Positions 1 to 64,000 of a DNA stretch of 64,000 nt are shown in pieces; position 1 is the first letter of the stretch, and each line of letters begins with the position of its first letter. The translations under genes were made by a program, and so were the position numbers. Under the pieces are notes generated by a model, which was not told where the DNA came from, ran no database searches, and was given only the letters and a program-made list of their open reading frames with translations. This stretch comes from Candidatus Scalindua japonica. Lineage in GTDB: Bacteria; Planctomycetota; Brocadiia; Brocadiales; Scalinduaceae. Location of the stretch: positions 124,001-188,000 of the forward strand of contig NZ_BAOS01000004.1 in assembly GCF_002443295.1 (NCBI RefSeq). The letters run 5' to 3'.

Positions 1-2
1 TT

Positions 3-281
3 AAGGAAATTATTGTTGATATGAAGGGGAAGCGGATGGTGTCTAGGTTTGGCAATTGTTATGGCCTTAAAGAGATGGAAGAACTTACACCGAAAGAGGA
101 AGAACAGTATGAAACACTGGGAACCATTAAGGAAGTTGTTGATAAGTGCTTTAAAGAGACGGGTGTTGATAGTGAACTGGTACAGTATGCACTCAGAGCG
201 GTAAAGATCGGACTCATAGAGATATGGTCAGCCAGCTACAAACCTGAACCTTTCCAAGGCATGAAAAATGATTCATCATAA
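3..281 (+). CDS. hypothetical protein, 5' end cut by window edge
   Basis: The frame is open from the first codon of the window to the TAA at 279-281. The first internal ATG is at 21, but no good ribosome site precedes it, so the true start probably lies upstream. The visible protein is about 92 residues, charged and soluble, with no signal peptide or membrane segment. I do not recognise the family. A hairpin with a T run lies about 130 bases downstream. Confidence 0.5.
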   Translation, partial: KEIIVDMKGKRMVSRFGNCYGLKEMEELTPKEEEQYETLGTIKEVVDKCFKETGVDSELVQYALRAVKIGLIEIWSASYKPEPFQGMKNDSS

Positions 282-410
282 TGTAAATTCTGCTTCCCTG
301 ATCTTTTAGTAAAAAACCCTTTTGAAGATTCATAAAACCATCTTTTAAAGCGTTTTTTTATAATGCTTTTAAACTAAAGGTTTCTGGAAGTATATATAAG
401 CATGACAAAA

Positions 411-436
411 ACGCCTTATCTTTGGCGTGATTTTTT
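411..436 (+). terminator. candidate intrinsic terminator
   Basis: A short stem (ACGCC at 411-415, GGCGT at 424-428) is followed closely by six T at 431-436. It would end transcription of the truncated gene at the left edge. The rest of 282-683 is AT-rich with no gene I can support. Confidence 0.5.
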
Positions 437-683
437 ATACTGTAAGAAATTTCAATATTGAAAAGGGAATTACATTAAAGTCAGGAATGCAGTGTGTCTT
501 AGTATTTGTAATATGTTTTTTTACTCCAGGATGATCTCTATAAAAAAACTTTTTATAAATACGGCTAAAACAAAAAATTATGACTATGGAGAAAAGCATG
601 TGATTGACTAAAAAAAAGATATGGACAAAAGTACCGAATATTCATGGATTAGCAAATTATAAAGCCACTTGAAGCCGTTTTTT

Positions 684-751
684 GTTACAGAATGTAGTAT
701 TCTGTAACATCGGGTAGAAAAATTTGAAACAGAAAGGACAACCGTGTTTCA
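684..751. repeat. palindromic intergenic repeat, copy A
   Basis: A 10-base inverted repeat, GTTACAGAAT (684-693) and ATTCTGTAAC (699-708), is followed by a second one, TGAAACA (725-731) and TGTTTCA (745-751). The 19 bases at 698-716 recur exactly at 3095-3113, and the second hairpin also recurs there. The two copies flank the LssY-like/DUF3313 gene pair. It could be a small mobile repeat or a transcription signal. Confidence 0.75.
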
Positions 752-764
752 AACCACGCTAGGG

Positions 765-787
765 CTAGGTAAATAAAACATACCTAG
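765..787. repeat. inverted repeat at the 3' end of the LssY-like gene
   Basis: CTAGGTA (765-771) and TACCTAG (781-787) form a 7-bp stem with a 9-base loop, 4 bases beyond the stop codon of the minus-strand gene. No T run follows on either strand, so its role as a terminator is doubtful. Confidence 0.4.
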
Positions 788-791
788 TTCA

Positions 792-2108
792 TTAAGGGTT
801 AGATAAAACTTCCCGTCCCATCCTTTCAATTACTTCTTTAGCTTCTTTCATTTTAAAGTCCCAAATGAAAAAACTGACTTTATCCATGGCAACTGGTTTT
901 TCTGATAATAGCATTACGGCGCGAAGTCCATCTGTCCAGTACTCATCTCCAAGCAGTATTTCACGTGGGTTTTCAGGTGTGGACTCACCTACGCCTTTGA
1001 CAAATCCTAACTTAGATAGTCCTTGTACAGACATAATATCTGATATCAGGTAGTCACGCGAGTCGTCCACCTCAGGGTCTATTTCATGGGTTGTAAGATT
1101 CCAAACACCTGTTGTTAACCGAATACCAATATCTCGGCTAATTTGACCTATCCAAACGTTTTTACCCATGTAAATCCACGGAGAGAGCCATAAACGCAAG
1201 TGATTACGTTCGTGAATTGAGTCACGTCCCTTCTGAAGTGCAACATCTTGAGTGCGGCCAAAGAGGTACTGTGGACTAATCGGAGCGTTCATATACATAT
1301 CACCTGAAAAGAATGCTTTCGCAGTCTTAAGTGCAGTAGAAAATGTAACTGCTTCTGTCTCGTCCCAACCAACTCTGGCAAGAGCACCAAATAATTCATT
1401 ACGGCTTCCAATCAATACAATATTCAATGGGTCACCATCTTTTGTCTCATTTTCATTTTTTGTGCAACATTGAAAATTGGTAAGCATCTCACGGAATTTC
1501 TTTTCTTCATCGAATACAATCAGTTCTTCCTTTTTATACAGTTCATCAAAGTTAGCATCTTGATAATCGAGTTTAAGACCAGGCACTGTAATATAAAAAA
1601 CAAGTGATCTTACCTTTTTTGGCCCAAACAAGACAACTGATACTACCTTTGTACCAAAATCCAACCGGGTAAATATAAAACCAGACCTTGTTTGACCAGG
1701 AGGTACTCGGATATCAATAGCTAAGTTTCTGTAGTCTTTAGCCATTTGTTTATCTATGTTTTTTTTCGATACTGAGATCATACGAGCTGTCTCAGAAGCA
1801 GAAAAGTAAGTTGGATCGAGGTACCTGGATACAAGAGCATACGGAAGAGGATCTTTGTTTACAATCTCTAACTATACGGGTTGGATTCCCTTCTCAGCTA
1901 GTGGTCTGCCGAATATCTGTTCACTTTCCTTATGTGAAAGCACAGCCGCTGTTACGGTTACCCCTCCAACTGTCTGAGTCTGTGATCGCTTAAGGAAAGG
2001 TACATCCTCAATTGGAATTGGATTGTATGTTTTGCAAGCCGGAAGCCATGGTAACAACAAAGCTAATAAGAAAATATGAACGATGAATACCTTAATACCT
2101 GTTCTCAT
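792..2108 (-). pseudogene. LssY C-terminal-domain lipoprotein, interrupted by in-frame TAG
   Basis: Two stretches in the same frame, 2108-1875 and 1871-792, are separated only by a TAG at 1872-1874. Read through, they give one protein of about 438 residues. It starts with a signal peptide ending in a lipobox-like LPAC (Cys25). The C-terminal part resembles the LssY_C domain (motifs GWDETEAVTF, SPQYLFGR, RNHLRLW). The sequence between TAG and the next ATG (1781) reads as normal coding, starting LEIVNKDPLPYAL, so nothing but the stop is missing. TGG (Trp) to TAG is one base. It is likely a recent nonsense mutation or a read error. The 1781-792 part alone would lack export signals. Confidence 0.8.
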
Positions 2109-2200
2109 ATTAATTTTAATTTATTGAAAATCGAAAATTAATTTGTAAGCGTACAATAGTTTATTTATGAATAATATCTCAGCAGAAATTTTTGATATTA

Positions 2201-2881
2201 TTAATTACCTGCCCTCATATCTCGAAGTCTCTGGGCCAGTTTATCTGCCCAGTACTGAAAAGCCTGCTCCACATCATCCCAAGCCTTCGTGGAGCCTTTG
2301 AGGGTTTTTCCACCTGCCCGACGGTCTACCCCCGCTGCAAGCCTTTCACCGGTATTGGAATCAGTGATTTTACACTCGACACTAGCCCCACCCACAAAAG
2401 AATTGGTACCTGTGGCTAATTTCTTGAGGCCCGACATGAGGCGAGCCTGAGGCACTATGGTGGTAATAGTATTCAGCCCGGCTTTAGATTTTTTAGCCTC
2501 AGTGAGTGCAGCACTAATCCGCATTACTCCAGGACCCGGTGTTTCAACGATCTCGTAATCTTCGTCGAGCTTAGCAACGACCTTGTAATGCAAATGGTTA
2601 GCGAGATTATATAGCTCTTCTCGTGGAGCTTTAGAATCCTTACTACACATGGTTAGGACTGGATCAACAATAACCTTGTCATATGCCGTAAAGTCGGCAT
2701 CAGGATTTATATATACGAGTTGCCCTTCGCCTTCGCCGCCCTCTTGAAGCATAGAATAATCTCCAAGAAATCCAGATTGATCTGCTGCTTTGCGATTATG
2801 GTGAGTTTGAGCACATCCCACGAACAAGGCCATCATTGTAATTATTAATGCAAGGTACACTGTTGTAAAATTTAGCTTCAT
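2201..2881 (-). CDS. DUF3313-family lipoprotein
   Basis: The 226-residue protein starts with a signal peptide and a lipobox ending VGC (Cys23), so it should be a lipoprotein anchored in the cell envelope. The body matches what I know of DUF3313 proteins: a short N-terminal linker with the acidic YINPDADF segment, a central alpha/beta region, and a C-terminal helix with AFQYWADKLAQRL. The function of the family is unknown. A purine-rich AGGAG-type site lies just before the ATG. It is 93 bases upstream of the broken LssY-like lipoprotein gene on the same strand, so the two probably formed a small envelope unit. Confidence 0.75.
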   Translation of the reverse strand: MKLNFTTVYLALIITMMALFVGCAQTHHNRKAADQSGFLGDYSMLQEGGEGEGQLVYINPDADFTAYDKVIVDPVLTMCSKDSKAPREELYNLANHLHYKVVAKLDEDYEIVETPGPGVMRISAALTEAKKSKAGLNTITTIVPQARLMSGLKKLATGTNSFVGGASVECKITDSNTGERLAAGVDRRAGGKTLKGSTKAWDDVEQAFQYWADKLAQRLRDMRAGN

Positions 2882-3094
2882 CCTCTTTCTCCTTAATCTT
2901 AATAAAAGATTTTAAATAAAAAATTAGATTACATAAGAAACTCTTAAACTTTAACTAATCGGTTAACACGCTTCTATCAAACCTTAATAATCAGGGTATT
3001 ATATATAAAACTAGAAATGATGCGCCATAATAAAATACATGGCAGTCCTGGAAGAAATCACAGATATGATTGTCAGATTTGATACAAAATATCT

Positions 3095-3143
3095 TATTCT
3101 GTAACATCGGGTAATTTGAAACAGAATGGCCAATAGTGTTTCA
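3095..3143. repeat. palindromic intergenic repeat, copy B
   Basis: Bases 3095-3113 are identical to 698-716. TGAAACA (3117-3123) and TGTTTCA (3137-3143) repeat the second hairpin of copy A. The upstream arm of the first palindrome is degenerate here. It lies upstream of the DUF3313 gene, so copies A and B bracket the lipoprotein pair in direct orientation. The remainder of 2882-3193 is AT-rich without a gene. Confidence 0.7.
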
Positions 3144-3193
3144 GAATAGTTTGTAAGGTTGAAAATTATAGGGAAAAATATTTAACGTAAAGC

Positions 3194-3629
3194 TTAAGCC
3201 TTAACAGTGCATCCGACCGTATCAATCAGATTCTTTAATTCAGCAGTCATGGGAATCAATGGAGGTGTTTGCAAGCAGTGAACTACGTTTTTCCTACCCC
3301 CTTCTGATAACAAAAACTGTACGGCTTATTATGTCCTTCATCCAGTATCATCTACAATCTGGAGGTTCATCTGGAATATTCAGGCCGTCATTGTGTGCCA
3401 TATTCCATAGTTTTCTCAAATTATGTCGATTCTTGGGATTATTAAGCTCCTCCTTCTTTCCTTTGTGCTGCAGAAAAGCTTTAAGTGTACACTCTAAAGA
3501 ATGCGCAGCAATTAATACACAGTTTCTTGGATGAATATTCGGTAAACCGGAGAGTGCTTTAATACCCTGAAAAAGGTCGCATGAAACAATCATGTAGCCA
3601 TTCTTTTCGGTTGGTTGATTTATAGACAA
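3194..3629 (-). pseudogene. decayed HEPN-domain protein gene
   Basis: The open part (3629-3348, 93 codons) begins MSINQPTEKNGYMIV and contains HEPN-like features: LIAAHSLECTLKAFL, a basic KGKK stretch and a conserved HNLRKLW. It stops early at 3348-3350. The continuation is readable downstream in other frames: ILDEGHNKPYSF, then TPPLIPMTAELKNLIDTV, ending at TAA 3194-3196. At least two frame changes and a stop therefore separate three pieces of one ancestral protein. HEPN proteins are often RNA-cleaving toxins or stress proteins, but this copy is surely inactive. Confidence 0.65.
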
Positions 3630-3987
3630 AGCTCCATATTACCTTCATTCCTCATTAGTTTTATATCTGCCTAGATTAAAAACCTGTACATCTAAAGGAA
3701 ATAACATAAGTTGCCCCTTATCAGACGATAATAAGTTTTATATGCAAGTGTACAACGGCTTTATATCATACTCACGCCTGATAATTCAAAAGAATTATTG
3801 TCTGATCTCTAATGTCATTTACATTATTAATGGAATAGAATGCTTAATATTAAAATCGCTCAATTTGTAATTTCTTTCCGGCGGAAACATACCTTTCATT
3901 TAATTCTGGTAAACTCTACAATATTAAAATTTTGGTCAGAGAAATTTAATACAAAATATAATCAATGTAAGATTTAAATGGATCAAA
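3630..3987. other. intergenic region upstream of the excisionase-like gene
   Basis: These 358 bases are AT-rich with no open frame I can support. A short palindrome, TTTCCGCCGGAAA-like (TTTCCGGCGGAAA on the plus strand near 3884-3896), stands out as the only GC-rich island. It could be a binding site for the recombination proteins, but nothing else supports this. Confidence 0.3.
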
Positions 3988-4254
3988 ATGAAAAATGAAT
4001 CAAATGCTAAATATGAGGTAAAAAGAGAAAGATATGTGGATATAAAAAAAGTATCAAAGTACACCTCTTTGCCAGTAAAGACTATATACGATTGGTCTAA
4101 TCAGGGGAGATTCCTCTGTATAAAATATGGAAGACGTATTCTATTTGACATTCATGACGTAGATAAGGCAATGGCCAACTTGAAACAACCGTATCTTAAA
4201 CATGAGAAAACTGTTAATAAAATCATTGGAGACCTACAAGGTGATGGTATATAA
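3988..4254 (+). CDS. excisionase-like helix-turn-helix protein
   Basis: An 88-residue protein with a winged helix-turn-helix of the excisionase/MerR type. YVDIKKVSKYTSLPVKTIYDW supplies the helix-turn-helix, followed by the wing and the characteristic RRILFDIHDVDKAM ending. Such proteins bind att sites or DNA-bend to direct an integrase. The gene lies 53 bases upstream of a tyrosine recombinase gene on the same strand, which supports a recombination-directionality or regulatory role. The ribosome site is weak. Confidence 0.75.
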   Translation: MKNESNAKYEVKRERYVDIKKVSKYTSLPVKTIYDWSNQGRFLCIKYGRRILFDIHDVDKAMANLKQPYLKHEKTVNKIIGDLQGDGI

Positions 4255-4307
4255 TACTGCCGATAGCGACATACAGATACAATCAGGCTTCGGGAAAGGA
4301 GATGTAA

Positions 4308-5357
4308 ATGTTTAAACGAAGCGATATCTGGTGGACGTGTATTAGTCATAACGGCAGGAAGGTTCAAAGAAGTCTTGAAACCTCTGACAAAAAGCTTGCA
4401 CAAGCTATTGAGGCGAAGATAAGGACTGAGATTGTTGAGGGAAAGTATTATGAGAAATTGACAGGACATCGTAAAACCTTCAAAGATATGATGGATAGGT
4501 TTATGAAGGAGTATGCCCCTACAGTTTCTTCAAATACTCAAGAAGCGTACAAATATTATTTAAAAAATCTTAGCAGGTTTTTTGGCAATCCAGGGTTGAT
4601 GTCTATAACGCCCAAGATTGTCGCAAAATATAAATTGTATCGCAGAGATACTGGAGCAAGCCCATCAACAGTAAATCGTGAGCTTTATATGTTATCAAAG
4701 GCTTTCAATCTGGCAGTCAAAGAGTGGGAGTGGCTTAAGGACAATCCTGTTTCCAGAGTACAGAAGGAGCGAGAAAACAATGAAGTTGACAGGTGGCTGA
4801 CAGAAGATGAAGAGAAGAGGCTTCTTGGCAATAGTCCTGACTGGTTACGTGAGATAATAGTTTTTGCATTGAACACAGGTTTACGACAGGATGAATTGTT
4901 GTCCCTTGAGTGGAGCCGTGTAAATCTGCTCCGTAAGACTGTTCTTATACAAAAGACTAAGAATAATAAGCCCAACACTCTTCCTTTGAATAGCATAGCT
5001 CTGAATGTCATTATGCAAAAGCATGAAGGTAAGGTGAGAAGCCTTAAGAATGATCTTGTGTTTATCAGTAAGTCAGGTACAAAGATTGGTAAGCGTAACC
5101 TGATAAGGGCATTTGCCCAGGCATTAGAGAAGGCGGAGATTAAGGATTTTACATTTCATTGTCTTCGCCATACTTTTGCCACAAGATTAGCCCAGAATGG
5201 TGTAGATATTTACAAAATAGCAAAGCTCTTAAATCATAAAGACCTGAAGAATACGCAACGCTATTCGCACCATTGCCCGGAAAGTTTAATGATTGGTGTT
5301 CAGATTTTGGAAAAGTTTGACTACAATTTTACTACAATGGCTCAAAAAGGTGGTTGA
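4308..5357 (+). CDS. phage-type tyrosine recombinase (integrase)
   Basis: A 349-residue site-specific recombinase with an N-terminal arm-binding region, a SAM-like core-binding domain (about residues 55-150), then the catalytic domain. The catalytic residues are visible: Arg in TGLRQDELL (about residue 193), His-x-x-Arg in HCLRHTFATRLA (about 283-287), His in LLNHKDL and the Tyr nucleophile in QRYSH (about 319). A strong AAAGGAG site precedes the ATG. The gene ends 41 bases from a tRNA-Val 3' fragment, the classical position of an integrase next to its att site. All key residues are present, so it may be active. Confidence 0.92.
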   Translation: MFKRSDIWWTCISHNGRKVQRSLETSDKKLAQAIEAKIRTEIVEGKYYEKLTGHRKTFKDMMDRFMKEYAPTVSSNTQEAYKYYLKNLSRFFGNPGLMSITPKIVAKYKLYRRDTGASPSTVNRELYMLSKAFNLAVKEWEWLKDNPVSRVQKERENNEVDRWLTEDEEKRLLGNSPDWLREIIVFALNTGLRQDELLSLEWSRVNLLRKTVLIQKTKNNKPNTLPLNSIALNVIMQKHEGKVRSLKNDLVFISKSGTKIGKRNLIRAFAQALEKAEIKDFTFHCLRHTFATRLAQNGVDIYKIAKLLNHKDLKNTQRYSHHCPESLMIGVQILEKFDYNFTTMAQKGG

Positions 5358-5397
5358 AAGTAGTTCTTGTTTTGTCGTAAGTCTTTGTTTGACAATA

Positions 5398-5444
5398 TGG
5401 GCGATACTGGACTCGAACCAGTGACCCCTTGCTTGTCGAGCAAG
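5398..5444 (-). other. tRNA-Val(GAC) 3' fragment, candidate att site
   Basis: Read on the minus strand, this is the 3' part of a tRNA: anticodon stem CTTGC/GCAAG with GAC anticodon, variable bases, a perfect T arm (ACTGG, TTCGAGT, CCAGT) and the acceptor 3' strand ATCGCCC plus discriminator A. The D arm and the 5' acceptor strand are absent, and tRNA similarity stops at the anticodon stem. Position 33, normally T, is C, so this is not a working tRNA. Tyrosine recombinases commonly integrate into tRNA 3' halves, so this is probably attL or attR. No intact tRNA-Val is in the window. Confidence 0.75.
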
Positions 5445-5954
5445 AGAAAAAAGAATGATTGTTCTTCAGTTTAGTTCTAATTGTTTTGATTTGCCTACTT
5501 GACAGTCAACTCATTTATAGTGTGAATATTGAAAATCTTAATACTTTCCCTGCGTTTTCTACATTTCAACTACATATAAAACATTCTCATATCAAGCGTA
5601 ATTGGGTTATAAAGCTGAGACAAAGATGGGGATGAAGATAAAGAGTGTAATATGCCAATCCCAAATAATTATGCCAATTTGTAAATTGAAGATTTGATAA
5701 TCATATTAAATAGATTTCGAAGGACTTATCTTCATCTTTTGTATAGGTACTAAGCAGTTTTTTTCTTGTTTCGCACTAAATTGCCCGATAGCGCTGAGAT
5801 AAAATCCCCCCTATGTGCTGAGATAAATCCCCCCCCTCACCCCGCAAGAGTCGCAATAATAAATTATAGAGAGCATATCAGAATGATTTCAGTTTAAAGC
5901 GACCATAAGTTGTGCAAGTCAATAATTTACTAATAAATCATTCTTTGTTAGGAT
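5445..5954. other. intergenic region between att fragment and transposon genes
   Basis: No gene is supported in these 510 bases. The left part is AT-rich. The right part holds the tandem C-rich repeats at 5793-5836, listed separately, and then the leader of the zinc-ribbon gene. Confidence 0.4.
5793..5836. repeat. two direct copies of a C-rich subterminal repeat
   Basis: GCTGAGATAAAATCCCCCC (5793-5811) is followed 25 bases on by GCTGAGATAAATCCCCCCC (from 5818). Repeated short motifs near an end are typical of IS21-like and related transposons, where they bind transposase. The repeats lie about 120 bases upstream of the first transposon gene, so they probably mark the left end of the element. 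The right end has been lost. Confidence 0.55.
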
Positions 5955-6550
5955 GTGTTTATGCAAATCGAATTTAAGCTTATAACCGAAACTATCTTTT
6001 ACTCCTTAATCCATCTAAAGAGTTTCTACGCCTACGAACATAACTGGTATCGCAAAGAAGCGGTACGACCAGCCATCTCAAAGTATTACCGGACCCTCCG
6101 CGATATTTTACGATCGACCAATCCAACACACCGAGTCCTCATCCGCTGTGTAGAATGCAGAATTTTTTTCTAACTCATCCCGGAAATCGAGGAAGGACTG
6201 ACATCCGTTGTCCACTGGGCTGCAGGGCTCATCATAAAAAAGCAGGTGCCCGTAAACGATGTGCCGAGTATTACCAAACCGAAGATGGGAAAAAAGTAAA
6301 AAAGACGCATAACCGGCGAAGGTATGAACTTAAAGACACACCACCAGAACATCCAGAACAATCCAATTCTGATGTTGAGGCAAACAAAGATAAAGATTTT
6401 ATGGGACACATGGCTTTTATAATGAGTTTAACCGAGGGGAGAAGAGTTGATTCTTACCGAATACAACAAATTTATCAAACTTTTTTTCAGAATTGGAGAC
6501 AGCAGGGCCTCGAATTTTGGCAGGAGTGGTGTAAACTACCGGGACCATGA
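5955..6550 (+). pseudogene. transposon-associated zinc-ribbon protein, split by -1 frameshift
   Basis: Frame one (5955-6173) ends RCVECRIFF and stop. Frame two carries straight on as LTHPGNRGRTDIRCPLGCRA. Joining them across the T7 run at 6163-6169 with a -1 shift gives about 198 residues with two cysteine pairs (CVEC, CPLGC) followed by a basic KKAGARKRCAEYY segment. That is the layout of small proteins I associate with ParB-linked transposon modules. The shift may be programmed slippage on T7, a decay mutation, or a homopolymer read error. The stop overlaps the ATG of the ParB-like gene by 4 bases. Confidence 0.6.
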
Positions 6551-7461
6551 ATAAAAAAGCTTTAAAAGAGGTTGAGATTACTCAAATAGACAGAAGATAC
6601 GAAGAGTTCCGATTAGAAAATAAGATTGACGAGCGAATTATTTTGAATTCTGTGCTTGAGTGTGGGATTCGTGATGCTTTGCTATGTGTCATAGACTCAA
6701 AAGAGAACATTATTTTATTGGACGGGTTCAAAAGGCTTCGCTGTGCGATTAGTCTAAAGATTCATACCGTACCGACTCTGTCGTTAGGGAGTGATGAAGT
6801 TGATGGTATCCTGCAACTTACCGGGTTGTCTAATGCCCGAAGTCTCAACATCCTGGAACAATCCGCTTTAGTGGACCAACTCAATGGTACTCACGGTATG
6901 CGTATAAAACAGATTGCCCTTCATTTAGAACGTTCTCCTGCCTGGGTAAGTGTTCGTTTAGGTATGATTCAGGAGATGACAACTATCGTACGCAAAGCTG
7001 TTTTTTCAGGACAATTTCCTGTTCGTGCGTACATGTACAACTTAAGAAAGTTTACGCGCGTAAAGAAAGTACCAAAAAAAGAAATAGAGACCTTTGTCCA
7101 GGCCGTTTCGGGTAAGAGTTTAAGTACACGTGATATTGAGACGCTGGCTTATGGGTATTTTCATGGTGGAGATTATCTGAAGGAGCAAATCATACAAGGA
7201 GAGTTGGGATTTACCATAAAACAATTGAGAAGTAAAGATATTCTGTCCGTTGCTCATGCCCTTGGATCACATGAGCAACGAGTAATCAAAGATTTAGAGT
7301 TAGTACAAAAGTATATGGGATATGTAAGAAACGCGCTTGCCGATAAACGTCTATGCACGAAATCTTTTTTTGAAACAGCCGATTTATTGGTTGAAGGGAT
7401 ATTATGCAGACTTCAAGATTTCGGTAAATATTTACAGGATTTTCATGATAAACGAAGATAA
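6547..7461 (+). CDS. ParB-like protein of a transposon module
   Basis: A 304-residue protein with a ParB/sulfiredoxin-type N-terminal domain (about residues 10-95, including the IILLDGFKRLRCA motif that corresponds to the ParB DGxxR box). A helix-turn-helix follows (about 118-145, IKQIALHLERSPAWVSVRL), then a helical C-terminal region. Chromosomal ParB spreads on parS, but this one has no ParA partner. It overlaps the zinc-ribbon gene by 4 bases and the transposase start by 17 bases, so it belongs to the mobile module. Its role there is unknown; target choice or regulation are possibilities. Confidence 0.75.
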   Translation: MNKKALKEVEITQIDRRYEEFRLENKIDERIILNSVLECGIRDALLCVIDSKENIILLDGFKRLRCAISLKIHTVPTLSLGSDEVDGILQLTGLSNARSLNILEQSALVDQLNGTHGMRIKQIALHLERSPAWVSVRLGMIQEMTTIVRKAVFSGQFPVRAYMYNLRKFTRVKKVPKKEIETFVQAVSGKSLSTRDIETLAYGYFHGGDYLKEQIIQGELGFTIKQLRSKDILSVAHALGSHEQRVIKDLELVQKYMGYVRNALADKRLCTKSFFETADLLVEGILCRLQDFGKYLQDFHDKRR

Positions 7462-9541
7462 AAGGCAAGCTATACATACACTGTATGATGAGGGCATGTC
7501 TAAAAAAGAGATCGCCAGAGTTCTCAAAGTGGATATAATATACAGTGGAATTTCAAGTCGAAATTATGATAGCGTTAATGATGTTGGTAATCAGACAAGC
7601 TACACAATGCAAAACCTTGTAGAAGGCCAGACGTATTATTTTGCGGTAACCGCGTATGACACAGCTAATAATGAAAGTGGCTACTCTGAAGAGGTAGTTT
7701 ATACTATTCCTATACTTGACATTACAGCACCTTCAACCCCAACCAGCCTGCAGACAACAATTATTTCTACATCTCAAATTAATCTTTCCTGGAATGCTTC
7801 ATCGGATAATATTGGAGTAACAGGTTACAGAATCTATAGATATGGAATTCAAGTTGCTGATGTTTCCAGCACCACATACAATGATACAGGGTTAAGTCCA
7901 TCAACAACATATTCTTATACAGTTTCTGCCTACAATGCAGCAGGAAATGAGTCTGAACAATCATCCGCCACTTCTGCTACCACTTTTTCTTTGCCTAACA
8001 ATCCTCCTGTATTATCACCTGTTGGTAATAAATCTGTTAATGAAGCTCAGGCATTAAGTTTTGCTATTTCAGCTACCGATCCTGATGGTGACGATCTGAG
8101 TTATACAGCAAATAATCTCCCATCTGGAGCAAGCTTTAATGAAAACACAAACACTTTAGACTGGACACCAACCTACAATCAGGCGGGAACATTCACAAAT
8201 ATAAATTTTCAAGTAAGTGATGGTAAAGATGTTGATTCGGAGAGTATAACGTTTACAGTATGTAACGTTAATCGTTCACCGGTACTGGACCCGATTTCAG
8301 ACATTACGGTAATTGAAGGCGCTACGGTAACCCTTAGCCCGACAGCCACTGACCCAGATGGAGATTCACTGACATTTACGTACACTGGTTGGATGACCAC
8401 AAACAGCTATACAACAAATTTTAATGACCCAGGTATTCATACCGTAACGGTAACGGCAAGTGATGGAACATTAACAGATTCACAGAATATTACTGTTACA
8501 GTATTAAATCAAGATCTCACAGCACCAACAATAACCGCTGTCAATGCTGTTAGTTCTTCAACACAGGTTATCCTGAACTTCAGTGAACCAGTAGATGAAG
8601 CAAGTGCAACTAACGTGTCAAATTACAGCATTGACAATGCAATTTCAGTTTTTTCAGCTTCGCTTGATTCTGATCAAAAGACAGTTATCCTTTCTACAAG
8701 CGAACATGTTGAAGGTATCAACTATGTCTTGACAGTAAATAATATCAAAGATATTGTAAGCACTCCAAATATAATTGCTTTTAACACCATGGTGAGCTAT
8801 AACTTTGTGGACCTATTGATAATCAGTAATCTTACTGTAGAAAGTGGTCAAGATTATGAAGCTATTGAGAATGGGATGTTAAAAGGAGCTATGGTATATA
8901 TTGATCAAGATACTACATACGTTAGCGTACCGACTTTTCTGGAAAATGCCACTTACATCAAGACTGCCAACAATGACAAAGGAGAAAACAAGGCTACATT
9001 TCTTAGCTTCAATGTGAATCAGGTTGTCACCGTATACGTTGCTCATGACGATCGGATTACTACGAAACCCTCCTGGTTAACATCATTTATCGATACTGGT
9101 GATGACATTGTTACAACGGATACTACCTTAAGCGTATTTACTAAGGATTATTTTGGAGGAACAATTACTCTAGGCGGCAATAAAGGCCAAGGGCGCAAAA
9201 GTATGTACACGGTCATAATAGTAAAATATAATGGTGGTGGTAGTGGATGTACCGATGCAGATGGAGACGGTTGGTGTATAGAGGATGGTGATTGTGACGA
9301 CAATAACCCAAATACATATCCAGGAGCTGTAGAGCTTTGTGATAGTATAGACAATAACTGTGATGGTGTTATTGATGACGGATGTGGTGGATGTACCGAT
9401 GTAGATGGAGACGGTTGGTGTGTAGAGGATGGCGATTGCAATGATAATGATCGGCATGTTTATCCTGGTCATACCGACGCGGGCGGTAAATGGGGCAGAG
9501 ATGGAGTTGACAATGATTGTAACGGAATAATTGATGGATAG
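7445..9541 (+). CDS. chimera: transposase N-terminus fused to Fn3/Ig/MopE surface protein
   Basis: The first 30 or so residues (MINEDKRQAIHTLYDEGMSK...) are the helix-turn-helix start of a transposase. From about 7535 the frame continues without a break into an unrelated secreted-type protein. In order it shows a partial fibronectin type III domain, a full Fn3 domain (about 7730-7990), two Ig/cadherin-like domains (about 8010-8500), a SbsA-type Ig-like domain, an unassigned region, and two MopE-type DGDGDCDD calcium-like motifs at the end. No signal peptide remains. An upstream ATG at 7337 lies inside parB in another frame and is unlikely to be used. The surface protein is therefore probably not exported. 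Confidence 0.75.
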   Translation: MINEDKRQAIHTLYDEGMSKKEIARVLKVDIIYSGISSRNYDSVNDVGNQTSYTMQNLVEGQTYYFAVTAYDTANNESGYSEEVVYTIPILDITAPSTPTSLQTTIISTSQINLSWNASSDNIGVTGYRIYRYGIQVADVSSTTYNDTGLSPSTTYSYTVSAYNAAGNESEQSSATSATTFSLPNNPPVLSPVGNKSVNEAQALSFAISATDPDGDDLSYTANNLPSGASFNENTNTLDWTPTYNQAGTFTNINFQVSDGKDVDSESITFTVCNVNRSPVLDPISDITVIEGATVTLSPTATDPDGDSLTFTYTGWMTTNSYTTNFNDPGIHTVTVTASDGTLTDSQNITVTVLNQDLTAPTITAVNAVSSSTQVILNFSEPVDEASATNVSNYSIDNAISVFSASLDSDQKTVILSTSEHVEGINYVLTVNNIKDIVSTPNIIAFNTMVSYNFVDLLIISNLTVESGQDYEAIENGMLKGAMVYIDQDTTYVSVPTFLENATYIKTANNDKGENKATFLSFNVNQVVTVYVAHDDRITTKPSWLTSFIDTGDDIVTTDTTLSVFTKDYFGGTITLGGNKGQGRKSMYTVIIVKYNGGGSGCTDADGDGWCIEDGDCDDNNPNTYPGAVELCDSIDNNCDGVIDDGCGGCTDVDGDGWCVEDGDCNDNDRHVYPGHTDAGGKWGRDGVDNDCNGIIDG

Positions 9542-9629
9542 GACAGATTCTGTTTTACGATATGTTTAGCCGTTTAGTCTAAGGTCTTCATTGAGGGTAT
9601 AGAACGTAATCTGAGTTCAAAAGACAATC

Positions 9630-9851
9630 CTACCAGACCTCACTATGATTTAATGCCTTTTTCTTGCGGAATGAACGTTCTCTTTCATCTGCAAAGGTAG
9701 ATAAGGTTATATCTTCCTGAATCTCTTACGCATCTTTTACAAGATCGCGCGCTTTTAAAGAGAGAGACATCATCTTTTTTGGCCAGGCGCTTAATAGTAT
9801 CATATAGGGGCCTTTCTAAAAAACATTTATCCTTGGGTTTTTTGTAGGCAT
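9630..9851 (-). pseudogene. decayed ribbon-helix-helix type antitoxin gene
   Basis: Read on the minus strand, the ATG at 9851 starts MPTKNPRINVF. It then needs a frame change to read LYDTIKRLAKKDD, another to read LSLKARDLVKDA, and crosses a TAA before EIQEDITLSTFADERERS and KKKALNHSEVW with stop at 9630-9632. Together these pieces match the small antitoxins paired with RelE/ParE-type toxins. At least three lesions show that the gene is dead. I see no clear toxin next to it, and nothing I can support in 9852-10122 apart from a run of C near 10087. Confidence 0.6.
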
Positions 9852-10122
9852 TTTTAATTTCCTTACTTGTGAAAAAACGGCCAACATGAAATTTCTTTAG
9901 TAATTATTTTAACTGTAGTCTCTTCACTTCTTAAAGTTAGATCGCTGTTGGCATATGAGTTTATCGGAAATAATGACGTATCACTTATGACACACCATGT
10001 CAAGTATTAATACAATGATTCCATCATACAAACGTTATGTACATTTAACTTTTCAAATTTTACAGTACATTTATTACGCACCGATTACCCCCCCCCTACA
10101 CCCAGTTACAATTGTAAAATAC

Positions 10123-11148
10123 CTACTCCGAATTCTTCAGCTCTTGATAGAGCAATAACCCACCAATAGTAGTATTGACATAAAGTGTACATAGTCTCCA
10201 TAAAAAAGTATAAATAGCAGCTATTGGAGTTGCCACGCAGGACGCCATTAATACAAGAGAGCTTATTTCTGCTATGCCGGAAGCTCCGGGAGTAGGGCTG
10301 AAATAGCTCAGCAGAATAATAAACAGCTGAATATACATTACATCATATACATTTACACTACCTCCCAGCCCAACGATAATGAAATATGGTATAACCAGAC
10401 GAACAGCAAAGAAAAAACAGGTGAATAAATAGCCAACCATTAAAGCCATTTTGCCTTGTTCGGCCATTAAGAGGATTGATTCTCTGCAATTGACCAGCCC
10501 TTCCGCAAACTTCTTCAGGAAATTCTCTATCTTTGCATTTTTATCCTTAATTATTCCTTTGTTTTTAAAGTGTGTAAACAAGGAAAACTTTAAATTATTT
10601 ATTAAGTGTGTAAAGAACATGCAGAGAATAAAGATCAATGTCATTGTCCCTACTGCAACCGAGGCACTCTTAATCATCAATTGCAAAGAGTATCCCATTG
10701 TTGGAGAATTAAACATAGCGGTTGAAATAAGAGCGGTAATCAGGAAAAAGAGAGTACAGACAAAGGACAAAATAGAACCTGCTGATGCCTGAGAATAGGG
10801 GATTTTATCTCTGGAGATAAAATAGATCTGAGCAACACCGCCACCGGTTTGTGATGGTGTTATTGCTCCCATAAATATGTTAGCATATGCTGCTTTAATT
10901 GAGGTGAACATTGTAATACGGGGGTTGATTACACGCATGAGGAAATAAATACGTACACCTGTAATAAGACCCTCAAACCAAGATAGAAAGAAGGCAATGC
11001 TCAGCATACAATAATTTATATTCTTAAAGAGGAAATCAAAGGATATACCACCGTTTTGATACGAAGTGTAGAAAAAAATTCCAAGTTGACTGGCCAGCGA
11101 AATAGCAACAAAGATTTTAATTCCTAATATTATCTTCTTTCTATCCAT
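10123..11148 (-). CDS. flippase-like membrane protein (LPG synthase TM / UPF0104 family)
   Basis: The 341-residue polytopic membrane protein has about eight hydrophobic segments. The signature of the family is visible: a TPSQTGGGVAQIY loop after the third segment and SPTPGASGIAEI near the C-terminus. The family includes the flippase part of MprF and proteins thought to move lipids or lipid-linked sugars across the membrane. No lysyl-transferase domain is attached. The gene stands alone, so its substrate cannot be inferred. Confidence 0.8.
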   Translation of the reverse strand: MDRKKIILGIKIFVAISLASQLGIFFYTSYQNGGISFDFLFKNINYCMLSIAFFLSWFEGLITGVRIYFLMRVINPRITMFTSIKAAYANIFMGAITPSQTGGGVAQIYFISRDKIPYSQASAGSILSFVCTLFFLITALISTAMFNSPTMGYSLQLMIKSASVAVGTMTLIFILCMFFTHLINNLKFSLFTHFKNKGIIKDKNAKIENFLKKFAEGLVNCRESILLMAEQGKMALMVGYLFTCFFFAVRLVIPYFIIVGLGGSVNVYDVMYIQLFIILLSYFSPTPGASGIAEISSLVLMASCVATPIAAIYTFLWRLCTLYVNTTIGGLLLYQELKNSE

Positions 11149-11661
11149 CTATTTGAAAAGCGTATATACTCTCCGTTCCTGATCAAGACAAGTCTGATAA
11201 GAGATTATTTACCGCAAAGAATATAAACTATCAAAGATTATTAACGGTTATCTTAAATTCTTCTTTTAGAATTGGAGTATGTAATTTTTATGAAAATATG
11301 TATTGAGATTACTTGATTTCCAAAAGCCTCTTTTTAAGAGCAATTGATATTAAAGAAAATGATACACTATTTTTCAAGAATATAATGAATCATGTTGTGT
11401 TTTGAAAATAAAACAAATTGCAGTTATATACCTTTTTATTTTTTTCTGTCAAGTAACTGTAATCAAGGAGCTTAAGTTACTGTATGGATTTTTCAGACAC
11501 TATAATTTATTGTATTGACTTTTCTTCACCTATGGTGAGTACTTTTATTTGCAATAGCAATCAGGATATGGTATTTTTTTAGATTGTTTATTATGTACAG
11601 GAGACAAATATTTTCAATTTATGTAAGAAGTAACTATTAAATATTATCTGTTTTAAGTATT
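11149..11661. other. divergent intergenic region
   Basis: These 513 bases separate the minus-strand flippase-like gene from plus-strand msrA and must hold both promoters. The sequence is strongly AT-rich with many T runs. I see no gene, repeat or clear operator. Confidence 0.4.
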
Positions 11662-12195
11662 ATGGATATTAATAATATTGAAATTGCTCTGTTTGCAGGT
11701 GGTTGTTTCTGGTGTATGCAACGCCCTTTTGATGAACTGGATGGCGTAGTATCTACTGCCGTTGGTTATACAGGTGGTCACACTGAAGATCCTACTTATG
11801 AAGAAGTATGCTCTGGTGAAACCGGCCATGCAGAAGCTATTGAGATAAAATATGACCCTGCACAGATCACTTTTTCTCAATTACTTGATGTCTTCTGGAG
11901 AAATATTGATCCTACAACTACAAACAGACAATTTGCAGATTCGGGATCACAGTACAGAACAGCTGTTTTTTACCATAATGAGGAACAGAAGGAGTCAGCT
12001 GAATCGTCGAAAAAAGAGTTGGGTAACGCAGGTATACATTCAAAACCGATCGTGACAGAAATTATTCCTGCATCATTCTTTTACAAAGCAGAAGAATACC
12101 ATCAAAAATATTACAAAAAGAGTTCAGATAGATACAAGAGATATATGTCCGGATCAGGTAGAGAGAGATATCTGACTAAGACGTGGGGTAACTGA
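11662..12195 (+). CDS. msrA: peptide methionine sulfoxide reductase MsrA
   Basis: The 177-residue cytoplasmic enzyme reduces the S epimer of methionine sulfoxide in proteins. The active-site motif GGCFWC is present, with catalytic Cys15. The conserved GYTGGHTEDPTYEEVCSGETGHAEA and QYRTAVF blocks follow. The length is normal for a single-domain MsrA; no MsrB partner is fused. No strong ribosome site precedes the ATG. It probably protects against oxidative damage. Confidence 0.95.
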   Translation: MDINNIEIALFAGGCFWCMQRPFDELDGVVSTAVGYTGGHTEDPTYEEVCSGETGHAEAIEIKYDPAQITFSQLLDVFWRNIDPTTTNRQFADSGSQYRTAVFYHNEEQKESAESSKKELGNAGIHSKPIVTEIIPASFFYKAEEYHQKYYKKSSDRYKRYMSGSGRERYLTKTWGN

Positions 12196-12260
12196 ATTAT
12201 ATAATATTTATTTTACAACATAATAATTATTCTATTTAATTAAATTAAAAGGAGTAGAAA

Positions 12261-13883
12261 TTGAAAGTCCTTGTTTCAGATAAAATGTCTCAAGACGGTA
12301 TTGATGTGCTGAATGCGGTTGATGAGATACAGGTAGTGTACAAAACAGGTATGAGTACGGAAGAGTTAATAAAAGAGCTTCAGGATGTTGACGCGCTTGT
12401 TATCCGTTCTTCGACTAAAGTTACTAAAGAAGTATTTGAAGCGGTAAATAAACTGAAAATTATTGGAAGGGCAGGTATTGGAGTTGATAATGTTGATTGC
12501 AATGTTGCCACAGAACGCGGTGTTATCGTAGTAAATACACCCAGCGGAAACGCTACTACTACCGCGGAACATGCTATTGCCATGCTCATGTCACTGTCCC
12601 GACATATTCCACAGGCAGATAAGAGTATGCATGCGGGACTATGGGAAAAATCCAAATTTACCGGAACAGAAATTACTGGAAAGGTACTGGGTGTTGTCGG
12701 GTATGGAAACATAGGCAAGATTGTAGCTGACCGTGCACTGGGCCTTAAGATGAGAGTCATTGTGTTTGATCCTTTCTTGACATCTGAAGTTGCAGCAAAA
12801 GATGGAGTTGAGCTGGTTACAAAAGAGAAGCTTTTTGAGCGTTCTGATTATATCACAGTACACGTCCCATTAAATGATTCTACACGCGACCTGATCAACA
12901 AAAAGAGTATCGAGACAATGAAAACGGGAGTCCGTATTCTCAATTGCGCGCGTGGTGGAATTGTCAATGAATCTGACCTTATTGATGGCTTAAATTCCGG
13001 AAAAATTGCCGGCGCTGCGGTTGACGTCTTTAAGGAAGAACCGCCTCCTAAAGACAATCCTCTCTTACAACATGAAGGTGTTGTCTGCACACCGCACTTA
13101 GGAGCTTCTACAGCAGAGGCTCAGGTGAATGTTGCTGTACAGGTTGCAGAGCAAATCAGGGACTATCTTCTAACGGGAGAAATACGTAACGGAATTAATT
13201 GCCCTTCTATCAGTTCAGAAATGGTAAAGGTACTTAGCCCATATCTGAAACTTTGTGACAAATTAGGGTCTTTTCAAGGTCAGATACATCGTGAAACCCA
13301 TGAGGAAATTAAAAAATTAACTATCAGTTATTCCGGTTCCGTAACCGATTATGATACGGGCGCCTTGACTTCAGCATTAGTACACGGGTTTTTAAATACG
13401 GTTTCTGATGGGTCTGTTAACTTTGTTAATGCACTCAGTATAGCCGAATCCAGAGGGATAGTGGTTGAAGAAAACCTGGTACACCATGTACAGGATTTTG
13501 CTAATCAAATTACATTTTCAGTTTCTGGCGAAAAGCAGACTAATTTGATAGCGGGCACAGTATTTGGGAAGAAAAATTACAGATTTGTTCATTTTAATGA
13601 TTTTTTTCTGGAGGTAATACCGGATGGCTATCTCCTGGTCCTTCATAACTATGACAGACCTGGAGTAATTGGTAAAGCTACTTCTATCCTGGGTAGTCAT
13701 GAAATCAATGTTTCTCGAATGCAACTGACTCTGGACAAAACTTTTCAACCGGGGTCGAATGAATCTTGTCTTCAGGAAGCAGTATCCTTTATTAATATTG
13801 ACCAACCTGTCAATGAAATGATCCTGGAAGAACTGATGAAGCTGGATAATGTTATTGCCGTTCATCAAATTGACTTGAATTAA
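12261..13883 (+). CDS. serA: D-3-phosphoglycerate dehydrogenase
   Basis: First enzyme of serine synthesis, oxidising 3-phosphoglycerate with NAD. The 540-residue length is that of the long SerA type: substrate and NAD domains (GVVGYGNIG nucleotide motif, catalytic Arg, Glu and the PHLGAST His), an intervening domain, and a C-terminal ACT domain (NYDRPGVIGKATSIL) that usually senses serine. The start is a TTG preceded by AAAGGAG. One base separates its stop from the dCMP deaminase start, so the genes are co-transcribed. Confidence 0.95.
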   Translation: MKVLVSDKMSQDGIDVLNAVDEIQVVYKTGMSTEELIKELQDVDALVIRSSTKVTKEVFEAVNKLKIIGRAGIGVDNVDCNVATERGVIVVNTPSGNATTTAEHAIAMLMSLSRHIPQADKSMHAGLWEKSKFTGTEITGKVLGVVGYGNIGKIVADRALGLKMRVIVFDPFLTSEVAAKDGVELVTKEKLFERSDYITVHVPLNDSTRDLINKKSIETMKTGVRILNCARGGIVNESDLIDGLNSGKIAGAAVDVFKEEPPPKDNPLLQHEGVVCTPHLGASTAEAQVNVAVQVAEQIRDYLLTGEIRNGINCPSISSEMVKVLSPYLKLCDKLGSFQGQIHRETHEEIKKLTISYSGSVTDYDTGALTSALVHGFLNTVSDGSVNFVNALSIAESRGIVVEENLVHHVQDFANQITFSVSGEKQTNLIAGTVFGKKNYRFVHFNDFFLEVIPDGYLLVLHNYDRPGVIGKATSILGSHEINVSRMQLTLDKTFQPGSNESCLQEAVSFINIDQPVNEMILEELMKLDNVIAVHQIDLN

Positions 13884-13884
13884 A

Positions 13885-14385
13885 ATGGATGATTATATTA
13901 AAAGTGGCACAGATAAAAGACCGTCCTGGGATGACTACTTTATGGAAGTCGCTAATGCTATCTCCAAGAGAGCAACGTGTGATCGTGGAAAGAGCGGTTG
14001 TGTCATTGCGAAAGAGAGGCAATTCATAGTTTCAGGATATGTAGGTTCTCCTTCCGGTTTCCCACATTGTGACGATGCAGGACACCATATTAAAAAAATC
14101 ACTCATGGAAATGGAGAAGTCACTGAACACTGCATGCGTACGGTTCATGCTGAACAAAACGCAATATGTCAGGCTGCAAGGATAGGTGTTTCTATCTCTG
14201 GAGCTACACTTTATACCAGAATGACCCCTTGCAGAACGTGTGCTATGCTTCTTATCAATTGTGGAATAAAGAGGGTTGTTTGTGAGAGGAAATATCACCA
14301 GGGAGAAGAATCTGAAAGTATGTTTAAAGAAGCTGGCATTGAGTTGGTTTATAAACATAATGAACATCAGCAATACTATCAATAG
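13885..14385 (+). CDS. dCMP deaminase family protein
   Basis: The 166-residue zinc enzyme carries the cytidine-deaminase-type motifs: His-Ala-Glu in TVHAEQNAICQAA and the PCRTC cysteine pair. It should convert dCMP to dUMP for thymidylate synthesis, as ComEB-type enzymes do. The start is 1 base after the serA stop, and a flavin reductase gene follows 12 bases downstream. The clustering with serA is compatible with one-carbon and nucleotide supply, which is inference. Confidence 0.88.
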   Translation: MDDYIKSGTDKRPSWDDYFMEVANAISKRATCDRGKSGCVIAKERQFIVSGYVGSPSGFPHCDDAGHHIKKITHGNGEVTEHCMRTVHAEQNAICQAARIGVSISGATLYTRMTPCRTCAMLLINCGIKRVVCERKYHQGEESESMFKEAGIELVYKHNEHQQYYQ

Positions 14386-14397
14386 GGAAAAATATTC

Positions 14398-14985
14398 ATG
14401 AAAAAATCATTAGGAGCAAAGACTCTGGCATTTCCAACTCCTGCCTGGATAGTGGGCACATATGATAGAGAAGGCAAGCCTAATGTAATGACAATTGCCT
14501 GGGGTGGTATTTGCTGTTCGAAACCACCTTGTGTCAATATATCTGTGAGAAAAGAGAGGTACTCTTATGATAATATTATAGAGAAAAAAGCATTTACTAT
14601 AAATATTCCTTCTGAGCATTATATTAAAGAGGCTGATTATTTTGGTATTGCCACAGGGGGGAAAACGGATAAATTTGTTGATACCGGACTGACTCCCGTA
14701 AAAAGTGATCTGGTTGATGCTCCTTATATAGAAGAGTTTCCCCTGATCCTTGAATGTAAGATGATACACAAAAATGAAATTGGTATACACACTCAATTTA
14801 TTGGTGAAATTGTTGATGTTAAGGCTGATGAGTCTGTGCTTGGGGAGGAAGAGTTGCCTGACATTAATAAAGTCTTACCTGTTTTTTTTGCTCCTGTAAT
14901 ACGCACATATCACGGAGTTGGCAAGTCTCTGGGAAATGCGTTTTCTTTGGGGAAGGAGATACGAAGTCTAAATAAAAAACCCTGA
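14398..14985 (+). CDS. flavin reductase-like FMN-binding protein
   Basis: The 195-residue protein has the flavin reductase split-barrel pattern: TPAWIVGTYD at the start, NVMTIAWGGICCSKPPCVNISVR for FMN contact, then KAFTINIP and the EFPLILECKM block. Such proteins bind FMN and often act as NAD(P)H:flavin oxidoreductases or simple electron carriers. It is the third gene of the serA unit, 12 bases after the deaminase gene. The physiological partner is unknown. Confidence 0.85.
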   Translation: MKKSLGAKTLAFPTPAWIVGTYDREGKPNVMTIAWGGICCSKPPCVNISVRKERYSYDNIIEKKAFTINIPSEHYIKEADYFGIATGGKTDKFVDTGLTPVKSDLVDAPYIEEFPLILECKMIHKNEIGIHTQFIGEIVDVKADESVLGEEELPDINKVLPVFFAPVIRTYHGVGKSLGNAFSLGKEIRSLNKKP

Positions 14986-15087
14986 GGATTCAGTCCACTA
15001 CATTCGAAATCTTATTCAGAGAGAAGCCCTGCTTCCCCGGACAAAAGGCGCTGAGGAATTTTCGCGGGGACTCCATACTAATCAGTA

Positions 15088-15519
15088 ATGTTAAAGAAGA
15101 TTAATCATGTTAATATCGTTGTCAGCAATCTTGATGAAACAAAAGAGTTTTTTATTCAGCTTGGTTTAGAGATTGGTGATGCATCTGAGTTGTCAGGAGA
15201 ATGGATATCCTCGATAGTCGGTCTTGCTGACGTGAAGGCCAGGTATGCGACACTATACTTGCCCGGAACAGAGACAAACCTGGAATTGATTGAGTACTCC
15301 TCTCCTCCATCCGAAAAAGATCTGGATATGGACAAAGCAAACCAGATTGGATTCCGTCATATCGCGTTTGAAGTTGATGACATTGATGCAGAAGTCCTCA
15401 GCCTTAAAGATAAAGGGATTAAATTTCTCAGCTCGATACACACATATCCTAAGACCGGAAAACGTCTGGTTTACTTTTGGGGACCAGACAGAATCCTATT
15501 AGAATTAGCTCAATACTGA
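15088..15519 (+). CDS. VOC (glyoxalase-fold) family protein
   Basis: The 143-residue protein starts INHVNIVVSNLDETKEFF, the usual first strand and helix of the vicinal oxygen chelate fold. It has the metal-type residues His (NHVNI), Glu (LELIEY), His (FRHIAFEV) and Glu (LLELAQ). These form two beta-alpha-beta-beta-beta units. The reaction cannot be told; relatives include glyoxalases, dioxygenases and epimerases. The cupin gene begins 10 bases downstream, suggesting a joint unit. Confidence 0.85.
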   Translation: MLKKINHVNIVVSNLDETKEFFIQLGLEIGDASELSGEWISSIVGLADVKARYATLYLPGTETNLELIEYSSPPSEKDLDMDKANQIGFRHIAFEVDDIDAEVLSLKDKGIKFLSSIHTYPKTGKRLVYFWGPDRILLELAQY

Positions 15520-15529
15520 GAGGAACAAA

Positions 15530-15850
15530 ATGAATGTCAGTAATGTGTTCTCCGGTATACAAAAACAAATGCCTGAGGAAATCATAGAGACAATTGTCCA
15601 GTCTCATCAAATTAAAATTGAACGAATTATTTCTCGATCCCACTCAACCTCTGAAGGAGAGTGGTATGATCAGGGCAGAAACGAATGGGTGCTCATATTA
15701 AAAGGTAATGCCGGCCTGTTGTTTGAGGGTAATGATCAGACGGTTATCATGAAAACCGGTGATTACCTCAATATACCCGCTCACCGTAAACACCGTGTAG
15801 AATGGACTTGTCCCGAAGGAGAGACTATCTGGCTTGCGGTACACTACTGA
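15530..15850 (+). CDS. cupin-domain protein
   Basis: A 106-residue single-domain cupin. The two conserved motifs are recognisable: EWVLILKGNAGLLFEG (motif one region) and GDYLNIPAHRKHRVEWT (motif two with the His ligands). The metal-binding residues are only partly canonical. It follows the VOC gene by 10 bases with a GAGGAA ribosome site. It may bind a small acid or metal, but no substrate is evident. Confidence 0.85.
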   Translation: MNVSNVFSGIQKQMPEEIIETIVQSHQIKIERIISRSHSTSEGEWYDQGRNEWVLILKGNAGLLFEGNDQTVIMKTGDYLNIPAHRKHRVEWTCPEGETIWLAVHY

Positions 15851-16062
15851 ACGCAACCTGGCAAGCACAGCTTGGTATCGGAACTAAATATAGATTTGAC
15901 CATTTTTGCATATAAGTCATATCCGTCATTATGATTATTAGTTGATGTATTCAATGTACGTTAATGAAATAGATGACCTAACCAGTAATCAATATACTCC
16001 TGGGTTCCAGGGTACATTAATTATTTTTGACCGGAATACGCATGATGAAGTGATGTATGTGT

Positions 16063-16836
16063 TTACTCCACAAATATTTTTACAAACCACTCGAGAAGAT
16101 ATGCAAGGTATTCAATATCTAAATAGGCTTCCGCGTTTCTGTCTACATGGAGCTTGCAGCTTGCGGAATACTCATCATCAGCTTCCCAGAAACATAAATA
16201 CAAAGGCACACACGGCAGAAGCTTAAATCCACAAATATAATCTGCCTTCAACTTTCCGATGGTCTCAAAGCCTTCTAACTCTCTGCATCTTGACACAAGT
16301 CCAGTTAAATCATTGTTAAATTTTTCTGCTATTTTATCTTCCGCATTTTTTTGAAAAGCCTTTGAATGTGATGCCGCGTCAGGGAAGTGCCCCATTGATA
16401 CCCAATCACCTGTTAAAGGTATCTCTCCTTTTCGACGAACATAGTCATAGATGATGATTTTTGACCAGGAGTGTTCAACATACTTTGCATCTGCAAAAAG
16501 GCCTTCATTATTGACCTCATACTCTTTATTCATCATTTTTAACCTAATCGAGCCCCTACCGTTTCTCTTATCGTAATTGCCGCCTATGGCATCTGCCGCC
16601 TCTTTGAGATCAATGTCCTTAATCTCTTTCTCTAATTCCCTGCTTACCCGTTTATAATTATTCTCAATAGTAACTACCGATTCTTGATCAACCGACACTT
16701 CATCTTCCTGTTTTACATAAGGACATTCAGACATCTTTCTCTGCGCACTGGTTACTTTCAATGCAAATGCCATACACGTAGATTCTCCACATTCTCCACA
16801 GTTATTTCCCGGTAATTTTTTGTAAATATCAATCAT
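16063..16836 (-). CDS. Fe-S cluster domain plus DUF3786 protein
   Basis: The 257-residue protein begins with a four-cysteine 4Fe-4S motif (NNCGECGESTCMAFA then CPYV), as in the corrinoid/CO dehydrogenase gamma subunit. The rest (about residues 85-257) is DUF3786-like, with GDWVSMGHFPDAASHSKAF and CVPLYLCFWEADDEYSASCK. Related proteins occur in anaerobes with corrinoid metabolism, but a function is not established. It stands alone on the minus strand between the cupin gene and the symporter unit. Confidence 0.8.
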   Translation of the reverse strand: MIDIYKKLPGNNCGECGESTCMAFALKVTSAQRKMSECPYVKQEDEVSVDQESVVTIENNYKRVSRELEKEIKDIDLKEAADAIGGNYDKRNGRGSIRLKMMNKEYEVNNEGLFADAKYVEHSWSKIIIYDYVRRKGEIPLTGDWVSMGHFPDAASHSKAFQKNAEDKIAEKFNNDLTGLVSRCRELEGFETIGKLKADYICGFKLLPCVPLYLCFWEADDEYSASCKLHVDRNAEAYLDIEYLAYLLEWFVKIFVE

Positions 16837-16888
16837 TAAAACTCAGGCACTTATTTCGTAAATTAACACAAAATTTTATTCGAATTCC

Positions 16889-17095
16889 TTATTCTTCCTT
16901 ATTATCTGCAAACAGAGACCAATAGAGTTGAAAGAAAACAGCAGTTACTACTGCGTACAATACTGTAACGCAGAGGCTGTAAAAGGCCCATGATGGAAAC
17001 CCGAGGATATTACTGGTACTGAATTCTGTAAAAAACCATGGTACCGATGCGACAAGAAGTAATGCTGAAATACAACATAATCTGAACTTTGTCAT
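16889..17095 (-). CDS. small membrane protein of a sodium symporter unit
   Basis: A 68-residue protein with two hydrophobic segments and a short charged tail, separated by a GFPSWAFYSLC loop. Its size and pattern resemble the small DUF997/YhdT-type or symporter small-subunit proteins encoded next to sodium:solute symporters. It lies 102 bases downstream of the symporter gene on the same strand. It could assist folding or activity of the larger transporter, by analogy only. Confidence 0.65.
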   Translation of the reverse strand: MTKFRLCCISALLLVASVPWFFTEFSTSNILGFPSWAFYSLCVTVLYAVVTAVFFQLYWSLFADNKEE

Positions 17096-17197
17096 AAATT
17101 ATTTTCAAATCCCAGTAATTTTAAATGATATTTTCATTCCAGAGAGGCGAGAATAACATAATAAGTAAATACAATATACAATATTCTCTTATACTAA

Positions 17198-18670
17198 TCA
17201 ACACACCACAGGAGATCTTTTGAAATATGAAAAATATCCAACAATAAGAAAATTAGCTATAAGACCCCAAACTCCTGCATGTATTCCCCACGGTTTGGGT
17301 ACAATGGGCACCCCCATGTTTTCAGAAAACATGATAAACAGAGTTACGCTGATACCAATAGAGAGTCCACCCAAAATAGTAATTCCACGTATTGACTTAA
17401 AATGTAATCCCAGAAAAATTGCAGGTGCTACCTGACAGAGAACTTCAAGTTTCATCTCAGTAAGTCTCCATATTGTTTGAGGAAGGCTGGTGGCAAAATA
17501 TGCCATACACGCCATTATGCTCCATGAAAATATTTTACCGGTACCGGTAAGATGAGATTGCGAAGCAGTTGGCCAAATCCGTCTGTATATGTCCTGAGTA
17601 AACAGTGATGAGATAGCCAGGAGGGCTGAATCTACGGTAGACATGATGGCTGCTACTGCTGCGGAAAGAAATAGTATTATAAAATATTTTGCACCAGGAA
17701 TATACATCGCCATATCATTAAGTAAAAGCATGGTTATTTCCTCACTACCCCTTTTATCAAGTCCGGGGAACCTGTTCATACCAACCATTCCAGCTATAAC
17801 CAGAAAAAAAGTTGTTACAAAGGGCATGAAAATCATTATTTGGAAAGAACGTTTTAGTGTTTTTGCGTCTTTAGCAGCATATATACGCTGAATAGCCTGC
17901 GGATAGATTGATATGCCGAAGAATATAATTATTATTGTGCTGAGCCATATTCTTTTCTGTGCAAAATCCGGTGGATGCCACATATCAGAATGAGACGAAA
18001 TCAATTTCTCTGCTACTGCAGATATTCCTCCATATTGATACTCTATACCACAGAAAATAAACAGACATCCCGCAATAAGTAAAATACCCTGTATTGCGTC
18101 AGTCCATGCAACACTTCTCATACCTCCAAGCGTTTCATAAATAACCATAATTAGTGACAGTGTAATTATTCCCTGCACAAACGTTACTCTTCCACCTGTT
18201 GTAGCCTCAACTATATAACCTATAGCTTTTAAGTTAGTCAGTATATAACTACCCACTGTTATAATACAGACAATAGTGATAAATGTGGTTAATACTGGTG
18301 ACCCGTATCTGTGCTCAATGTAGTCTCCTATTGTAATATATTTTTGTTTTTTTGAGAGGCGGTGAAGCTTCGGTGCATAAATTAAATATGCACCAATGAC
18401 AGACATCATAAATGTAACACTTACAAGGAATGTATATCCCTGACGATATGATTTCCCCGCCATGCCAATTAATGTATTGCCACTATACTGTGTTGCATAG
18501 AGAGTGAGAAAAAGGACAAATAGTCCCATGCCGCGGCCACTTAAGTAGAAATCTGCCAGAGAGTCTTCTTTGCGTGCTAATCTACCTGCAATGCCTATCA
18601 GAAGGAGTGACACCAGGTACGCACTCATAAAAACAATACCCGTTGTATCGAGAAGTGCTATATCTTTCAT
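17198..18670 (-). CDS. sodium:solute symporter family transporter
   Basis: The 490-residue protein has about thirteen membrane segments and the SSS family hallmarks: FYLSGRGMG at the end of the first segment, ATQYSGNTLIGMAG, the YEHRYG-like IEHRYGSPVL, the WTDAIQG loop and AAAVAAIMSTVDSALLAISSLF. It should import an organic solute with sodium. The substrate cannot be assigned; the small partner suggests pantothenate-type or similar systems. It lies 15 bases after a membrane protein gene and before the small partner. Confidence 0.88.
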   Translation of the reverse strand: MKDIALLDTTGIVFMSAYLVSLLLIGIAGRLARKEDSLADFYLSGRGMGLFVLFLTLYATQYSGNTLIGMAGKSYRQGYTFLVSVTFMMSVIGAYLIYAPKLHRLSKKQKYITIGDYIEHRYGSPVLTTFITIVCIITVGSYILTNLKAIGYIVEATTGGRVTFVQGIITLSLIMVIYETLGGMRSVAWTDAIQGILLIAGCLFIFCGIEYQYGGISAVAEKLISSHSDMWHPPDFAQKRIWLSTIIIIFFGISIYPQAIQRIYAAKDAKTLKRSFQIMIFMPFVTTFFLVIAGMVGMNRFPGLDKRGSEEITMLLLNDMAMYIPGAKYFIILFLSAAVAAIMSTVDSALLAISSLFTQDIYRRIWPTASQSHLTGTGKIFSWSIMACMAYFATSLPQTIWRLTEMKLEVLCQVAPAIFLGLHFKSIRGITILGGLSIGISVTLFIMFSENMGVPIVPKPWGIHAGVWGLIANFLIVGYFSYFKRSPVVC

Positions 18671-18685
18671 GGTCGCTTTGCCTCT

Positions 18686-19489
18686 TCAGAAAGGCTTATC
18701 AAATATGTTTATTTTCCACTCTGGTGAAAGTCTGAATAAATTCTTTGAAAAAATAATCAGAAAAGTCGTTGTACCAAGCATTTCAAGAAACTCTTCAAGT
18801 GTTTTTGACATATGCCTGATTCGGTATTCATAAGTAGAGAAGAACCCGGCAATACCCATTTTCTCATATGTTTCTCCATCTATCCCCTCTACAAAATCCA
18901 GCCCTACTGCAACAGCATAAAGGCTGATACCACCTAAAAACCAATACCATAGCTTTCTTGAAGAAAGCTCTTGCCACAGGAACCATATAATAAAAATACC
19001 TATTGATATAAAAATTGGTCCAAAAACCAGTTGCCATGTATAGCTGGGGAAAAAATCATATGCAGAACCTATCACTCCTGTAACAGATTCAGAAGAATCA
19101 TCAGATTCAAAAAAAACAACTTTAAAAGCGGTTCCAATACGTTCATGAAACTTAATAGCATCATCAATGCCAAGATAAATGAAAAAAGTTCCTATACCCG
19201 CCCAACAATAAAACTTTCGTATATAATTACCGCCCTTCATCTGCCTTCTCACACCAATGGCAGTTAACCAGACTACCGTTCCGACTGTAACAGCCTGAAT
19301 ACTGGAAAACCAATTAGAAAGGCTATCTTCACGGGTAATATTTAACATTCCTCTGATAGTGCTTATTGAGGACCATTTGTAGTGATTAATGAAGATATCA
19401 AGAAATACAATGACAAGTTCAAATCCCAGTAAGCTCCAGAAGACTCTTCTCGTAAATGATTTTGGATTTAAACTGATTTTGACAGGCAT
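18686..19489 (-). CDS. unknown polytopic membrane protein
   Basis: The 267-residue protein has about six hydrophobic segments. Conserved-looking acidic and His motifs sit between them: GIDDAIKFHERIG, VGLDFVEGIDG and LEEFLEMLGTTTFLI. I do not recognise a named family. It lies 15 bases upstream of the symporter gene on the same strand, so the two are probably co-transcribed. Confidence 0.7.
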   Translation of the reverse strand: MPVKISLNPKSFTRRVFWSLLGFELVIVFLDIFINHYKWSSISTIRGMLNITREDSLSNWFSSIQAVTVGTVVWLTAIGVRRQMKGGNYIRKFYCWAGIGTFFIYLGIDDAIKFHERIGTAFKVVFFESDDSSESVTGVIGSAYDFFPSYTWQLVFGPIFISIGIFIIWFLWQELSSRKLWYWFLGGISLYAVAVGLDFVEGIDGETYEKMGIAGFFSTYEYRIRHMSKTLEEFLEMLGTTTFLIIFSKNLFRLSPEWKINIFDKPF

Positions 19490-19771
19490 TTATCCTTGTT
19501 TCTTTCAAAGAGGTTATATTAAAGACAAGTTGTTTTGGTTTATATCATTTGATATTATCGAATTCAAATGAAAAAAAGCACTTGAATGTACCTGATTTCT
19601 ATTATTCTCAATTAATCACATTATGTGGTGAAATATAAAGAAATATTATTTATGATATTTTATTTGTCAGAGTAAATTTTCTGTAGAAATGGAAATAACA
19701 TTTTATTATAATCCATAAGTCTTTGCACTATTAATTTTTACATAATAAACTTTTAAGAAATGGACAAATAA

Positions 19772-20224
19772 ATGAAGAAATCTGGAAGCAACAAAATATC
19801 ATATCAAAAAATAGATTCAATCTCAGGTTTCACATTAATAGAGCTCTTAATTGTAATGGTAATCTTAGGGTTACTTGCCGCGTTGATTGTTCCAAAACTT
19901 ATAGGCCGTGTAGGTGAGTCGAAACAAACAACGGCAAAAGCACAAATTGAATTAATATCTACAGCATTAGAAGTATACAAGCTGGACACAGGAAAGTATC
20001 CTTCACAGGAATCAGGACTGCAATCATTAAATTCGAAACCAGGTGATATACAAAACTGGAAAGGGCCATATATGAAAAAGAATAAGATCCCTGAAGATCC
20101 ATGGGGCGCTGAGTATATTTATAAATATCCAGGTACGCATGGGGACTATGATCTCCTCTCTTATGGAGCAGATGGAACTGAGGGCGGCTCAGAAGAAAAT
20201 AAAGATATAGTAAGCTGGGAATAA
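19772..20224 (+). CDS. gspG: type II secretion major pseudopilin GspG
   Basis: The 150-residue protein carries a prepilin peptidase site and hydrophobic helix, SGFTLIELLIVMVILGLLAAL, after a short basic leader. The C-terminal part has the GspG features: SQESGLQSL, GPYMKKNKIPEDPWG and the calcium-loop region YDLLSYGADGTEGG. It would be processed and assembled into the pseudopilus. No other T2SS structural genes follow except the GspE-type ATPase 400 bases downstream. Confidence 0.9.
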   Translation: MKKSGSNKISYQKIDSISGFTLIELLIVMVILGLLAALIVPKLIGRVGESKQTTAKAQIELISTALEVYKLDTGKYPSQESGLQSLNSKPGDIQNWKGPYMKKNKIPEDPWGAEYIYKYPGTHGDYDLLSYGADGTEGGSEENKDIVSWE

Positions 20225-20364
20225 AAAACACGACTCCTCACAACCCTTAGTTCTAAATATGAAGTTATTTTTATCACCTGATAGTTTTATTTATAGTAAT
20301 TGATGATATTTCCATGCCTTTTCGTAACAGCTTTGATAAGTGACACATAGACACGCTCCTCTCT

Positions 20365-20394
20365 CCCCGGTGCGTCAGGCACCGAGGGTTTTTT
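20365..20394 (+). terminator. intrinsic terminator after gspG
   Basis: A GC-rich stem CGGTGC/GCACCG (20368-20373 and 20379-20384), extended by flanking C and G bases, is followed by six T at 20389-20394. It lies 140 bases beyond the gspG stop. It separates gspG from the ATPase gene, which must then have its own promoter. Nothing else is evident in the 404-base gap 20225-20628. Confidence 0.75.
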
Positions 20395-20628
20395 CTTAGT
20401 TAAGAAAGGATTGTAGACAAACGTAAATTCAATTATACGAGTGGACATTATCTATCATCACTTGCTATATCCTTCTCATGTATCCGTAATTTTTGAGTAG
20501 AATTTTACACGTGATAACCTTTGCAAGCCATTCAATAATTCCAAACAACCTGTATTGGCAACTAAACGATCTGTACAATTCCTGATTTATATTGATCAAT
20601 AGCACTTTAACAACTAACACACTAAAGC

Positions 20629-22299
20629 ATGTCAAAACTAGATGATAAAAATAGTAAACTTCTGGAAGAACTATTAGATGTGGGTAAAATAACAAAAGAT
20701 GATTTAGAAAAAATTATACAACTACAGGAAAAAACCCACGAAAAGCCTGATAGAATACTGCTCAATCTTGGTATTATTTCAGAAGAAGACTTGCGGGATG
20801 CTCTTGGCAATTTGTTTAATTTGAAGACATGGCATAGAAAGAAAGAAGAGAAACTTCCCGTAGTTGATTGTTTACCTCAAAACTTTCTACACTCCAATAG
20901 AATTATACCAATTAAGCAACATGATGGCTATCTGGACATCGCTTTCACTGATCCATCTGATGAATCACTTGTGGAAGTGATAGAATTAACTACTGATAAA
21001 CAGATAAATATCTTTGTAGGTTGTGAAAAAGATATTATTGCCTCAATAGAAGAAACATATGAAGATGAAACTGCAGAAGAAAATAAGTCTGCATACTCAA
21101 TAGATCATGATGTTGTTGATGATATAGAAAAGTTGAAAGATCTTGCCTTGGAAGCGCCGGTCGTGAGGCTGGTAAACAATACACTTAATAAAGCTCTTGA
21201 GATTGGTGCAAGCGACATACATATTGAAATGTTTGAAAACAAGCCAAAACTCAGATATAGGATAGACGGAGTTCTCATAGACTATCCACCTCCTACACGC
21301 GATGTGTATTTTGCGACAATCAACAGGATAAAAATAATGTCACATCTGAATATTGCCGAAAAAAGACTTCCTCAGGATGGTAGAATACGTCTTAAGGTTG
21401 GTGGTAAAGAGATAGACCTCAGAGTGTCAGTAATACCAATGCTATATGGAGAGTGCATAGTGCTCCGTATCCTGGACAAATCAAACATCGTTCTAGACCT
21501 GTCTACGTTTGGATTCAGTGAGGATGTTCTGGGTAATATCAGAAAGCTTGTAAAAAAATCCGAGGGCATGATTCTGGCAACAGGCCCTACCGGTAGCGGC
21601 AAGACCACTACACTTTATGCTTCACTAAAAGAGATAATATCTCCTTCTTTAAAGATTATAACAGTTGAAGATCCGGTTGAGTACAGCCTTGAAGGAGTAA
21701 ACCAGATACAAGTTAATAGTAAAGTAGGCTTGGACTTTGCTTCAGGCCTGCGTTCAATTTTGAGGCATGATCCTGATGTAATACTGGTTGGAGAGATCAG
21801 GGATAAGAACACTGCCGGTATATCTATACAATCATCATTGACAGGTCATCTTGTCTTATCAACACTGCATACGAATGATGCATCTTCCGCCTTTAATCGC
21901 CTTCTTGATATGGGCATGGAAGACTACCTGGTCTCTACATGCATCATTGCGGTCCTTGCTCAAAGGCTGGTAAGAAAACTCTGCGAATGCAAGGCAGAAC
22001 ACCATCTAGACAAAGACACAATGTCAAGGATTGGAATCAATAAAACAATATACCGTCCAAAAGGCTGTGTTGAATGCAGCCATACAGGATACAGAGGTAG
22101 AGTTGCTATTTCAGAACTGCTCATTGTCAATGATAATATCAGAAAAATGATAGTAAACCGTGAACGCTCAAATGTAGTACTGAAGGAAGCTATTAAAAAC
22201 GGAATGAGGACACTCTGGCAGGACGGGCTCTTAAAAGTAGAAGACGGGATCACCTCACTGAGTGAACTTGAAAGGATAACTGATGATACTTCAGCTTAA
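20629..22299 (+). CDS. GspE/PilB-type secretion ATPase
   Basis: The 556-residue protein has an N-terminal GspE domain (about 1-140), a linker and the AAA-type secretion ATPase domain. Walker A is GPTGSGKTTT (about 319-328), the Asp box and Walker B (DPDVILVGEIRD) follow, then the His box GHLVLSTLHTNDA. A cysteine set (CEC and CVEC) sits in the zinc region. It should power a type II secretion or type IV pilus-like machine in the cytoplasm. Given the gspG neighbour, a T2SS role is more likely. Confidence 0.92.
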   Translation: MSKLDDKNSKLLEELLDVGKITKDDLEKIIQLQEKTHEKPDRILLNLGIISEEDLRDALGNLFNLKTWHRKKEEKLPVVDCLPQNFLHSNRIIPIKQHDGYLDIAFTDPSDESLVEVIELTTDKQINIFVGCEKDIIASIEETYEDETAEENKSAYSIDHDVVDDIEKLKDLALEAPVVRLVNNTLNKALEIGASDIHIEMFENKPKLRYRIDGVLIDYPPPTRDVYFATINRIKIMSHLNIAEKRLPQDGRIRLKVGGKEIDLRVSVIPMLYGECIVLRILDKSNIVLDLSTFGFSEDVLGNIRKLVKKSEGMILATGPTGSGKTTTLYASLKEIISPSLKIITVEDPVEYSLEGVNQIQVNSKVGLDFASGLRSILRHDPDVILVGEIRDKNTAGISIQSSLTGHLVLSTLHTNDASSAFNRLLDMGMEDYLVSTCIIAVLAQRLVRKLCECKAEHHLDKDTMSRIGINKTIYRPKGCVECSHTGYRGRVAISELLIVNDNIRKMIVNRERSNVVLKEAIKNGMRTLWQDGLLKVEDGITSLSELERITDDTSA

Positions 22300-22340
22300 G
22301 ACGATATATATAGGAGTGTTTCATATGAAAACAAAAGTCA

Positions 22341-22384
22341 GAAAAAAACGCCTACAAACCTCTTTTTTCGAAGAATGCAGGCGT
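22341..22384 (-). terminator. intrinsic terminator of the PEP-CTERM gene
   Basis: On the minus strand, ACGCCT (22384-22379) pairs with AGGCGT (22353-22348) around a loop of about 25 bases, followed by seven T. It lies 40 bases beyond the stop of the minus-strand PEP-CTERM gene. The same stem could partly serve the convergent ATPase gene. Confidence 0.6.
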
Positions 22385-22425
22385 CTATATAACTGTATAA
22401 TAAAGCAATATTGATAAAAAAATAC

Positions 22426-23064
22426 CTAGCTGTTAACAACTGCTTTCTTTTTTCGTCTTCGTCTTAATTCCGTACCTGCTAGCCCTGCTATGCCGATTCC
22501 AAGAAGAGCAACGGTGGCTGGTTCAGGCACTGAAGCTGGAGCTGTAGCTACTGCTTCATAGTCTATCGTTAATATTGCCCGGTTTGTTCCCCAAATAGTC
22601 ATGCCTTGGTTAAGTCCTGCTATTGTAAATGAGCCGGATAATAAGGCAGTCTCAAATGTAGGCAGGTCTATCGCAAACGTTGTGTTGTTAGCGTTAGCGT
22701 GGGTTGAATCACGCCATAGTCCTGGCGTACCATTGTCCTGCGTTACATTGGGAGGATTGAAGTCCGCTATTGTTGTCCCTCCGTTTTGCATTCTAAGAAA
22801 ACCACCATCAGCATCAAGTAGGTCTATTTCCAAAGTTGCAAAATTAATGGTATCTATATTGGTTGCTTCAGCTACATATGAGTGGGTCCATGTCTTATTG
22901 AGAATAATCCAACCGTTACTGCCATTAAATGTCAGCGCTGATGACCCATCAACACTGTCTGCACCAACCTGATTCACTATTTGCAACCCGTATGAGTTCT
23001 TATTCATACCAAGACCAAACGAAATCAGACAAATGAAAATTATGGCTGTTAATTTAATTTTCAC
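22426..23064 (-). CDS. PEP-CTERM sorting-domain exported protein
   Basis: The 212-residue protein starts with a signal peptide. It ends with a canonical PEP-CTERM tail: VPEPATVALLGIGIAGLAG then a basic RRRRKKK cluster. The middle is a beta-rich region without a recognised domain. PEP-CTERM proteins are cut by exosortase and released to the cell surface or matrix. No exosortase gene lies in the window, so it must be encoded elsewhere. An AGGGAGG-type ribosome site precedes the ATG. Confidence 0.88.
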   Translation of the reverse strand: MKIKLTAIIFICLISFGLGMNKNSYGLQIVNQVGADSVDGSSALTFNGSNGWIILNKTWTHSYVAEATNIDTINFATLEIDLLDADGGFLRMQNGGTTIADFNPPNVTQDNGTPGLWRDSTHANANNTTFAIDLPTFETALLSGSFTIAGLNQGMTIWGTNRAILTIDYEAVATAPASVPEPATVALLGIGIAGLAGTELRRRRKKKAVVNS

Positions 23065-23736
23065 AGCTTTTCCCTCCTTCTATATAGATAGATTCAAAAA
23101 TAATTTTATTACTTAGCACTACTTAATCTCATCAGTCTTATGATTCAATATCTAATAAAGACGTAAGTCTTTTATAATATGTTATTTATATGACTATGAA
23201 AAACTACAGACATCTACTATATTCATGTCCAAACGTTTGGTAATTATAGCAAAAGAACGGTGACCTGTCAATGAAAAATATAAAGAAAGGGGTTATGCAA
23301 TTCAACCAAAAGTATTACAGAAAAAACAACCCGCTTTCGAAAGTATTTTTCATGTACTTCGAGCTTCCTGAGCGATTTATCGAATCGGGGTAGAGATGAG
23401 TAACTTGTAAGCCTTGGATCTCTATTAGGTTTTTCATTTCCTTGTAGATTCAGAAATCGTTTTGGCAGGGAGTATTGATAACATTTTCCTCTCTTCAATA
23501 GACAAAATGCGCCGAGGGTTTTTCGAGAGGTTTCCATTTTGGTGTTCTCTTAAGAGCGTGATTAAAAAAAAGATTTGTATAGCCCATAGAGATAATGACA
23601 TGAACGCAGGTATTAACATTTGAAGTCGTTACTTATAGTGGCAGGATAACCACCCCCCTACTTCGTAGCACTCTGTTGTTGTCACACCCGCACGTAAAGA
23701 AATGATTAAATGTTATTTAATGACGAATCAGACATG
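23065..23736. other. intergenic region
   Basis: These 672 bases hold short open frames on the minus strand (for example 23268-23537), but their composition and lack of ribosome sites argue against coding. A segment near 23355-23395 encodes, in one minus frame, the peptide LPRFDKSLRKLEV. I regard this as part of a non-coding repeat rather than a gene. A run of C lies at about 23652. Confidence 0.35.
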
Positions 23737-24300
23737 TTAAAACATATTCTTCAAGTAATTTAATATTCCTGTAATTGGCAATTCCTTATGGGCATCTGGT
23801 GCTGTTCTTTTTTTCTTAGGCCCGGGTACTTTTCTAAACACACCTGGGACTGTCGTAATATAGTGTTGATCCGGTTTTTGAGAAAGTTTTTCTATTACAT
23901 TCTCTACTTTTTCAACTTGAGATTTCGTTGCCTTCTCAATTTTAATATCGGTATTTTTTTCAGTAGTCACCTTTTTAGTGGTCTTCCTGACCGGAGTCTT
24001 TGCCGCTGCTTTTTGAGTTGCCAGTTTCTTTAACACCGGTTTTTTTCCTTTAACTGTTGTCGGTTTTTTTGCTGTTGATACCTTTGGTTTGCTCTTTTCA
24101 GAAGTTTTTTTTGTGACCTTTGTTACTACTGTTTTTTTCGTTTTGGGAGTTGCCTCTCTTTTAATAGAGCTCTTTTTCTTCTGGACTGAAGTTGTCTTCT
24201 TTGTAGTAGCACTTGTTTTCTTTGATATCGCTTTTTTTGAGGAGCTTCCAGCCTTCTCAACAGTTTTTTTTACTACTCTCTTTGGTTTTTCATTTGCCAT
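23737..24300 (-). CDS. lysine-rich histone H1-like protein
   Basis: The 187-residue protein is extremely rich in Lys, Thr, Ser and Ala through about residue 135, with repeated TKK, TAKKPT and VKKT-type motifs like the tail of histone H1. The last 50 residues differ: a more ordered KPDQHYITTVPGVFRKVPGPKKKR and a hydrophobic LPITGILNYLKNMF end. It probably binds DNA non-specifically and helps condense the nucleoid, as H1-like proteins do in planctomycetes and chlamydiae. A strong AAGGAG site precedes the ATG. Confidence 0.75.
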   Translation of the reverse strand: MANEKPKRVVKKTVEKAGSSSKKAISKKTSATTKKTTSVQKKKSSIKREATPKTKKTVVTKVTKKTSEKSKPKVSTAKKPTTVKGKKPVLKKLATQKAAAKTPVRKTTKKVTTEKNTDIKIEKATKSQVEKVENVIEKLSQKPDQHYITTVPGVFRKVPGPKKKRTAPDAHKELPITGILNYLKNMF

Positions 24301-24476
24301 AAATTTCTCCTTAAAGAATGTTTAAGCCGTTTTGCCATTCAAAACAGAATAACTTTAACATTTTTTTTTATAACAGTGATGGATTCAAAATAGTAAATCT
24401 AGTTAGACTAATCAGTAGCATTCGATCAGAATTTTGCAAATAAAAATAAATGCTCTAAAACTGTTATTTTCGCATT

Positions 24477-24544
24477 TTCCCAACTTAAGCTTGTCCTCGT
24501 ATACTTTAATCGAGGAGCATACAAAGACAAGCTTAAGTTGGGAA
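24477..24544. repeat. perfect 19-bp inverted repeat (long hairpin)
   Basis: Bases 24477-24495 and 24526-24544 are perfect reverse complements, separated by 30 bases that contain a smaller CTCG/CGAG stem. Directly to the right are further nested arms: ATCCAG/CTGGAT, and TACCCG with CCTGCC answered by GGCAGG with CGGGTA (to about 24619). The block lies between the histone-like gene and recN. It could be a miniature transposable element or a structured RNA. The rest of 24301-24848 has no gene. Confidence 0.8.
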
Positions 24545-24731
24545 TCCAGATTAAACGATCCTCCTGGATACCCGATAAAGGAATTCCTGCCCGAATAGGT
24601 ACAGGCAGGCGGGTAGGATAAAAGTGTTATCTACAAAAACCTAACCGGATATTTTTGAAGATTAAGGCATTTTCATTATATAATATTTCTAAACAATAAC
24701 TGTTTAGAACTTACCATAATAAATTACTTAA

Positions 24732-24767
24732 AGTAATAGTTACAAGTAATAGTTACAAGTTATGGTT
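24732..24767. repeat. short tandem repeat upstream of recN
   Basis: The 13-base unit AGTAATAGTTACA occurs twice in a row (24732-24744, 24745-24757), followed by a degenerate third copy. It lies 80-115 bases before the recN start and may fall within its promoter region. Confidence 0.6.
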
Positions 24768-24848
24768 ATAGGGTAATTTAACGATTTATTTGTTTATGTC
24801 AATAATATTCCGTGCAATCTTTCATATTCATTTGTTACAATTCAACCC

Positions 24849-26573
24849 ATGTTGAACGAACTTACTATTTCCAACTTCGCCCTGATTGACAAGATTACAA
24901 TAAAATTCGATGAAGGTTTAAATATTTTTACCGGTACAACAGGTGTCGGTAAATCTTTGATAATCGGTGCATTAAACTTCCTTCTTGGCAGTCGAGCAAA
25001 TAATGAGATTGTTGGAAACAGCGATAAAGACGTTTCAGTAAGTGGATTATTCTTCATTAAAAGTTATCAAATTCGTCAAGGCATTAACAGTCATATTGAT
25101 AATATTGATGATGAAGAGATTATCATACAGAGAGTATTGGACCACAAAGGCCGAAATAAATGCAAACTGAACAACCAGCCGATAACGGTCTCTTTATTGA
25201 AAGAGATCGGTGAACAATTGGTTAATATACATGGCCAACATGAACATGAATCACTAACTAACCCGTTTCAACAGCTTAGAACCCTTGATAGTTTTGGCAA
25301 GCTTGATAGTCTTAGAGGTGAATTTTCTAATATATATTGTAATGCCCTGGATAAAGTGAAGTTGTTAAACTCCTTAGACGAGAAACGGAGTGAAAGAAAG
25401 AAGCAGATTGAACTTTATAATTATGAAATAGATGAGATTGAAAGCGCACAATTGCAAAAGAAAGAAGATGAAAACCTGGAAGAGGAGCGTTATATTCTCG
25501 CAAACTCAGAGAAAATCCAAAATGTACTTTCATTATGTTCTAACAGCTTATATGAGTCAGATCACTCTATAATTGACGGGTTAAAAGAGATTGCGACCGA
25601 ACTCTCAAAAATTATGGATGTTGAAAAAGGGTTTAAAAATAGTTTAGAAGTGTGTAACCAGACTATTTATCAGTTAGAAGATATCGCAAATAAACTGAGA
25701 AACGATATAGAAAAGTATGATTATGATCCGGGGAGATTGGAACAAATTGAGGAGAGAATAGAAACAATTAGAAGCCTTAAAAGGAAATATGGTGATTCAA
25801 TCGAGGATATTCTTTCTAAAAGAGATAATACTAGTGTAAAGCTGGAACAAATGTTAAAGGAGAATGAGGATACAGAGATCATAGAGTCTGAACTGAAAAA
25901 ATTAAAGAATGAACTAATTAATACGGGTAAAACGCTGACACAAAGCCGTAATAAATCTGCTAAAAAGCTATCCTCCCTTATCAAAACGGAATTAAAAGAC
26001 CTGGGAATTACTGACGGAAAATTTGATATTAACGTATCTGCATTAGACAGCACCAATACGGAACTGGTGGTAATAAAAAATGCCAACCGTTCCGGGTTCG
26101 ACCGTGTTGAGTTTATGTTCTCATCCAATCCGGGAGAGAAGCTTAAACCGCTCAGGAAGATTGCTTCCGGGGGTGAAATCTCAAGAATAATGCTAGCATT
26201 GAAACGACACCTGGCAATGTCAGATCAGACTCCTGTCCTGATATTTGATGAAATTGACGCCAATATTGGAGGCAGAATGGGACGTGTAATCGGCGAAAAG
26301 CTAAGACTGGTCGCACAGTCACATCAAGTTATCTGTATAACCCACCTGCCACAGATCGCGAGTTATGCGGAACAACATTTTAAGGTAAATAAAACCGTCA
26401 GGAGCAATAAGACATCTGTAACTATCGATAATCTTTCTTCAAAAGAGCAACTTGAAGAGATTGCGGAAATGATAAGAGGTGAGGAGAAGAGCATTGTGAC
26501 AAGGAAACAGGCAAAAGAGATGCTTGATGACGCAAAAAAATTTATGAAGCAGATGTCAGTATCTAAGCGGTAA
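24849..26573 (+). CDS. recN: DNA repair protein RecN
   Basis: The 574-residue SMC-like ATPase acts in double-strand break repair. The N-terminal Walker A is GTTGVGKS (residues 29-36). Two long coiled-coil arms rich in Glu and Lys occupy about 160-220 and 270-370. The C-terminal ATPase half carries the ABC-like signature region ASGGEISRIMLAL and Walker B LIFDEIDANIGG. The length is usual for RecN. It is a single gene with no clear ribosome site. Confidence 0.95.
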   Translation: MLNELTISNFALIDKITIKFDEGLNIFTGTTGVGKSLIIGALNFLLGSRANNEIVGNSDKDVSVSGLFFIKSYQIRQGINSHIDNIDDEEIIIQRVLDHKGRNKCKLNNQPITVSLLKEIGEQLVNIHGQHEHESLTNPFQQLRTLDSFGKLDSLRGEFSNIYCNALDKVKLLNSLDEKRSERKKQIELYNYEIDEIESAQLQKKEDENLEEERYILANSEKIQNVLSLCSNSLYESDHSIIDGLKEIATELSKIMDVEKGFKNSLEVCNQTIYQLEDIANKLRNDIEKYDYDPGRLEQIEERIETIRSLKRKYGDSIEDILSKRDNTSVKLEQMLKENEDTEIIESELKKLKNELINTGKTLTQSRNKSAKKLSSLIKTELKDLGITDGKFDINVSALDSTNTELVVIKNANRSGFDRVEFMFSSNPGEKLKPLRKIASGGEISRIMLALKRHLAMSDQTPVLIFDEIDANIGGRMGRVIGEKLRLVAQSHQVICITHLPQIASYAEQHFKVNKTVRSNKTSVTIDNLSSKEQLEEIAEMIRGEEKSIVTRKQAKEMLDDAKKFMKQMSVSKR

Positions 26574-26798
26574 ATCATATAGAATTCATGCTGTAAAGCA
26601 TTCTAGACATATGGCTTACACAGCTTTGATGATTGATTGATTTTGCCAGAACCAGTAATATGTTAAATAAGAGTTGTTTAATTATAAAATTACATTGAAA
26701 TCCTACAGGTTTTTGATTTAATACACAAATTCTAAACTAGATAAATAGATAGGCAGAATCAATCAGCACCTTAATACGGTTTTGTTTAATCATTAATT

Positions 26799-27473
26799 AT
26801 GAGAACATTCGCTAAATTATTTGCTAAATCACCGTTTGCACCACTTCTGAAGCATATGCAGGAAGTAAACGGCTGTGTAACTAAAACAAAAGAGATTTTT
26901 ATTGCATTAGAAAAAGGTGATAAGAAATTAGTTGGAAAGTTAGCCAAAGAGATTTCAAAACAGGAAGCTAGAGCAGATACCACAAAAAATGAGTTGCGTA
27001 ATCATCTCCCTGGTGGACTTTTTATGCCTATAAGTAAAAGTGCGTTATTAGAAATTTTATCATTACAGGATGATATAGCTGATGACTGTGAGGATATAGG
27101 GATTTTACTTACACTTAAGGAACTTACTCTAAAAGATATTTTCAAAGATGATTTCAAAAACTTTTTAGATAAGAATATTGAAACATTTGAACTCGTTAAA
27201 ATTATCATAGAAGATTTTGATAATTTGCTTGAAACATCTTTTGCTGGGCGTGAAGCAGAAAGAGTGAAGTCTATGGTACAGGAAGTTGCCCTGAGAGAAC
27301 ATGAAGCTGATCTCTCTCAACGGCAGTTACTTAAAAATATATTCTCTAATGAAGACCAGTTTACACATGGCGAACTCCAACTGTGGTTATTGATTTTAAA
27401 AGAAATCAGGACTCTATCCAACACTTCTGAAAAATTGGCTCATCGTATCCGCAATTTACTAGATCTTGAATAA
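26799..27473 (+). CDS. DUF47 PhoU-like phosphate transport regulator
   Basis: The 224-residue all-helical protein matches the DUF47/TIGR00153 group related to PhoU. It opens with FAKSPFAPLLKHMQEV and has the acidic DDIADDCEDIG motif that binds metal in PhoU-like folds. Such proteins accompany PiT phosphate transporters and seem to control them. The transporter gene starts 21 bases downstream, so the pair forms one unit. Confidence 0.88.
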   Translation: MRTFAKLFAKSPFAPLLKHMQEVNGCVTKTKEIFIALEKGDKKLVGKLAKEISKQEARADTTKNELRNHLPGGLFMPISKSALLEILSLQDDIADDCEDIGILLTLKELTLKDIFKDDFKNFLDKNIETFELVKIIIEDFDNLLETSFAGREAERVKSMVQEVALREHEADLSQRQLLKNIFSNEDQFTHGELQLWLLILKEIRTLSNTSEKLAHRIRNLLDLE

Positions 27474-27494
27474 ATAATACTAGAGAGATTCACC

Positions 27495-28931
27495 TTGAGC
27501 CCAGAAACCATACTTATTATTCTTGCTTTAGTCATCAGCTTCTACATGGCATGGAACATCGGCGCGAATGATGTCGCCAACGCCATGGGAACATCTGTTG
27601 GATCAGGAGCGCTAACACTTAAATGGGCAATAATAGTCGCTGCACTGATGGAGTTTGCCGGGGCTTTTTTAGTAGGTTCTCATGTCACAAACACTGTCAG
27701 AAAAGGGATTATAGAGCCTGTTGTGTTTACCGGCCACCCAAACAGTTATATCTATGGCATGATGGCGGCATTGCTGGCGGCAGGCGCGTGGCTTAATATT
27801 GCTTCGTTCAGGGGCTGGCCTGTTTCTACGACCCACTCAATAGTTGGTTCAGTGTTGGGTTTCGGTATTGTATTCAGCGGATTTTCTTCTATTCACTGGG
27901 ATACGGTCTCACAGATTGCTGCGAGCTGGGTAGTATCTCCCTTACTAAGTGGAACAATCTCTTTTCTGATTTTCTGCCTCCTGCGCAAGATGATTTTTTA
28001 TTCCAAAACTCCTGTTAAATCTGCACAGAAGATGACCCCCTTTCTGGTTTTTTTTGTTCTTGGCATTTTAACACTGGTGATGGTTTTTAAGGGCTTAAAA
28101 AATCTCCATATGGACCTATCGCTTTACGATGCCTTGATACTCGCAAGTCTTATCGGATCAATTGGAGCTTTAGTGAGCATTCCACTGGTCAACAGGATCA
28201 ATTCAACATCAACAGAAGAGAATCATGACGACCATATTGACCCAAAGGTAGAAAAAAGCATGTTGAAGGTTGTTATGCATCTGAGAAGAGTGAAAGAGTC
28301 AACTACCGGAGAGCTTTCAGACGAAGTAACTAAGATATTGGATAGTTCAGAAAAAATTTCAAATCAGCTTGAAAAATACACTCACATAAAACATGTAAGT
28401 ACTGATTATCTGACAGTAGAAAAGATTTTTGTTTATCTACAGATATTGAGCGCCTGCTTTGTAGCGTTTGCTCACGGAGCTAACGATGTGGCTAACGCTA
28501 TCGGACCTTTAGCAGGAATTCTTTCTGCTGTCAGTTCAGGTGTAATTGAAATGAAAGCCCAGGTTCCTTTGTTTGTTCTTTTGCTTGGAGGTCTGGGTAT
28601 TGTCATCGGACTTGCGACATGGGGATGGCGGGTTATTGAAACTATCGGTAAATGTATTACAGAGCTGACTCCGACAAGGGGATTTGCTGCTGAATTCGGG
28701 GCCGCAATAACAATAGTTTTAGCATCTAAGCTGGCATTACCTGTATCGACAACACACACTCTTGTAGGTGCTGTCCTTGGTGTTGGACTTGCCAGGGGTT
28801 TGAATTCTTTAAATCTATCAACTATTCGCGATATACTCATTTCTTGGGTTATTACAATACCAGCCGGCGCGGGCATCACTATTGTTTTCTATTATATTAT
28901 CAGATACGCATTTACCGGACAATTTGCCTAA
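27495..28931 (+). CDS. inorganic phosphate transporter, PiT family
   Basis: The 478-residue membrane protein shows the duplicated PiT signature: GANDVANAMGTSVGSGAL near the N-terminus and AHGANDVANAIGPLAG in the second half. About ten membrane segments surround a soluble central loop (about 245-300). It should import phosphate with a proton or sodium ion. The start is TTG with an AGAG-type site 21 bases after the DUF47 gene, so the two work together. Confidence 0.93.
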   Translation: MSPETILIILALVISFYMAWNIGANDVANAMGTSVGSGALTLKWAIIVAALMEFAGAFLVGSHVTNTVRKGIIEPVVFTGHPNSYIYGMMAALLAAGAWLNIASFRGWPVSTTHSIVGSVLGFGIVFSGFSSIHWDTVSQIAASWVVSPLLSGTISFLIFCLLRKMIFYSKTPVKSAQKMTPFLVFFVLGILTLVMVFKGLKNLHMDLSLYDALILASLIGSIGALVSIPLVNRINSTSTEENHDDHIDPKVEKSMLKVVMHLRRVKESTTGELSDEVTKILDSSEKISNQLEKYTHIKHVSTDYLTVEKIFVYLQILSACFVAFAHGANDVANAIGPLAGILSAVSSGVIEMKAQVPLFVLLLGGLGIVIGLATWGWRVIETIGKCITELTPTRGFAAEFGAAITIVLASKLALPVSTTHTLVGAVLGVGLARGLNSLNLSTIRDILISWVITIPAGAGITIVFYYIIRYAFTGQFA

Positions 28932-29088
28932 TGTGCAGACGGCAGGTTACCAAAACATTATAACCACTCATATCGGGATTAATCGTAGTATTATTTTTTT
29001 GTAATTTCTTATTATACAACAATATTTTAGAAGTTGATTTTTCACATTCACCATTTATAATTAAACGTTTTAATCATTTGACTACATT

Positions 29089-29412
29089 ATGAAGAAGTGC
29101 CCGAACTGTTCAAGTCTTGTACAATTTAAAGAGATGACAGGCGTTATCTATGGTTTTATACCGTCTTGCAACAAAAATACGTATGAATGTACAAACTGTA
29201 AAAAGACTATAGGCGGATTAAACTGGTTCCTTATTTTCTTTTACTTTTGTCTGGGTACTCTTCTTATATTAGAAACATTTTTTTTAGGCTTTAAATTATT
29301 GCCACTACCTCTTAACCTTTTTAATTTACTGCTGGGAACAGGTGCATTCTTAATTATTATAAAAGGATTTCGCCTTAGAATTACTTCTAAGCAGAATGAC
29401 GAGGAGAATTAA
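29089..29412 (+). CDS. zinc-ribbon plus two-helix membrane protein
   Basis: The 107-residue protein has an N-terminal zinc ribbon (CPNC near residue 4 and CTNC near 35) and two hydrophobic segments after residue 45. No named family is recognised. Its stop is 3 bases before the TTG start of the next gene, suggesting co-transcription. Confidence 0.6.
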   Translation: MKKCPNCSSLVQFKEMTGVIYGFIPSCNKNTYECTNCKKTIGGLNWFLIFFYFCLGTLLILETFFLGFKLLPLPLNLFNLLLGTGAFLIIIKGFRLRITSKQNDEEN

Positions 29413-29415
29413 GCA

Positions 29416-30144
29416 TTGAAACAACTAAAAATAAATTTTTTTATATATTTGAACGTTTTATTATCTTGTTTGTTTATATCAATCATATTTGGAGGAAAAA
29501 TAATGGCAGAAGGCCAGACTAAATTCAACATAGATTTTCTTGATCAGGTAGAACCAATTAAAATGAAAGATCCTCTTGCCGTCGCTTTAGGGGCGATGGA
29601 TAAAGACGAACCGTTTGTATATAGATATGAAGATGCGGTAAAGACAGCAGGACATTCATGCCCAGCTGTCTCCGGCGCCTATCGTTTAACACAGACTGCG
29701 TTAAACCATCTACATGGAAATGAAATACCTGTAAGAGGGAATATTAAGGTGACATTCAGAGGTGGTATTGATTACCGGGTTAATGGCCCGATTTCTCAAG
29801 TTGTCACGCTTATAACTGGCGCTGCCGGGGAAAGTGGATTTCATGGATTAGGAGGCGGAAAGTTCAACAGGCATAATTTACTGACATTTGATGACAGCAG
29901 CGAAGCTCCTGCAGGCGCTATCTGTTCGGTGATTTTTGAAAGACTAGACAATGGGAAAAAAGTAGAAGTATCATATAATAATAGCATGCTGCCTGCTGAT
30001 CCTAAGATGGGAGAGTTAATGCCTCTGTCAGTTAGCGGAAGCGGCACTGATGAGCAGATAAAAGAGTTTGGCAAGCTCTGGCACGATAGAATTAAAGTGG
30101 TGCTGATTGGCAATATGGAAGGAATGTTTGTTGTAAAAGAGTGA
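29416..30144 (+). CDS. FmdE-like domain protein, possible exported form
   Basis: The 242-residue frame begins at a TTG (29416) after GAGGAG and gives a hydrophobic signal-like N-terminus. An internal ATG at 29503 follows an even better GGAGG site and would give a 213-residue cytoplasmic form. The body contains AGHSCPAVSGAYRLTQTAL, which resembles the GH-x-CPG region of FmdE-type metal-binding proteins, and a glycine-rich GFHGLGGGKFNRHNL loop. The FmdE link is tentative. The Cys and His residues suggest metal binding. Confidence 0.55.
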   Translation: MKQLKINFFIYLNVLLSCLFISIIFGGKIMAEGQTKFNIDFLDQVEPIKMKDPLAVALGAMDKDEPFVYRYEDAVKTAGHSCPAVSGAYRLTQTALNHLHGNEIPVRGNIKVTFRGGIDYRVNGPISQVVTLITGAAGESGFHGLGGGKFNRHNLLTFDDSSEAPAGAICSVIFERLDNGKKVEVSYNNSMLPADPKMGELMPLSVSGSGTDEQIKEFGKLWHDRIKVVLIGNMEGMFVVKE

Positions 30145-30150
30145 TTCTTT

Positions 30151-30177
30151 ATCTTGAAAAACAATAATTTTCAAGAT
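30151..30177. terminator. hairpin after the FmdE-like gene
   Basis: ATCTTGAAAA (30151-30160) pairs with TTTTCAAGAT (30168-30177). The 10-bp stem starts 6 bases after the stop codon. There is no T run, so it may stabilise the mRNA end rather than terminate. Confidence 0.45.
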
Positions 30178-30350
30178 AGTCTAACATGGATAATGCTAAA
30201 GACTGCAAATAAGGTAATACCTAGGACTCTAGATATAGAAAGCTTATGAATTATTAACTAATAAACACCCACTACCCCTCCTTTTAAAGGATGGGATTAA
30301 AGTCTTCAGTGTTTTCTTATCTCTCACTGTTTATAGAGTAATTGATATTG

Positions 30351-30396
30351 GCTACTGGCTCTTATAATCCGTTAAGCAGCCAGTAGCGTTTTCTTT
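30351..30396 (+). terminator. candidate terminator overlapping the pgsA 3' end
   Basis: GCTACTGGC (30351-30359) pairs with GCCAGTAGC (30379-30387), then a T-rich GTTTTCTTT run. It would stop plus-strand transcription before it enters pgsA, whose last codons overlap the right arm. Confidence 0.5.
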
Positions 30397-30980
30397 GCTG
30401 AGTATACATAGGTTATACCGGAACAAATAGTAACAATAATTGTGATCCACATGAAAGCTGTAACCATATATTCTGCCCAACTTATATTTTTAAAGTGAGC
30501 GTAGTAAATAATCATGGCACAAATAGTCCACGACTGAATAAACATCTTGGTTTTCCCCCATATATTACTGGCAAATTTAACACCTTTTGATTCGGAAAAA
30601 CCCCTTATACTACTAACCAGAAATTCTCTGGCCACTATTGTAATTACCATCCATGGCGCTATAATCTCTTTTGCAATATCCACAAAGATAATAAATGTAC
30701 CACAGATAATAACCTTATCAACAAATGGATCAACGAGTCGTCCTAAGTCTGTAGACAGCTCCCATTTCCTGGCTAAATACCCATCCAGCCAATCAGTAGC
30801 AGCCGCAACAAAAAAGATAACAAGGGCCACATCAAGATACCTGTAAGTCAGAAAAACAAAAAATACTATAGCAAGAAAGAGCCGGGAAAGTGTGATTCGG
30901 TTTGGAATATTAAAAATTACACTTCTCATAATACTAAACTCTTCTTCCTCTGTTTCAGCTCCAACATTTTTATTTCCCAT
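30372..30980 (-). CDS. pgsA: CDP-diacylglycerol-glycerol-3-phosphate 3-phosphatidyltransferase
   Basis: The 202-residue integral membrane enzyme makes phosphatidylglycerol phosphate. The CDP-alcohol phosphatidyltransferase motif is intact: the DWLDGYLAR start, then Gly and two further Asp in LGRLVDPFVDK. An N-terminal extension of about 15 acidic residues precedes the first membrane helix. The start could instead be the ATG at MRSVIFNIPNRITL, which would trim that extension. It follows ftsK by 77 bases on the same strand order. Confidence 0.9.
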   Translation of the reverse strand: MGNKNVGAETEEEEFSIMRSVIFNIPNRITLSRLFLAIVFFVFLTYRYLDVALVIFFVAAATDWLDGYLARKWELSTDLGRLVDPFVDKVIICGTFIIFVDIAKEIIAPWMVITIVAREFLVSSIRGFSESKGVKFASNIWGKTKMFIQSWTICAMIIYYAHFKNISWAEYMVTAFMWITIIVTICSGITYVYSAKKTLLAA

Positions 30981-31057
30981 GATTAATAGTTTAAAAAAAA
31001 ATTGTGCAAATAATTATCCTATCTTTTGAGAGGATATGTATAAACCAGAAAATCTAT

Positions 31058-33367
31058 TTAATTCTGCTGTGACTCCCACTCATCAAGCGTAACAAAAACT
31101 TCTCTTGCCTGGCTCCCTTTATATTCACCAACTATACTATCCTCTGCCATCAAATCTATCAACCTTGCCGCACGAGAATAGCCAATCTCCAATCTGCGTT
31201 GCAGCAATGATACAGATCCACGCTGTGTTTCTAAAATAATTCTTACTGCTTCTTCATAAAGTTCATCTTTTGTTGCATTGCTCTCTTTTAAAGACCCCTG
31301 CCATACCTTTAATTCCGGACTGAATTCCGGCTTAGACATATCTTTAAGGAAATCAACAATCCTATTGATCTCATCATCGCTGACATATACTCCCTGTACT
31401 CTTGACAATTTGGATGTACCTGGCGGCAGAAACAGCATATCTCCCTTACCTAAAAGTTTTTCCGCTCCGTTTTGGTCTAAAATTGTCCGTGAGTCAACCT
31501 TGGAAAAGACATGAAATGAAATCCTTGAAGGTAAATTAGATTTTATCAGCCCGGTAATTACATCAACTGACGGCCTCTGAGTTGCGACAACAAGGTGAAT
31601 TCCAACTGCCCTGGATTTCTGAGCAAGTCTGATAATTGAAGCTTCTACCTCTTTTGAAGCAACCATCATCAAGTCCGCTAACTCATCAACAACTATGACC
31701 ATACAAGGCATGAAAAGCGGAATATCACCAAGGCCTGTATCGCCTTCCGGATCTAGTCTCTTTCGTTTCTCAGAATCACTTAATTTATTATAACTTTTAA
31801 GATCCCTGACACCAGCCCTTGCCAGCAGAGAATATCTTTCATCCATTTTAGTGACAGCCCATTCAAGAATTCCAGCAGCCTTTTTCATATCAGTTACAAC
31901 AGGTGCTATTAGATGAGGAATATCTTTAAAAGATGAAAATTCCACCATCTTCGGGTCTATTAATATTAGTTTCAACTCTTCAGGTCTCTGGAAAAGAAGC
32001 ATGCTTAATATTATTGAATTAAGGCACACGGATTTTCCTGAACCTGTTGTTCCGGCAACTAATAAATGCGGCATTGCAGCAAGATCAGATATCAATGGGT
32101 AGCCGGCAATATCTTTTCCCAACAATAGAGGTATAGTACGTTTGTGCATCTCTTTACTTGCTGTCTCGTACAACTCTCGCATCTGAACAGGCTTTCTATG
32201 TGTATTTGGAACTTCTATTCCAATAGTAGATTTCCCAGGAATAGGCGCAACAACACGTATGCTTGGAGCCTTCAGTGCAATGGCAATATCATCAGAAAGA
32301 TTTATTATCTTCCCAACCTTTGTACCAGGCGCCAAATTCAGTTCATACATCGTGACGGAAGGGCCTTTTTCCAAACCTACAACCTCAGCAACAATTTTGA
32401 ACTGTTCTAATGTCTCTTTTAATACGGTCGCCTTCTCCATGACGTGTTCGTCGCTGTCATGTATATGTCTTTTAAGTTGGTCCAGAAGTAAAACCGGTGG
32501 CAGGATATAGTTTGTATCTTCAAACTTGTTGTGCTTTCCTTTAGGCACAACAAGTTCTTTCTCTCTTGAAAAAAAAGTCCTCTTTCTTGGCTTTAGTTTC
32601 ACAGCCTGTGGCGGCGGAGACGGAGGCACAACACTGACAAATCCTTCATCTTCATCCTCATCCTCTTTTCCTTCTTCATGCTCTTCGCCAACAGCATCTG
32701 CCCTTTCCGTTTCACATTTAGCGTTTATTAAACATTTATCTACAACCTGAGTATTATCTTCTACTAAAGGTTCTAAATGTTTTTCTTTTGACAGTATATC
32801 TGTTTTTATAACAGATTTTGATTTAAATATTTTCCTTATTTCCTTATACGTCCATATAAAGAATGTATCTAACGGTTTATTGGAAATAAGCATTATGGAA
32901 ATAAGGAACCCCAGCGTCAACAAAATACATGCACCCGGAATACCCAGGTATTCTGTCAATCTAAATGCGGCTATCATCCCTATAATACCGCCTGTTTCAA
33001 GTGGATTTGTAAATAAACTGGTAAAATTCTCAAGGATTCCCAGTATAGGTGAAATAGAAACAACCAACAATATTCCACCAATCATTCTTGCCCATAGAAT
33101 GTCTATTCTCTTCTTTATAAATAACAATACGCCCAAAGCACCAACCAGGAACGCAAACAGATATGATGTTATTCCTATGCATGTCAGCAACCAACCGGAG
33201 ATACTGGCCCCAATCTTTCCACAGTAATTTTGTACTGGGCTATTTACAGGATAATTTGCAAATGGAGGGTCATTTGGCGAGAACGTCGCAATACTTATCA
33301 ATAAAAATATTCCAACAGTACAGATAACAATTGAATATGCCGAATGAAAAACTCTAGTTCTTTCCAT
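31058..33367 (-). CDS. ftsK: DNA translocase FtsK/SpoIIIE
   Basis: The 769-residue protein pumps chromosomal DNA during division and activates dimer resolution. Four N-terminal membrane segments (about 1-170) are followed by a short acidic linker (EEHEEGKEDEDEDEG). The motor domain has Walker A GTTGSGKSVCLNS and Walker B MVIVVDELADLMM. A C-terminal gamma winged helix (SLLQRRLEIGYSRAARLIDLM) reads KOPS-type sites. The length is normal for a short-linker FtsK. The acidic linker is notable. Confidence 0.95.
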   Translation of the reverse strand: MERTRVFHSAYSIVICTVGIFLLISIATFSPNDPPFANYPVNSPVQNYCGKIGASISGWLLTCIGITSYLFAFLVGALGVLLFIKKRIDILWARMIGGILLVVSISPILGILENFTSLFTNPLETGGIIGMIAAFRLTEYLGIPGACILLTLGFLISIMLISNKPLDTFFIWTYKEIRKIFKSKSVIKTDILSKEKHLEPLVEDNTQVVDKCLINAKCETERADAVGEEHEEGKEDEDEDEGFVSVVPPSPPPQAVKLKPRKRTFFSREKELVVPKGKHNKFEDTNYILPPVLLLDQLKRHIHDSDEHVMEKATVLKETLEQFKIVAEVVGLEKGPSVTMYELNLAPGTKVGKIINLSDDIAIALKAPSIRVVAPIPGKSTIGIEVPNTHRKPVQMRELYETASKEMHKRTIPLLLGKDIAGYPLISDLAAMPHLLVAGTTGSGKSVCLNSIILSMLLFQRPEELKLILIDPKMVEFSSFKDIPHLIAPVVTDMKKAAGILEWAVTKMDERYSLLARAGVRDLKSYNKLSDSEKRKRLDPEGDTGLGDIPLFMPCMVIVVDELADLMMVASKEVEASIIRLAQKSRAVGIHLVVATQRPSVDVITGLIKSNLPSRISFHVFSKVDSRTILDQNGAEKLLGKGDMLFLPPGTSKLSRVQGVYVSDDEINRIVDFLKDMSKPEFSPELKVWQGSLKESNATKDELYEEAVRIILETQRGSVSLLQRRLEIGYSRAARLIDLMAEDSIVGEYKGSQAREVFVTLDEWESQQN

Positions 33368-33484
33368 ATAAATTAGCCCCTTCTATTGCTAATTTATTAT
33401 ATTCCTGCCTGTCGGCAAGAACTTTTATATAAAATTTTATAGAGCATCTGAACATTATATTTAAGAAGCTAATGAAACAAATAT

Positions 33485-33937
33485 CTAATGTCCGGTATGC
33501 CCAAAGCCACCTTCTCCTCTAAGCGTCTCATCCAAATCATCCACTTCTTCGAGTTTGGCATGGATAACCGGCTGGACTACTAATTGGGCAATACGCATAC
33601 CTCTCTCTATGATAAAACTCTCTTTACCTTGATTGCATAATATAATACCAATTTCACCACGGTAATCACTATCTATAGTTCCCGGTGAATTAACTAATGT
33701 TATTCCATATTTCAAGGCCAGTCCGCTCCTAGGTCTGACTTGTGCTTCATAACCAAAAGGCAACGCAATAAATATCCCCGTAGGTATTAGTTTGATTTCA
33801 TTTATTTCAACAATAGTTTGTTCTTCAACTGCTGCGTAAAGGTCCATACCGCTTGCAGCCTGGCTCATATAACCAGGCAATGGCAGATCTTCGCAACCAT
33901 TTTTTCTCTTTATCTTCAGATTAATTTTCTGCATCAC
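33485..33937 (-). CDS. dut: dUTP diphosphatase
   Basis: The 150-residue trimeric enzyme cleaves dUTP to dUMP and pyrophosphate. The five family motifs are readable: [40 protein letters not shown] and the C-terminal P-loop-like [10 protein letters not shown]. It keeps uracil out of DNA and supplies dUMP. It sits upstream of ftsK on the same strand, 117 bases away. Confidence 0.95.
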
Positions 33938-34040
33938 TTACTCTCGAATATTTATATAAGGACAAATCGTCGACTCGAATGAATCCTTACCAGTGTAACG
34001 GCATATAGACGTTCTGTCGGAATAAAACTTCCCACAATAA

Positions 34041-34583
34041 TTATGTGTTATTAAGTTTGTCTACTATTGTTTGAATTATTATCTCTACGTCAGCCATCCG
34101 CCCAACGCCTGTTTTCCCGGAAGCAAGTCTTCCCTTTTCCGGACCGACAAAGTGATAACCCACTTCCTGAAGAATAGTTATATTTCTTTGTGTTATAGGG
34201 TTCTTATACATATTTTCTTCCATAGCAGGAGCTATTATCACAGGAACATCGGATGCAGTAACAGTACTGGTTAAAGCATCATCAGCTATACCAGAAGATA
34301 GTTTGCCAATAATATTCGCTGTTGCCGGTGCTATTACAACTATATCCGCTTTATGTGCAATGGAAACGTGGTGAGGGTTGTACACACTTTCATCAATAAA
34401 GATATCTGTAACAACTTTATTCTTAGAAAGTGTTCTGAATGTCAGTGGGTGAATAAAACTCTGTGAGGACTTTGTCATTATAACAGTAATATCATAGCCC
34501 TTACTTTTTAACTTAGATACAAGTATTGCCGCTTTGAACGCAGCAATACTTCCTGTAACACCTAATATTATATTTTTAACCAT
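34041..34583 (-). CDS. phosphopantothenoylcysteine decarboxylase-type flavoprotein
   Basis: The 180-residue protein is a HFCD-family flavoprotein. GVTGSIAAFKA is the FMN loop, HVSIAHKADIVVIAPATANIIGKLSSGIADD carries the active His, and PAMEENMYKNP is the PXMNXXMW-like motif. In CoaBC it forms the decarboxylase half for coenzyme A synthesis. Here the synthetase half is not fused and is not seen in the window, so the CoaC call is likely rather than certain. Confidence 0.85.
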   Translation of the reverse strand: MVKNIILGVTGSIAAFKAAILVSKLKSKGYDITVIMTKSSQSFIHPLTFRTLSKNKVVTDIFIDESVYNPHHVSIAHKADIVVIAPATANIIGKLSSGIADDALTSTVTASDVPVIIAPAMEENMYKNPITQRNITILQEVGYHFVGPEKGRLASGKTGVGRMADVEIIIQTIVDKLNNT

Positions 34584-34709
34584 TTCAGATCAGGATTAGA
34601 TTATGCTTTTTCACTATAGTTTAACAGATAATCAGTCGTCCTGATGAAGAGACTACAAACATATGAACAAGTCACAGAATCTCACGGCACTAAATCATAT
34701 CAAAAGAAA

Positions 34710-35270
34710 CTATATTTGCAAGATCTCTTCGATCTCTGTTATTGCATCATCTAATCTATCGTTAATAACACAATAATCATAATGCCTGCTGGATTCCATC
34801 TCTTTCCTGGCAGCCACAATTCTCTTATTGATCGTATCTTCGTCTTCTGTAAGTCTATTTTTCAGTCTAAATTTCAGGGTTTCAACATCAGGCGGCATAA
34901 TAAATATATGAATAGAGTCAGGCATTTTTTTCATAATCTGCATTGCGCCTTGTACATCTATAACAAGCAAGATTATTTTTTTTTCGCCTACAGCTTCTTC
35001 TACCGGGCCAATTGGCGTTCCGTACAAATGGCCACAATATTCAGCGTATTCTATAAATTTATTGTTCCTGATAAGCGCCTCAAACTCATTTCTTTTCACG
35101 AAGTAATAATCAACACCATCTCTTTCACCCTCTCTTGGCTTTCTTGTAGTGTAAGAAACTGATTGTTTTATTTGAGGGTTCTTCGTCAGTTCCTTACAAA
35201 TCGAACTCTTACCACACCCTGAAGGTCCTGAAATTACTACAAGACCACATCTTTTTTTATTAACCGACAC
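34710..35270 (-). CDS. gmk: guanylate kinase
   Basis: The 186-residue enzyme phosphorylates GMP to GDP. The P-loop is SGPSGCGKSS (residues 14-23). The GMP-binding segment SYTTRKPREGERDGVDYYFV follows, and the lid contains LKFRLKNR. It lies 34 bases downstream of the yicC gene, the common bacterial order yicC-gmk. Confidence 0.95.
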   Translation of the reverse strand: MSVNKKRCGLVVISGPSGCGKSSICKELTKNPQIKQSVSYTTRKPREGERDGVDYYFVKRNEFEALIRNNKFIEYAEYCGHLYGTPIGPVEEAVGEKKIILLVIDVQGAMQIMKKMPDSIHIFIMPPDVETLKFRLKNRLTEDEDTINKRIVAARKEMESSRHYDYCVINDRLDDAITEIEEILQI

Positions 35271-35304
35271 ATTACACCCAAATATACTATTAATGTCTAT
35301 TGGC

Positions 35305-36198
35305 TTACTCTATATTTAATATCTGTTCTTTAATTCTTTCAATATCAGTCTTAATCGAAATTACATCTTTTATAATATCCGAGTTATTTGCTTTGGATGC
35401 AATAGTATTTGCCTCACGAAACATTTCCTGTACTATAAATTCCAATTTTCTGCCATTCGGTTCTTCATTATCCATCACATTGTCAAACAATAAAATATGA
35501 CTTTTTAGCCTTCCAATTTCCTCTGAAATATCACATCTGTCAGCAAAAATTGCAATTTCCTTATGTAGGTCGCTCTCTTCTATCTTGCTATCTGTACCAG
35601 CCAGTAGAGTAGATATCCTGTCTTGAATTCGGGTGCTATAATCCAAAACAACTTTAGGTGCCATTGTTTCAATTTCATCCAGCAACGCGGAAATTTTATT
35701 CTTCCACTTGTTTATTTCCGTTCGGAGATTCTGGCCTTCAGCTTCTCTCATTTTCTTCAGATCATTAATCGAAAGTTTAACCACCTGTTCAAGTTCATGC
35801 CAGAAACCATCATCCTCTGTTCTGCCGTTTCCAAGATCCTTTTTATATTCCAAGACTCCCGGAAGTGATATAAGATTGTCTAATGTAACATCCTGCTGAA
35901 AGGATATTTCTTTACGCGCTTCACCAATAATGTTGTAATATTCTTTTAAAACGTCTTTATTTACCACACACTTTGGCATCACATCACATGATTTATATTC
36001 TATTGTCAAATTAATTGTTCCACGAACCAACTCTTTCTTTAACAGTTTTTCAATCTTATCTTCAAACTCCGCTAACAGTTCCGGTATCCTGATGTTGAGC
36101 TTTAAATATTTGTTGTTTACTGAACGAATTTCAACAACGATTGCCTTCAATTCATTCTTCAATTCTGATCTACCAAAACCAGTCATGCTCTTAATCAT
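35305..36198 (-). CDS. YicC family endoribonuclease-like protein
   Basis: The 297-residue protein opens with the YicC hallmark MIKSMTGFGRSE and VEIRSVNNKYLKLNIRIPE. The C-terminal DUF1732-type part has the conserved GRKLEFIVQEMFREANTIASKANN. Family members have been shown to act as endoribonucleases. Its ATG overlaps the secG stop by 4 bases and gmk follows, so it belongs to a secG-yicC-gmk transcript. Confidence 0.92.
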   Translation of the reverse strand: MIKSMTGFGRSELKNELKAIVVEIRSVNNKYLKLNIRIPELLAEFEDKIEKLLKKELVRGTINLTIEYKSCDVMPKCVVNKDVLKEYYNIIGEARKEISFQQDVTLDNLISLPGVLEYKKDLGNGRTEDDGFWHELEQVVKLSINDLKKMREAEGQNLRTEINKWKNKISALLDEIETMAPKVVLDYSTRIQDRISTLLAGTDSKIEESDLHKEIAIFADRCDISEEIGRLKSHILLFDNVMDNEEPNGRKLEFIVQEMFREANTIASKANNSDIIKDVISIKTDIERIKEQILNIE

Positions 36199-36761
36199 TT
36201 TTCCGTTTCTTCAGTTAAGGATTTAGCTTTAGTTTCTATATTTTCTTTATCTTCACCAACAACTTCTACAGCCTTCATTCCCACTGATTTTGCAGATCCC
36301 ACTGCTTCATCAATCTTATCCTGAGATGTAGTGCTTTCCGCATGTTCAACGTGCTCACCAGGTGCATGATTATGGCCCTCATGTTCATCGACAGCACCAT
36401 CATGCTCACCATGGTCGTGTTGAAGCGATGCAGGCGCACCGCCCCGAACGGTATCGACCCCGTGCATTGATGTCAAAGTCATCTTTGTCAAGAAGAGAGT
36501 AGCGACAATAAAGACTGCTCCGACAAGATAAGTAACCCTGGCCAGTATTCCTCCAGTCTGTGTTCCTACTGCAGACTGATCTGACAAGCCACCTATAGCA
36601 GCCAGGCCACCTCCTTTTCCCGATTGCAACAGCACGCATCCAACGAGGACAACACATGAAAATATTAATAATGATTTCAACACCGTAGACCAGCCAAGAA
36701 TAAAAAAAACGGTCAGCAAGCCAAAAATAATAACCACTGCCGCAATCCATTTTAAATTCAT
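36195..36761 (-). CDS. secG: SecG translocase subunit with histidine-rich tail
   Basis: The first 95 residues are a normal SecG: two membrane helices around the conserved LLQSGKGGGLAAIGG and a TQTGGILARVT stretch. It is a non-essential partner of SecYE in protein export. The protein is 188 residues, far longer than the usual 75-120. The extra tail has eight His within residues 115-140, interspersed with acidic residues, then a helical acidic end. That pattern suggests metal binding, perhaps zinc or nickel, which is inference. It overlaps yicC by 4 bases. Confidence 0.9.
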   Translation of the reverse strand: MNLKWIAAVVIIFGLLTVFFILGWSTVLKSLLIFSCVVLVGCVLLQSGKGGGLAAIGGLSDQSAVGTQTGGILARVTYLVGAVFIVATLFLTKMTLTSMHGVDTVRGGAPASLQHDHGEHDGAVDEHEGHNHAPGEHVEHAESTTSQDKIDEAVGSAKSVGMKAVEVVGEDKENIETKAKSLTEETEK

Positions 36762-36828
36762 AAAAATTACCTCTTATAAAACAAATAAAAAACTTACTTA
36801 ATAAAATAAAATCGTTAAAAAAAGAAGT

Positions 36829-37593
36829 CTATGCATGCCTTACTGCACCAGACACTATGTCTAAGAATGAATCAGGATCCAGACTCGCCCCACCAACCAG
36901 GGCGCCATCAATTTCAAGTTGACCCAGGAGTTCCTTCGCATTATTAGAATTTACGCTTCCACCATATTGGATTCTAACACTTTGAGCAGTACTATTGTCG
37001 TATTTTTTTCTAATTATATTTCTGATGCATGCGTGTACTTCATTAGCCTGGTCCGGTGTTGCTGTCTTTCCTGTACCAATCGCCCACACAGGCTCATATG
37101 CTATCGTTAATCCTTTAACCTGTTCAGATGTTAAATTTTCCAGACTTCCTGATAACTGGCCATCCACAACCTCATCGGTTTTCCCGGTATCTCTCTCTTT
37201 TTGACTTTCGCCAACACACAGAATTGGACATAAGCCATTTAATAATGCTGACTTAATCTTAGAATTTATTATATGATCTGTTTCTTTAAATATTGTTCTT
37301 CGCTCTGAATGACCGATTATCACATGAGTACAACCAATATCCCTGAGCATTTCCCCTGAAATCTCACCGGTAAACGCACCACTCTTTTCCATACTCATGT
37401 TCTGTGCGCCCACAAACACATTGCTGGATTGCAAGATATCACATATATCCTTAAGATAAACAAACGGAGGAAATATTCCAACATCTACAGTATTAGAATC
37501 CGCCAATCCTTCACAAATAGATTTTGCAAGGTCTCTGGCTTTATTTAGTGTCAAATTCATCTTCCAGTTACCAGCTATAAATTGTTTCTTCAT
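36829..37593 (-). CDS. tpiA: triosephosphate isomerase
   Basis: The 254-residue TIM barrel interconverts glyceraldehyde 3-phosphate and dihydroxyacetone phosphate. The catalytic Lys11 (GNWKMN), His in IIGHSERR and Glu in AYEPVWAIGTG are all present, as is the phosphate loop GGSVN and GGASL. It overlaps the upstream pheA stop by 4 bases. This gives an unusual pheA-tpiA-secG-yicC-gmk order on one strand. Confidence 0.96.
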   Translation of the reverse strand: MKKQFIAGNWKMNLTLNKARDLAKSICEGLADSNTVDVGIFPPFVYLKDICDILQSSNVFVGAQNMSMEKSGAFTGEISGEMLRDIGCTHVIIGHSERRTIFKETDHIINSKIKSALLNGLCPILCVGESQKERDTGKTDEVVDGQLSGSLENLTSEQVKGLTIAYEPVWAIGTGKTATPDQANEVHACIRNIIRKKYDNSTAQSVRIQYGGSVNSNNAKELLGQLEIDGALVGGASLDPDSFLDIVSGAVRHA

Positions 37594-38660
37594 CTTTTTA
37601 CAGAGTCAACGGGAAAAGATCCCATAATTTTCATATCTATACACCTCCTACCAACTTCTTTAAGTGCTCGCTCAACATTCTCGTCATTCGCATGTCCGGC
37701 AAAATCAATAAAAAAACAATAATCCCATGCTTTTTTTCTTGTCGGCAGAGGCTCTATATCCGCAAGATTAATATTATACTTTTTGAATGGTTCCAGTATC
37801 TTAAATAGAGCACCAGACTCGTTTTTAGTATGGCACATAATAGCAGTCTTATCGTTACCTGTTCGCGGAGGAAACTCCCTACTCAACACAAAAAACCTGG
37901 TGATATTATTCGCGTAATCTTCAATATTCCGTCTGAGAATTTTCAAATCATAAAGCCGCGCTACTTCCGAGTGTGCAATTGCTGCTGAGAACTTTTCCTT
38001 TGATGCAATTTTAGCGGCTTCAGTCGTACTTCCTATATCCAGAAGATCAACCTTTTCAAAATTATTTGCCAACCAGAGCTTACACTGAAAAAGAGCCTGA
38101 GGCTTTGAATATATTCTTTTGATTTCACTTTTCTTGCATTTTGCCATCAAATTGTGATGAACAGGCATGATAATTTCAGCACAAATCTTTACATCACACT
38201 CAATAAACATATTGAGAGTCTCCCTGATACCCCCCTCAGTTGTATTTTCAACAGGTACAATACCGTAGTCAGCATGCTCACTTTCAACATCCCTGAACAC
38301 GAAATCGATTCCCTTCGACGGAACATACTCAATCGAAGAACCGAATTTTTCTTTTGCAGCGAAGAAACTGAACGTACCTTCAGGTCCTAAATATGCAACC
38401 TTAACCGGACGCTCCAGCATTATCGAACCTGCCATAAGTTCTCTGTAAATAGCAAAGAGACATTTGTCAGTTAACGGCCCAGAATTTTTAGCAGAAATCT
38501 TCTCAAATACCTGTTTTTCTCTATCCGCCGCGTAAATTTGTGCATTTTTTCGATTTTTAATGGCCCCTATCTCTTTTACAACCATTGCTCTTTTATTAAA
38601 AAGATCAATAATCTTAGAATCTAAGGCGTCAATTTTCCTCCTTAAGCTGGTGAGAGTCAT
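37590..38660 (-). CDS. pheA: bifunctional chorismate mutase / prephenate dehydratase
   Basis: The 356-residue P-protein makes phenylpyruvate from chorismate. The N-terminal AroQ-type mutase occupies residues 1-85 (LRRKIDALDSKIIDLFNKRA). The dehydratase domain follows (AYLGPEGTFSFFAA, VPVENTTEGGI, TRFFVLSRE). A C-terminal ACT domain (GALFKILEPFKKYNINLADIE) should sense phenylalanine. It heads the tpiA cluster. Confidence 0.94.
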   Translation of the reverse strand: MTLTSLRRKIDALDSKIIDLFNKRAMVVKEIGAIKNRKNAQIYAADREKQVFEKISAKNSGPLTDKCLFAIYRELMAGSIMLERPVKVAYLGPEGTFSFFAAKEKFGSSIEYVPSKGIDFVFRDVESEHADYGIVPVENTTEGGIRETLNMFIECDVKICAEIIMPVHHNLMAKCKKSEIKRIYSKPQALFQCKLWLANNFEKVDLLDIGSTTEAAKIASKEKFSAAIAHSEVARLYDLKILRRNIEDYANNITRFFVLSREFPPRTGNDKTAIMCHTKNESGALFKILEPFKKYNINLADIEPLPTRKKAWDYCFFIDFAGHANDENVERALKEVGRRCIDMKIMGSFPVDSVKR

Positions 38661-39203
38661 ATGCTGTTTTCAGTTCTGAGAACTACATAAATATTATAAT
38701 TTCAGTAGGTTATAGAATATTACAGAACTTAAAAATATAACAGAACATGCACATACTGTCAACAAAATAACAATACAGGAATAATACCATTTCTCTTCTT
38801 TTTCTCTTTTTTTTTATTTGTTGACTGTTCTAAAAAACCAGATAAAATAAGACGATAGTAAGACCTATGAAATCTTTTAACTTGTTGCATTTAAATATCT
38901 TTCATCAAATAAACAGATCAAGTGTATAAATCGATATCCCGATGCATCTCACCAACAATAACAAGTTGTCTGTTTTGGTCTAACTATTTGCCTGCATCAT
39001 TTAAATCATAGTTTTGTACATATTTGTATTTGTCATAGCTAAATCAATAAATTCAGATTTTATATTCCGTTGTGTTGTATTAACCTATATATGTTATGTT
39101 TTATAAGTATTCAGTATGTACCTCGTATTATTTTAAATTTATTCAGATATTATAATCTACTAATTTTTACTTATTAAAAGGATGTTTTTCAGGTGCTAAA
39201 GAT
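38661..39203. other. divergent promoter region
   Basis: The 543 bases between minus-strand pheA and the plus-strand NYN gene are AT-rich, with several T runs. They must hold promoters for both directions. I find no convincing gene, operator or RNA. Confidence 0.4.
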
Positions 39204-39737
39204 ATGGCTAATGAACCGGTTACAATGTTTAAACAGAGGATGGGGATTTTTGTGGACGTGCAGAACATGTTTTATTCAGCAAAAGCACTACACCAATCAA
39301 AAATTGACTATAGTAAATTATTACAGGAAGTTGTGGAAAATAGAGAATTAATCAGAGCTGTTGCTTATGCAGTACACAAACCTGATGTTGATCAGTCCGG
39401 CTTTACTGATGCCCTTAAAAGATTAGGCTATGAAATAAAAACAAAAGAATTACGTCTAAGGCCGGATGGGACAGCCAAGGGTGATTGGGACATGGGAATA
39501 GCCATAGATACTATTGCAATAGCTCCAAAACTTGATACAATAGTGCTCGTTTCAGGGGACGGTGATTTTGTTCCTCTTGTGGAGATGTTAAAAGCTCATG
39601 GCTGTCGAGTAGAAGTTGTATCATTTCGTAAAAGCACTGCCGTCGAGTTGGTCGAAGCATCTACCAAATACACGGCTATTGAAGAATCTATGTTATTTAA
39701 GGAAAAAAAGTTCGTTAAAAATGACACAAACAGTTGA
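39204..39737 (+). CDS. NYN-domain (LabA/DUF88-like) nuclease-like protein
   Basis: The 177-residue protein has the NYN fold, a PIN-like RNase relative. The acidic residues of the presumed metal site are visible: Asp18 in FVDVQN, the Asp pair in DWDMGIAIDTI and SGDGDFVPL. Family members are thought to cleave RNA. Its last 17 bases overlap the start of rnc, so the two ribonuclease-type genes are translated from one transcript. Confidence 0.85.
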   Translation: MANEPVTMFKQRMGIFVDVQNMFYSAKALHQSKIDYSKLLQEVVENRELIRAVAYAVHKPDVDQSGFTDALKRLGYEIKTKELRLRPDGTAKGDWDMGIAIDTIAIAPKLDTIVLVSGDGDFVPLVEMLKAHGCRVEVVSFRKSTAVELVEASTKYTAIEESMLFKEKKFVKNDTNS

Positions 39738-40440
39738 TAATAAAGAATTGGAAGAAAAACTTAGGGCATGTCAGAAGAAACTTGCTTATTCTTTCGATAA
39801 CGTTAAACTGCTTGAGAATGCGCTGACGCATACATCTTTTAAAACGGCTTATAATCCTAGTAATGAAAGGTTGGAATTTCTTGGTGATGCTATTCTGGGA
39901 ATGGTAATCTCTGAATATTTATTTAAAAAATTCCCTGATTATTCTGAAGGCAAATTAACAAAAATTAAATCAGTTGTAGTAAGCCGCGCAACATTGGCCA
40001 AAATTGGGGCGGAGATGGGCTTGAAACAATTCATCTCTGTAGGAAAAGGATTGATGACAAGTCGTTCATTTCCAAAATCGCTTATAGCAAATGTATTTGA
40101 AGCGATCATAGCTGCGATTTATTTTGATAGTGGATTAAGAGCTGCTTATGATTTCACCCTCAGATGCCTGAAGAATGAAATCGATATTGTATGTAACAAC
40201 AAGCACGACAAGAATTATAAATCTATGCTTCAGCACTTTTGTCAAAGACAGCAGGGGCATATTCCCAGATACAAGATAATTAAGCAGAGCGGCCCTGATC
40301 ACGATAAGACTTTTGAAGTAGTAACCTTAATTCACAATGTAGAACATTGTACCGGATTAGGAAATAATAAAAAGGAAGCAGAGCAAATTGCAGCGAGAAA
40401 AACATTAGAATTACTTGAAGTAAACACTGATAACATTTAA
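39721..40440 (+). CDS. rnc: ribonuclease III
   Basis: I choose the ATG at 39721 (239 residues), preceded by an AAGGA site, over an upstream ATG at 39616 inside the NYN gene. The enzyme cuts double-stranded RNA in rRNA maturation. The signature NERLEFLGDAILGMVIS and the acidic site residues are intact. A C-terminal dsRNA-binding domain (KSMLQHFCQRQQG to KEAEQIAARKTLELL) follows. The length matches typical RNase III. Confidence 0.93.
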   Translation: MTQTVDNKELEEKLRACQKKLAYSFDNVKLLENALTHTSFKTAYNPSNERLEFLGDAILGMVISEYLFKKFPDYSEGKLTKIKSVVVSRATLAKIGAEMGLKQFISVGKGLMTSRSFPKSLIANVFEAIIAAIYFDSGLRAAYDFTLRCLKNEIDIVCNNKHDKNYKSMLQHFCQRQQGHIPRYKIIKQSGPDHDKTFEVVTLIHNVEHCTGLGNNKKEAEQIAARKTLELLEVNTDNI

Positions 40441-40449
40441 GGAAAAAAC

Positions 40450-40719
40450 ATGGTAAAACGAATAAACAAAAAGAAAATAGTTAGTATATGCCCTTCAAGG
40501 GTGTCAAGGTCAGTATGCCCGAGCATAAAAAAGACAAGACGTATAAGGCAAGATTTGTTCAGGCTGCAGAGAGACCCTTCTATCACTGAAAAAACAATCG
40601 ATAAGATGCGGCTGAAACTTAAGCAGAAGAAAAATCAGGGAATTGCCGTTGATTGCGAAGGTTGCAAATACAATGTTGTACAAGGGGAAGCCGTGCCTGT
40701 ATCTGCAGCAACTGCATAA
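40450..40719 (+). CDS. small basic protein with cysteine motif
   Basis: The 89-residue protein is strongly basic (KKKIV, KKTRRIRQD, KLKQKKNQG) with a CEGCKYNVVQ cysteine pair near the C-terminus. I do not recognise a family. It lies 9 bases after rnc with an AAGGAA site. The basic nature and neighbours suggest RNA binding, which is only inference. Confidence 0.55.
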   Translation: MVKRINKKKIVSICPSRVSRSVCPSIKKTRRIRQDLFRLQRDPSITEKTIDKMRLKLKQKKNQGIAVDCEGCKYNVVQGEAVPVSAATA

Positions 40720-40740
40720 CGCGGTACAACCATAACCTGA

Positions 40741-40802
40741 AGTGTCTAAAGCTGTAAGAAGTGACTTGATTAAAACCGTTTTTCTTTACAACTTTAGACA
40801 CT
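40741..40802. terminator. bidirectional terminator between convergent genes
   Basis: AGTGTCTAAAG (40741-40751) pairs with CTTTAGACACT (40792-40802), with an inner GTAAGAA/TTCTTTAC pairing. It occupies the whole gap between the plus-strand basic-protein gene and the convergent minus-strand gene ending at 40805. Confidence 0.7.
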
Positions 40803-40804
40803 TT

Positions 40805-41284
40805 CTAATTTACAAGCTTACCTATTTCATCTGTAACTGCCAATACCTCTTCTCTACTTAACTGAGGCTTAATAACCTCTGTGTTGTTACCTTCTCTAAT
40901 ATTATGCAACACCTGATATTCCTGATCATCCGATTTGTGTGTTGACACCAACTTAAGTACTTTTTTCCTCAATAAATACAAAGAGATTACATACCTGAAA
41001 TTCACTCTTGACAGATCTTTTTCATTCTCAAGCTTATTAAACAGATCGTAAAAAACATCTATTTTCGCGTATCTCTCAACCTTTTCAGGCTTTTTCGGTA
41101 TCTTAGTCTTCCAGTATGAAAAAATATTCTCATCATCTTTTTTGTTCCAACACTCAACACAAAAATCTTTTCTTATAAATGCATTATTTTCATCATAGAG
41201 AGCGGAAAGATAAACCTCTTCTTCCGGGAATTCCTTTACACAAAGGTGACAGGCATGAGAACCTTTATTTATACTCCATTCCAT
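40805..41284 (-). CDS. zinc-finger-like hypothetical protein
   Basis: The 159-residue protein has two cysteine pairs (CHLC near residue 12 and CVEC near 42) that could hold zinc. A charged, helical C-terminal part follows, with NFRYVISLYLLRKKVLKL. No named family is recognised. It has an AAGGAA-type ribosome site. It lies between the convergent terminator and the L,D-transpeptidase gene. Confidence 0.6.
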   Translation of the reverse strand: MEWSINKGSHACHLCVKEFPEEEVYLSALYDENNAFIRKDFCVECWNKKDDENIFSYWKTKIPKKPEKVERYAKIDVFYDLFNKLENEKDLSRVNFRYVISLYLLRKKVLKLVSTHKSDDQEYQVLHNIREGNNTEVIKPQLSREEVLAVTDEIGKLVN

Positions 41285-41387
41285 CTTGGTATTCCTTTCT
41301 TACAATCACTTTCATAGTAAATGTGCACTACAGACAGAATAATATGAATATTGATTTGAACATCAAATTAAAAAACAATTTGAGCAC

Positions 41388-42392
41388 TTACTCTTGCAGA
41401 ACTACACGTGTCTTTGCCTTAACAAAATCAAATAGCTCCTCAACATCTTCGTTCTTCATACGTATACAGCCATTAGACATGTTTTTGCCAATTGAGTCGG
41501 GATCGATTGTACCGTGTATACCGTATCCATAAAGATCATCTTTGTCCTCAAACCCGATCCAGCGCGTACCTAATAAATTTTTTGGATGACCAAATTTATA
41601 TACTCCATCCGGAGAATACCATGTTGGATTAATTAATTTATTATCAACAACAAACGTCCCTACCGGGGTTTTATCAGACTTGCCTATCCCGATGGGGTAT
41701 TGTTTTATAAAATGGCCATTAAGCAAGATTGTTAAAGTATAATCGCTTTTGTCGACCAGAAGTGACAATTCCCCTGTCAAGATTTTCAATCGTTCACCAA
41801 TCTTAATGAGAGTCCTGGACTTATTGTTTACACGCATAATAAATTCGTAACTGGTATTATATTTTTTTGCTATTTTAACCAGGGAATCACCCGGTTTAAC
41901 TTCATAAAAATGAGCATCAGGACTTGGAGTCCTGGAGAATACAAGTATATTATTTAACTCATCAAGCTGTTTTTTTATCTCAGATCTTTTTTCCAGATCC
42001 AACTCCTTGAAATAGAGATCTGACAGAGCATTTCTTGCTTCAAATTTTTTACCGTTATTTATATACTCTGAGATTAATTTATAAGAATGTCCGTTATTAT
42101 CTTCCTTCTGCTTCACGATATCATTTGTCTTCTTTCCGTCAACACTCTTTTGCGCATTATCTTTACCATTCCCTGCGTCCGCTTCATCAATTGTAAATAA
42201 AATATCAGTGTTGCTGATATGACCATCTTCCTCATCTGTGCTCTCAGGCTTGAGAAAAGGATTTGATGATACTTTTCGTACAGTTTTTATTGTCCTATCG
42301 TTACCAAACGCGTATTCTATAGTAACAAAATATTCTTGAATTAAGAGAAAACACGCCAGGCTGATTATGACTCTGTATATTAAATATGCCAT
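41388..42392 (-). CDS. L,D-transpeptidase with LysM domain
   Basis: The 334-residue protein has an N-terminal membrane or signal segment, a low-complexity linker, a LysM peptidoglycan-binding module (YEVKPGDSLVKIAKKYNTSYEFIMRVN) and a YkuD catalytic domain. The active motif is GIHGT ... SNGCIRM with Cys309 as nucleophile. It would form 3-3 crosslinks or attach proteins to peptidoglycan in the periplasm. In planctomycetes this supports a real peptidoglycan wall. Confidence 0.92.
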   Translation of the reverse strand: MAYLIYRVIISLACFLLIQEYFVTIEYAFGNDRTIKTVRKVSSNPFLKPESTDEEDGHISNTDILFTIDEADAGNGKDNAQKSVDGKKTNDIVKQKEDNNGHSYKLISEYINNGKKFEARNALSDLYFKELDLEKRSEIKKQLDELNNILVFSRTPSPDAHFYEVKPGDSLVKIAKKYNTSYEFIMRVNNKSRTLIKIGERLKILTGELSLLVDKSDYTLTILLNGHFIKQYPIGIGKSDKTPVGTFVVDNKLINPTWYSPDGVYKFGHPKNLLGTRWIGFEDKDDLYGYGIHGTIDPDSIGKNMSNGCIRMKNEDVEELFDFVKAKTRVVLQE

Positions 42393-42528
42393 TTAAAAAC
42401 CTCTATAATATTTGTTGATTCTTCTGTAAGGTAAAATTGAATGAATTGCATTTTAACAATGAACAATAATTCTCTGCTCAAAGTCAAACAGGAGAGACAG
42501 GTATAAAATATTTTATTGGGTGATGAAT

Positions 42529-43188
42529 TCAGCTTTGAATTATACGAACATATACATTTTTTGCAATATCATTATCCAATGCTAATTGAGTCTCTCCATA
42601 TTGCAATATCATGCTGGGGAATTTCTGATGAATTGTAAGTTCAAGCCCTGGAATTACTCCTATACCCGTAAGCCTATCAAGGCTCGCATGCGACTTAGTT
42701 GAAATGTAAACGACTTTTACTTTTTTGCCGGCTTTTATTAAAGACAACGGACTAATTACAGGCTCCAGGTTTTTTTTAGCGCTTAAGCAGCATTCACCCT
42801 GTGGTATCTTGTTTCCGTGCGGACATACTTCCGGATGGCCAAGTAAAGTACAGATACTCGCAACAATCTCTTCATTTACAAAATGTTCAAACTGACAGGC
42901 GCCACGTTCAAATTCTTCACCTCTCATCTCCAGAACATCATTTAACAACCTTTCAGCAATTCGATGACGCCTTATAATCATTTCAGCCCTCTTTTTGCCG
43001 GCTTTAGTAAATGCAATCTCTCTATCACTAAGATTAATTAACTGCTTTTCTACCATTTCAGTTATATAGGTGTTGGCAATGTCCTCACCAAATTTGTCAC
43101 CAATACACGAACTTACTGCCTTACCATCATTCTCTTCAAGGATCCAGATATACTCAAGCATCTCTTCGATCTGTGTTTCATCAGCCAT
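42529..43188 (-). CDS. DtxR-type metal regulator with FeoA-like domain (copy 1)
   Basis: The 219-residue protein has an N-terminal winged helix (about 1-70), a DtxR dimer and metal-binding domain (HRLAERLLNDVL, then CQFEH) and a C-terminal FeoA/SH3-like domain (about 145-219). The motif CPHGNKIPQGECC adds three Cys. It should repress iron uptake genes when ferrous iron is bound. It lies on the same strand as feoB, 120 bases downstream of the feoB stop. A second copy lies at 47074. Confidence 0.88.
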   Translation of the reverse strand: MADETQIEEMLEYIWILEENDGKAVSSCIGDKFGEDIANTYITEMVEKQLINLSDREIAFTKAGKKRAEMIIRRHRIAERLLNDVLEMRGEEFERGACQFEHFVNEEIVASICTLLGHPEVCPHGNKIPQGECCLSAKKNLEPVISPLSLIKAGKKVKVVYISTKSHASLDRLTGIGVIPGLELTIHQKFPSMILQYGETQLALDNDIAKNVYVRIIQS

Positions 43189-43308
43189 TAAATTCTTACT
43201 CCTAAAAAATGTCTATTGTGGCTGCCGGACTTGGCCCCGCTCAACCATGTGACTCGAACAGTTCATTCAGACTGAGAAATGGACCAAACATTCTTTTTAA
43301 ACGATAAC

Positions 43309-45597
43309 TTAAATTGACAATAACTGTAATGCATACCTGACAATGCCACCAACCAGGAAAGAAAATGGTAAAATGAATGCCAGCATAAGAAATGCGGTTT
43401 TAGAGCCTCTCTCTTTTATCATAACAAAGAAATTTGCAAGACAAGGAACAAAAAGCGTAACTACTACCAGCGAAACAATAAGCTGATTCGGATCTATTTC
43501 CAGACTACCGGCATCCTTCTCCAACGCCTTGAAAATACTTACGACAGCATAGTCTCTTCGCAGGAAACCCAATATGAAACCCTGCGTCGTCTCTACCGGC
43601 AAACCCAGAAAATGTTTAACAACTGGTTCAGCCGCCCTCTGAATATATGTCAAAATACCTAGTTTTGTGATTATAAACAATATGAAAGTACCCAGCACAA
43701 ACAGTGGGACCGCTTCCCTTAGAAACCATTTAGTCCTGTAATATGTCTTCATCAAGATATTACCTATCTTCGGCCTTCTGAATGGAGGCATCTCCATAAG
43801 AAAGTCCGAACTGCTACCTTTAATGATTTTCGATGAAAGGTAACCAACAAGCAACATTTGAGAGAATATTACGAAAAAATAAATTGCTAAGTGTGTTCCG
43901 GACACACTGCCTAGAATCCCGGCAATAACCCCAAGTTGTGCAGAACACGGCACTGCCAGGGCAAGCAATAGTGTAGAAATCACCCGTTCCTTCTTTGTGT
44001 CCAGTATACGTGTAGTCATTGTCGCCATTGTATCACAGCCAAGTCCCAGGACCATCGGTAAAACCGCCTTACCATTTAATCCAATAATCTTAAAAAAACG
44101 ATTAAGCATTACTGCCAATCGCGGAAGATATCCGCTATCTTCCATTAAACCGAAGCTTATGAAAAAGAAGCCAACAATTGGTAATATTATAGCGATCGAG
44201 TAAGTCACACCTACCTGTATTAGACCCGCCTCTTCTCCCATAAACAATTCAAAGAAGAAATTATCTGTACTCATGAACTTCTGACAAAATAGTCCGATAT
44301 AATAATTTATTCCCTGAAAATTGACATGAGTAAATACATATTCTATATTTGTAAAAGGAATGAATGCCTTAAAGTCAAACCCTCCCGATTTCTCTATAGA
44401 CGAGCCAAAAATTTTGCTCTCAACAAAATCAACACAGTCACCAGCTCCAAACTGTCCCACAATTTTATAAATACACCATAAAACCACTAATAACATTGGC
44501 CAGGCCAGAACAGGGTGCATAGTTAAAGTTCCTAAAATGTTGGTAACCTTACGACCGGAACCATACTCTCTCGAGAACAGGTAATATGAATAAATTCCAA
44601 CAGATACACAACCACCTGCCAATCTCAATATCCATGCCACCTGTCCACTCGTATCCATATGGCCTGCAAACATAAACATCAGCAGATCTATTACCTTGTA
44701 TCCAACAAAAAAAGTGAACAGCGGCATAAAGAATAAGAAAAACGAGTTTCGTAATACCGCACCAGCTTTTTCTTCATGTTCTCTATAACTCACTATCCCC
44801 TTCAATAACTTACCTACATAATCACTGCGTTTCTTGGCAATCACATAACTTAATGGATGACCATACTCTTTTTGTACACCATCCCTGATACTGTGGATCT
44901 GTCCAAGAGTTTGTTCATCAATTTCCAGAGTTTCCTCCAAATCTTCATCGTAAGACAACAACATTACAGCCAGTGCCCTTTTCCTCACTGTGGTATTCTC
45001 CGGCAGTAAAGTCTCAATCTCTTTTATACCTTCTTCTATTACTCTGCCATAGTCTATGCTGATTTTAGGTATTTTCACTGAATTAATTGAGTTTCTCAGC
45101 GCCCCTATCCCATATTTCTGAGTAGCAATTGTTTTCGTTAGTGTCACTCCAAGTATCTTCTGTAACTTATCAGAATCTATTGACATCCCCCTGTCCAATG
45201 TCTCGTCCCACATGTTTAAACCAATCGAAACGGGTAATCCCATCTCAGCAAGTTGAGTTGTAATTAACAACCCTCTATGAATATTTTTAGAATCAATTAT
45301 CTGGATGACCCTCTTTTCTTCATCTCTTAGAAGTATGTCACGAGCCACCCTCTCATCTTCCGAATGTGAGATCAGGCTGTTCGACCCCGGCGTATCAACA
45401 ACCTCTATAGTATCGTTAGAACCGGAATACATACCTCTGGTAACTTCAACCGTTGTTCCCGGATAATTTGACACGGTAACATATTTACCGGTAAACAAAC
45501 CAAATAATACACTTTTACCAACATTTGGATTGCCAACCAGTGCAATTCTATAGTCTAATACTTTAGGATCTATTTCTTTAGATTTTACTTCATGCAT
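43309..45597 (-). CDS. feoB: ferrous iron transporter FeoB
   Basis: I place the start at the ATG at 45597 (762 residues), which has an AAAGG site, not at 45681. The N-terminal G domain has G1 GNPNVGKS (residues 22-29), YPGTTVE, DTPG and the G4-type NMWDE. The membrane part has two Gate motifs and the GLGCDTMA stretch. It imports Fe2+ across the inner membrane. There is no separate feoA in view; instead, the two flanking regulators carry FeoA-like tails. Confidence 0.94.
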   Translation of the reverse strand: MHEVKSKEIDPKVLDYRIALVGNPNVGKSVLFGLFTGKYVTVSNYPGTTVEVTRGMYSGSNDTIEVVDTPGSNSLISHSEDERVARDILLRDEEKRVIQIIDSKNIHRGLLITTQLAEMGLPVSIGLNMWDETLDRGMSIDSDKLQKILGVTLTKTIATQKYGIGALRNSINSVKIPKISIDYGRVIEEGIKEIETLLPENTTVRKRALAVMLLSYDEDLEETLEIDEQTLGQIHSIRDGVQKEYGHPLSYVIAKKRSDYVGKLLKGIVSYREHEEKAGAVLRNSFFLFFMPLFTFFVGYKVIDLLMFMFAGHMDTSGQVAWILRLAGGCVSVGIYSYYLFSREYGSGRKVTNILGTLTMHPVLAWPMLLVVLWCIYKIVGQFGAGDCVDFVESKIFGSSIEKSGGFDFKAFIPFTNIEYVFTHVNFQGINYYIGLFCQKFMSTDNFFFELFMGEEAGLIQVGVTYSIAIILPIVGFFFISFGLMEDSGYLPRLAVMLNRFFKIIGLNGKAVLPMVLGLGCDTMATMTTRILDTKKERVISTLLLALAVPCSAQLGVIAGILGSVSGTHLAIYFFVIFSQMLLVGYLSSKIIKGSSSDFLMEMPPFRRPKIGNILMKTYYRTKWFLREAVPLFVLGTFILFIITKLGILTYIQRAAEPVVKHFLGLPVETTQGFILGFLRRDYAVVSIFKALEKDAGSLEIDPNQLIVSLVVVTLFVPCLANFFVMIKERGSKTAFLMLAFILPFSFLVGGIVRYALQLLSI

Positions 45598-45937
45598 TAC
45601 TACTACCTTTATATAAGTATCGTTTTTTCTAAATAGTATATAACAGAAACCGTAAATACCTATAATGAGACTCAGTTTCAATTAAATAATATAAATAAAT
45701 GGCTCTAAAGTCAAATTATTTAATTCAGACAACATTACAAATGTCTGTCGCTTCTAATTAGAATTGGCTGATTTTAAAGAAGCTTAGAGCTTTATTGTAC
45801 AAATTATAGTATAAATAAATTAACAAGACAGATTAAATCCATATGCTATATGGTAAAAAAATCCACCGGTTTGAACAGCCTGTGGATATCCCGATCGTAA
45901 AAAAAGAAAAGACCATACAGGAATATAAAGCCATACC
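45598..45937. promoter_or_regulatory. feoB upstream region with palindromes
   Basis: These 340 bases upstream of feoB contain two palindromes near 45726-45763: CAGACA/TGTCTG at 45726-45731 and 45742-45747 (with an inner ACATT/AATGT), and a perfect 12-base palindrome TTCTAATTAGAA at 45752-45763. They could be operators for the DtxR-type proteins. I do not see a classical Fur or DtxR consensus, so this is only a candidate. Confidence 0.45.
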
Positions 45938-46414
45938 TTAACTGCCAACATATTTCGCAATTAATTTTCCAAGAAAGTGAGTAAGAGCTACGACTACGAT
46001 TGTTATGGTTATGTGCTCTGAAATAACCTTCCAGGGTTTAGCACCCTGAGATTTTGCAAGGTAATAGCTTAAGATTGTTAATAAAGAGATACCACAGATC
46101 AGGTTAATGTTAATGGCAATAGGTAAATCAAATAGTAGTACAGGAATAACAAATGTAATGGCGTACAGTTTTGACAGAAAAGTTGCTATTGTGGCAGCCC
46201 AGACCTGCACCGTTGTACGTGTGTGGTCCGCCTCTTCAGAAATATGTATTCCAAGCGCGTCTGAGAGCGAATCGGCAATTGCAATTGTCAGAATACCACC
46301 AATTACAACGGCTCGTGAATGTGTACCAGAATACAGACCTATCATCAAACCCAATGTTGTGATGGTTCCTGATGTGAGTCCGAAGGTCACACCTGTTTTC
46401 AATGATTCTTTCAT
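45938..46414 (-). CDS. VIT1/CCC1-like iron/manganese transporter
   Basis: The 158-residue membrane protein has about five hydrophobic segments. The VIT/CCC1-type motifs are visible: GLTSGTITTLGLMIGLYSGT, then IADSLSDALGIHISEEADH with the acidic metal-path residues. Such proteins move Fe2+ or Mn2+ out of the cytoplasm or into stores. The protein is short, as single-domain members are. Its position beside feoB and two DtxR-type genes supports iron handling. Confidence 0.8.
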   Translation of the reverse strand: MKESLKTGVTFGLTSGTITTLGLMIGLYSGTHSRAVVIGGILTIAIADSLSDALGIHISEEADHTRTTVQVWAATIATFLSKLYAITFVIPVLLFDLPIAININLICGISLLTILSYYLAKSQGAKPWKVISEHITITIVVVALTHFLGKLIAKYVGS

Positions 46415-46548
46415 TTTGTTCGTTTCATTTCTCTGTATAATTCTATTTAACGATCCTAATTGTCAAGGTTGTCCGGTAATAAGTTGCATTAGTTAATTTA
46501 ACTTTCAAAGCATATTGTCGGTATCTGCTACCTCGATAAAAATTTTAT

Positions 46549-47049
46549 CTATAACCAGTATTCTGTTTCTTCAGCACGTTTTCTCGACCACATTTTACCT
46601 ATTGGCAGGAAGATGAAGGCGATGAAACATGAACCGAGAATTACATAAGATACGGTTAACGATATGACAAATATCCTTGATATGTATATTGTTAAATAAG
46701 GGCCTGACAGGTTCATAATCGTACCTATGAAAGCGGAGATATAAACCGTAAGCTTAACACCCTCCCCTGTACCGGTCATCGAAAGAATACGTGACATAAC
46801 GAATATAATCAAAGGGACCAGAAAAGCGTGCACATGCATTACCTCAATAACTTCACGGTAAGACATTGGATAAGAGAACTCTTCTGCTAAGCCGTCATTT
46901 TCCACACTACCCTTATAGTAATGACTGGACTGCTTCGATGAAAATGCAGTTCTATCATAATAACTTAGACAAGAGAAAAAAAATGCAGTTCCCATCGCTA
47001 CGAGAAAGAATGTTATAAAGATTTTCTTACTTATTGCATATGCAGGCAT
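46549..47049 (-). CDS. unknown four-helix membrane protein in the iron cluster
   Basis: The 166-residue protein has an N-terminal membrane segment and three more at the C-terminal half. A MHVHAFLVPLIIF motif places two His at a membrane edge, where a metal or haem could bind. I do not recognise the family. It lies 24 bases after the second DtxR-type regulator on the same strand, so it is likely its transcription partner. Confidence 0.6.
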   Translation of the reverse strand: MPAYAISKKIFITFFLVAMGTAFFFSCLSYYDRTAFSSKQSSHYYKGSVENDGLAEEFSYPMSYREVIEVMHVHAFLVPLIIFVMSRILSMTGTGEGVKLTVYISAFIGTIMNLSGPYLTIYISRIFVISLTVSYVILGSCFIAFIFLPIGKMWSRKRAEETEYWL

Positions 47050-47073
47050 AGTGGACCAGTTGAAGGTTTAAAT

Positions 47074-47763
47074 TCAGCTTTTAATTACACGGACATAAAT
47101 ATATCTGGCAATATCATCATCAAGTGCCAGTTGTGTTTCTCCGAACCGTATAACAAGACTTGGTTTTCTGTGGTGAACGGTAAAAATCAATCCAGGCACT
47201 ATACCGACAGAAGAAAGAAAATCCAGACTTTCCTGAGCACCTGTTGATGTATAAATAACCTTTGCCTTGATTCCAGTCCGTAGTCTGGAAAGCGGACCAA
47301 ACACAGGCTGTAAATTCTGTTTAGTGTGCGAACAACACTCTCCCGGCGGTATAGCTTTTCCATGCGGACATACTGTAGGATGTCCAAGTAGTGTACAGAT
47401 ACTCGCGATAATATCATCATTGATAAAATGCTCAAATTGACAAGCTCCACGTTCAAAAACCTCGTCACTGACATCGAGCACATCATTTAATAATCTCTCT
47501 GCCAGACGATGACGCCTGATAATAAGCATTGCCTTACTCTTCCCTGTTTCAGTCAGATGAATCGTAGAACCACGGATGATTATCAATTTTTTCTCAACCA
47601 TCTCAGACAGAACTTCCCCCACAGGTTCCCTGTCAAATTTTTTGTTTAGAACATCTGTGTTTGTTTCGCCAGATTCTTCCGCATTAACCCAAATGTACTC
47701 GAGAAACTCTTCATCTAAAAATACATTCTGAATACTATCATCTTTTTTTTCAACTTTTGTCAT
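47074..47763 (-). CDS. DtxR-type metal regulator with FeoA-like domain (copy 2)
   Basis: The 229-residue protein is a paralogue of the regulator at 42529: same HRLAERLLNDVLDV, ACQFEH and CPHGKAIPPGECC motifs and a C-terminal FeoA-like domain. The N-terminal helix-turn-helix regions differ more. The two may answer different metals or operators. It is followed by the membrane protein gene and then the VIT-like gene. Confidence 0.87.
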   Translation of the reverse strand: MTKVEKKDDSIQNVFLDEEFLEYIWVNAEESGETNTDVLNKKFDREPVGEVLSEMVEKKLIIIRGSTIHLTETGKSKAMLIIRRHRLAERLLNDVLDVSDEVFERGACQFEHFINDDIIASICTLLGHPTVCPHGKAIPPGECCSHTKQNLQPVFGPLSRLRTGIKAKVIYTSTGAQESLDFLSSVGIVPGLIFTVHHRKPSLVIRFGETQLALDDDIARYIYVRVIKS

Positions 47764-48022
47764 TATCTTATCTGTAGGAGTTATTATTGCCTATTTGTAA
47801 GTATTTTTATTTTATGAAATATTAACTTCTTTTCAAGAGAATAGTTCTCATACACGCGCAATGTCTCTAATAAAAAATTAATAACTTCAATAATGAAGGT
47901 GGATTCGCGTCTCTTAACCTATCCTACAGTCTGGTCCCCTGATAAAGACATGCCTGTCACTCCGATAGTCGGATGGGTATAAATAGCCTTTTGGCTTTGC
48001 TGAATGGATTTGTATTAAATGA

Positions 48023-48640
48023 CTAAGCCTCAGCTTTGGAAAGAAACTCAAACAGCTTTGTTTGAACAGAGCTATCTATTTGTAAAAATTCAATGCCAAT
48101 ACTTGTATGGTCAGTATGTTTTTTTACACTTCTCTGTTTTGCTTCAATACCTAACTCCTCTTCTATCCCCGGCAAATGGAAGGCAACACTAACCTCATTA
48201 TTCAACTCGAATAAATTCACGCTAGCTTTATTATCATGTATTTCTAAAGCAAACAAGCATCCTGCTCTACTAATATCAGTAATACTTCCAGTTATTACGT
48301 ATTCAGCAATCTTTATATGAGCCGGCAGGAAACACTCAACCCGTTTGTTTCCACGAAAATCAAAACTATCTATTTTCTCAGGATATTTAATGAACACTAA
48401 TCTAAAGGGTTTATGAATAAGGTCTAAAATCGTTGACTCAAAACCGAATATTTTACCTTTATACATGTACTTTACCGCAATTTCATTTCCAGTAACCAGA
48501 AGATTTGAAACGTTATCCATGGTATGTAAAGGTGGCATTTTAACAATCAGATATTTACCATCATCAATACCAATCAATTCACTTGATAGCTGTCTCTTAA
48601 CTTCTATTATCTGCAGCCTGAAAATAGTACCAATATTCAA
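48023..48640 (-). CDS. PilZ-domain (YcgR-like) protein
   Basis: The 205-residue protein has an N-terminal YcgR-like beta domain (about 1-100) and a C-terminal PilZ domain. The c-di-GMP-binding residues are partly visible as RGNKRVECFLPAHI followed by GSITDISRAGCLFAL. It probably binds c-di-GMP and acts on motility or secretion, target unknown. The spacing is solitary, with no flagellar gene nearby. Confidence 0.8.
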   Translation of the reverse strand: MNIGTIFRLQIIEVKRQLSSELIGIDDGKYLIVKMPPLHTMDNVSNLLVTGNEIAVKYMYKGKIFGFESTILDLIHKPFRLVFIKYPEKIDSFDFRGNKRVECFLPAHIKIAEYVITGSITDISRAGCLFALEIHDNKASVNLFELNNEVSVAFHLPGIEEELGIEAKQRSVKKHTDHTSIGIEFLQIDSSVQTKLFEFLSKAEA

Positions 48641-49327
48641 GTATGTACCCTCTCTTAGTTAATTTTTTACTTATTCAATTTAAAGATACTTTTTTAAACA
48701 TTCTATGCATCTTTGTCAAGGTGAATGTTGATGTAGACATTGATCTGTTTACTATGGCAGATGGTTACAGTGAAAGAAATTGCAGAAGCTCTTCCCGCTT
48801 CATATGAAAAACAACATCGGTCTAGTTGTCAATAGGTGTTTCTGAAAGTGTTATAATAGCAAGGAACGCCCCACTATCTATAATGGACTGGGATTATCGG
48901 ACCACTATGTAGAGCTTAGCCGAAAAGGTTTATCTAAGGTTCAAAGCAGTGCGGTAGTACACTAGCTCACCAGCTTCCACCTCTATTTACTGTAGCGCAA
49001 CACCTGCATTCACTTGATGCTTCCGGAGCTCTGCATTAAGATCAAGATTGTGTAAAATTGGTACAAGTAAGTTAAGAATGATACACATTAAGTTCAGCAG
49101 GAATACATATCTAAATTTATATTTATTGGAAAAAAAGATGTAACATACCTGTCCGTTTTACCTTTGTGGCTTATTTCTATAAAGCGGTTAAAACTAAAAA
49201 ATTTATAGGCATAAAATTTGCCCTCTTATCAAGCACAACAAGTGCTTTCATATTAGCTATTGTTACTATAGAGATTTTTTTATAAAGATTTTGCAACGTT
49301 TTTAGGAAAAAATAGAGGAAAATGATA
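48641..49327. other. intergenic region
   Basis: The 687 bases hold no gene I can support. A short plus-strand reading near 48760-48830 (MVTVKEIAEALPASYEK) looks coding-like, but it ends quickly and has no partner. It may be a scrap of a lost gene. Nothing else is clear. Confidence 0.35.
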
Positions 49328-51292
49328 ATGAATAAAATTATATTAAGTAAAATAATTGAGTACTTTTCGTATTCTGCGTTCAACCAGATTTGTTTTAACA
49401 AATTGACTAGGATCTGCTCTGTTTTAATTATTATCATAATGACAAACACAATGTTTGTAAATATTCAGGCGGATTCTTTTACCCTGACTGTCAACAATGG
49501 AAGCGGGGAAGGCTATTATGAGGAATCCTCAAGGGTAAACATTTGGGCTAATCCGTATGATGATAGCGACCCAGATAGAAGAACTTACGAGACATCTGAC
49601 CCGAAAGTACCGCACCGAATATTTGATCGTTGGACTGGAGACACTGTTTATCTTGCTGATATTTTTGCAGCTCAAACATCACTAATAATGCCTGCTATTG
49701 ATATAAATGTCACCGCCCAATATAAAAGTGTTTCTCAGTGGAGTGTACCTAAAGCAATTTCTTACTTTCCGATAACACACAAGGGAGTTATCTTCTTGTT
49801 TCATGCTCATGGCGGATCTGCTATAAATCTATTTTCAAAAACTGAAAATTATTTATTTGTCAATGACGCCATTTCACGAAACTACGCTGTGGTTGCTATT
49901 GACAGTTTTGATCAAGTCAATAAACAGTGGGATCTTACGGTTTCAGCCGCAGACAATATTGACATGCAAAGAGTGGCTGCGTTACGTGACAACTTGATCT
50001 CTCTGGGCAAAATAAACCTAACTGATAAAATATACGTCTTAGGCATATCTAACGGGGGTATTTTTGCATCACTTTTTGATCAAACAAACCAGGGAATTAT
50101 CAACTTTCCCGTAGATGCGTCAGCAATATACATTTCCCCGGGCAACTCAGATATCATGAAATCTACTGAGGTACCAACCATTTTCCTACTCGCTGAAAAC
50201 GATAGTTTTAATTTTAATGAAATAGCGCTTAATACCTTCAACAATCTGCTTAACCGAAACGTGCCTGCACAATACTGGGTCAATCACCCTTCCCCCGTTT
50301 ATGCACAGCGATTCTGGCGTATTCAAGGCATTTCCCGGACAGATTCAGAGGTAATTTATAATGCATTGAGGAGTGGTGGCTTACTAGATGATAAAGACTT
50401 TCTGATTGACAACCCTATTTCCTCAGGATGGCGAAGCCTTATACCGGCTGAATATTCCAAATATGCACTTTCTATAGACACTCAGTTATTGATTTCGCAT
50501 GCTGAACATAGTTTTACGAGTAACTTCAACCATAAGACACTTAATTTCTTCGATAATCCTACAACCATTAACGACTTTGCCCCAGTGATCAGTGGATTTT
50601 CTCCTAATAACGGAGAATGGGGAACTTTGGTAACCATTGAGGGAAGTGGTTTTATTAATGTCACAGAGGTAACTTTCAGTGGGATAGTTACCCCAATCGT
50701 GAATAGTTCCATTAATAAGCTCCTGGTAAAAGTACCTTACGGTGCATCTACCGGATCAATAGAGGTCACCAACACGGAAGGTACAGCAATGAGCCCTTTC
50801 TGCTTTGTCGTCTCTTCACCTGAAATTACCAGCTTGGATCCGGAAGAAGGCGGCGTGGGCACTCTTGTTTCGATTACAGGCAACAGTTTTGTGGGTGTTA
50901 ATGTGAATTTCAATGGTGTTAGCGCAGAAATTGTCTCTAAAACCATTAACAATATTTGGGTCCAAGTGCCTGTTGGGGCTACTACAGGAGCAATAACAGT
51001 TACAAACGATTTGGGCACTTCCACCAGCGCCAATAATTTTACGGTAATTCACCAACCGATAATCAATAATTTTACACCTACCTCCGGGCCTGCTGGCACC
51101 ATAGTTACCATTACGGGTGAGAATTTCAGCAGAGCAACATCTGTCAAACTCGGTGATGTATCACAATTATTTTCGGTTGATTCTGATACTCAAATCAGCG
51201 CCACAATTTCTAACGAGGCAACAACGCGTAAAATCCGTGTCACAACACCAGGCGGTACTGTTTTCACTGATTCATTTTTCAAGGTCAGGTGA
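49328..51292 (+). CDS. secreted alpha/beta hydrolase with IPT/TIG domains
   Basis: The start at 49328 has a GAGG site at a better distance than the ATG at 49322. The 654-residue protein has a long signal-like N-terminus, a short repeat domain (FTLTVNNGSGEGYYEE) and an alpha/beta hydrolase with the nucleophile elbow GISNGG. It ends with three IPT/TIG beta domains (about 420-655, each beginning like ITSLDPEEGGVGTLVSITGNSF). The hydrolase-plus-IPT design suggests a surface-bound polymer-degrading enzyme. The substrate is unknown. Confidence 0.75.
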   Translation: MNKIILSKIIEYFSYSAFNQICFNKLTRICSVLIIIIMTNTMFVNIQADSFTLTVNNGSGEGYYEESSRVNIWANPYDDSDPDRRTYETSDPKVPHRIFDRWTGDTVYLADIFAAQTSLIMPAIDINVTAQYKSVSQWSVPKAISYFPITHKGVIFLFHAHGGSAINLFSKTENYLFVNDAISRNYAVVAIDSFDQVNKQWDLTVSAADNIDMQRVAALRDNLISLGKINLTDKIYVLGISNGGIFASLFDQTNQGIINFPVDASAIYISPGNSDIMKSTEVPTIFLLAENDSFNFNEIALNTFNNLLNRNVPAQYWVNHPSPVYAQRFWRIQGISRTDSEVIYNALRSGGLLDDKDFLIDNPISSGWRSLIPAEYSKYALSIDTQLLISHAEHSFTSNFNHKTLNFFDNPTTINDFAPVISGFSPNNGEWGTLVTIEGSGFINVTEVTFSGIVTPIVNSSINKLLVKVPYGASTGSIEVTNTEGTAMSPFCFVVSSPEITSLDPEEGGVGTLVSITGNSFVGVNVNFNGVSAEIVSKTINNIWVQVPVGATTGAITVTNDLGTSTSANNFTVIHQPIINNFTPTSGPAGTIVTITGENFSRATSVKLGDVSQLFSVDSDTQISATISNEATTRKIRVTTPGGTVFTDSFFKVR

Positions 51293-51521
51293 CGCATCTA
51301 TACACATTCTCCATACACAATAAAATGCCGTAGTGTAAAAATTTGCAATTATATGGTTACAGATTAAGCTATTTTTACAACCTTACTCGTGACTTTAGAA
51401 GCCGATTAAAGAAATCAGCAACCAACCATCTTACCCATTTAAAAGGAAAGGGTGTAGAGAGAGGGTGATTATTATTGGTTAGCTTTTTACGCTTTACAAA
51501 GGCACAAAAGCTTTTTTACGT

Positions 51522-51962
51522 CTATTGAGCAGCCGGATCAGAGCCGACCTCTCCATTAGAATTAGATGCACCTGGTGTAAGTGTAAAGGAACCAAAAGGG
51601 CCCAATTCATTGCTGACATCACCTGTGAATGCACCATCTCCAAACACACCGTTCCAGTGTGATGATATGCAGCCGTTGTCTGGGTTGTCGAATGCTGTAA
51701 CGGATAAAATAAATCTCCCAGAAATCCCCCTCGTAAGAGTTCCATCAAGTGGTAATGCACCGCATCCTAAATCATTGTTTATATCACGAACACCGCTTAC
51801 GCAGATAACATTTGCTGGATTGGAACATGCGCCAAAATTAATGTCCCATGTCCTTCCGAAGTTATCGCTCCATAAACCTGCCGTTGCTACACCTGAAAAA
51901 CCAATGGATATTACCATTGATACAAACATTGAAAACAGTAAAATTTTCATTTTCATCTTCAT
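51522..51962 (-). CDS. small secreted protein of unknown function
   Basis: The 146-residue protein has a signal peptide ending near ATAG, followed by a beta-rich region with four Cys that could form disulfides. No family is recognised. The start is preceded by a G-run (AGGGGGGT) that may serve as ribosome site. It is one of several secreted products in this accessory zone. Confidence 0.6.
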   Translation of the reverse strand: MKMKMKILLFSMFVSMVISIGFSGVATAGLWSDNFGRTWDINFGACSNPANVICVSGVRDINNDLGCGALPLDGTLTRGISGRFILSVTAFDNPDNGCISSHWNGVFGDGAFTGDVSNELGPFGSFTLTPGASNSNGEVGSDPAAQ

Positions 51963-52085
51963 TTTATTACCCCCCTACAACATAAATTGTTTGAAAAATT
52001 AAGCCCCCTCTCTCTTCCCTTTTAATATCGTTAGCTGCATTTATTCATTACTATCTGTGATATCCAGTATATTCTACCATCTCTT

Positions 52086-52252
52086 TCAATAATTAGGCTG
52101 ATGTACTCTGTCAACGGGAAAAGCATTGTTTTCATCAGCATAAACATGGTTATTGCTCAAAGCGTAAAGATTTGTACCATCATTTACCCTGCCCACTGAG
52201 TTAAGAATAGTACAAACTTAATAACGAATAATAAGGTTAATTTTTTCTTCAT
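52086..52252 (-). pseudogene. remnant of a trypsin-like secreted protein
   Basis: On the minus strand an ATG at 52252, with AAGGAG before it, gives a hydrophobic signal-like peptide MKKKLTLLFVIK ... QWAG and stop. In the next frame the sequence continues VNDGTNLYALSNNHVYADENN, a motif I know from secreted trypsin-like domains (ALSNNHV). It ends at 52086. One frame change and a large loss of downstream sequence make this a scrap, not a working gene. Confidence 0.5.
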
Positions 52253-52353
52253 GGGTTAACACTCCTTAAAAATAAGTGTTTTTTTGATCCTGGCAATATA
52301 CAGAAACTCGTTAATTACCGTCCCACATGGGTTATGAAAAAATTCATTTTCTT

Positions 52354-53037
52354 TTAGTTATTTAGAGGAGGAAAGGTTTCTTCAACATCTTTTTGTAACT
52401 TATCAAAAACAGCGCTTATCTCTCTTATTTCTTTCGAGCCCGCTTCTACTCCACTTTGATATAAAGCGTTTTTAAAATCTGTCACCTCCTTATGGATATC
52501 CATCTTGATTACCTTCTCCAAAGCTTCGTCAAATTGTTTTGAAGGGTTCCCGCCGTTCAGGAAATGTTTCTGAAGTATCTCGTCCAGACTTTGCTGTTGA
52601 TCAAGAGTCATTATCTCGTCCTTGATTACCACAGATACTCCTTCTTCCCTATTAAAGACCATTACACTCGTTAACCTGTCAGGTTGCTGGTCTTCCCGAG
52701 AACGACAGAAGGCATAGTTTTTTCCTCTTAGAAGCCTCTTTAGTCCCTTTTCCAAAGGGAGATAATCAAAGCCTATAGTTAGTTCCTCCTCTGCAGCAAA
52801 ATAAATAAGAATCTGTATATCAGCCTTTTTCGCAATCTCATTCATAACCTTTTTAAAGCTTTGTTTGTCTACGGATACTTTTAATAGACCATTTTTAAAA
52901 TCGACACCTGAGAATTTCAAATCTGCTGATGTATCCTTCTCTCCTGAAAAAGAAACACCTGTATGGAATGAAAAATTTACCGACATTAATATGAGGCAGA
53001 AGGTTAGGACCTTTTTATGAGTTAAAATTGAGACCAT
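52354..53037 (-). CDS. secreted protein with STN/secretin-like domain
   Basis: I place the start at 53037, with an AAGGAG site, giving 227 residues with a signal peptide. Residues about 45-110 (LKFSGVDFKNGLLKVSVDKQSFKKVMNEIAKKADIQ) resemble the short STN domain found at the N-terminus of secretins and TonB-dependent receptors. No secretin barrel follows; the C-terminal part is helical and charged. It may be an orphan periplasmic adaptor. The role is not known. Confidence 0.6.
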   Translation of the reverse strand: MVSILTHKKVLTFCLILMSVNFSFHTGVSFSGEKDTSADLKFSGVDFKNGLLKVSVDKQSFKKVMNEIAKKADIQILIYFAAEEELTIGFDYLPLEKGLKRLLRGKNYAFCRSREDQQPDRLTSVMVFNREEGVSVVIKDEIMTLDQQQSLDEILQKHFLNGGNPSKQFDEALEKVIKMDIHKEVTDFKNALYQSGVEAGSKEIREISAVFDKLQKDVEETFPPLNN

Positions 53038-53710
53038 TTTATTGCTCCTTTCTTCCAATGATAACTGCTCATTTATCACTATATGCGTAAATCCATTTGA
53101 ATCTAACTGCTATTGAACATTATATGATGTTTAATCTAATTAATGCGTTAACGTTAAATCGTTTCTTATTAATTTGCGGAATGGTATTTCAAAATATCTA
53201 TTAATAATTCTGCCACTTAAACACTATCAATTATTAGACAACAATAATTATACTTTGTAAAATTAAAATTTTAGAAAAGAAACGTAATGTTATATGGTTT
53301 ATTACGGCATTAAACGCCAATATAAAGAAATGATTACTTGCCATAGTGTAATGAATGTTAAACTAATGTTTCTCATTAACATTACCCCTATGACTTTAAA
53401 TGTGAGTAATTATCATTTTTTTGCCTAAATGTATACCACATAAGTAAACATTTATTCTGCTAAATGTCAAATGGAAAGTCACTGCTTTATTGTATTATTA
53501 TAAAAACGTAAGTATAGTAAAGTTTGCAGGGGATATTATTAAGTGGCGCATAATCGTAGCAACCTTTTGTATATATTTAAATATTTGCCCTAATAATATT
53601 TATCATACTAAACAGAAGACATTTACAACTTATTAACTCAGCTACACTTACGATAATTTAAAATATTCTTGCTCAGGATTGTTTAGCATGCCTTATTTCC
53701 ATGAAAATCG
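53038..53710. other. intergenic region
   Basis: The 673 bases are AT-rich with no gene I can support. Its right end joins the IS66 transposase scrap that follows. No terminal repeat of IS66 was recognised. Confidence 0.4.
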
Positions 53711-53953
53711 ATGTACATTAACAACCAACAATCAAAACTAACAGTTTTTGTGGAAGACGGACACCTACAACTGGGAAACAACAATGCGGAACGTCATATC
53801 CATCCAATTGCGACGGTTAGAAAGGTGTGGTTGTTTACACAAAGCGAGGACGGCACAATGGCAATTTGGTATTCGCTGGTTGAAACTGCAAGGGCTAATG
53901 GATTAGAGCCTTACTGGTATCATCGAAATGCTTTCGAAGAGATGTCCAATTAA
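53711..53953 (+). pseudogene. IS66-family transposase C-terminal fragment
   Basis: The 80-residue piece matches the end of IS66 TnpC: VEDGHLQLGNNNAERHIHPIATVRKVWLF and SLVETARANGLEPYWY. The DDE-domain Glu region is included but the rest of the transposase is gone, and no upstream TnpA or TnpB is visible. It marks an old insertion in this accessory region. Confidence 0.75.
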
Positions 53954-54060
53954 TTTTATCGTCTTGTTACCGTTTGTGCTTCCACTGCTCCAACAGTAAC
54001 GTAGCCCGAGTTATATGGAAGATGGAAGAACCTCCGTGTGAGCTAAGTCACTAGGGATTA

Positions 54061-55560
54061 TTACATTTTGTTTTGTTCTTCTTGTGTAATCATCAGTTTC
54101 GACGTATTTATTTTCTGAGCAGCTTCTGTGACCCACCCGCCACCCAATGCTTTATAAATACTCACAATGGCGGCAAATAAATCTTTCTGAATTTGAGCAT
54201 ACTTGATTTCTGCTGAATATAGTTCTCTTTGTGCGTCTTGTACGACAAGATAGCTTGAATATCCTCCATCGTAACGACTACGGGAAGAAGACTCGTAATC
54301 TTCCAATACGCTAACAAGACGGTCCTGAATCACTATTAACTCCTTAAGCTTCTGAATGGTAATCAAAGAATCATCGACCTCTCTAAATGCATTTTGTATA
54401 GTAATAAGGTATTTATTAACTAATTGTTGTCGGACGGCTTCAGCCTGCCGTATCTCTCCCTTAATTCGACCGCCTGAGAAAACAGGACCAGCAATCGCTA
54501 CTCCGGATCGCCAGATTTCAGCCGCTGATCGCATCAAGTTAGAGAGTTCAAGACTAGCGTATCCAAATAGCCCGGAAAGGGATATGGAAGGAAAATATTG
54601 AGTCTTTGCTACACCCACTCTTGCATTAGCTGCTATTAAATTTTGTTCACTCTGACGTATATCCGGACGTTGTTCTAACAGATCGGAAGGAATTCCCTGA
54701 GGAACCTCTGGTATGACAAGCATATCAAGTTTTTTACCACGTTTAATCTTTCCTGGTCCCCTTCCCAAAAGAACTGAAAGAGTATTTTCTTGCAACGCAA
54801 TTCTAAGTTCCAATTGTGGAATATTGACAGATAACTGTTCAAATGCTGACCTAGCCTGAACCAGTTCCAAATTAGAAACCTGTCCCCCTTTAAATTTATT
54901 TTCAAACAACTGTAACCACTGTTCTCTTAAAGCCAAGGTTTTCTTAGAAATTTCAAGTTGTTTATCCAGATTCAGTAAGTCAATGTAAGCAGTGGCAACT
55001 TGAGACACGAGTGAAAGGATTACTGCTTGCCGGCTTTCTTTTTGGGACAACAACTCTGCACGAGCAGCTTCCGTTGACCTTCTAATTCGACCCCATATAT
55101 CCAGTTCCCAGTTTACATTTAAATAATTCTGGTAAGAAGCATTGACACGGTCTTTACTGGTTGCGAGGGCCTGATTTCTCCGTTCCAAACTTTGACTGTC
55201 ACGACTGGTCAAAGTCCAATAATCCAATTGTGGATAAAATACCGATTTCTCTCCCTTCAACCTGAAAACAAATTCTTCAACACGGGCAGAAGCAAGAATT
55301 AAATCTTTATTCTCTTTAAGTGCGATTTCAATCAGTTCGTTAAGCACTGGGTCCTGAAAGCATTCCCACCAGGCTAAATTGGCCAGATCAGCAGCTTCAA
55401 TATAATCTACATGGCAGCTGTACTCGATATCAACTTGTGGACGACGATAGTCTTGTGTTATAGAGCAACCGGAGAGCAACCATAACAACAACACATAAAA
55501 AATTACGGTTCCGCCCATATTGCGCGTCCACATACATATATAATTTTTGCATACTATCAT
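54061..55560 (-). CDS. NodT/TolC-type outer-membrane efflux lipoprotein
   Basis: The 499-residue protein has a lipobox (LLSGC, Cys32 in this numbering) and a duplicated outer-membrane efflux domain rich in heptads, ending in the usual AIVSIYKALGGGW. It should form the trimeric outer-membrane channel of a tripartite exporter. A start at M15 is also possible. The esterase gene ends 9 bases upstream on the same strand. The HlyD-fused protein at 59478 is the likely inner partner. Confidence 0.9.
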   Translation of the reverse strand: MIVCKNYICMWTRNMGGTVIFYVLLLWLLSGCSITQDYRRPQVDIEYSCHVDYIEAADLANLAWWECFQDPVLNELIEIALKENKDLILASARVEEFVFRLKGEKSVFYPQLDYWTLTSRDSQSLERRNQALATSKDRVNASYQNYLNVNWELDIWGRIRRSTEAARAELLSQKESRQAVILSLVSQVATAYIDLLNLDKQLEISKKTLALREQWLQLFENKFKGGQVSNLELVQARSAFEQLSVNIPQLELRIALQENTLSVLLGRGPGKIKRGKKLDMLVIPEVPQGIPSDLLEQRPDIRQSEQNLIAANARVGVAKTQYFPSISLSGLFGYASLELSNLMRSAAEIWRSGVAIAGPVFSGGRIKGEIRQAEAVRQQLVNKYLITIQNAFREVDDSLITIQKLKELIVIQDRLVSVLEDYESSSRSRYDGGYSSYLVVQDAQRELYSAEIKYAQIQKDLFAAIVSIYKALGGGWVTEAAQKINTSKLMITQEEQNKM

Positions 55561-55569
55561 ACAGCAGGA

Positions 55570-56517
55570 CTATTTTTCTTTTGAAAATTGTTTTGCAAAC
55601 TCCCATGCTTGTTTGCTTGCAGAAATCTGGCTGTGGCCAGAAGATCTATTATTACGCCCTTGACCCCCCGGCCATACATGAGCACCACCTTTAATTACCA
55701 TAAGGTCTACAGGGGCACCATTACTACAGCGATAAGAAAGCACCCGGACTTTGCTATTTATTTCCTTTGTCTCAAGAGGAATGGGTTGACGTGATTTAAG
55801 AATAAGCTCCATTGTGTCAGGCACTGATCTATGGGACACCCCTGCCACACTTCTGGAACCTTTACCCCCGTCATAAGGCACATTATTGTCCCGATCTCCA
55901 TGAATATGTAACACAGGAATATTTTTTGCTTCGTCACAGTTGCCAACCGCAAGAGTGCCAGATACCGGAATGATTGCCGCAATCTTATCAGGAATTTCAC
56001 AAGCTAAACGATATGCCATCATTGCACCATTTGACATCCCTGTTACATAAACTCGTCGAGTATCTATTGAAAATTTTGAATTAACACCTTCTATGACTTT
56101 TTCTATAAACAAGGTATCATCTACTCTTCCCCTTACAGCTCTTCCACAACAACGGCCTGCATTCCAAGTCCTACGGTTTTTTTTAAAGAAGCGGCCTCCC
56201 GTTCCATTTGGATATACTACAATAAACTTTCCAGTGTCAGCAACATCATTCATTCCAGTCATCTTCTCCATGTACTTCGCATTGCCTAAACCACCATGAA
56301 GTACAATCATTACAGGTACATTTTTAGTATCAGATATTATTGGCTTGTAAACAATATAACTTCTTATAACATCTTTAACAACAAGTTCATGATAAGTTGA
56401 TTGTCCTTTTTCGGCAACAACAATTCTTGGAAACAGAATATAAAACAGAACCATACAGAATATCATTATCCGAAATAACAGAAGTATTTTTGTTTTTTCC
56501 CCTTCGCACATAATCAT
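55570..56517 (-). CDS. secreted PHB-depolymerase/feruloyl-esterase-like hydrolase
   Basis: I choose the ATG at 56517, preceded by AAGGGGAA, giving 315 residues with a signal peptide. The protein is an LpqC/PHB-depolymerase-type esterase. It has MIVLHGGLGNAKYM, the nucleophile GMSNGAMMAYRLA, HIHGDRDNNVPYDG with the Asp, and a C-terminal GGAHVWPGG with the His. It should hydrolyse polyester or aromatic ester outside the cell. Downstream is the outer-membrane factor gene. Confidence 0.85.
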   Translation of the reverse strand: MIMCEGEKTKILLLFRIMIFCMVLFYILFPRIVVAEKGQSTYHELVVKDVIRSYIVYKPIISDTKNVPVMIVLHGGLGNAKYMEKMTGMNDVADTGKFIVVYPNGTGGRFFKKNRRTWNAGRCCGRAVRGRVDDTLFIEKVIEGVNSKFSIDTRRVYVTGMSNGAMMAYRLACEIPDKIAAIIPVSGTLAVGNCDEAKNIPVLHIHGDRDNNVPYDGGKGSRSVAGVSHRSVPDTMELILKSRQPIPLETKEINSKVRVLSYRCSNGAPVDLMVIKGGAHVWPGGQGRNNRSSGHSQISASKQAWEFAKQFSKEK

Positions 56518-56585
56518 GTTTAGCTTTCCCCTTAATAAGTATTTAAACAATCACATTCAACGAATTAGAAAAATTCTAGAAACAA

Positions 56586-57017
56586 TTAAATTTCACCTTG
56601 GTATTGGTCGATTAAATCAAGCGCAAGGTCCTCAATTTCTTTTACCTTGCTGAGATTATTACGAAGTTCTGAACAAAGTGCCTCAAACCAGCGAATTTGG
56701 GTTTCAATTTTCATGCGTTCTGCTATTATATCTTCAAGAGGTAAATTAACTGGAGGCTCTCCATCTTTATCAAAGAGGAATCGGATAGAGTCCCCAATTT
56801 GCCGGTTAATATTAATATGTTTTACCTGTTCTGCTATGAACGCTTTAACCTTATTGACTTTAAATTTCCTGATAGAGGCTTCACGTAGAGCCTTTTGCGG
56901 AGCGGTGAGTCCTTCCAGAGATTTTTTCAGATCTTTAGGCTCAGTATCAATCTTGCAGATCTTCTTCCTCTCCCCTAGTTTTTTAGATTGTCTATTTTTA
57001 TCAATTTGTTTGGTCAC
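56586..57017 (-). CDS. hypothetical helical protein
   Basis: The 143-residue protein is basic at the N-terminus and helical throughout, with no signal peptide and no recognised family. Features are VKAFIAEQVKHININRQIGDSIRFL and a LSKVKEIEDLALDL end. It lies between the sulfotransferase-like gene and the esterase gene on the same strand, so it probably belongs to this unit. Confidence 0.55.
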   Translation of the reverse strand: MTKQIDKNRQSKKLGERKKICKIDTEPKDLKKSLEGLTAPQKALREASIRKFKVNKVKAFIAEQVKHININRQIGDSIRFLFDKDGEPPVNLPLEDIIAERMKIETQIRWFEALCSELRNNLSKVKEIEDLALDLIDQYQGEI

Positions 57018-57065
57018 TTATTATCCTCCGATTATACTCCAACGTTTAGTAATTAACTGATTTTA

Positions 57066-57974
57066 TCACTTATAGCCAAAATCTTGCGCAAGACCAAGCA
57101 CTTCCATACGCAACCCTTTACCATCTTCTCGCCATGGAAGCGGTTCATCTAGTGGCGGTATTTTTGGCTTATGTTGACGAAAAGCAGAACCACGAAGAAA
57201 ATTAGGATCATTACCAAATAAGGCATTAATTGGCCCAAAGCAGGCAAATGGCGATCGTTCCGGATGCATCATCTCTTCAATAGCATTATCATCATCACGA
57301 ATTCCAAGCCAGCGGCACACAATTGCCAATTGTTTTTGAGGATGTTCCATAAGTTCCTCACCCCTCATACGCATTTGCTGATCTTTAGGCACTATATCCA
57401 AAAAATTCAGAATGTTGATATTTATATCGTGCCAAATAATTTGAGGATCTACAATTAAACGATTGTTTTCGAATTCAAACGCATTAAAGAAAAAAGCAAA
57501 TATTCCGTCGTTAAGTTTTGCAATTGATTTGCTTTGTGGAATAGGATGACGAACCAGATGTAAGAACCGTGCATCTGGAAATGTTTCAAAAATTCGTGTT
57601 AGCCGTTTCATAGATATTGTATAAGCAGGGCTTTTTTCAACAGGAATCAGAGGATCTATCCTGGATACTATCTCTTTAAACACTTCTTCTGTTTTTCTAT
57701 CCTCTCTTACCGCAACCCAATGTAAAGCCATATTAATAGTCTCAGGTGTTTGTTCTCCCGCGTATATCTCTGCGACGGTCCTGAGCACTCCATGACGACG
57801 ATTGCTGTCACCTCCAATTTCATGAGAAACCGGACGCCAGAAATCCTTTAATCTTTCTACATTGAACAGGTTGAGCTCTGGCAAACCAAACGCATCAGGA
57901 TGTTGTCCGATCATAGCATTTATCACAGATGTGTAGGACCTTGGTGGTGCTAATAAAAAAAGTGGTGGAGCCAT
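57066..57974 (-). CDS. sulfotransferase family protein
   Basis: The 302-residue protein has the PAPS-binding 5' loop in FLLAPPRSYTSVINAMI. A later FPDARFLHLVRHPIPQSKS matches the 3'-phosphate motif of sulfotransferases. It would transfer sulfate from PAPS to a hydroxyl or amine. The acceptor is unknown; it could be the exported product of this cluster, which is inference. No PAPS-synthesis gene is in the window. Confidence 0.8.
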   Translation of the reverse strand: MAPPLFLLAPPRSYTSVINAMIGQHPDAFGLPELNLFNVERLKDFWRPVSHEIGGDSNRRHGVLRTVAEIYAGEQTPETINMALHWVAVREDRKTEEVFKEIVSRIDPLIPVEKSPAYTISMKRLTRIFETFPDARFLHLVRHPIPQSKSIAKLNDGIFAFFFNAFEFENNRLIVDPQIIWHDININILNFLDIVPKDQQMRMRGEELMEHPQKQLAIVCRWLGIRDDDNAIEEMMHPERSPFACFGPINALFGNDPNFLRGSAFRQHKPKIPPLDEPLPWREDGKGLRMEVLGLAQDFGYK

Positions 57975-58102
57975 AATTGTTAATAAGATTCACTTTTATT
58001 GATAATTTCTAAATTATAATCATTTTAAATCAATGTAAGTGATCCATTTTCGTAATAATTCTCTAACGTTACAGCTTAATTTAATGTATTAAAGAAAGAT
58101 CT

Positions 58103-59335
58103 TCATGGACCAAGACCGGTATCTACACGATAAATACCCTCTTTAATTCTAGGATCAGTATCTGTTCCAGGTATCTCTCGATTATAATAAATATAGGGCC
58201 CTTGATCTGTAACAAATACTTCTGGGTCTATTCGTAATTTATTTGGATCGGTGGTCAAATTTTTAACGAATCCACCTGCTGGGACGATATCTGCCAACCA
58301 TATTTGCGTAGGCACGTCAGAAGCCAAATGATTGGGAGAGGTACTTGCGACAAAGGATATGTAAGATTTGCCGTTATGCACAAAAGGCTCTGGCGACCAG
58401 AAATAGATACCTGTCGAAGGTGGGCTAATTGTTTTAAACACATTCCACTCTTCTACACCATCTTGGTTAATCGTCTTATTATAAACACGTATCACAGAAA
58501 AATTATTCATCTTGACTGAGGCGAAAAATATATATTCATCGTTAAATTCGGGTGCTTTCCACATAAAAACTGTCTGTTTACGACCAGAATCAAAAGTTAG
58601 TTGTTCTGTTTCTTCAGTATTACAATCATATAAAAAAGCTTGTCTTCCTCCGTTATCAAGAGTTGCAGAAAAAACAAGAGCGCGTCTGTCAGGAACCCAT
58701 CGTCCACCGGTTGCCCCTAAAGACATTGGAATTGTTTCTTCTGTTATGGCATAATCAAGTACACGCCACGCAAGTATGTGCTGGTTATTTCCAATTCTCA
58801 ACAAATAAAAGATTAACGGATTGCGATCCTCTAAATTCAAGCTGGCAAGAGGATTTAAACGTTTTTTACTTTTATGAAGGAAATCAACGATCCATGAGTT
58901 ACTAATCTCTGTTGCCTGAGCAAGACCGACACGTAAATCCTGAAGCTTCTTATTATAAACAAGACGTGGCCCTTGAGAAGTTGCCGCCCACTCAGGCCCA
59001 TTACCTTGATATATTGTATCGGTATCAACAAGCAATGCTTTACCATCAGGAGGTAGAAATTCTCCAGTTTGTGGATCAATATATCCAATCCAAAGCTTTC
59101 CCCCGTCAGTAAAATCAGTCCAGGCAAACCTGGGGTTTGCATAATCAAATTCGTAATCAATGATATTATCAGAAGTAACCTGGATTTCTTCACTGGCAAA
59201 CGTAATAACTGACCAATAGCTACTTAAATTAAAAACACAAGTCAAAAGTACCGTGGCATATACATGCCTTTTGCTTACTGTAACCGCTGAAGAAATAATT
59301 TTACAACTTTTCAACATGTTAAATATTTTTTCCAT
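58103..59335 (-). CDS. secreted PD40/TolB-like beta-propeller protein
   Basis: The 410-residue protein has a signal peptide (hydrophobic segment about 20-45) and repeated blade-like strands. Examples are NPRFAWTDFTDGGKLWIGY, GRQAFLYDCNTEETEQLTFDSGRK and SKDYISFVAS-type repeats. It resembles TolB/PD40 propellers but the match is weak. A strong AAAGGAAGG site precedes the ATG. It lies between the sulfotransferase-like gene and the fused exporter gene. Confidence 0.65.
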   Translation of the reverse strand: MEKIFNMLKSCKIISSAVTVSKRHVYATVLLTCVFNLSSYWSVITFASEEIQVTSDNIIDYEFDYANPRFAWTDFTDGGKLWIGYIDPQTGEFLPPDGKALLVDTDTIYQGNGPEWAATSQGPRLVYNKKLQDLRVGLAQATEISNSWIVDFLHKSKKRLNPLASLNLEDRNPLIFYLLRIGNNQHILAWRVLDYAITEETIPMSLGATGGRWVPDRRALVFSATLDNGGRQAFLYDCNTEETEQLTFDSGRKQTVFMWKAPEFNDEYIFFASVKMNNFSVIRVYNKTINQDGVEEWNVFKTISPPSTGIYFWSPEPFVHNGKSYISFVASTSPNHLASDVPTQIWLADIVPAGGFVKNLTTDPNKLRIDPEVFVTDQGPYIYYNREIPGTDTDPRIKEGIYRVDTGLGP

Positions 59336-59477
59336 AAGTAAATCCTTCCTTTAATTATATACAAAGCAAAGTAAATATGGCAAAGATTGCAATTATTAAT
59401 GAAACAAGATTTTTTATACTATAGCTATAAGGCCTGTTGCAAAAGCGCAAAAATTATGTATTTTTTTTAAAATTCCT

Positions 59478-61886
59478 TTAAGGATGCCACGACCATACCT
59501 CTATTTTGAAAAACCGAATGACGGACAATGACAAAACTTTCCAAATCGGCATTGCTTCACTACTGATTTTCATGTATCCTGACATTCCTGATTTTAATAG
59601 GCCATCTTTGTTGTCTATCAGTGTGCAAACCTTAACTATATTGCCAGTTTGACTCTCTGTCACATTTGTGTCAATTGAAACAACCTGTCCTGTAAAGTCA
59701 ATATTATAGTAGGCATTGCTACGTCCCCGAATTTTAGCCAATTTTTCAATATAACCAATATTGTGTTCCGGTATTTCAATTTCAGCAATTACCTGATCTG
59801 TATTTTCAACAGTAGCAAACGGTTCCCCCATATTAAGGTAACTGCCAATCTTTTGTTTAAGATGCATAGTTATAATTTTGCCATCAAACGGCATATAAAA
59901 AATAGATTTCTCTATCATCTCCTGGTTATAATCACGTTCTTCCTGCCAACTTAGTAGCTTAGCTTCCGCGGCAGCAATTTGATCAGGGGCTGCTCCAGAC
60001 TTTATCAATTCAAGATTAGCACGTTTTTCCTCTACTCGCTTGAGATCAACATCGGCCTCTCGCCGTACCTCATCCAGCTCTTCAAAGGAAATCGTGTGCT
60101 CTTCATAAAGCTCCTCAAGGCGCTTTACTTTTGCGCTACTAAACTTGTATCTTGAACATTCTACTTCTAAAGCACTTTCTGCAAGCTGAATCTCTTCAGG
60201 TTTAGGTCTGGATTTTAATTCATCAATTACTGCTTGTTGCTCCTGCATTTTTGCGTTGTAAATTTTTACCTTAGCCAAATAGTCACTATAGGAAAGCCGT
60301 CCAATTACCGTTCCTTTCTTTAAGTACTCACCACCATCGAAGAAAATTTCATCAATAATTCCGTTAATTTCCGCAGTAATTTCCTGTTTCTTATTTGGCA
60401 GGATAACAAAACCTCCGCCTGGTTCATATTTCCATGGTATAAACAATATAATCAAAAAGCAAGCAGGTATTGACCTCTTTAAATACGTTGTTAATGAATT
60501 CTGATTTTTTTTTCTGACGATATCATCTTCTACTTTTGGTAGTGTACGGCTACGCCAACGTTCAAATTGAACGGTACGTTCATATAGCTGCCCAATTTTT
60601 CTAAACTTTTCTATCATTCGAAATATAAGAATTGGGGCTGCAATCACGATAAATAATATGCTGGGACCTCCCAGGTATATATTTAGAAAGCTACTCATGA
60701 TAATAAGAATAACAGCATACAGTAATACCATGAATAAGATTGATGCCAGCCCATAAGCTGCTAATACATTATTATCCGTTTTTTGATATACATTGCCTCT
60801 AACCTTATTAATCAATGCCCTATAAGACTTTCCTCTCAAGTGAGGTTCATTTACTAAAGCAGTTAACAGGTAATAACCGTCACTTTTCACTAACGGATTC
60901 ACTGTTATTAAGAAGGAAATGAGACCAACAACAGCTGCAGTCAGGGCGCTAGAAGACAGTAAACTGTCAGTCGATCTTATGTTAAACCACAATAATAAGC
61001 CAAAACTAAATAGCCCTAAACGCATCAACAGCGGTGAAGCATGCAACCAGATCTGTTCGCGCCGTGAAAGCTGTCGCACTTTGTCAATTCGAGCCTTAAA
61101 CCGTGGTATAAAACCTAAATAAAATACGATACAAAAACCACTCACAGTGGCACGAAAAGTAAAAGCTACTAATGCTTTAACCCAAGTTACTGAAAAGTTA
61201 ACAACAAACATACTGAACAAGAGATTTTTAATAATTGAAAAACCATCAAACAGGTGGACCAACTCTTTCTCAACGATAACAGCATGCCGAATATATATAA
61301 CAGTAGCTAAAATCAGAAGGAGAGGAAGAAAATAAATTGTATGTTTAAAAGGTAATAGAAACGGTTGGAATATTTTCAAAAGCCAGGTAGGGTTGAATAG
61401 ATTCCATTCCCTTTTGCGAACGGTGGCTTCAAGATCTGCATCATCTGTCGTTGTGTAAAATGGCTCTTCACTTACTTTAGTGGTAAGTTCTGGTTCTGTA
61501 TTATTTCTAGATTCTGAATTTTCTTCAACTGAAGATGTCCATTGCTCTGTTTCTTTTTTCTTATTAAAAGCTTCCAAAATAGGATGTGTTATTTCTGATG
61601 CGCCAAAAAGCTTTTTATCATCAACAAGAAATAAAAGATTTTCTAATTCCTCTTGTGTGATAGTATGTCCAAAACGGTCCTTAAATACAGAAGCGAGTTT
61701 TGAGAAGTCTTCACATCCAGGCAAAACTTCCAAAACAAAAAACTGCCAGGGTTCAAACTGATGCGTTTGTCCGTATACTTTATCTTTTACTAGAAAGATT
61801 TGCCCTTTACCATGTTCTACCCGGAAAGCAGATAATTTTTTACGTAAGAAAGCTGGAGTCGCAACTCTCTGAATTTTCTTATTCAA
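59478..61886 (-). CDS. PqqD-like / M50-like (dead) / HlyD fusion exporter protein
   Basis: The start is TTG at 61886 with an AAAGGA site. The 802-residue protein has a PqqD-like winged helix (about 1-97) and a long linker. A membrane region of about six segments resembles a site-2 protease (M50). A HlyD-type adaptor follows from about residue 490 (barrel-sandwich VILPNKKQEITAEI, long coiled coil, FYMPFDGKII). The M50 region keeps NPLVKSDGYYLL but where HExxH should stand it reads WVKAL (about 233), so proteolysis is unlikely. It may recognise and export a peptide, with the TolC-type protein as outer channel. Confidence 0.8.
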   Translation of the reverse strand: MNKKIQRVATPAFLRKKLSAFRVEHGKGQIFLVKDKVYGQTHQFEPWQFFVLEVLPGCEDFSKLASVFKDRFGHTITQEELENLLFLVDDKKLFGASEITHPILEAFNKKKETEQWTSSVEENSESRNNTEPELTTKVSEEPFYTTTDDADLEATVRKREWNLFNPTWLLKIFQPFLLPFKHTIYFLPLLLILATVIYIRHAVIVEKELVHLFDGFSIIKNLLFSMFVVNFSVTWVKALVAFTFRATVSGFCIVFYLGFIPRFKARIDKVRQLSRREQIWLHASPLLMRLGLFSFGLLLWFNIRSTDSLLSSSALTAAVVGLISFLITVNPLVKSDGYYLLTALVNEPHLRGKSYRALINKVRGNVYQKTDNNVLAAYGLASILFMVLLYAVILIIMSSFLNIYLGGPSILFIVIAAPILIFRMIEKFRKIGQLYERTVQFERWRSRTLPKVEDDIVRKKNQNSLTTYLKRSIPACFLIILFIPWKYEPGGGFVILPNKKQEITAEINGIIDEIFFDGGEYLKKGTVIGRLSYSDYLAKVKIYNAKMQEQQAVIDELKSRPKPEEIQLAESALEVECSRYKFSSAKVKRLEELYEEHTISFEELDEVRREADVDLKRVEEKRANLELIKSGAAPDQIAAAEAKLLSWQEERDYNQEMIEKSIFYMPFDGKIITMHLKQKIGSYLNMGEPFATVENTDQVIAEIEIPEHNIGYIEKLAKIRGRSNAYYNIDFTGQVVSIDTNVTESQTGNIVKVCTLIDNKDGLLKSGMSGYMKISSEAMPIWKVLSLSVIRFFKIEVWSWHP

Positions 61887-61989
61887 TAGTCCTTTTCCTA
61901 TCTTTTTAAAATTACACCTACAGGTTACAATCGTTTTAGTTTAGATATGCTAAAACTATTTCCTATAGTGATAATTTGCTAAGTATTCA

Positions 61990-63465
61990 TTATTTGTGAT
62001 TAGGAGCAAAATATGCTTCACAACCTCCTCGTGGATTATGTATATATTTATTCCCATTCAGTGGCATAATTTTAGGCCCAAAAGGATTAGCGGTACCTAC
62101 AAATAAACCATAAGGAGATGAAGACATTGAACGCAATCCAATGTTATAAGGATTGCCCATTCCATTTGTTGTTACTGGAACCCAATTCTCTCCATCAAAA
62201 CTTCTATACAAATCAAAGCCAGATTGGTTATCCATAATAAACTGCTCACCAACCTGATTTATTATACGAACAAATGGTTCAGGCCATGTCTCTCTATCTA
62301 CATAACCAAGTAGACAACTCCAGTCAAAAGTGGAAAGATAAAGCCAGCCGTTGTGCTCACACATCCGCCAAAAATAGCCACAAAAAAAATTGTCAAACCC
62401 CGGCAAATACCCTGAAAGTGATTCTTTCATGCCGTCAGGTGTATCCCGAGCATCTCCGACTATTAAATCCCAACTCCCATCAGGAAAAACACGTATTAGC
62501 TCTGGTGGAGCAGGTCCAATGTTGTGTTGCCTATCAACACCCCCTCCTTGTATTGCGCTACCGACATATAGAGCTCCTTTAAACACGAACATACTGAGAA
62601 CAACTTGATTCAGTGGACCACGATAAGCTCCTTTTTCCATGAATTTTTCCCATTTGTAAGGAGCTTTACCTTCTGCGGAAGTACGCCAAATTTGATAACC
62701 TTCTAAATTAAAAGTACCCGCATATAGATGTTTGCCAAAACTGGCCATTTCAAAAACTGTTTTATTGCCAGGTTCACCAAAGCCAAAAATATTTATCGGT
62801 TCCCATTGGCCTTTAGCAGGATCTTTACTTTCGTAAACAATAGAATGCGCAGACACGTTTGGTTGTCCTCCACGGGAACCTGCACCTGTAGTATAAAGGC
62901 AGTCTTTAAATTGAACCATGGTACGTATAGTTGTTATTGGTAAACCAATCAAACCGGGTTCACAGGACTGTTCAAAATTTCTACCATCCTCAGACCTTAA
63001 CAGTACAGGACCAGGCCCCTTGGCAGGAGACCAAGTGCTTACAAAAAGTGCTGGTTTTTCACTTTTTCCAGTTTGATAAACTATCATACCTCGATACCCT
63101 AAATCCCGGGGTATTGGCTTACCATGACTACCAGTTATAATCGGCGCTTTATATACTCTTTCCCAACTGTCATTCCGTATGCTATAACGCCATATCTCTG
63201 CGCGTAAATCGAGATCAAAAGGATCCTCCGGACACTCTACAGGCCATGGATTCATACTGATTGGTAACCGTGCCTTCATCAATGGAAAATTACCACGCGT
63301 TGTAGACACATAGAGATGATTGTTAAACCAGGTCATAGAATGAGCGTAGTTATTTAACCCATCGCCAAAACCAGTATCGGCTATCTGAAAAAAGTCTTTT
63401 TGCGAAAAACCACGGGTTATACCAAGTCTATTTACAGAAGACACTAAACACGTTCTCCTAAGCAC
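61990..63465 (-). CDS. propeller-like protein of unknown function
   Basis: The 491-residue frame starts at GTG (63465). A second GTG at 63444 has an AGGAG site at better distance and may be the true start. The protein has repeated blade-like motifs, each with short hydrophobic strands and Gly-Asp turns (LYVSTTRG, LFVSTWSPAKG, LYTTGAGSRGG, LYAGTFNLEG, LYVGSAIQGG). No signal peptide is clear. It starts 3 bases after the stop of the hydrolase gene, so they are co-transcribed. Confidence 0.6.
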   Translation of the reverse strand: MLRRTCLVSSVNRLGITRGFSQKDFFQIADTGFGDGLNNYAHSMTWFNNHLYVSTTRGNFPLMKARLPISMNPWPVECPEDPFDLDLRAEIWRYSIRNDSWERVYKAPIITGSHGKPIPRDLGYRGMIVYQTGKSEKPALFVSTWSPAKGPGPVLLRSEDGRNFEQSCEPGLIGLPITTIRTMVQFKDCLYTTGAGSRGGQPNVSAHSIVYESKDPAKGQWEPINIFGFGEPGNKTVFEMASFGKHLYAGTFNLEGYQIWRTSAEGKAPYKWEKFMEKGAYRGPLNQVVLSMFVFKGALYVGSAIQGGGVDRQHNIGPAPPELIRVFPDGSWDLIVGDARDTPDGMKESLSGYLPGFDNFFCGYFWRMCEHNGWLYLSTFDWSCLLGYVDRETWPEPFVRIINQVGEQFIMDNQSGFDLYRSFDGENWVPVTTNGMGNPYNIGLRSMSSSPYGLFVGTANPFGPKIMPLNGNKYIHNPRGGCEAYFAPNHK

Positions 63466-63468
63466 AAT

Positions 63469-63999
63469 TTAGCAAAAAAGCTGAGACAACAAATGTTCTT
63501 TCGCTTCATTTAAATTCTCAAAAGGTCCTTTCTTTATTGATTCCCGTGTGTCAAAAAACCATTTATCATCTCTGACATAATATCGATTAGATCTAAAGTA
63601 ACGTTGATTTGAATCTCCCTTTCTACGGGAAAGTTTGTTTACTAACGCGCCTTTCCAAAATTCTCTACAGTTTTCCATAAACTCCGAAGGGCGTGTGATA
63701 GGAAAAAAATGCCCTGCTTCACGTATTCTTCTAAAATCAGCATGTGGCCACAATTTCAAGAGTTGTTCACCGGTTAACATGGCCTGGGAGTGTTCACCGT
63801 ACATTGCGAGTATCGGAAATCTAAGCATCCTTAAACGATTCAACAACAAACCATCATCACTCATTAACTCCTTCTCTGCCTCGGTTGTATTTATTAATTT
63901 CAACCATTGGGTAACGGTTCGTATACCTTTTTTCCACATCAAGGGTCGTAACAATTCTTCCACCTCTGGAGAGATCTCAATATTCTGTATCTGCATGGT
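63469..63999 (-). CDS. alpha/beta hydrolase with DUF6316-like tail, 5' end beyond window
   Basis: The open frame runs off the right edge; the ATG at 63996 is only the last visible Met. The visible 175 residues include the end of an alpha/beta hydrolase: PILAMYGEHSQAM (Asp/Glu position) and EAGHFFPITRPSEF (catalytic His). A C-terminal DUF6316-like piece follows (RYFRSNRYYVRDDKWFFDTRE, GPFENLNEAKEHLL). It heads the visible part of the export cluster. Confidence 0.7.
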   Translation of the reverse strand, partial: TMQIQNIEISPEVEELLRPLMWKKGIRTVTQWLKLINTTEAEKELMSDDGLLLNRLRMLRFPILAMYGEHSQAMLTGEQLLKLWPHADFRRIREAGHFFPITRPSEFMENCREFWKGALVNKLSRRKGDSNQRYFRSNRYYVRDDKWFFDTRESIKKGPFENLNEAKEHLLSQLFC

Positions 64000-64000
64000 A

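Follow-up and report, generated by a model that had tools for sequence, protein, structure and literature searches.

A predicted M50-like pseudoprotease joined to an HlyD-type exporter adaptor beside PKS genes in Candidatus Scalindua japonica

Introduction

Loss of the catalytic motif HExxH from a site-2 protease (S2P) homolog with retention of a function is known from Arabidopsis, in which EGY3, an S2P pseudoprotease without HExxH, functions as a stabiliser (PMC10978774). Derlins are described as rhomboid pseudoproteases, in which a dead intramembrane protease has been co-opted to move substrates out of the membrane (PMC8641752). Pfa-type secondary lipid synthases consist of iterative KS-AT-ACP-KR-DH PKSs together with a PfaD-like NMO domain (PMC3098273), and the words sulfotransferase, HlyD, efflux and transport are absent from the text of that survey.

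The protein described here is encoded in a 64,000-nucleotide stretch of DNA from the anammox bacterium Candidatus Scalindua japonica (hereafter the window) and can be set against each of these systems. Its membrane domain is homologous by profile to the site-2 proteases (PF02163, Peptidase_M50), from which it differs by the lack of a zinc ligand at the HExxH position and by its fusion to an HlyD domain. It shares with EGY3 the absence of HExxH from an S2P homolog, but EGY3 is a plant chloroplast protein with another architecture and no exporter; derlins have another fold, belong to another kingdom and act in protein retrotranslocation. The window locus resembles the Pfa-type synthases in its PKS and NMO domains and differs from them by its sulfotransferase and exporter genes. 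With the EmrA/MacA-TolC tripartite exporters it has an HlyD arm and an outer-membrane efflux protein in common, whereas no MFS or ABC pump was recognised in it and its adaptor bears an M50-like bundle and an RRE-like head. The closest relatives are the HExxH-bearing PqqD-M50-HlyD proteins, with the same order of RRE-like head, M50-like bundle and HlyD arm, a length of ~700-800 aa and an NPL-x-x-x-GY core; compared with them, the clade of the window protein has lost HExxH and, mostly, the Asp, and lies in a PKS locus, not in a multi-MFP module. No paper combining M50, HlyD and PqqD was found in the literature searched; the pseudoprotease clade is real, conserved and probably undescribed. S2P-class pseudoproteases have been described in plants, and a conserved bacterial clade in a probable exporter offers a natural experiment on the non-cutting roles of the S2P fold.

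Results

Domain architecture of the 802-aa protein

The ORF and the parts of its product are as follows.

59478..61886, minus strand: pseudoprotease-adaptor ORF from the ORF list, 802 aa, TTG start with AGGAAAAGGA upstream
61533..61886, minus strand: N-terminal PqqD/RRE-like domain, residues 1-118 (AlphaFold pLDDT 89.6, and Foldseek)
60420..61412, minus strand: M50 (site-2 protease)-like membrane domain, residues 159-489, predicted to be catalytically dead (hhalign, NCBIfam)
61176..61190, minus strand: VTWVK, residues 233-237, the pentad in the HExxH columns (three alignments)
60870..60899, minus strand: NPLVKSDGYY, residues 330-339, where the third zinc ligand would lie (Asp336) (alignment)
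59478..60419, minus strand: HlyD/membrane-fusion domain, residues 490-802 (Pfam HlyD_D23, 4.1e-13, above the cut-off; HlyD_3, 6.1e-10)

The protein is thus composed of three parts, a PqqD/RRE-like domain, an M50-like membrane domain and an HlyD adaptor, and is 60-61% identical over the full length to its orthologs at loci L068 and L069. The predicted structure of residues 1-118 has the three-stranded, three-helix winged-helix fold of PqqD/RRE domains; its best Foldseek matches were the leader-binding TbiB1 (5v1u, prob 1.00, TM-score by target 0.66) and lasso B1 (6jx3), with E-values of only 0.02-0.3 (0.02 for TbiB1), and the window protein had no match to Pfam PqqD. The membrane domain was aligned with the HExxH-bearing relatives over 265 columns (hhalign probability 99.7, E 4e-25) and contains the multi-spanning M50 core, the C-terminal half of which (residues 310-431) was matched by NCBIfam daptide_HExxH at 1.2e-12. 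Pfam Peptidase_M50 did not match the window protein at E up to 1; an HExxH-bearing relative exceeds the gathering cut-off of that family (31.9 vs 27.2). In the HlyD domain, with EmrA and MacA as fold matches, helices (534-661) lie between beta elements, which corresponds to the lipoyl/barrel-sandwich and alpha-hairpin arrangement of membrane fusion proteins. A sequence search of the structure database with the window protein gave only a marginal EmrA match (E 0.005). In the full-length model (pTM 0.27), the membrane domain was predicted with low confidence (mean pLDDT 55), so that the M50 fold assignment rests on the profile alignment, and modelling of the zinc site from this model was dropped.

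Loss of the HExxH site

An earlier sequence-only reading had reported WVKAL in place of the HELGH of site-2 proteases in an M50-like region. This was borne out, with WVKAL at residues 235-239 (61184..61170, minus strand), and the columns of HExxH themselves fell on V233-T234-W235-V236-K237, 2 residues ahead of WVKAL, in a 34-row, a 100-row and a profile-profile alignment, the last made from HExxH-bearing relatives aligned without any clade member. A displaced HExxH elsewhere in the protein, named in the same reading as the finding that would overturn it, was looked for; neither HExxH nor H...H is present anywhere in the 802 residues. All 89 sampled members outside the group of the window protein (loci L140 and L143, which did not pass the family filter, were left out of the count) keep HExxH as well as the Asp of NPxxxxDG (or DA). 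None of the eight clade members keeps HExxH, and its absence is therefore not due to chance. The clade shares no invariant His, Asp or Cys in the membrane domain, where E277, E347 and E488 are the only invariant acidic residues, and this argues against a displaced metal site. The alignments support the assignment of the window protein as a putative M50-like pseudoprotease joined to an exporter adaptor.

The second motif gave a different result. The window protein reads NPLVKSDGYYLL at residues 330-341 (starting at 60899), and the claim that the downstream motif is kept holds for this sequence only: KSDGYY is confined to the window, and all seven relatives in the clade of eight have KSSGYH, with Ser in place of the third-ligand Asp (D336). 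The window codon, GAC, is at least two bases away from the AGT/AGC of the relatives. With the root placed among the HExxH-bearing relatives, L085/L086 and L083/L084 diverge earlier than the window protein; since the latter is nested inside the clade, one reversion is more parsimonious than independent losses in several lineages. By this parsimony argument the DGYY of the window is probably a reversion to Asp. DGYY as the mark of a partly preserved, half-active site was rejected on account of the KSSGYH of the relatives and the distance between the codons.

Distribution of the family and selection on the membrane domain

An HMM built from three HExxH-less proteins and run on 392 Planctomycetota genomes gave about 150 matches in 89 of them, by which the PqqD-M50-HlyD family is widespread in this phylum. 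In the genome contigs, a single-sequence scan gave no match and an alignment-based scan gave four loci; plasmid matches were limited to the HlyD part, and no relative was found in the viral contigs. The HExxH-less clade comprises eight proteins, from the window, a Brocadia (L070), a Spongiibacteraceae member (L068), a Desulfobulbaceae member (L069) and four members of the order of L068 (L083-L086). It spans three phyla, with Planctomycetota, Pseudomonadota and Desulfobulbaceae members, and its branch has an SH-aLRT support of 100. Two more distant proteins also lack HExxH, namely those of another Scalindua (L071) and of genome G669 (L078). A branch with a support of 98 separates all ten from the rest, but it is a point at which long branches meet. 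As M50 proteins are usually active, we infer, the tree being unrooted, that protease activity was the ancestral state. Judged by its sequence, the real family of the window protein is PqqD-M50-HlyD, of which it is a predicted inactivated member. By eye, two long B12-binding radical SAM-like proteins (L037:118-5056) lie near the other HExxH-less protein, that of Scalindua OFTM180, with methyltransferase-like and TPR-like proteins between this pair and the HExxH-less protein.

Pairwise omega for L083/L084, L085/L086 and window/L068 was 0.02, 0.23 and 0.26 in the membrane domain and 0.02, 0.08 and 0.23 in the HlyD domain, respectively; dS was saturated for the L068/L069 pair. In the membrane bundle 62 of the 331 positions are invariant across the three phyla. 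The membrane domain is maintained under purifying selection, and the retention of a pseudoprotease claimed in the sequence-only reading is thereby confirmed in several genomes.

The PKS locus

The other genes of the locus in the window are listed below.

63469..63999, minus strand: alpha/beta hydrolase with a DUF6316 tail, leaving the window (347 aa in the genome)
61990..63465, minus strand: conserved 491-aa partner whose one family match, to Kelch, is weak (E 0.05); probably a beta-propeller
58103..59335, minus strand: 410-aa exported protein (weak TolB match, E 0.03; 74% identical ortholog at the L069 locus)
57066..57974, minus strand: sulfotransferase (Pfam Sulfotransfer_3, 1.2e-19)
56586..57017, minus strand: 143-aa conserved small protein without a family (54-71% identical orthologs)
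55570..56550, minus strand: PHB-depolymerase-like esterase (NCBIfam e_dPHAscl_type1, 1.4e-47)
54061..55560, minus strand: NodT-type outer-membrane efflux protein, the likely outer-membrane partner (NCBIfam outer_NodT, 8.1e-110)
49322..51292, plus strand: secreted TIG-domain protein, a possible accessory (45% identical to a homolog next to this cluster in genome G416)

Upstream of the pseudoprotease, the genome encodes a 2786-aa NMO-KS-AT-ACP-KR-DH protein, a 1590-aa KS-AT-DH-PPTase protein, a free ACP, a phosphodiesterase, the alpha/beta hydrolase and the 491-aa partner; downstream lie the genes for the exported protein, the sulfotransferase, the 143-aa protein, the esterase and the NodT-type protein. 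The intergenic gaps from the 491-aa partner through the efflux gene are 9-142 bases, which leaves little room for a precursor-peptide gene there. The TIG-domain homolog (L165:14059-15777) is in a Desulfobulbaceae genome, and given its place beside the G416 cluster, transfer may have involved more than the operon.

A PKS locus with two PUFA-synthase-like PKSs is conserved in the eight clade genomes, often together with an ACP, a phosphodiesterase, a beta-propeller-like protein, a sulfotransferase and an outer-membrane efflux protein (the last in four of the loci read). L068 and L069 have the window gene set in nearly the same order, with the 410-aa exported protein placed elsewhere in L069 and a sulfatase gene after the pseudoprotease in both; the Brocadia locus is likewise ordered over the part of the contig read. 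The set is kept in L083 and L084 without an assigned phosphodiesterase. In L085 and L086 the PKSs and the pseudoprotease are kept, a sulfatase and, in L086, an esterase lie on the other side, and no efflux protein was assigned. Sulfotransferase orthologs are 70-81% identical in L068, L069, L083 and L084, and NodT-type orthologs are present in L069, L083 and L084, so that the adaptor and the outer-membrane channel expected of a tripartite exporter occur together. The 491-aa partner has no Pfam family and ranks with the best-conserved proteins of the locus. Copies recovered from other clade loci, across phyla, share 69-79% identity with that of the window; at L086 the partner was not recovered. 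At E up to 1e-30 it occurs in one of 324 Planctomycetota genomes, its own, and the locus is therefore rare. In G669 the unit is split into genes for PqqD-pseudoM50, HlyD and an outer-membrane efflux protein, in this order, and adjoins a sulfotransferase and a relative of the 491-aa partner.

Neither the window cluster nor the seven other loci contain a recognised ABC, RND or MFS pump; many flanking ORFs, including most cluster ORFs of the Gammaproteobacteria, were assigned by BLAST to window genes rather than by a domain scan. The pseudoprotease is thus the one multi-spanning inner-membrane protein noticed in the locus.

Discussion

With moderate confidence, the protein is read as a non-cutting pseudoprotease scaffold in an exporter of a PKS-derived, probably sulfated, polyketide or lipid, from which proteolysis was lost together with a change of cargo. 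It would serve as the inner-membrane platform and periplasmic adaptor of this exporter: the cytosol-facing RRE-like head would dock a maturation enzyme or the free-standing ACP as carrier, the M50-like bundle would hold or pass the product without cutting it, and the HlyD arm would couple to the NodT-type outer-membrane channel. Replacement of an ancestral protein or peptide cargo by a small molecule would have made proteolysis dispensable. The product is probably a sulfated lipid or polyketide, as read from the gene names, and the same gene context suggests a transport role, in which this product would be exported and the ACP would dock at the RRE-like head. The new structural role put forward in the sequence-only reading is retained as the best reading of conservation and gene context, at the strength of a proposal. 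In a bolder extension, which we regard as unlikely, acyl-carrier-bound lipids would cross the inner membrane through the dead S2P bundle itself, in a tripartite exporter without a pump, on a path from the ACP through the RRE-like head, the former protease cavity and the HlyD arm to the outer-membrane channel.

An inner-membrane pump is normally needed by HlyD proteins, and the protein could be a periplasmic adaptor only, its M50-like bundle being a vestigial anchor and transport being done by an ABC, RND or MFS pump encoded elsewhere. The presence of other HlyD proteins in the same genome is in keeping with this, but the whole bundle is conserved and selected (omega 0.02-0.26), its conserved residues including N230, R262, E277, R289 and E347, and no recognised pump accompanies the locus, although its other parts recur in different phyla; we consider this explanation somewhat unlikely. 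The retained RRE-like head, which is the same in the HExxH-bearing relatives, would also suit a non-catalytic handler of peptides or proteins, in which the head and the remaining S2P groove bind a peptide (e.g. a peptide-polyketide conjugate) and escort it uncut, although the narrow gaps of the cluster, with little space for a precursor-peptide gene, make such a handler improbable. That the protein is still an active metalloprotease with a different, displaced metal site is very improbable: the window protein has Asp336 and H182, H201, H211, H282 and H349 as candidate ligands, but none of these is invariant in the clade, an H...H pair is missing, and the invariant acidic residues are unaccompanied by His or Cys. 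Single metagenome-assembled genomes can contain errors, and ordinary gene decay or an assembly error might be suspected in any one of them; the motif is, however, absent from all eight genomes in three phyla, with intact frames and low omega, and this explanation is refuted by the relatives, its chance being negligible.

The scaffold reading, in which the cargo has changed, can be compared with the surroundings of the HExxH-bearing members. Those at L153, L154 and L157 lie in modules of GAF-HlyD, HlyD and PqqD-M50-HlyD proteins. In the two neighbourhoods inspected, from which the term protein cargo is taken, L157 adjoins a 1657-aa DUF5649 repeat protein and L160 an RTX protein, and these giant repeat proteins may be the cargo of the respective exporters. 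A rule is suggested by which HExxH is kept if the PqqD-M50-HlyD exporter adjoins proteins and lost if it lies beside a PKS.

Further observations concern the surroundings of the locus. In G1106 and G1158 (L083, L084, L164, L166) the PKS-exporter locus has a trpE-like gene on one side and trpG/trpD/trpC-like genes on the other, and in G416 (L165) a trpE-trpG-like run lies ~10 kb upstream of the PKS, these gene names having been read from the protein starts. In the window, a 349-aa ORF at 4308-5357 resembles, by eye, a tyrosine recombinase/integrase.
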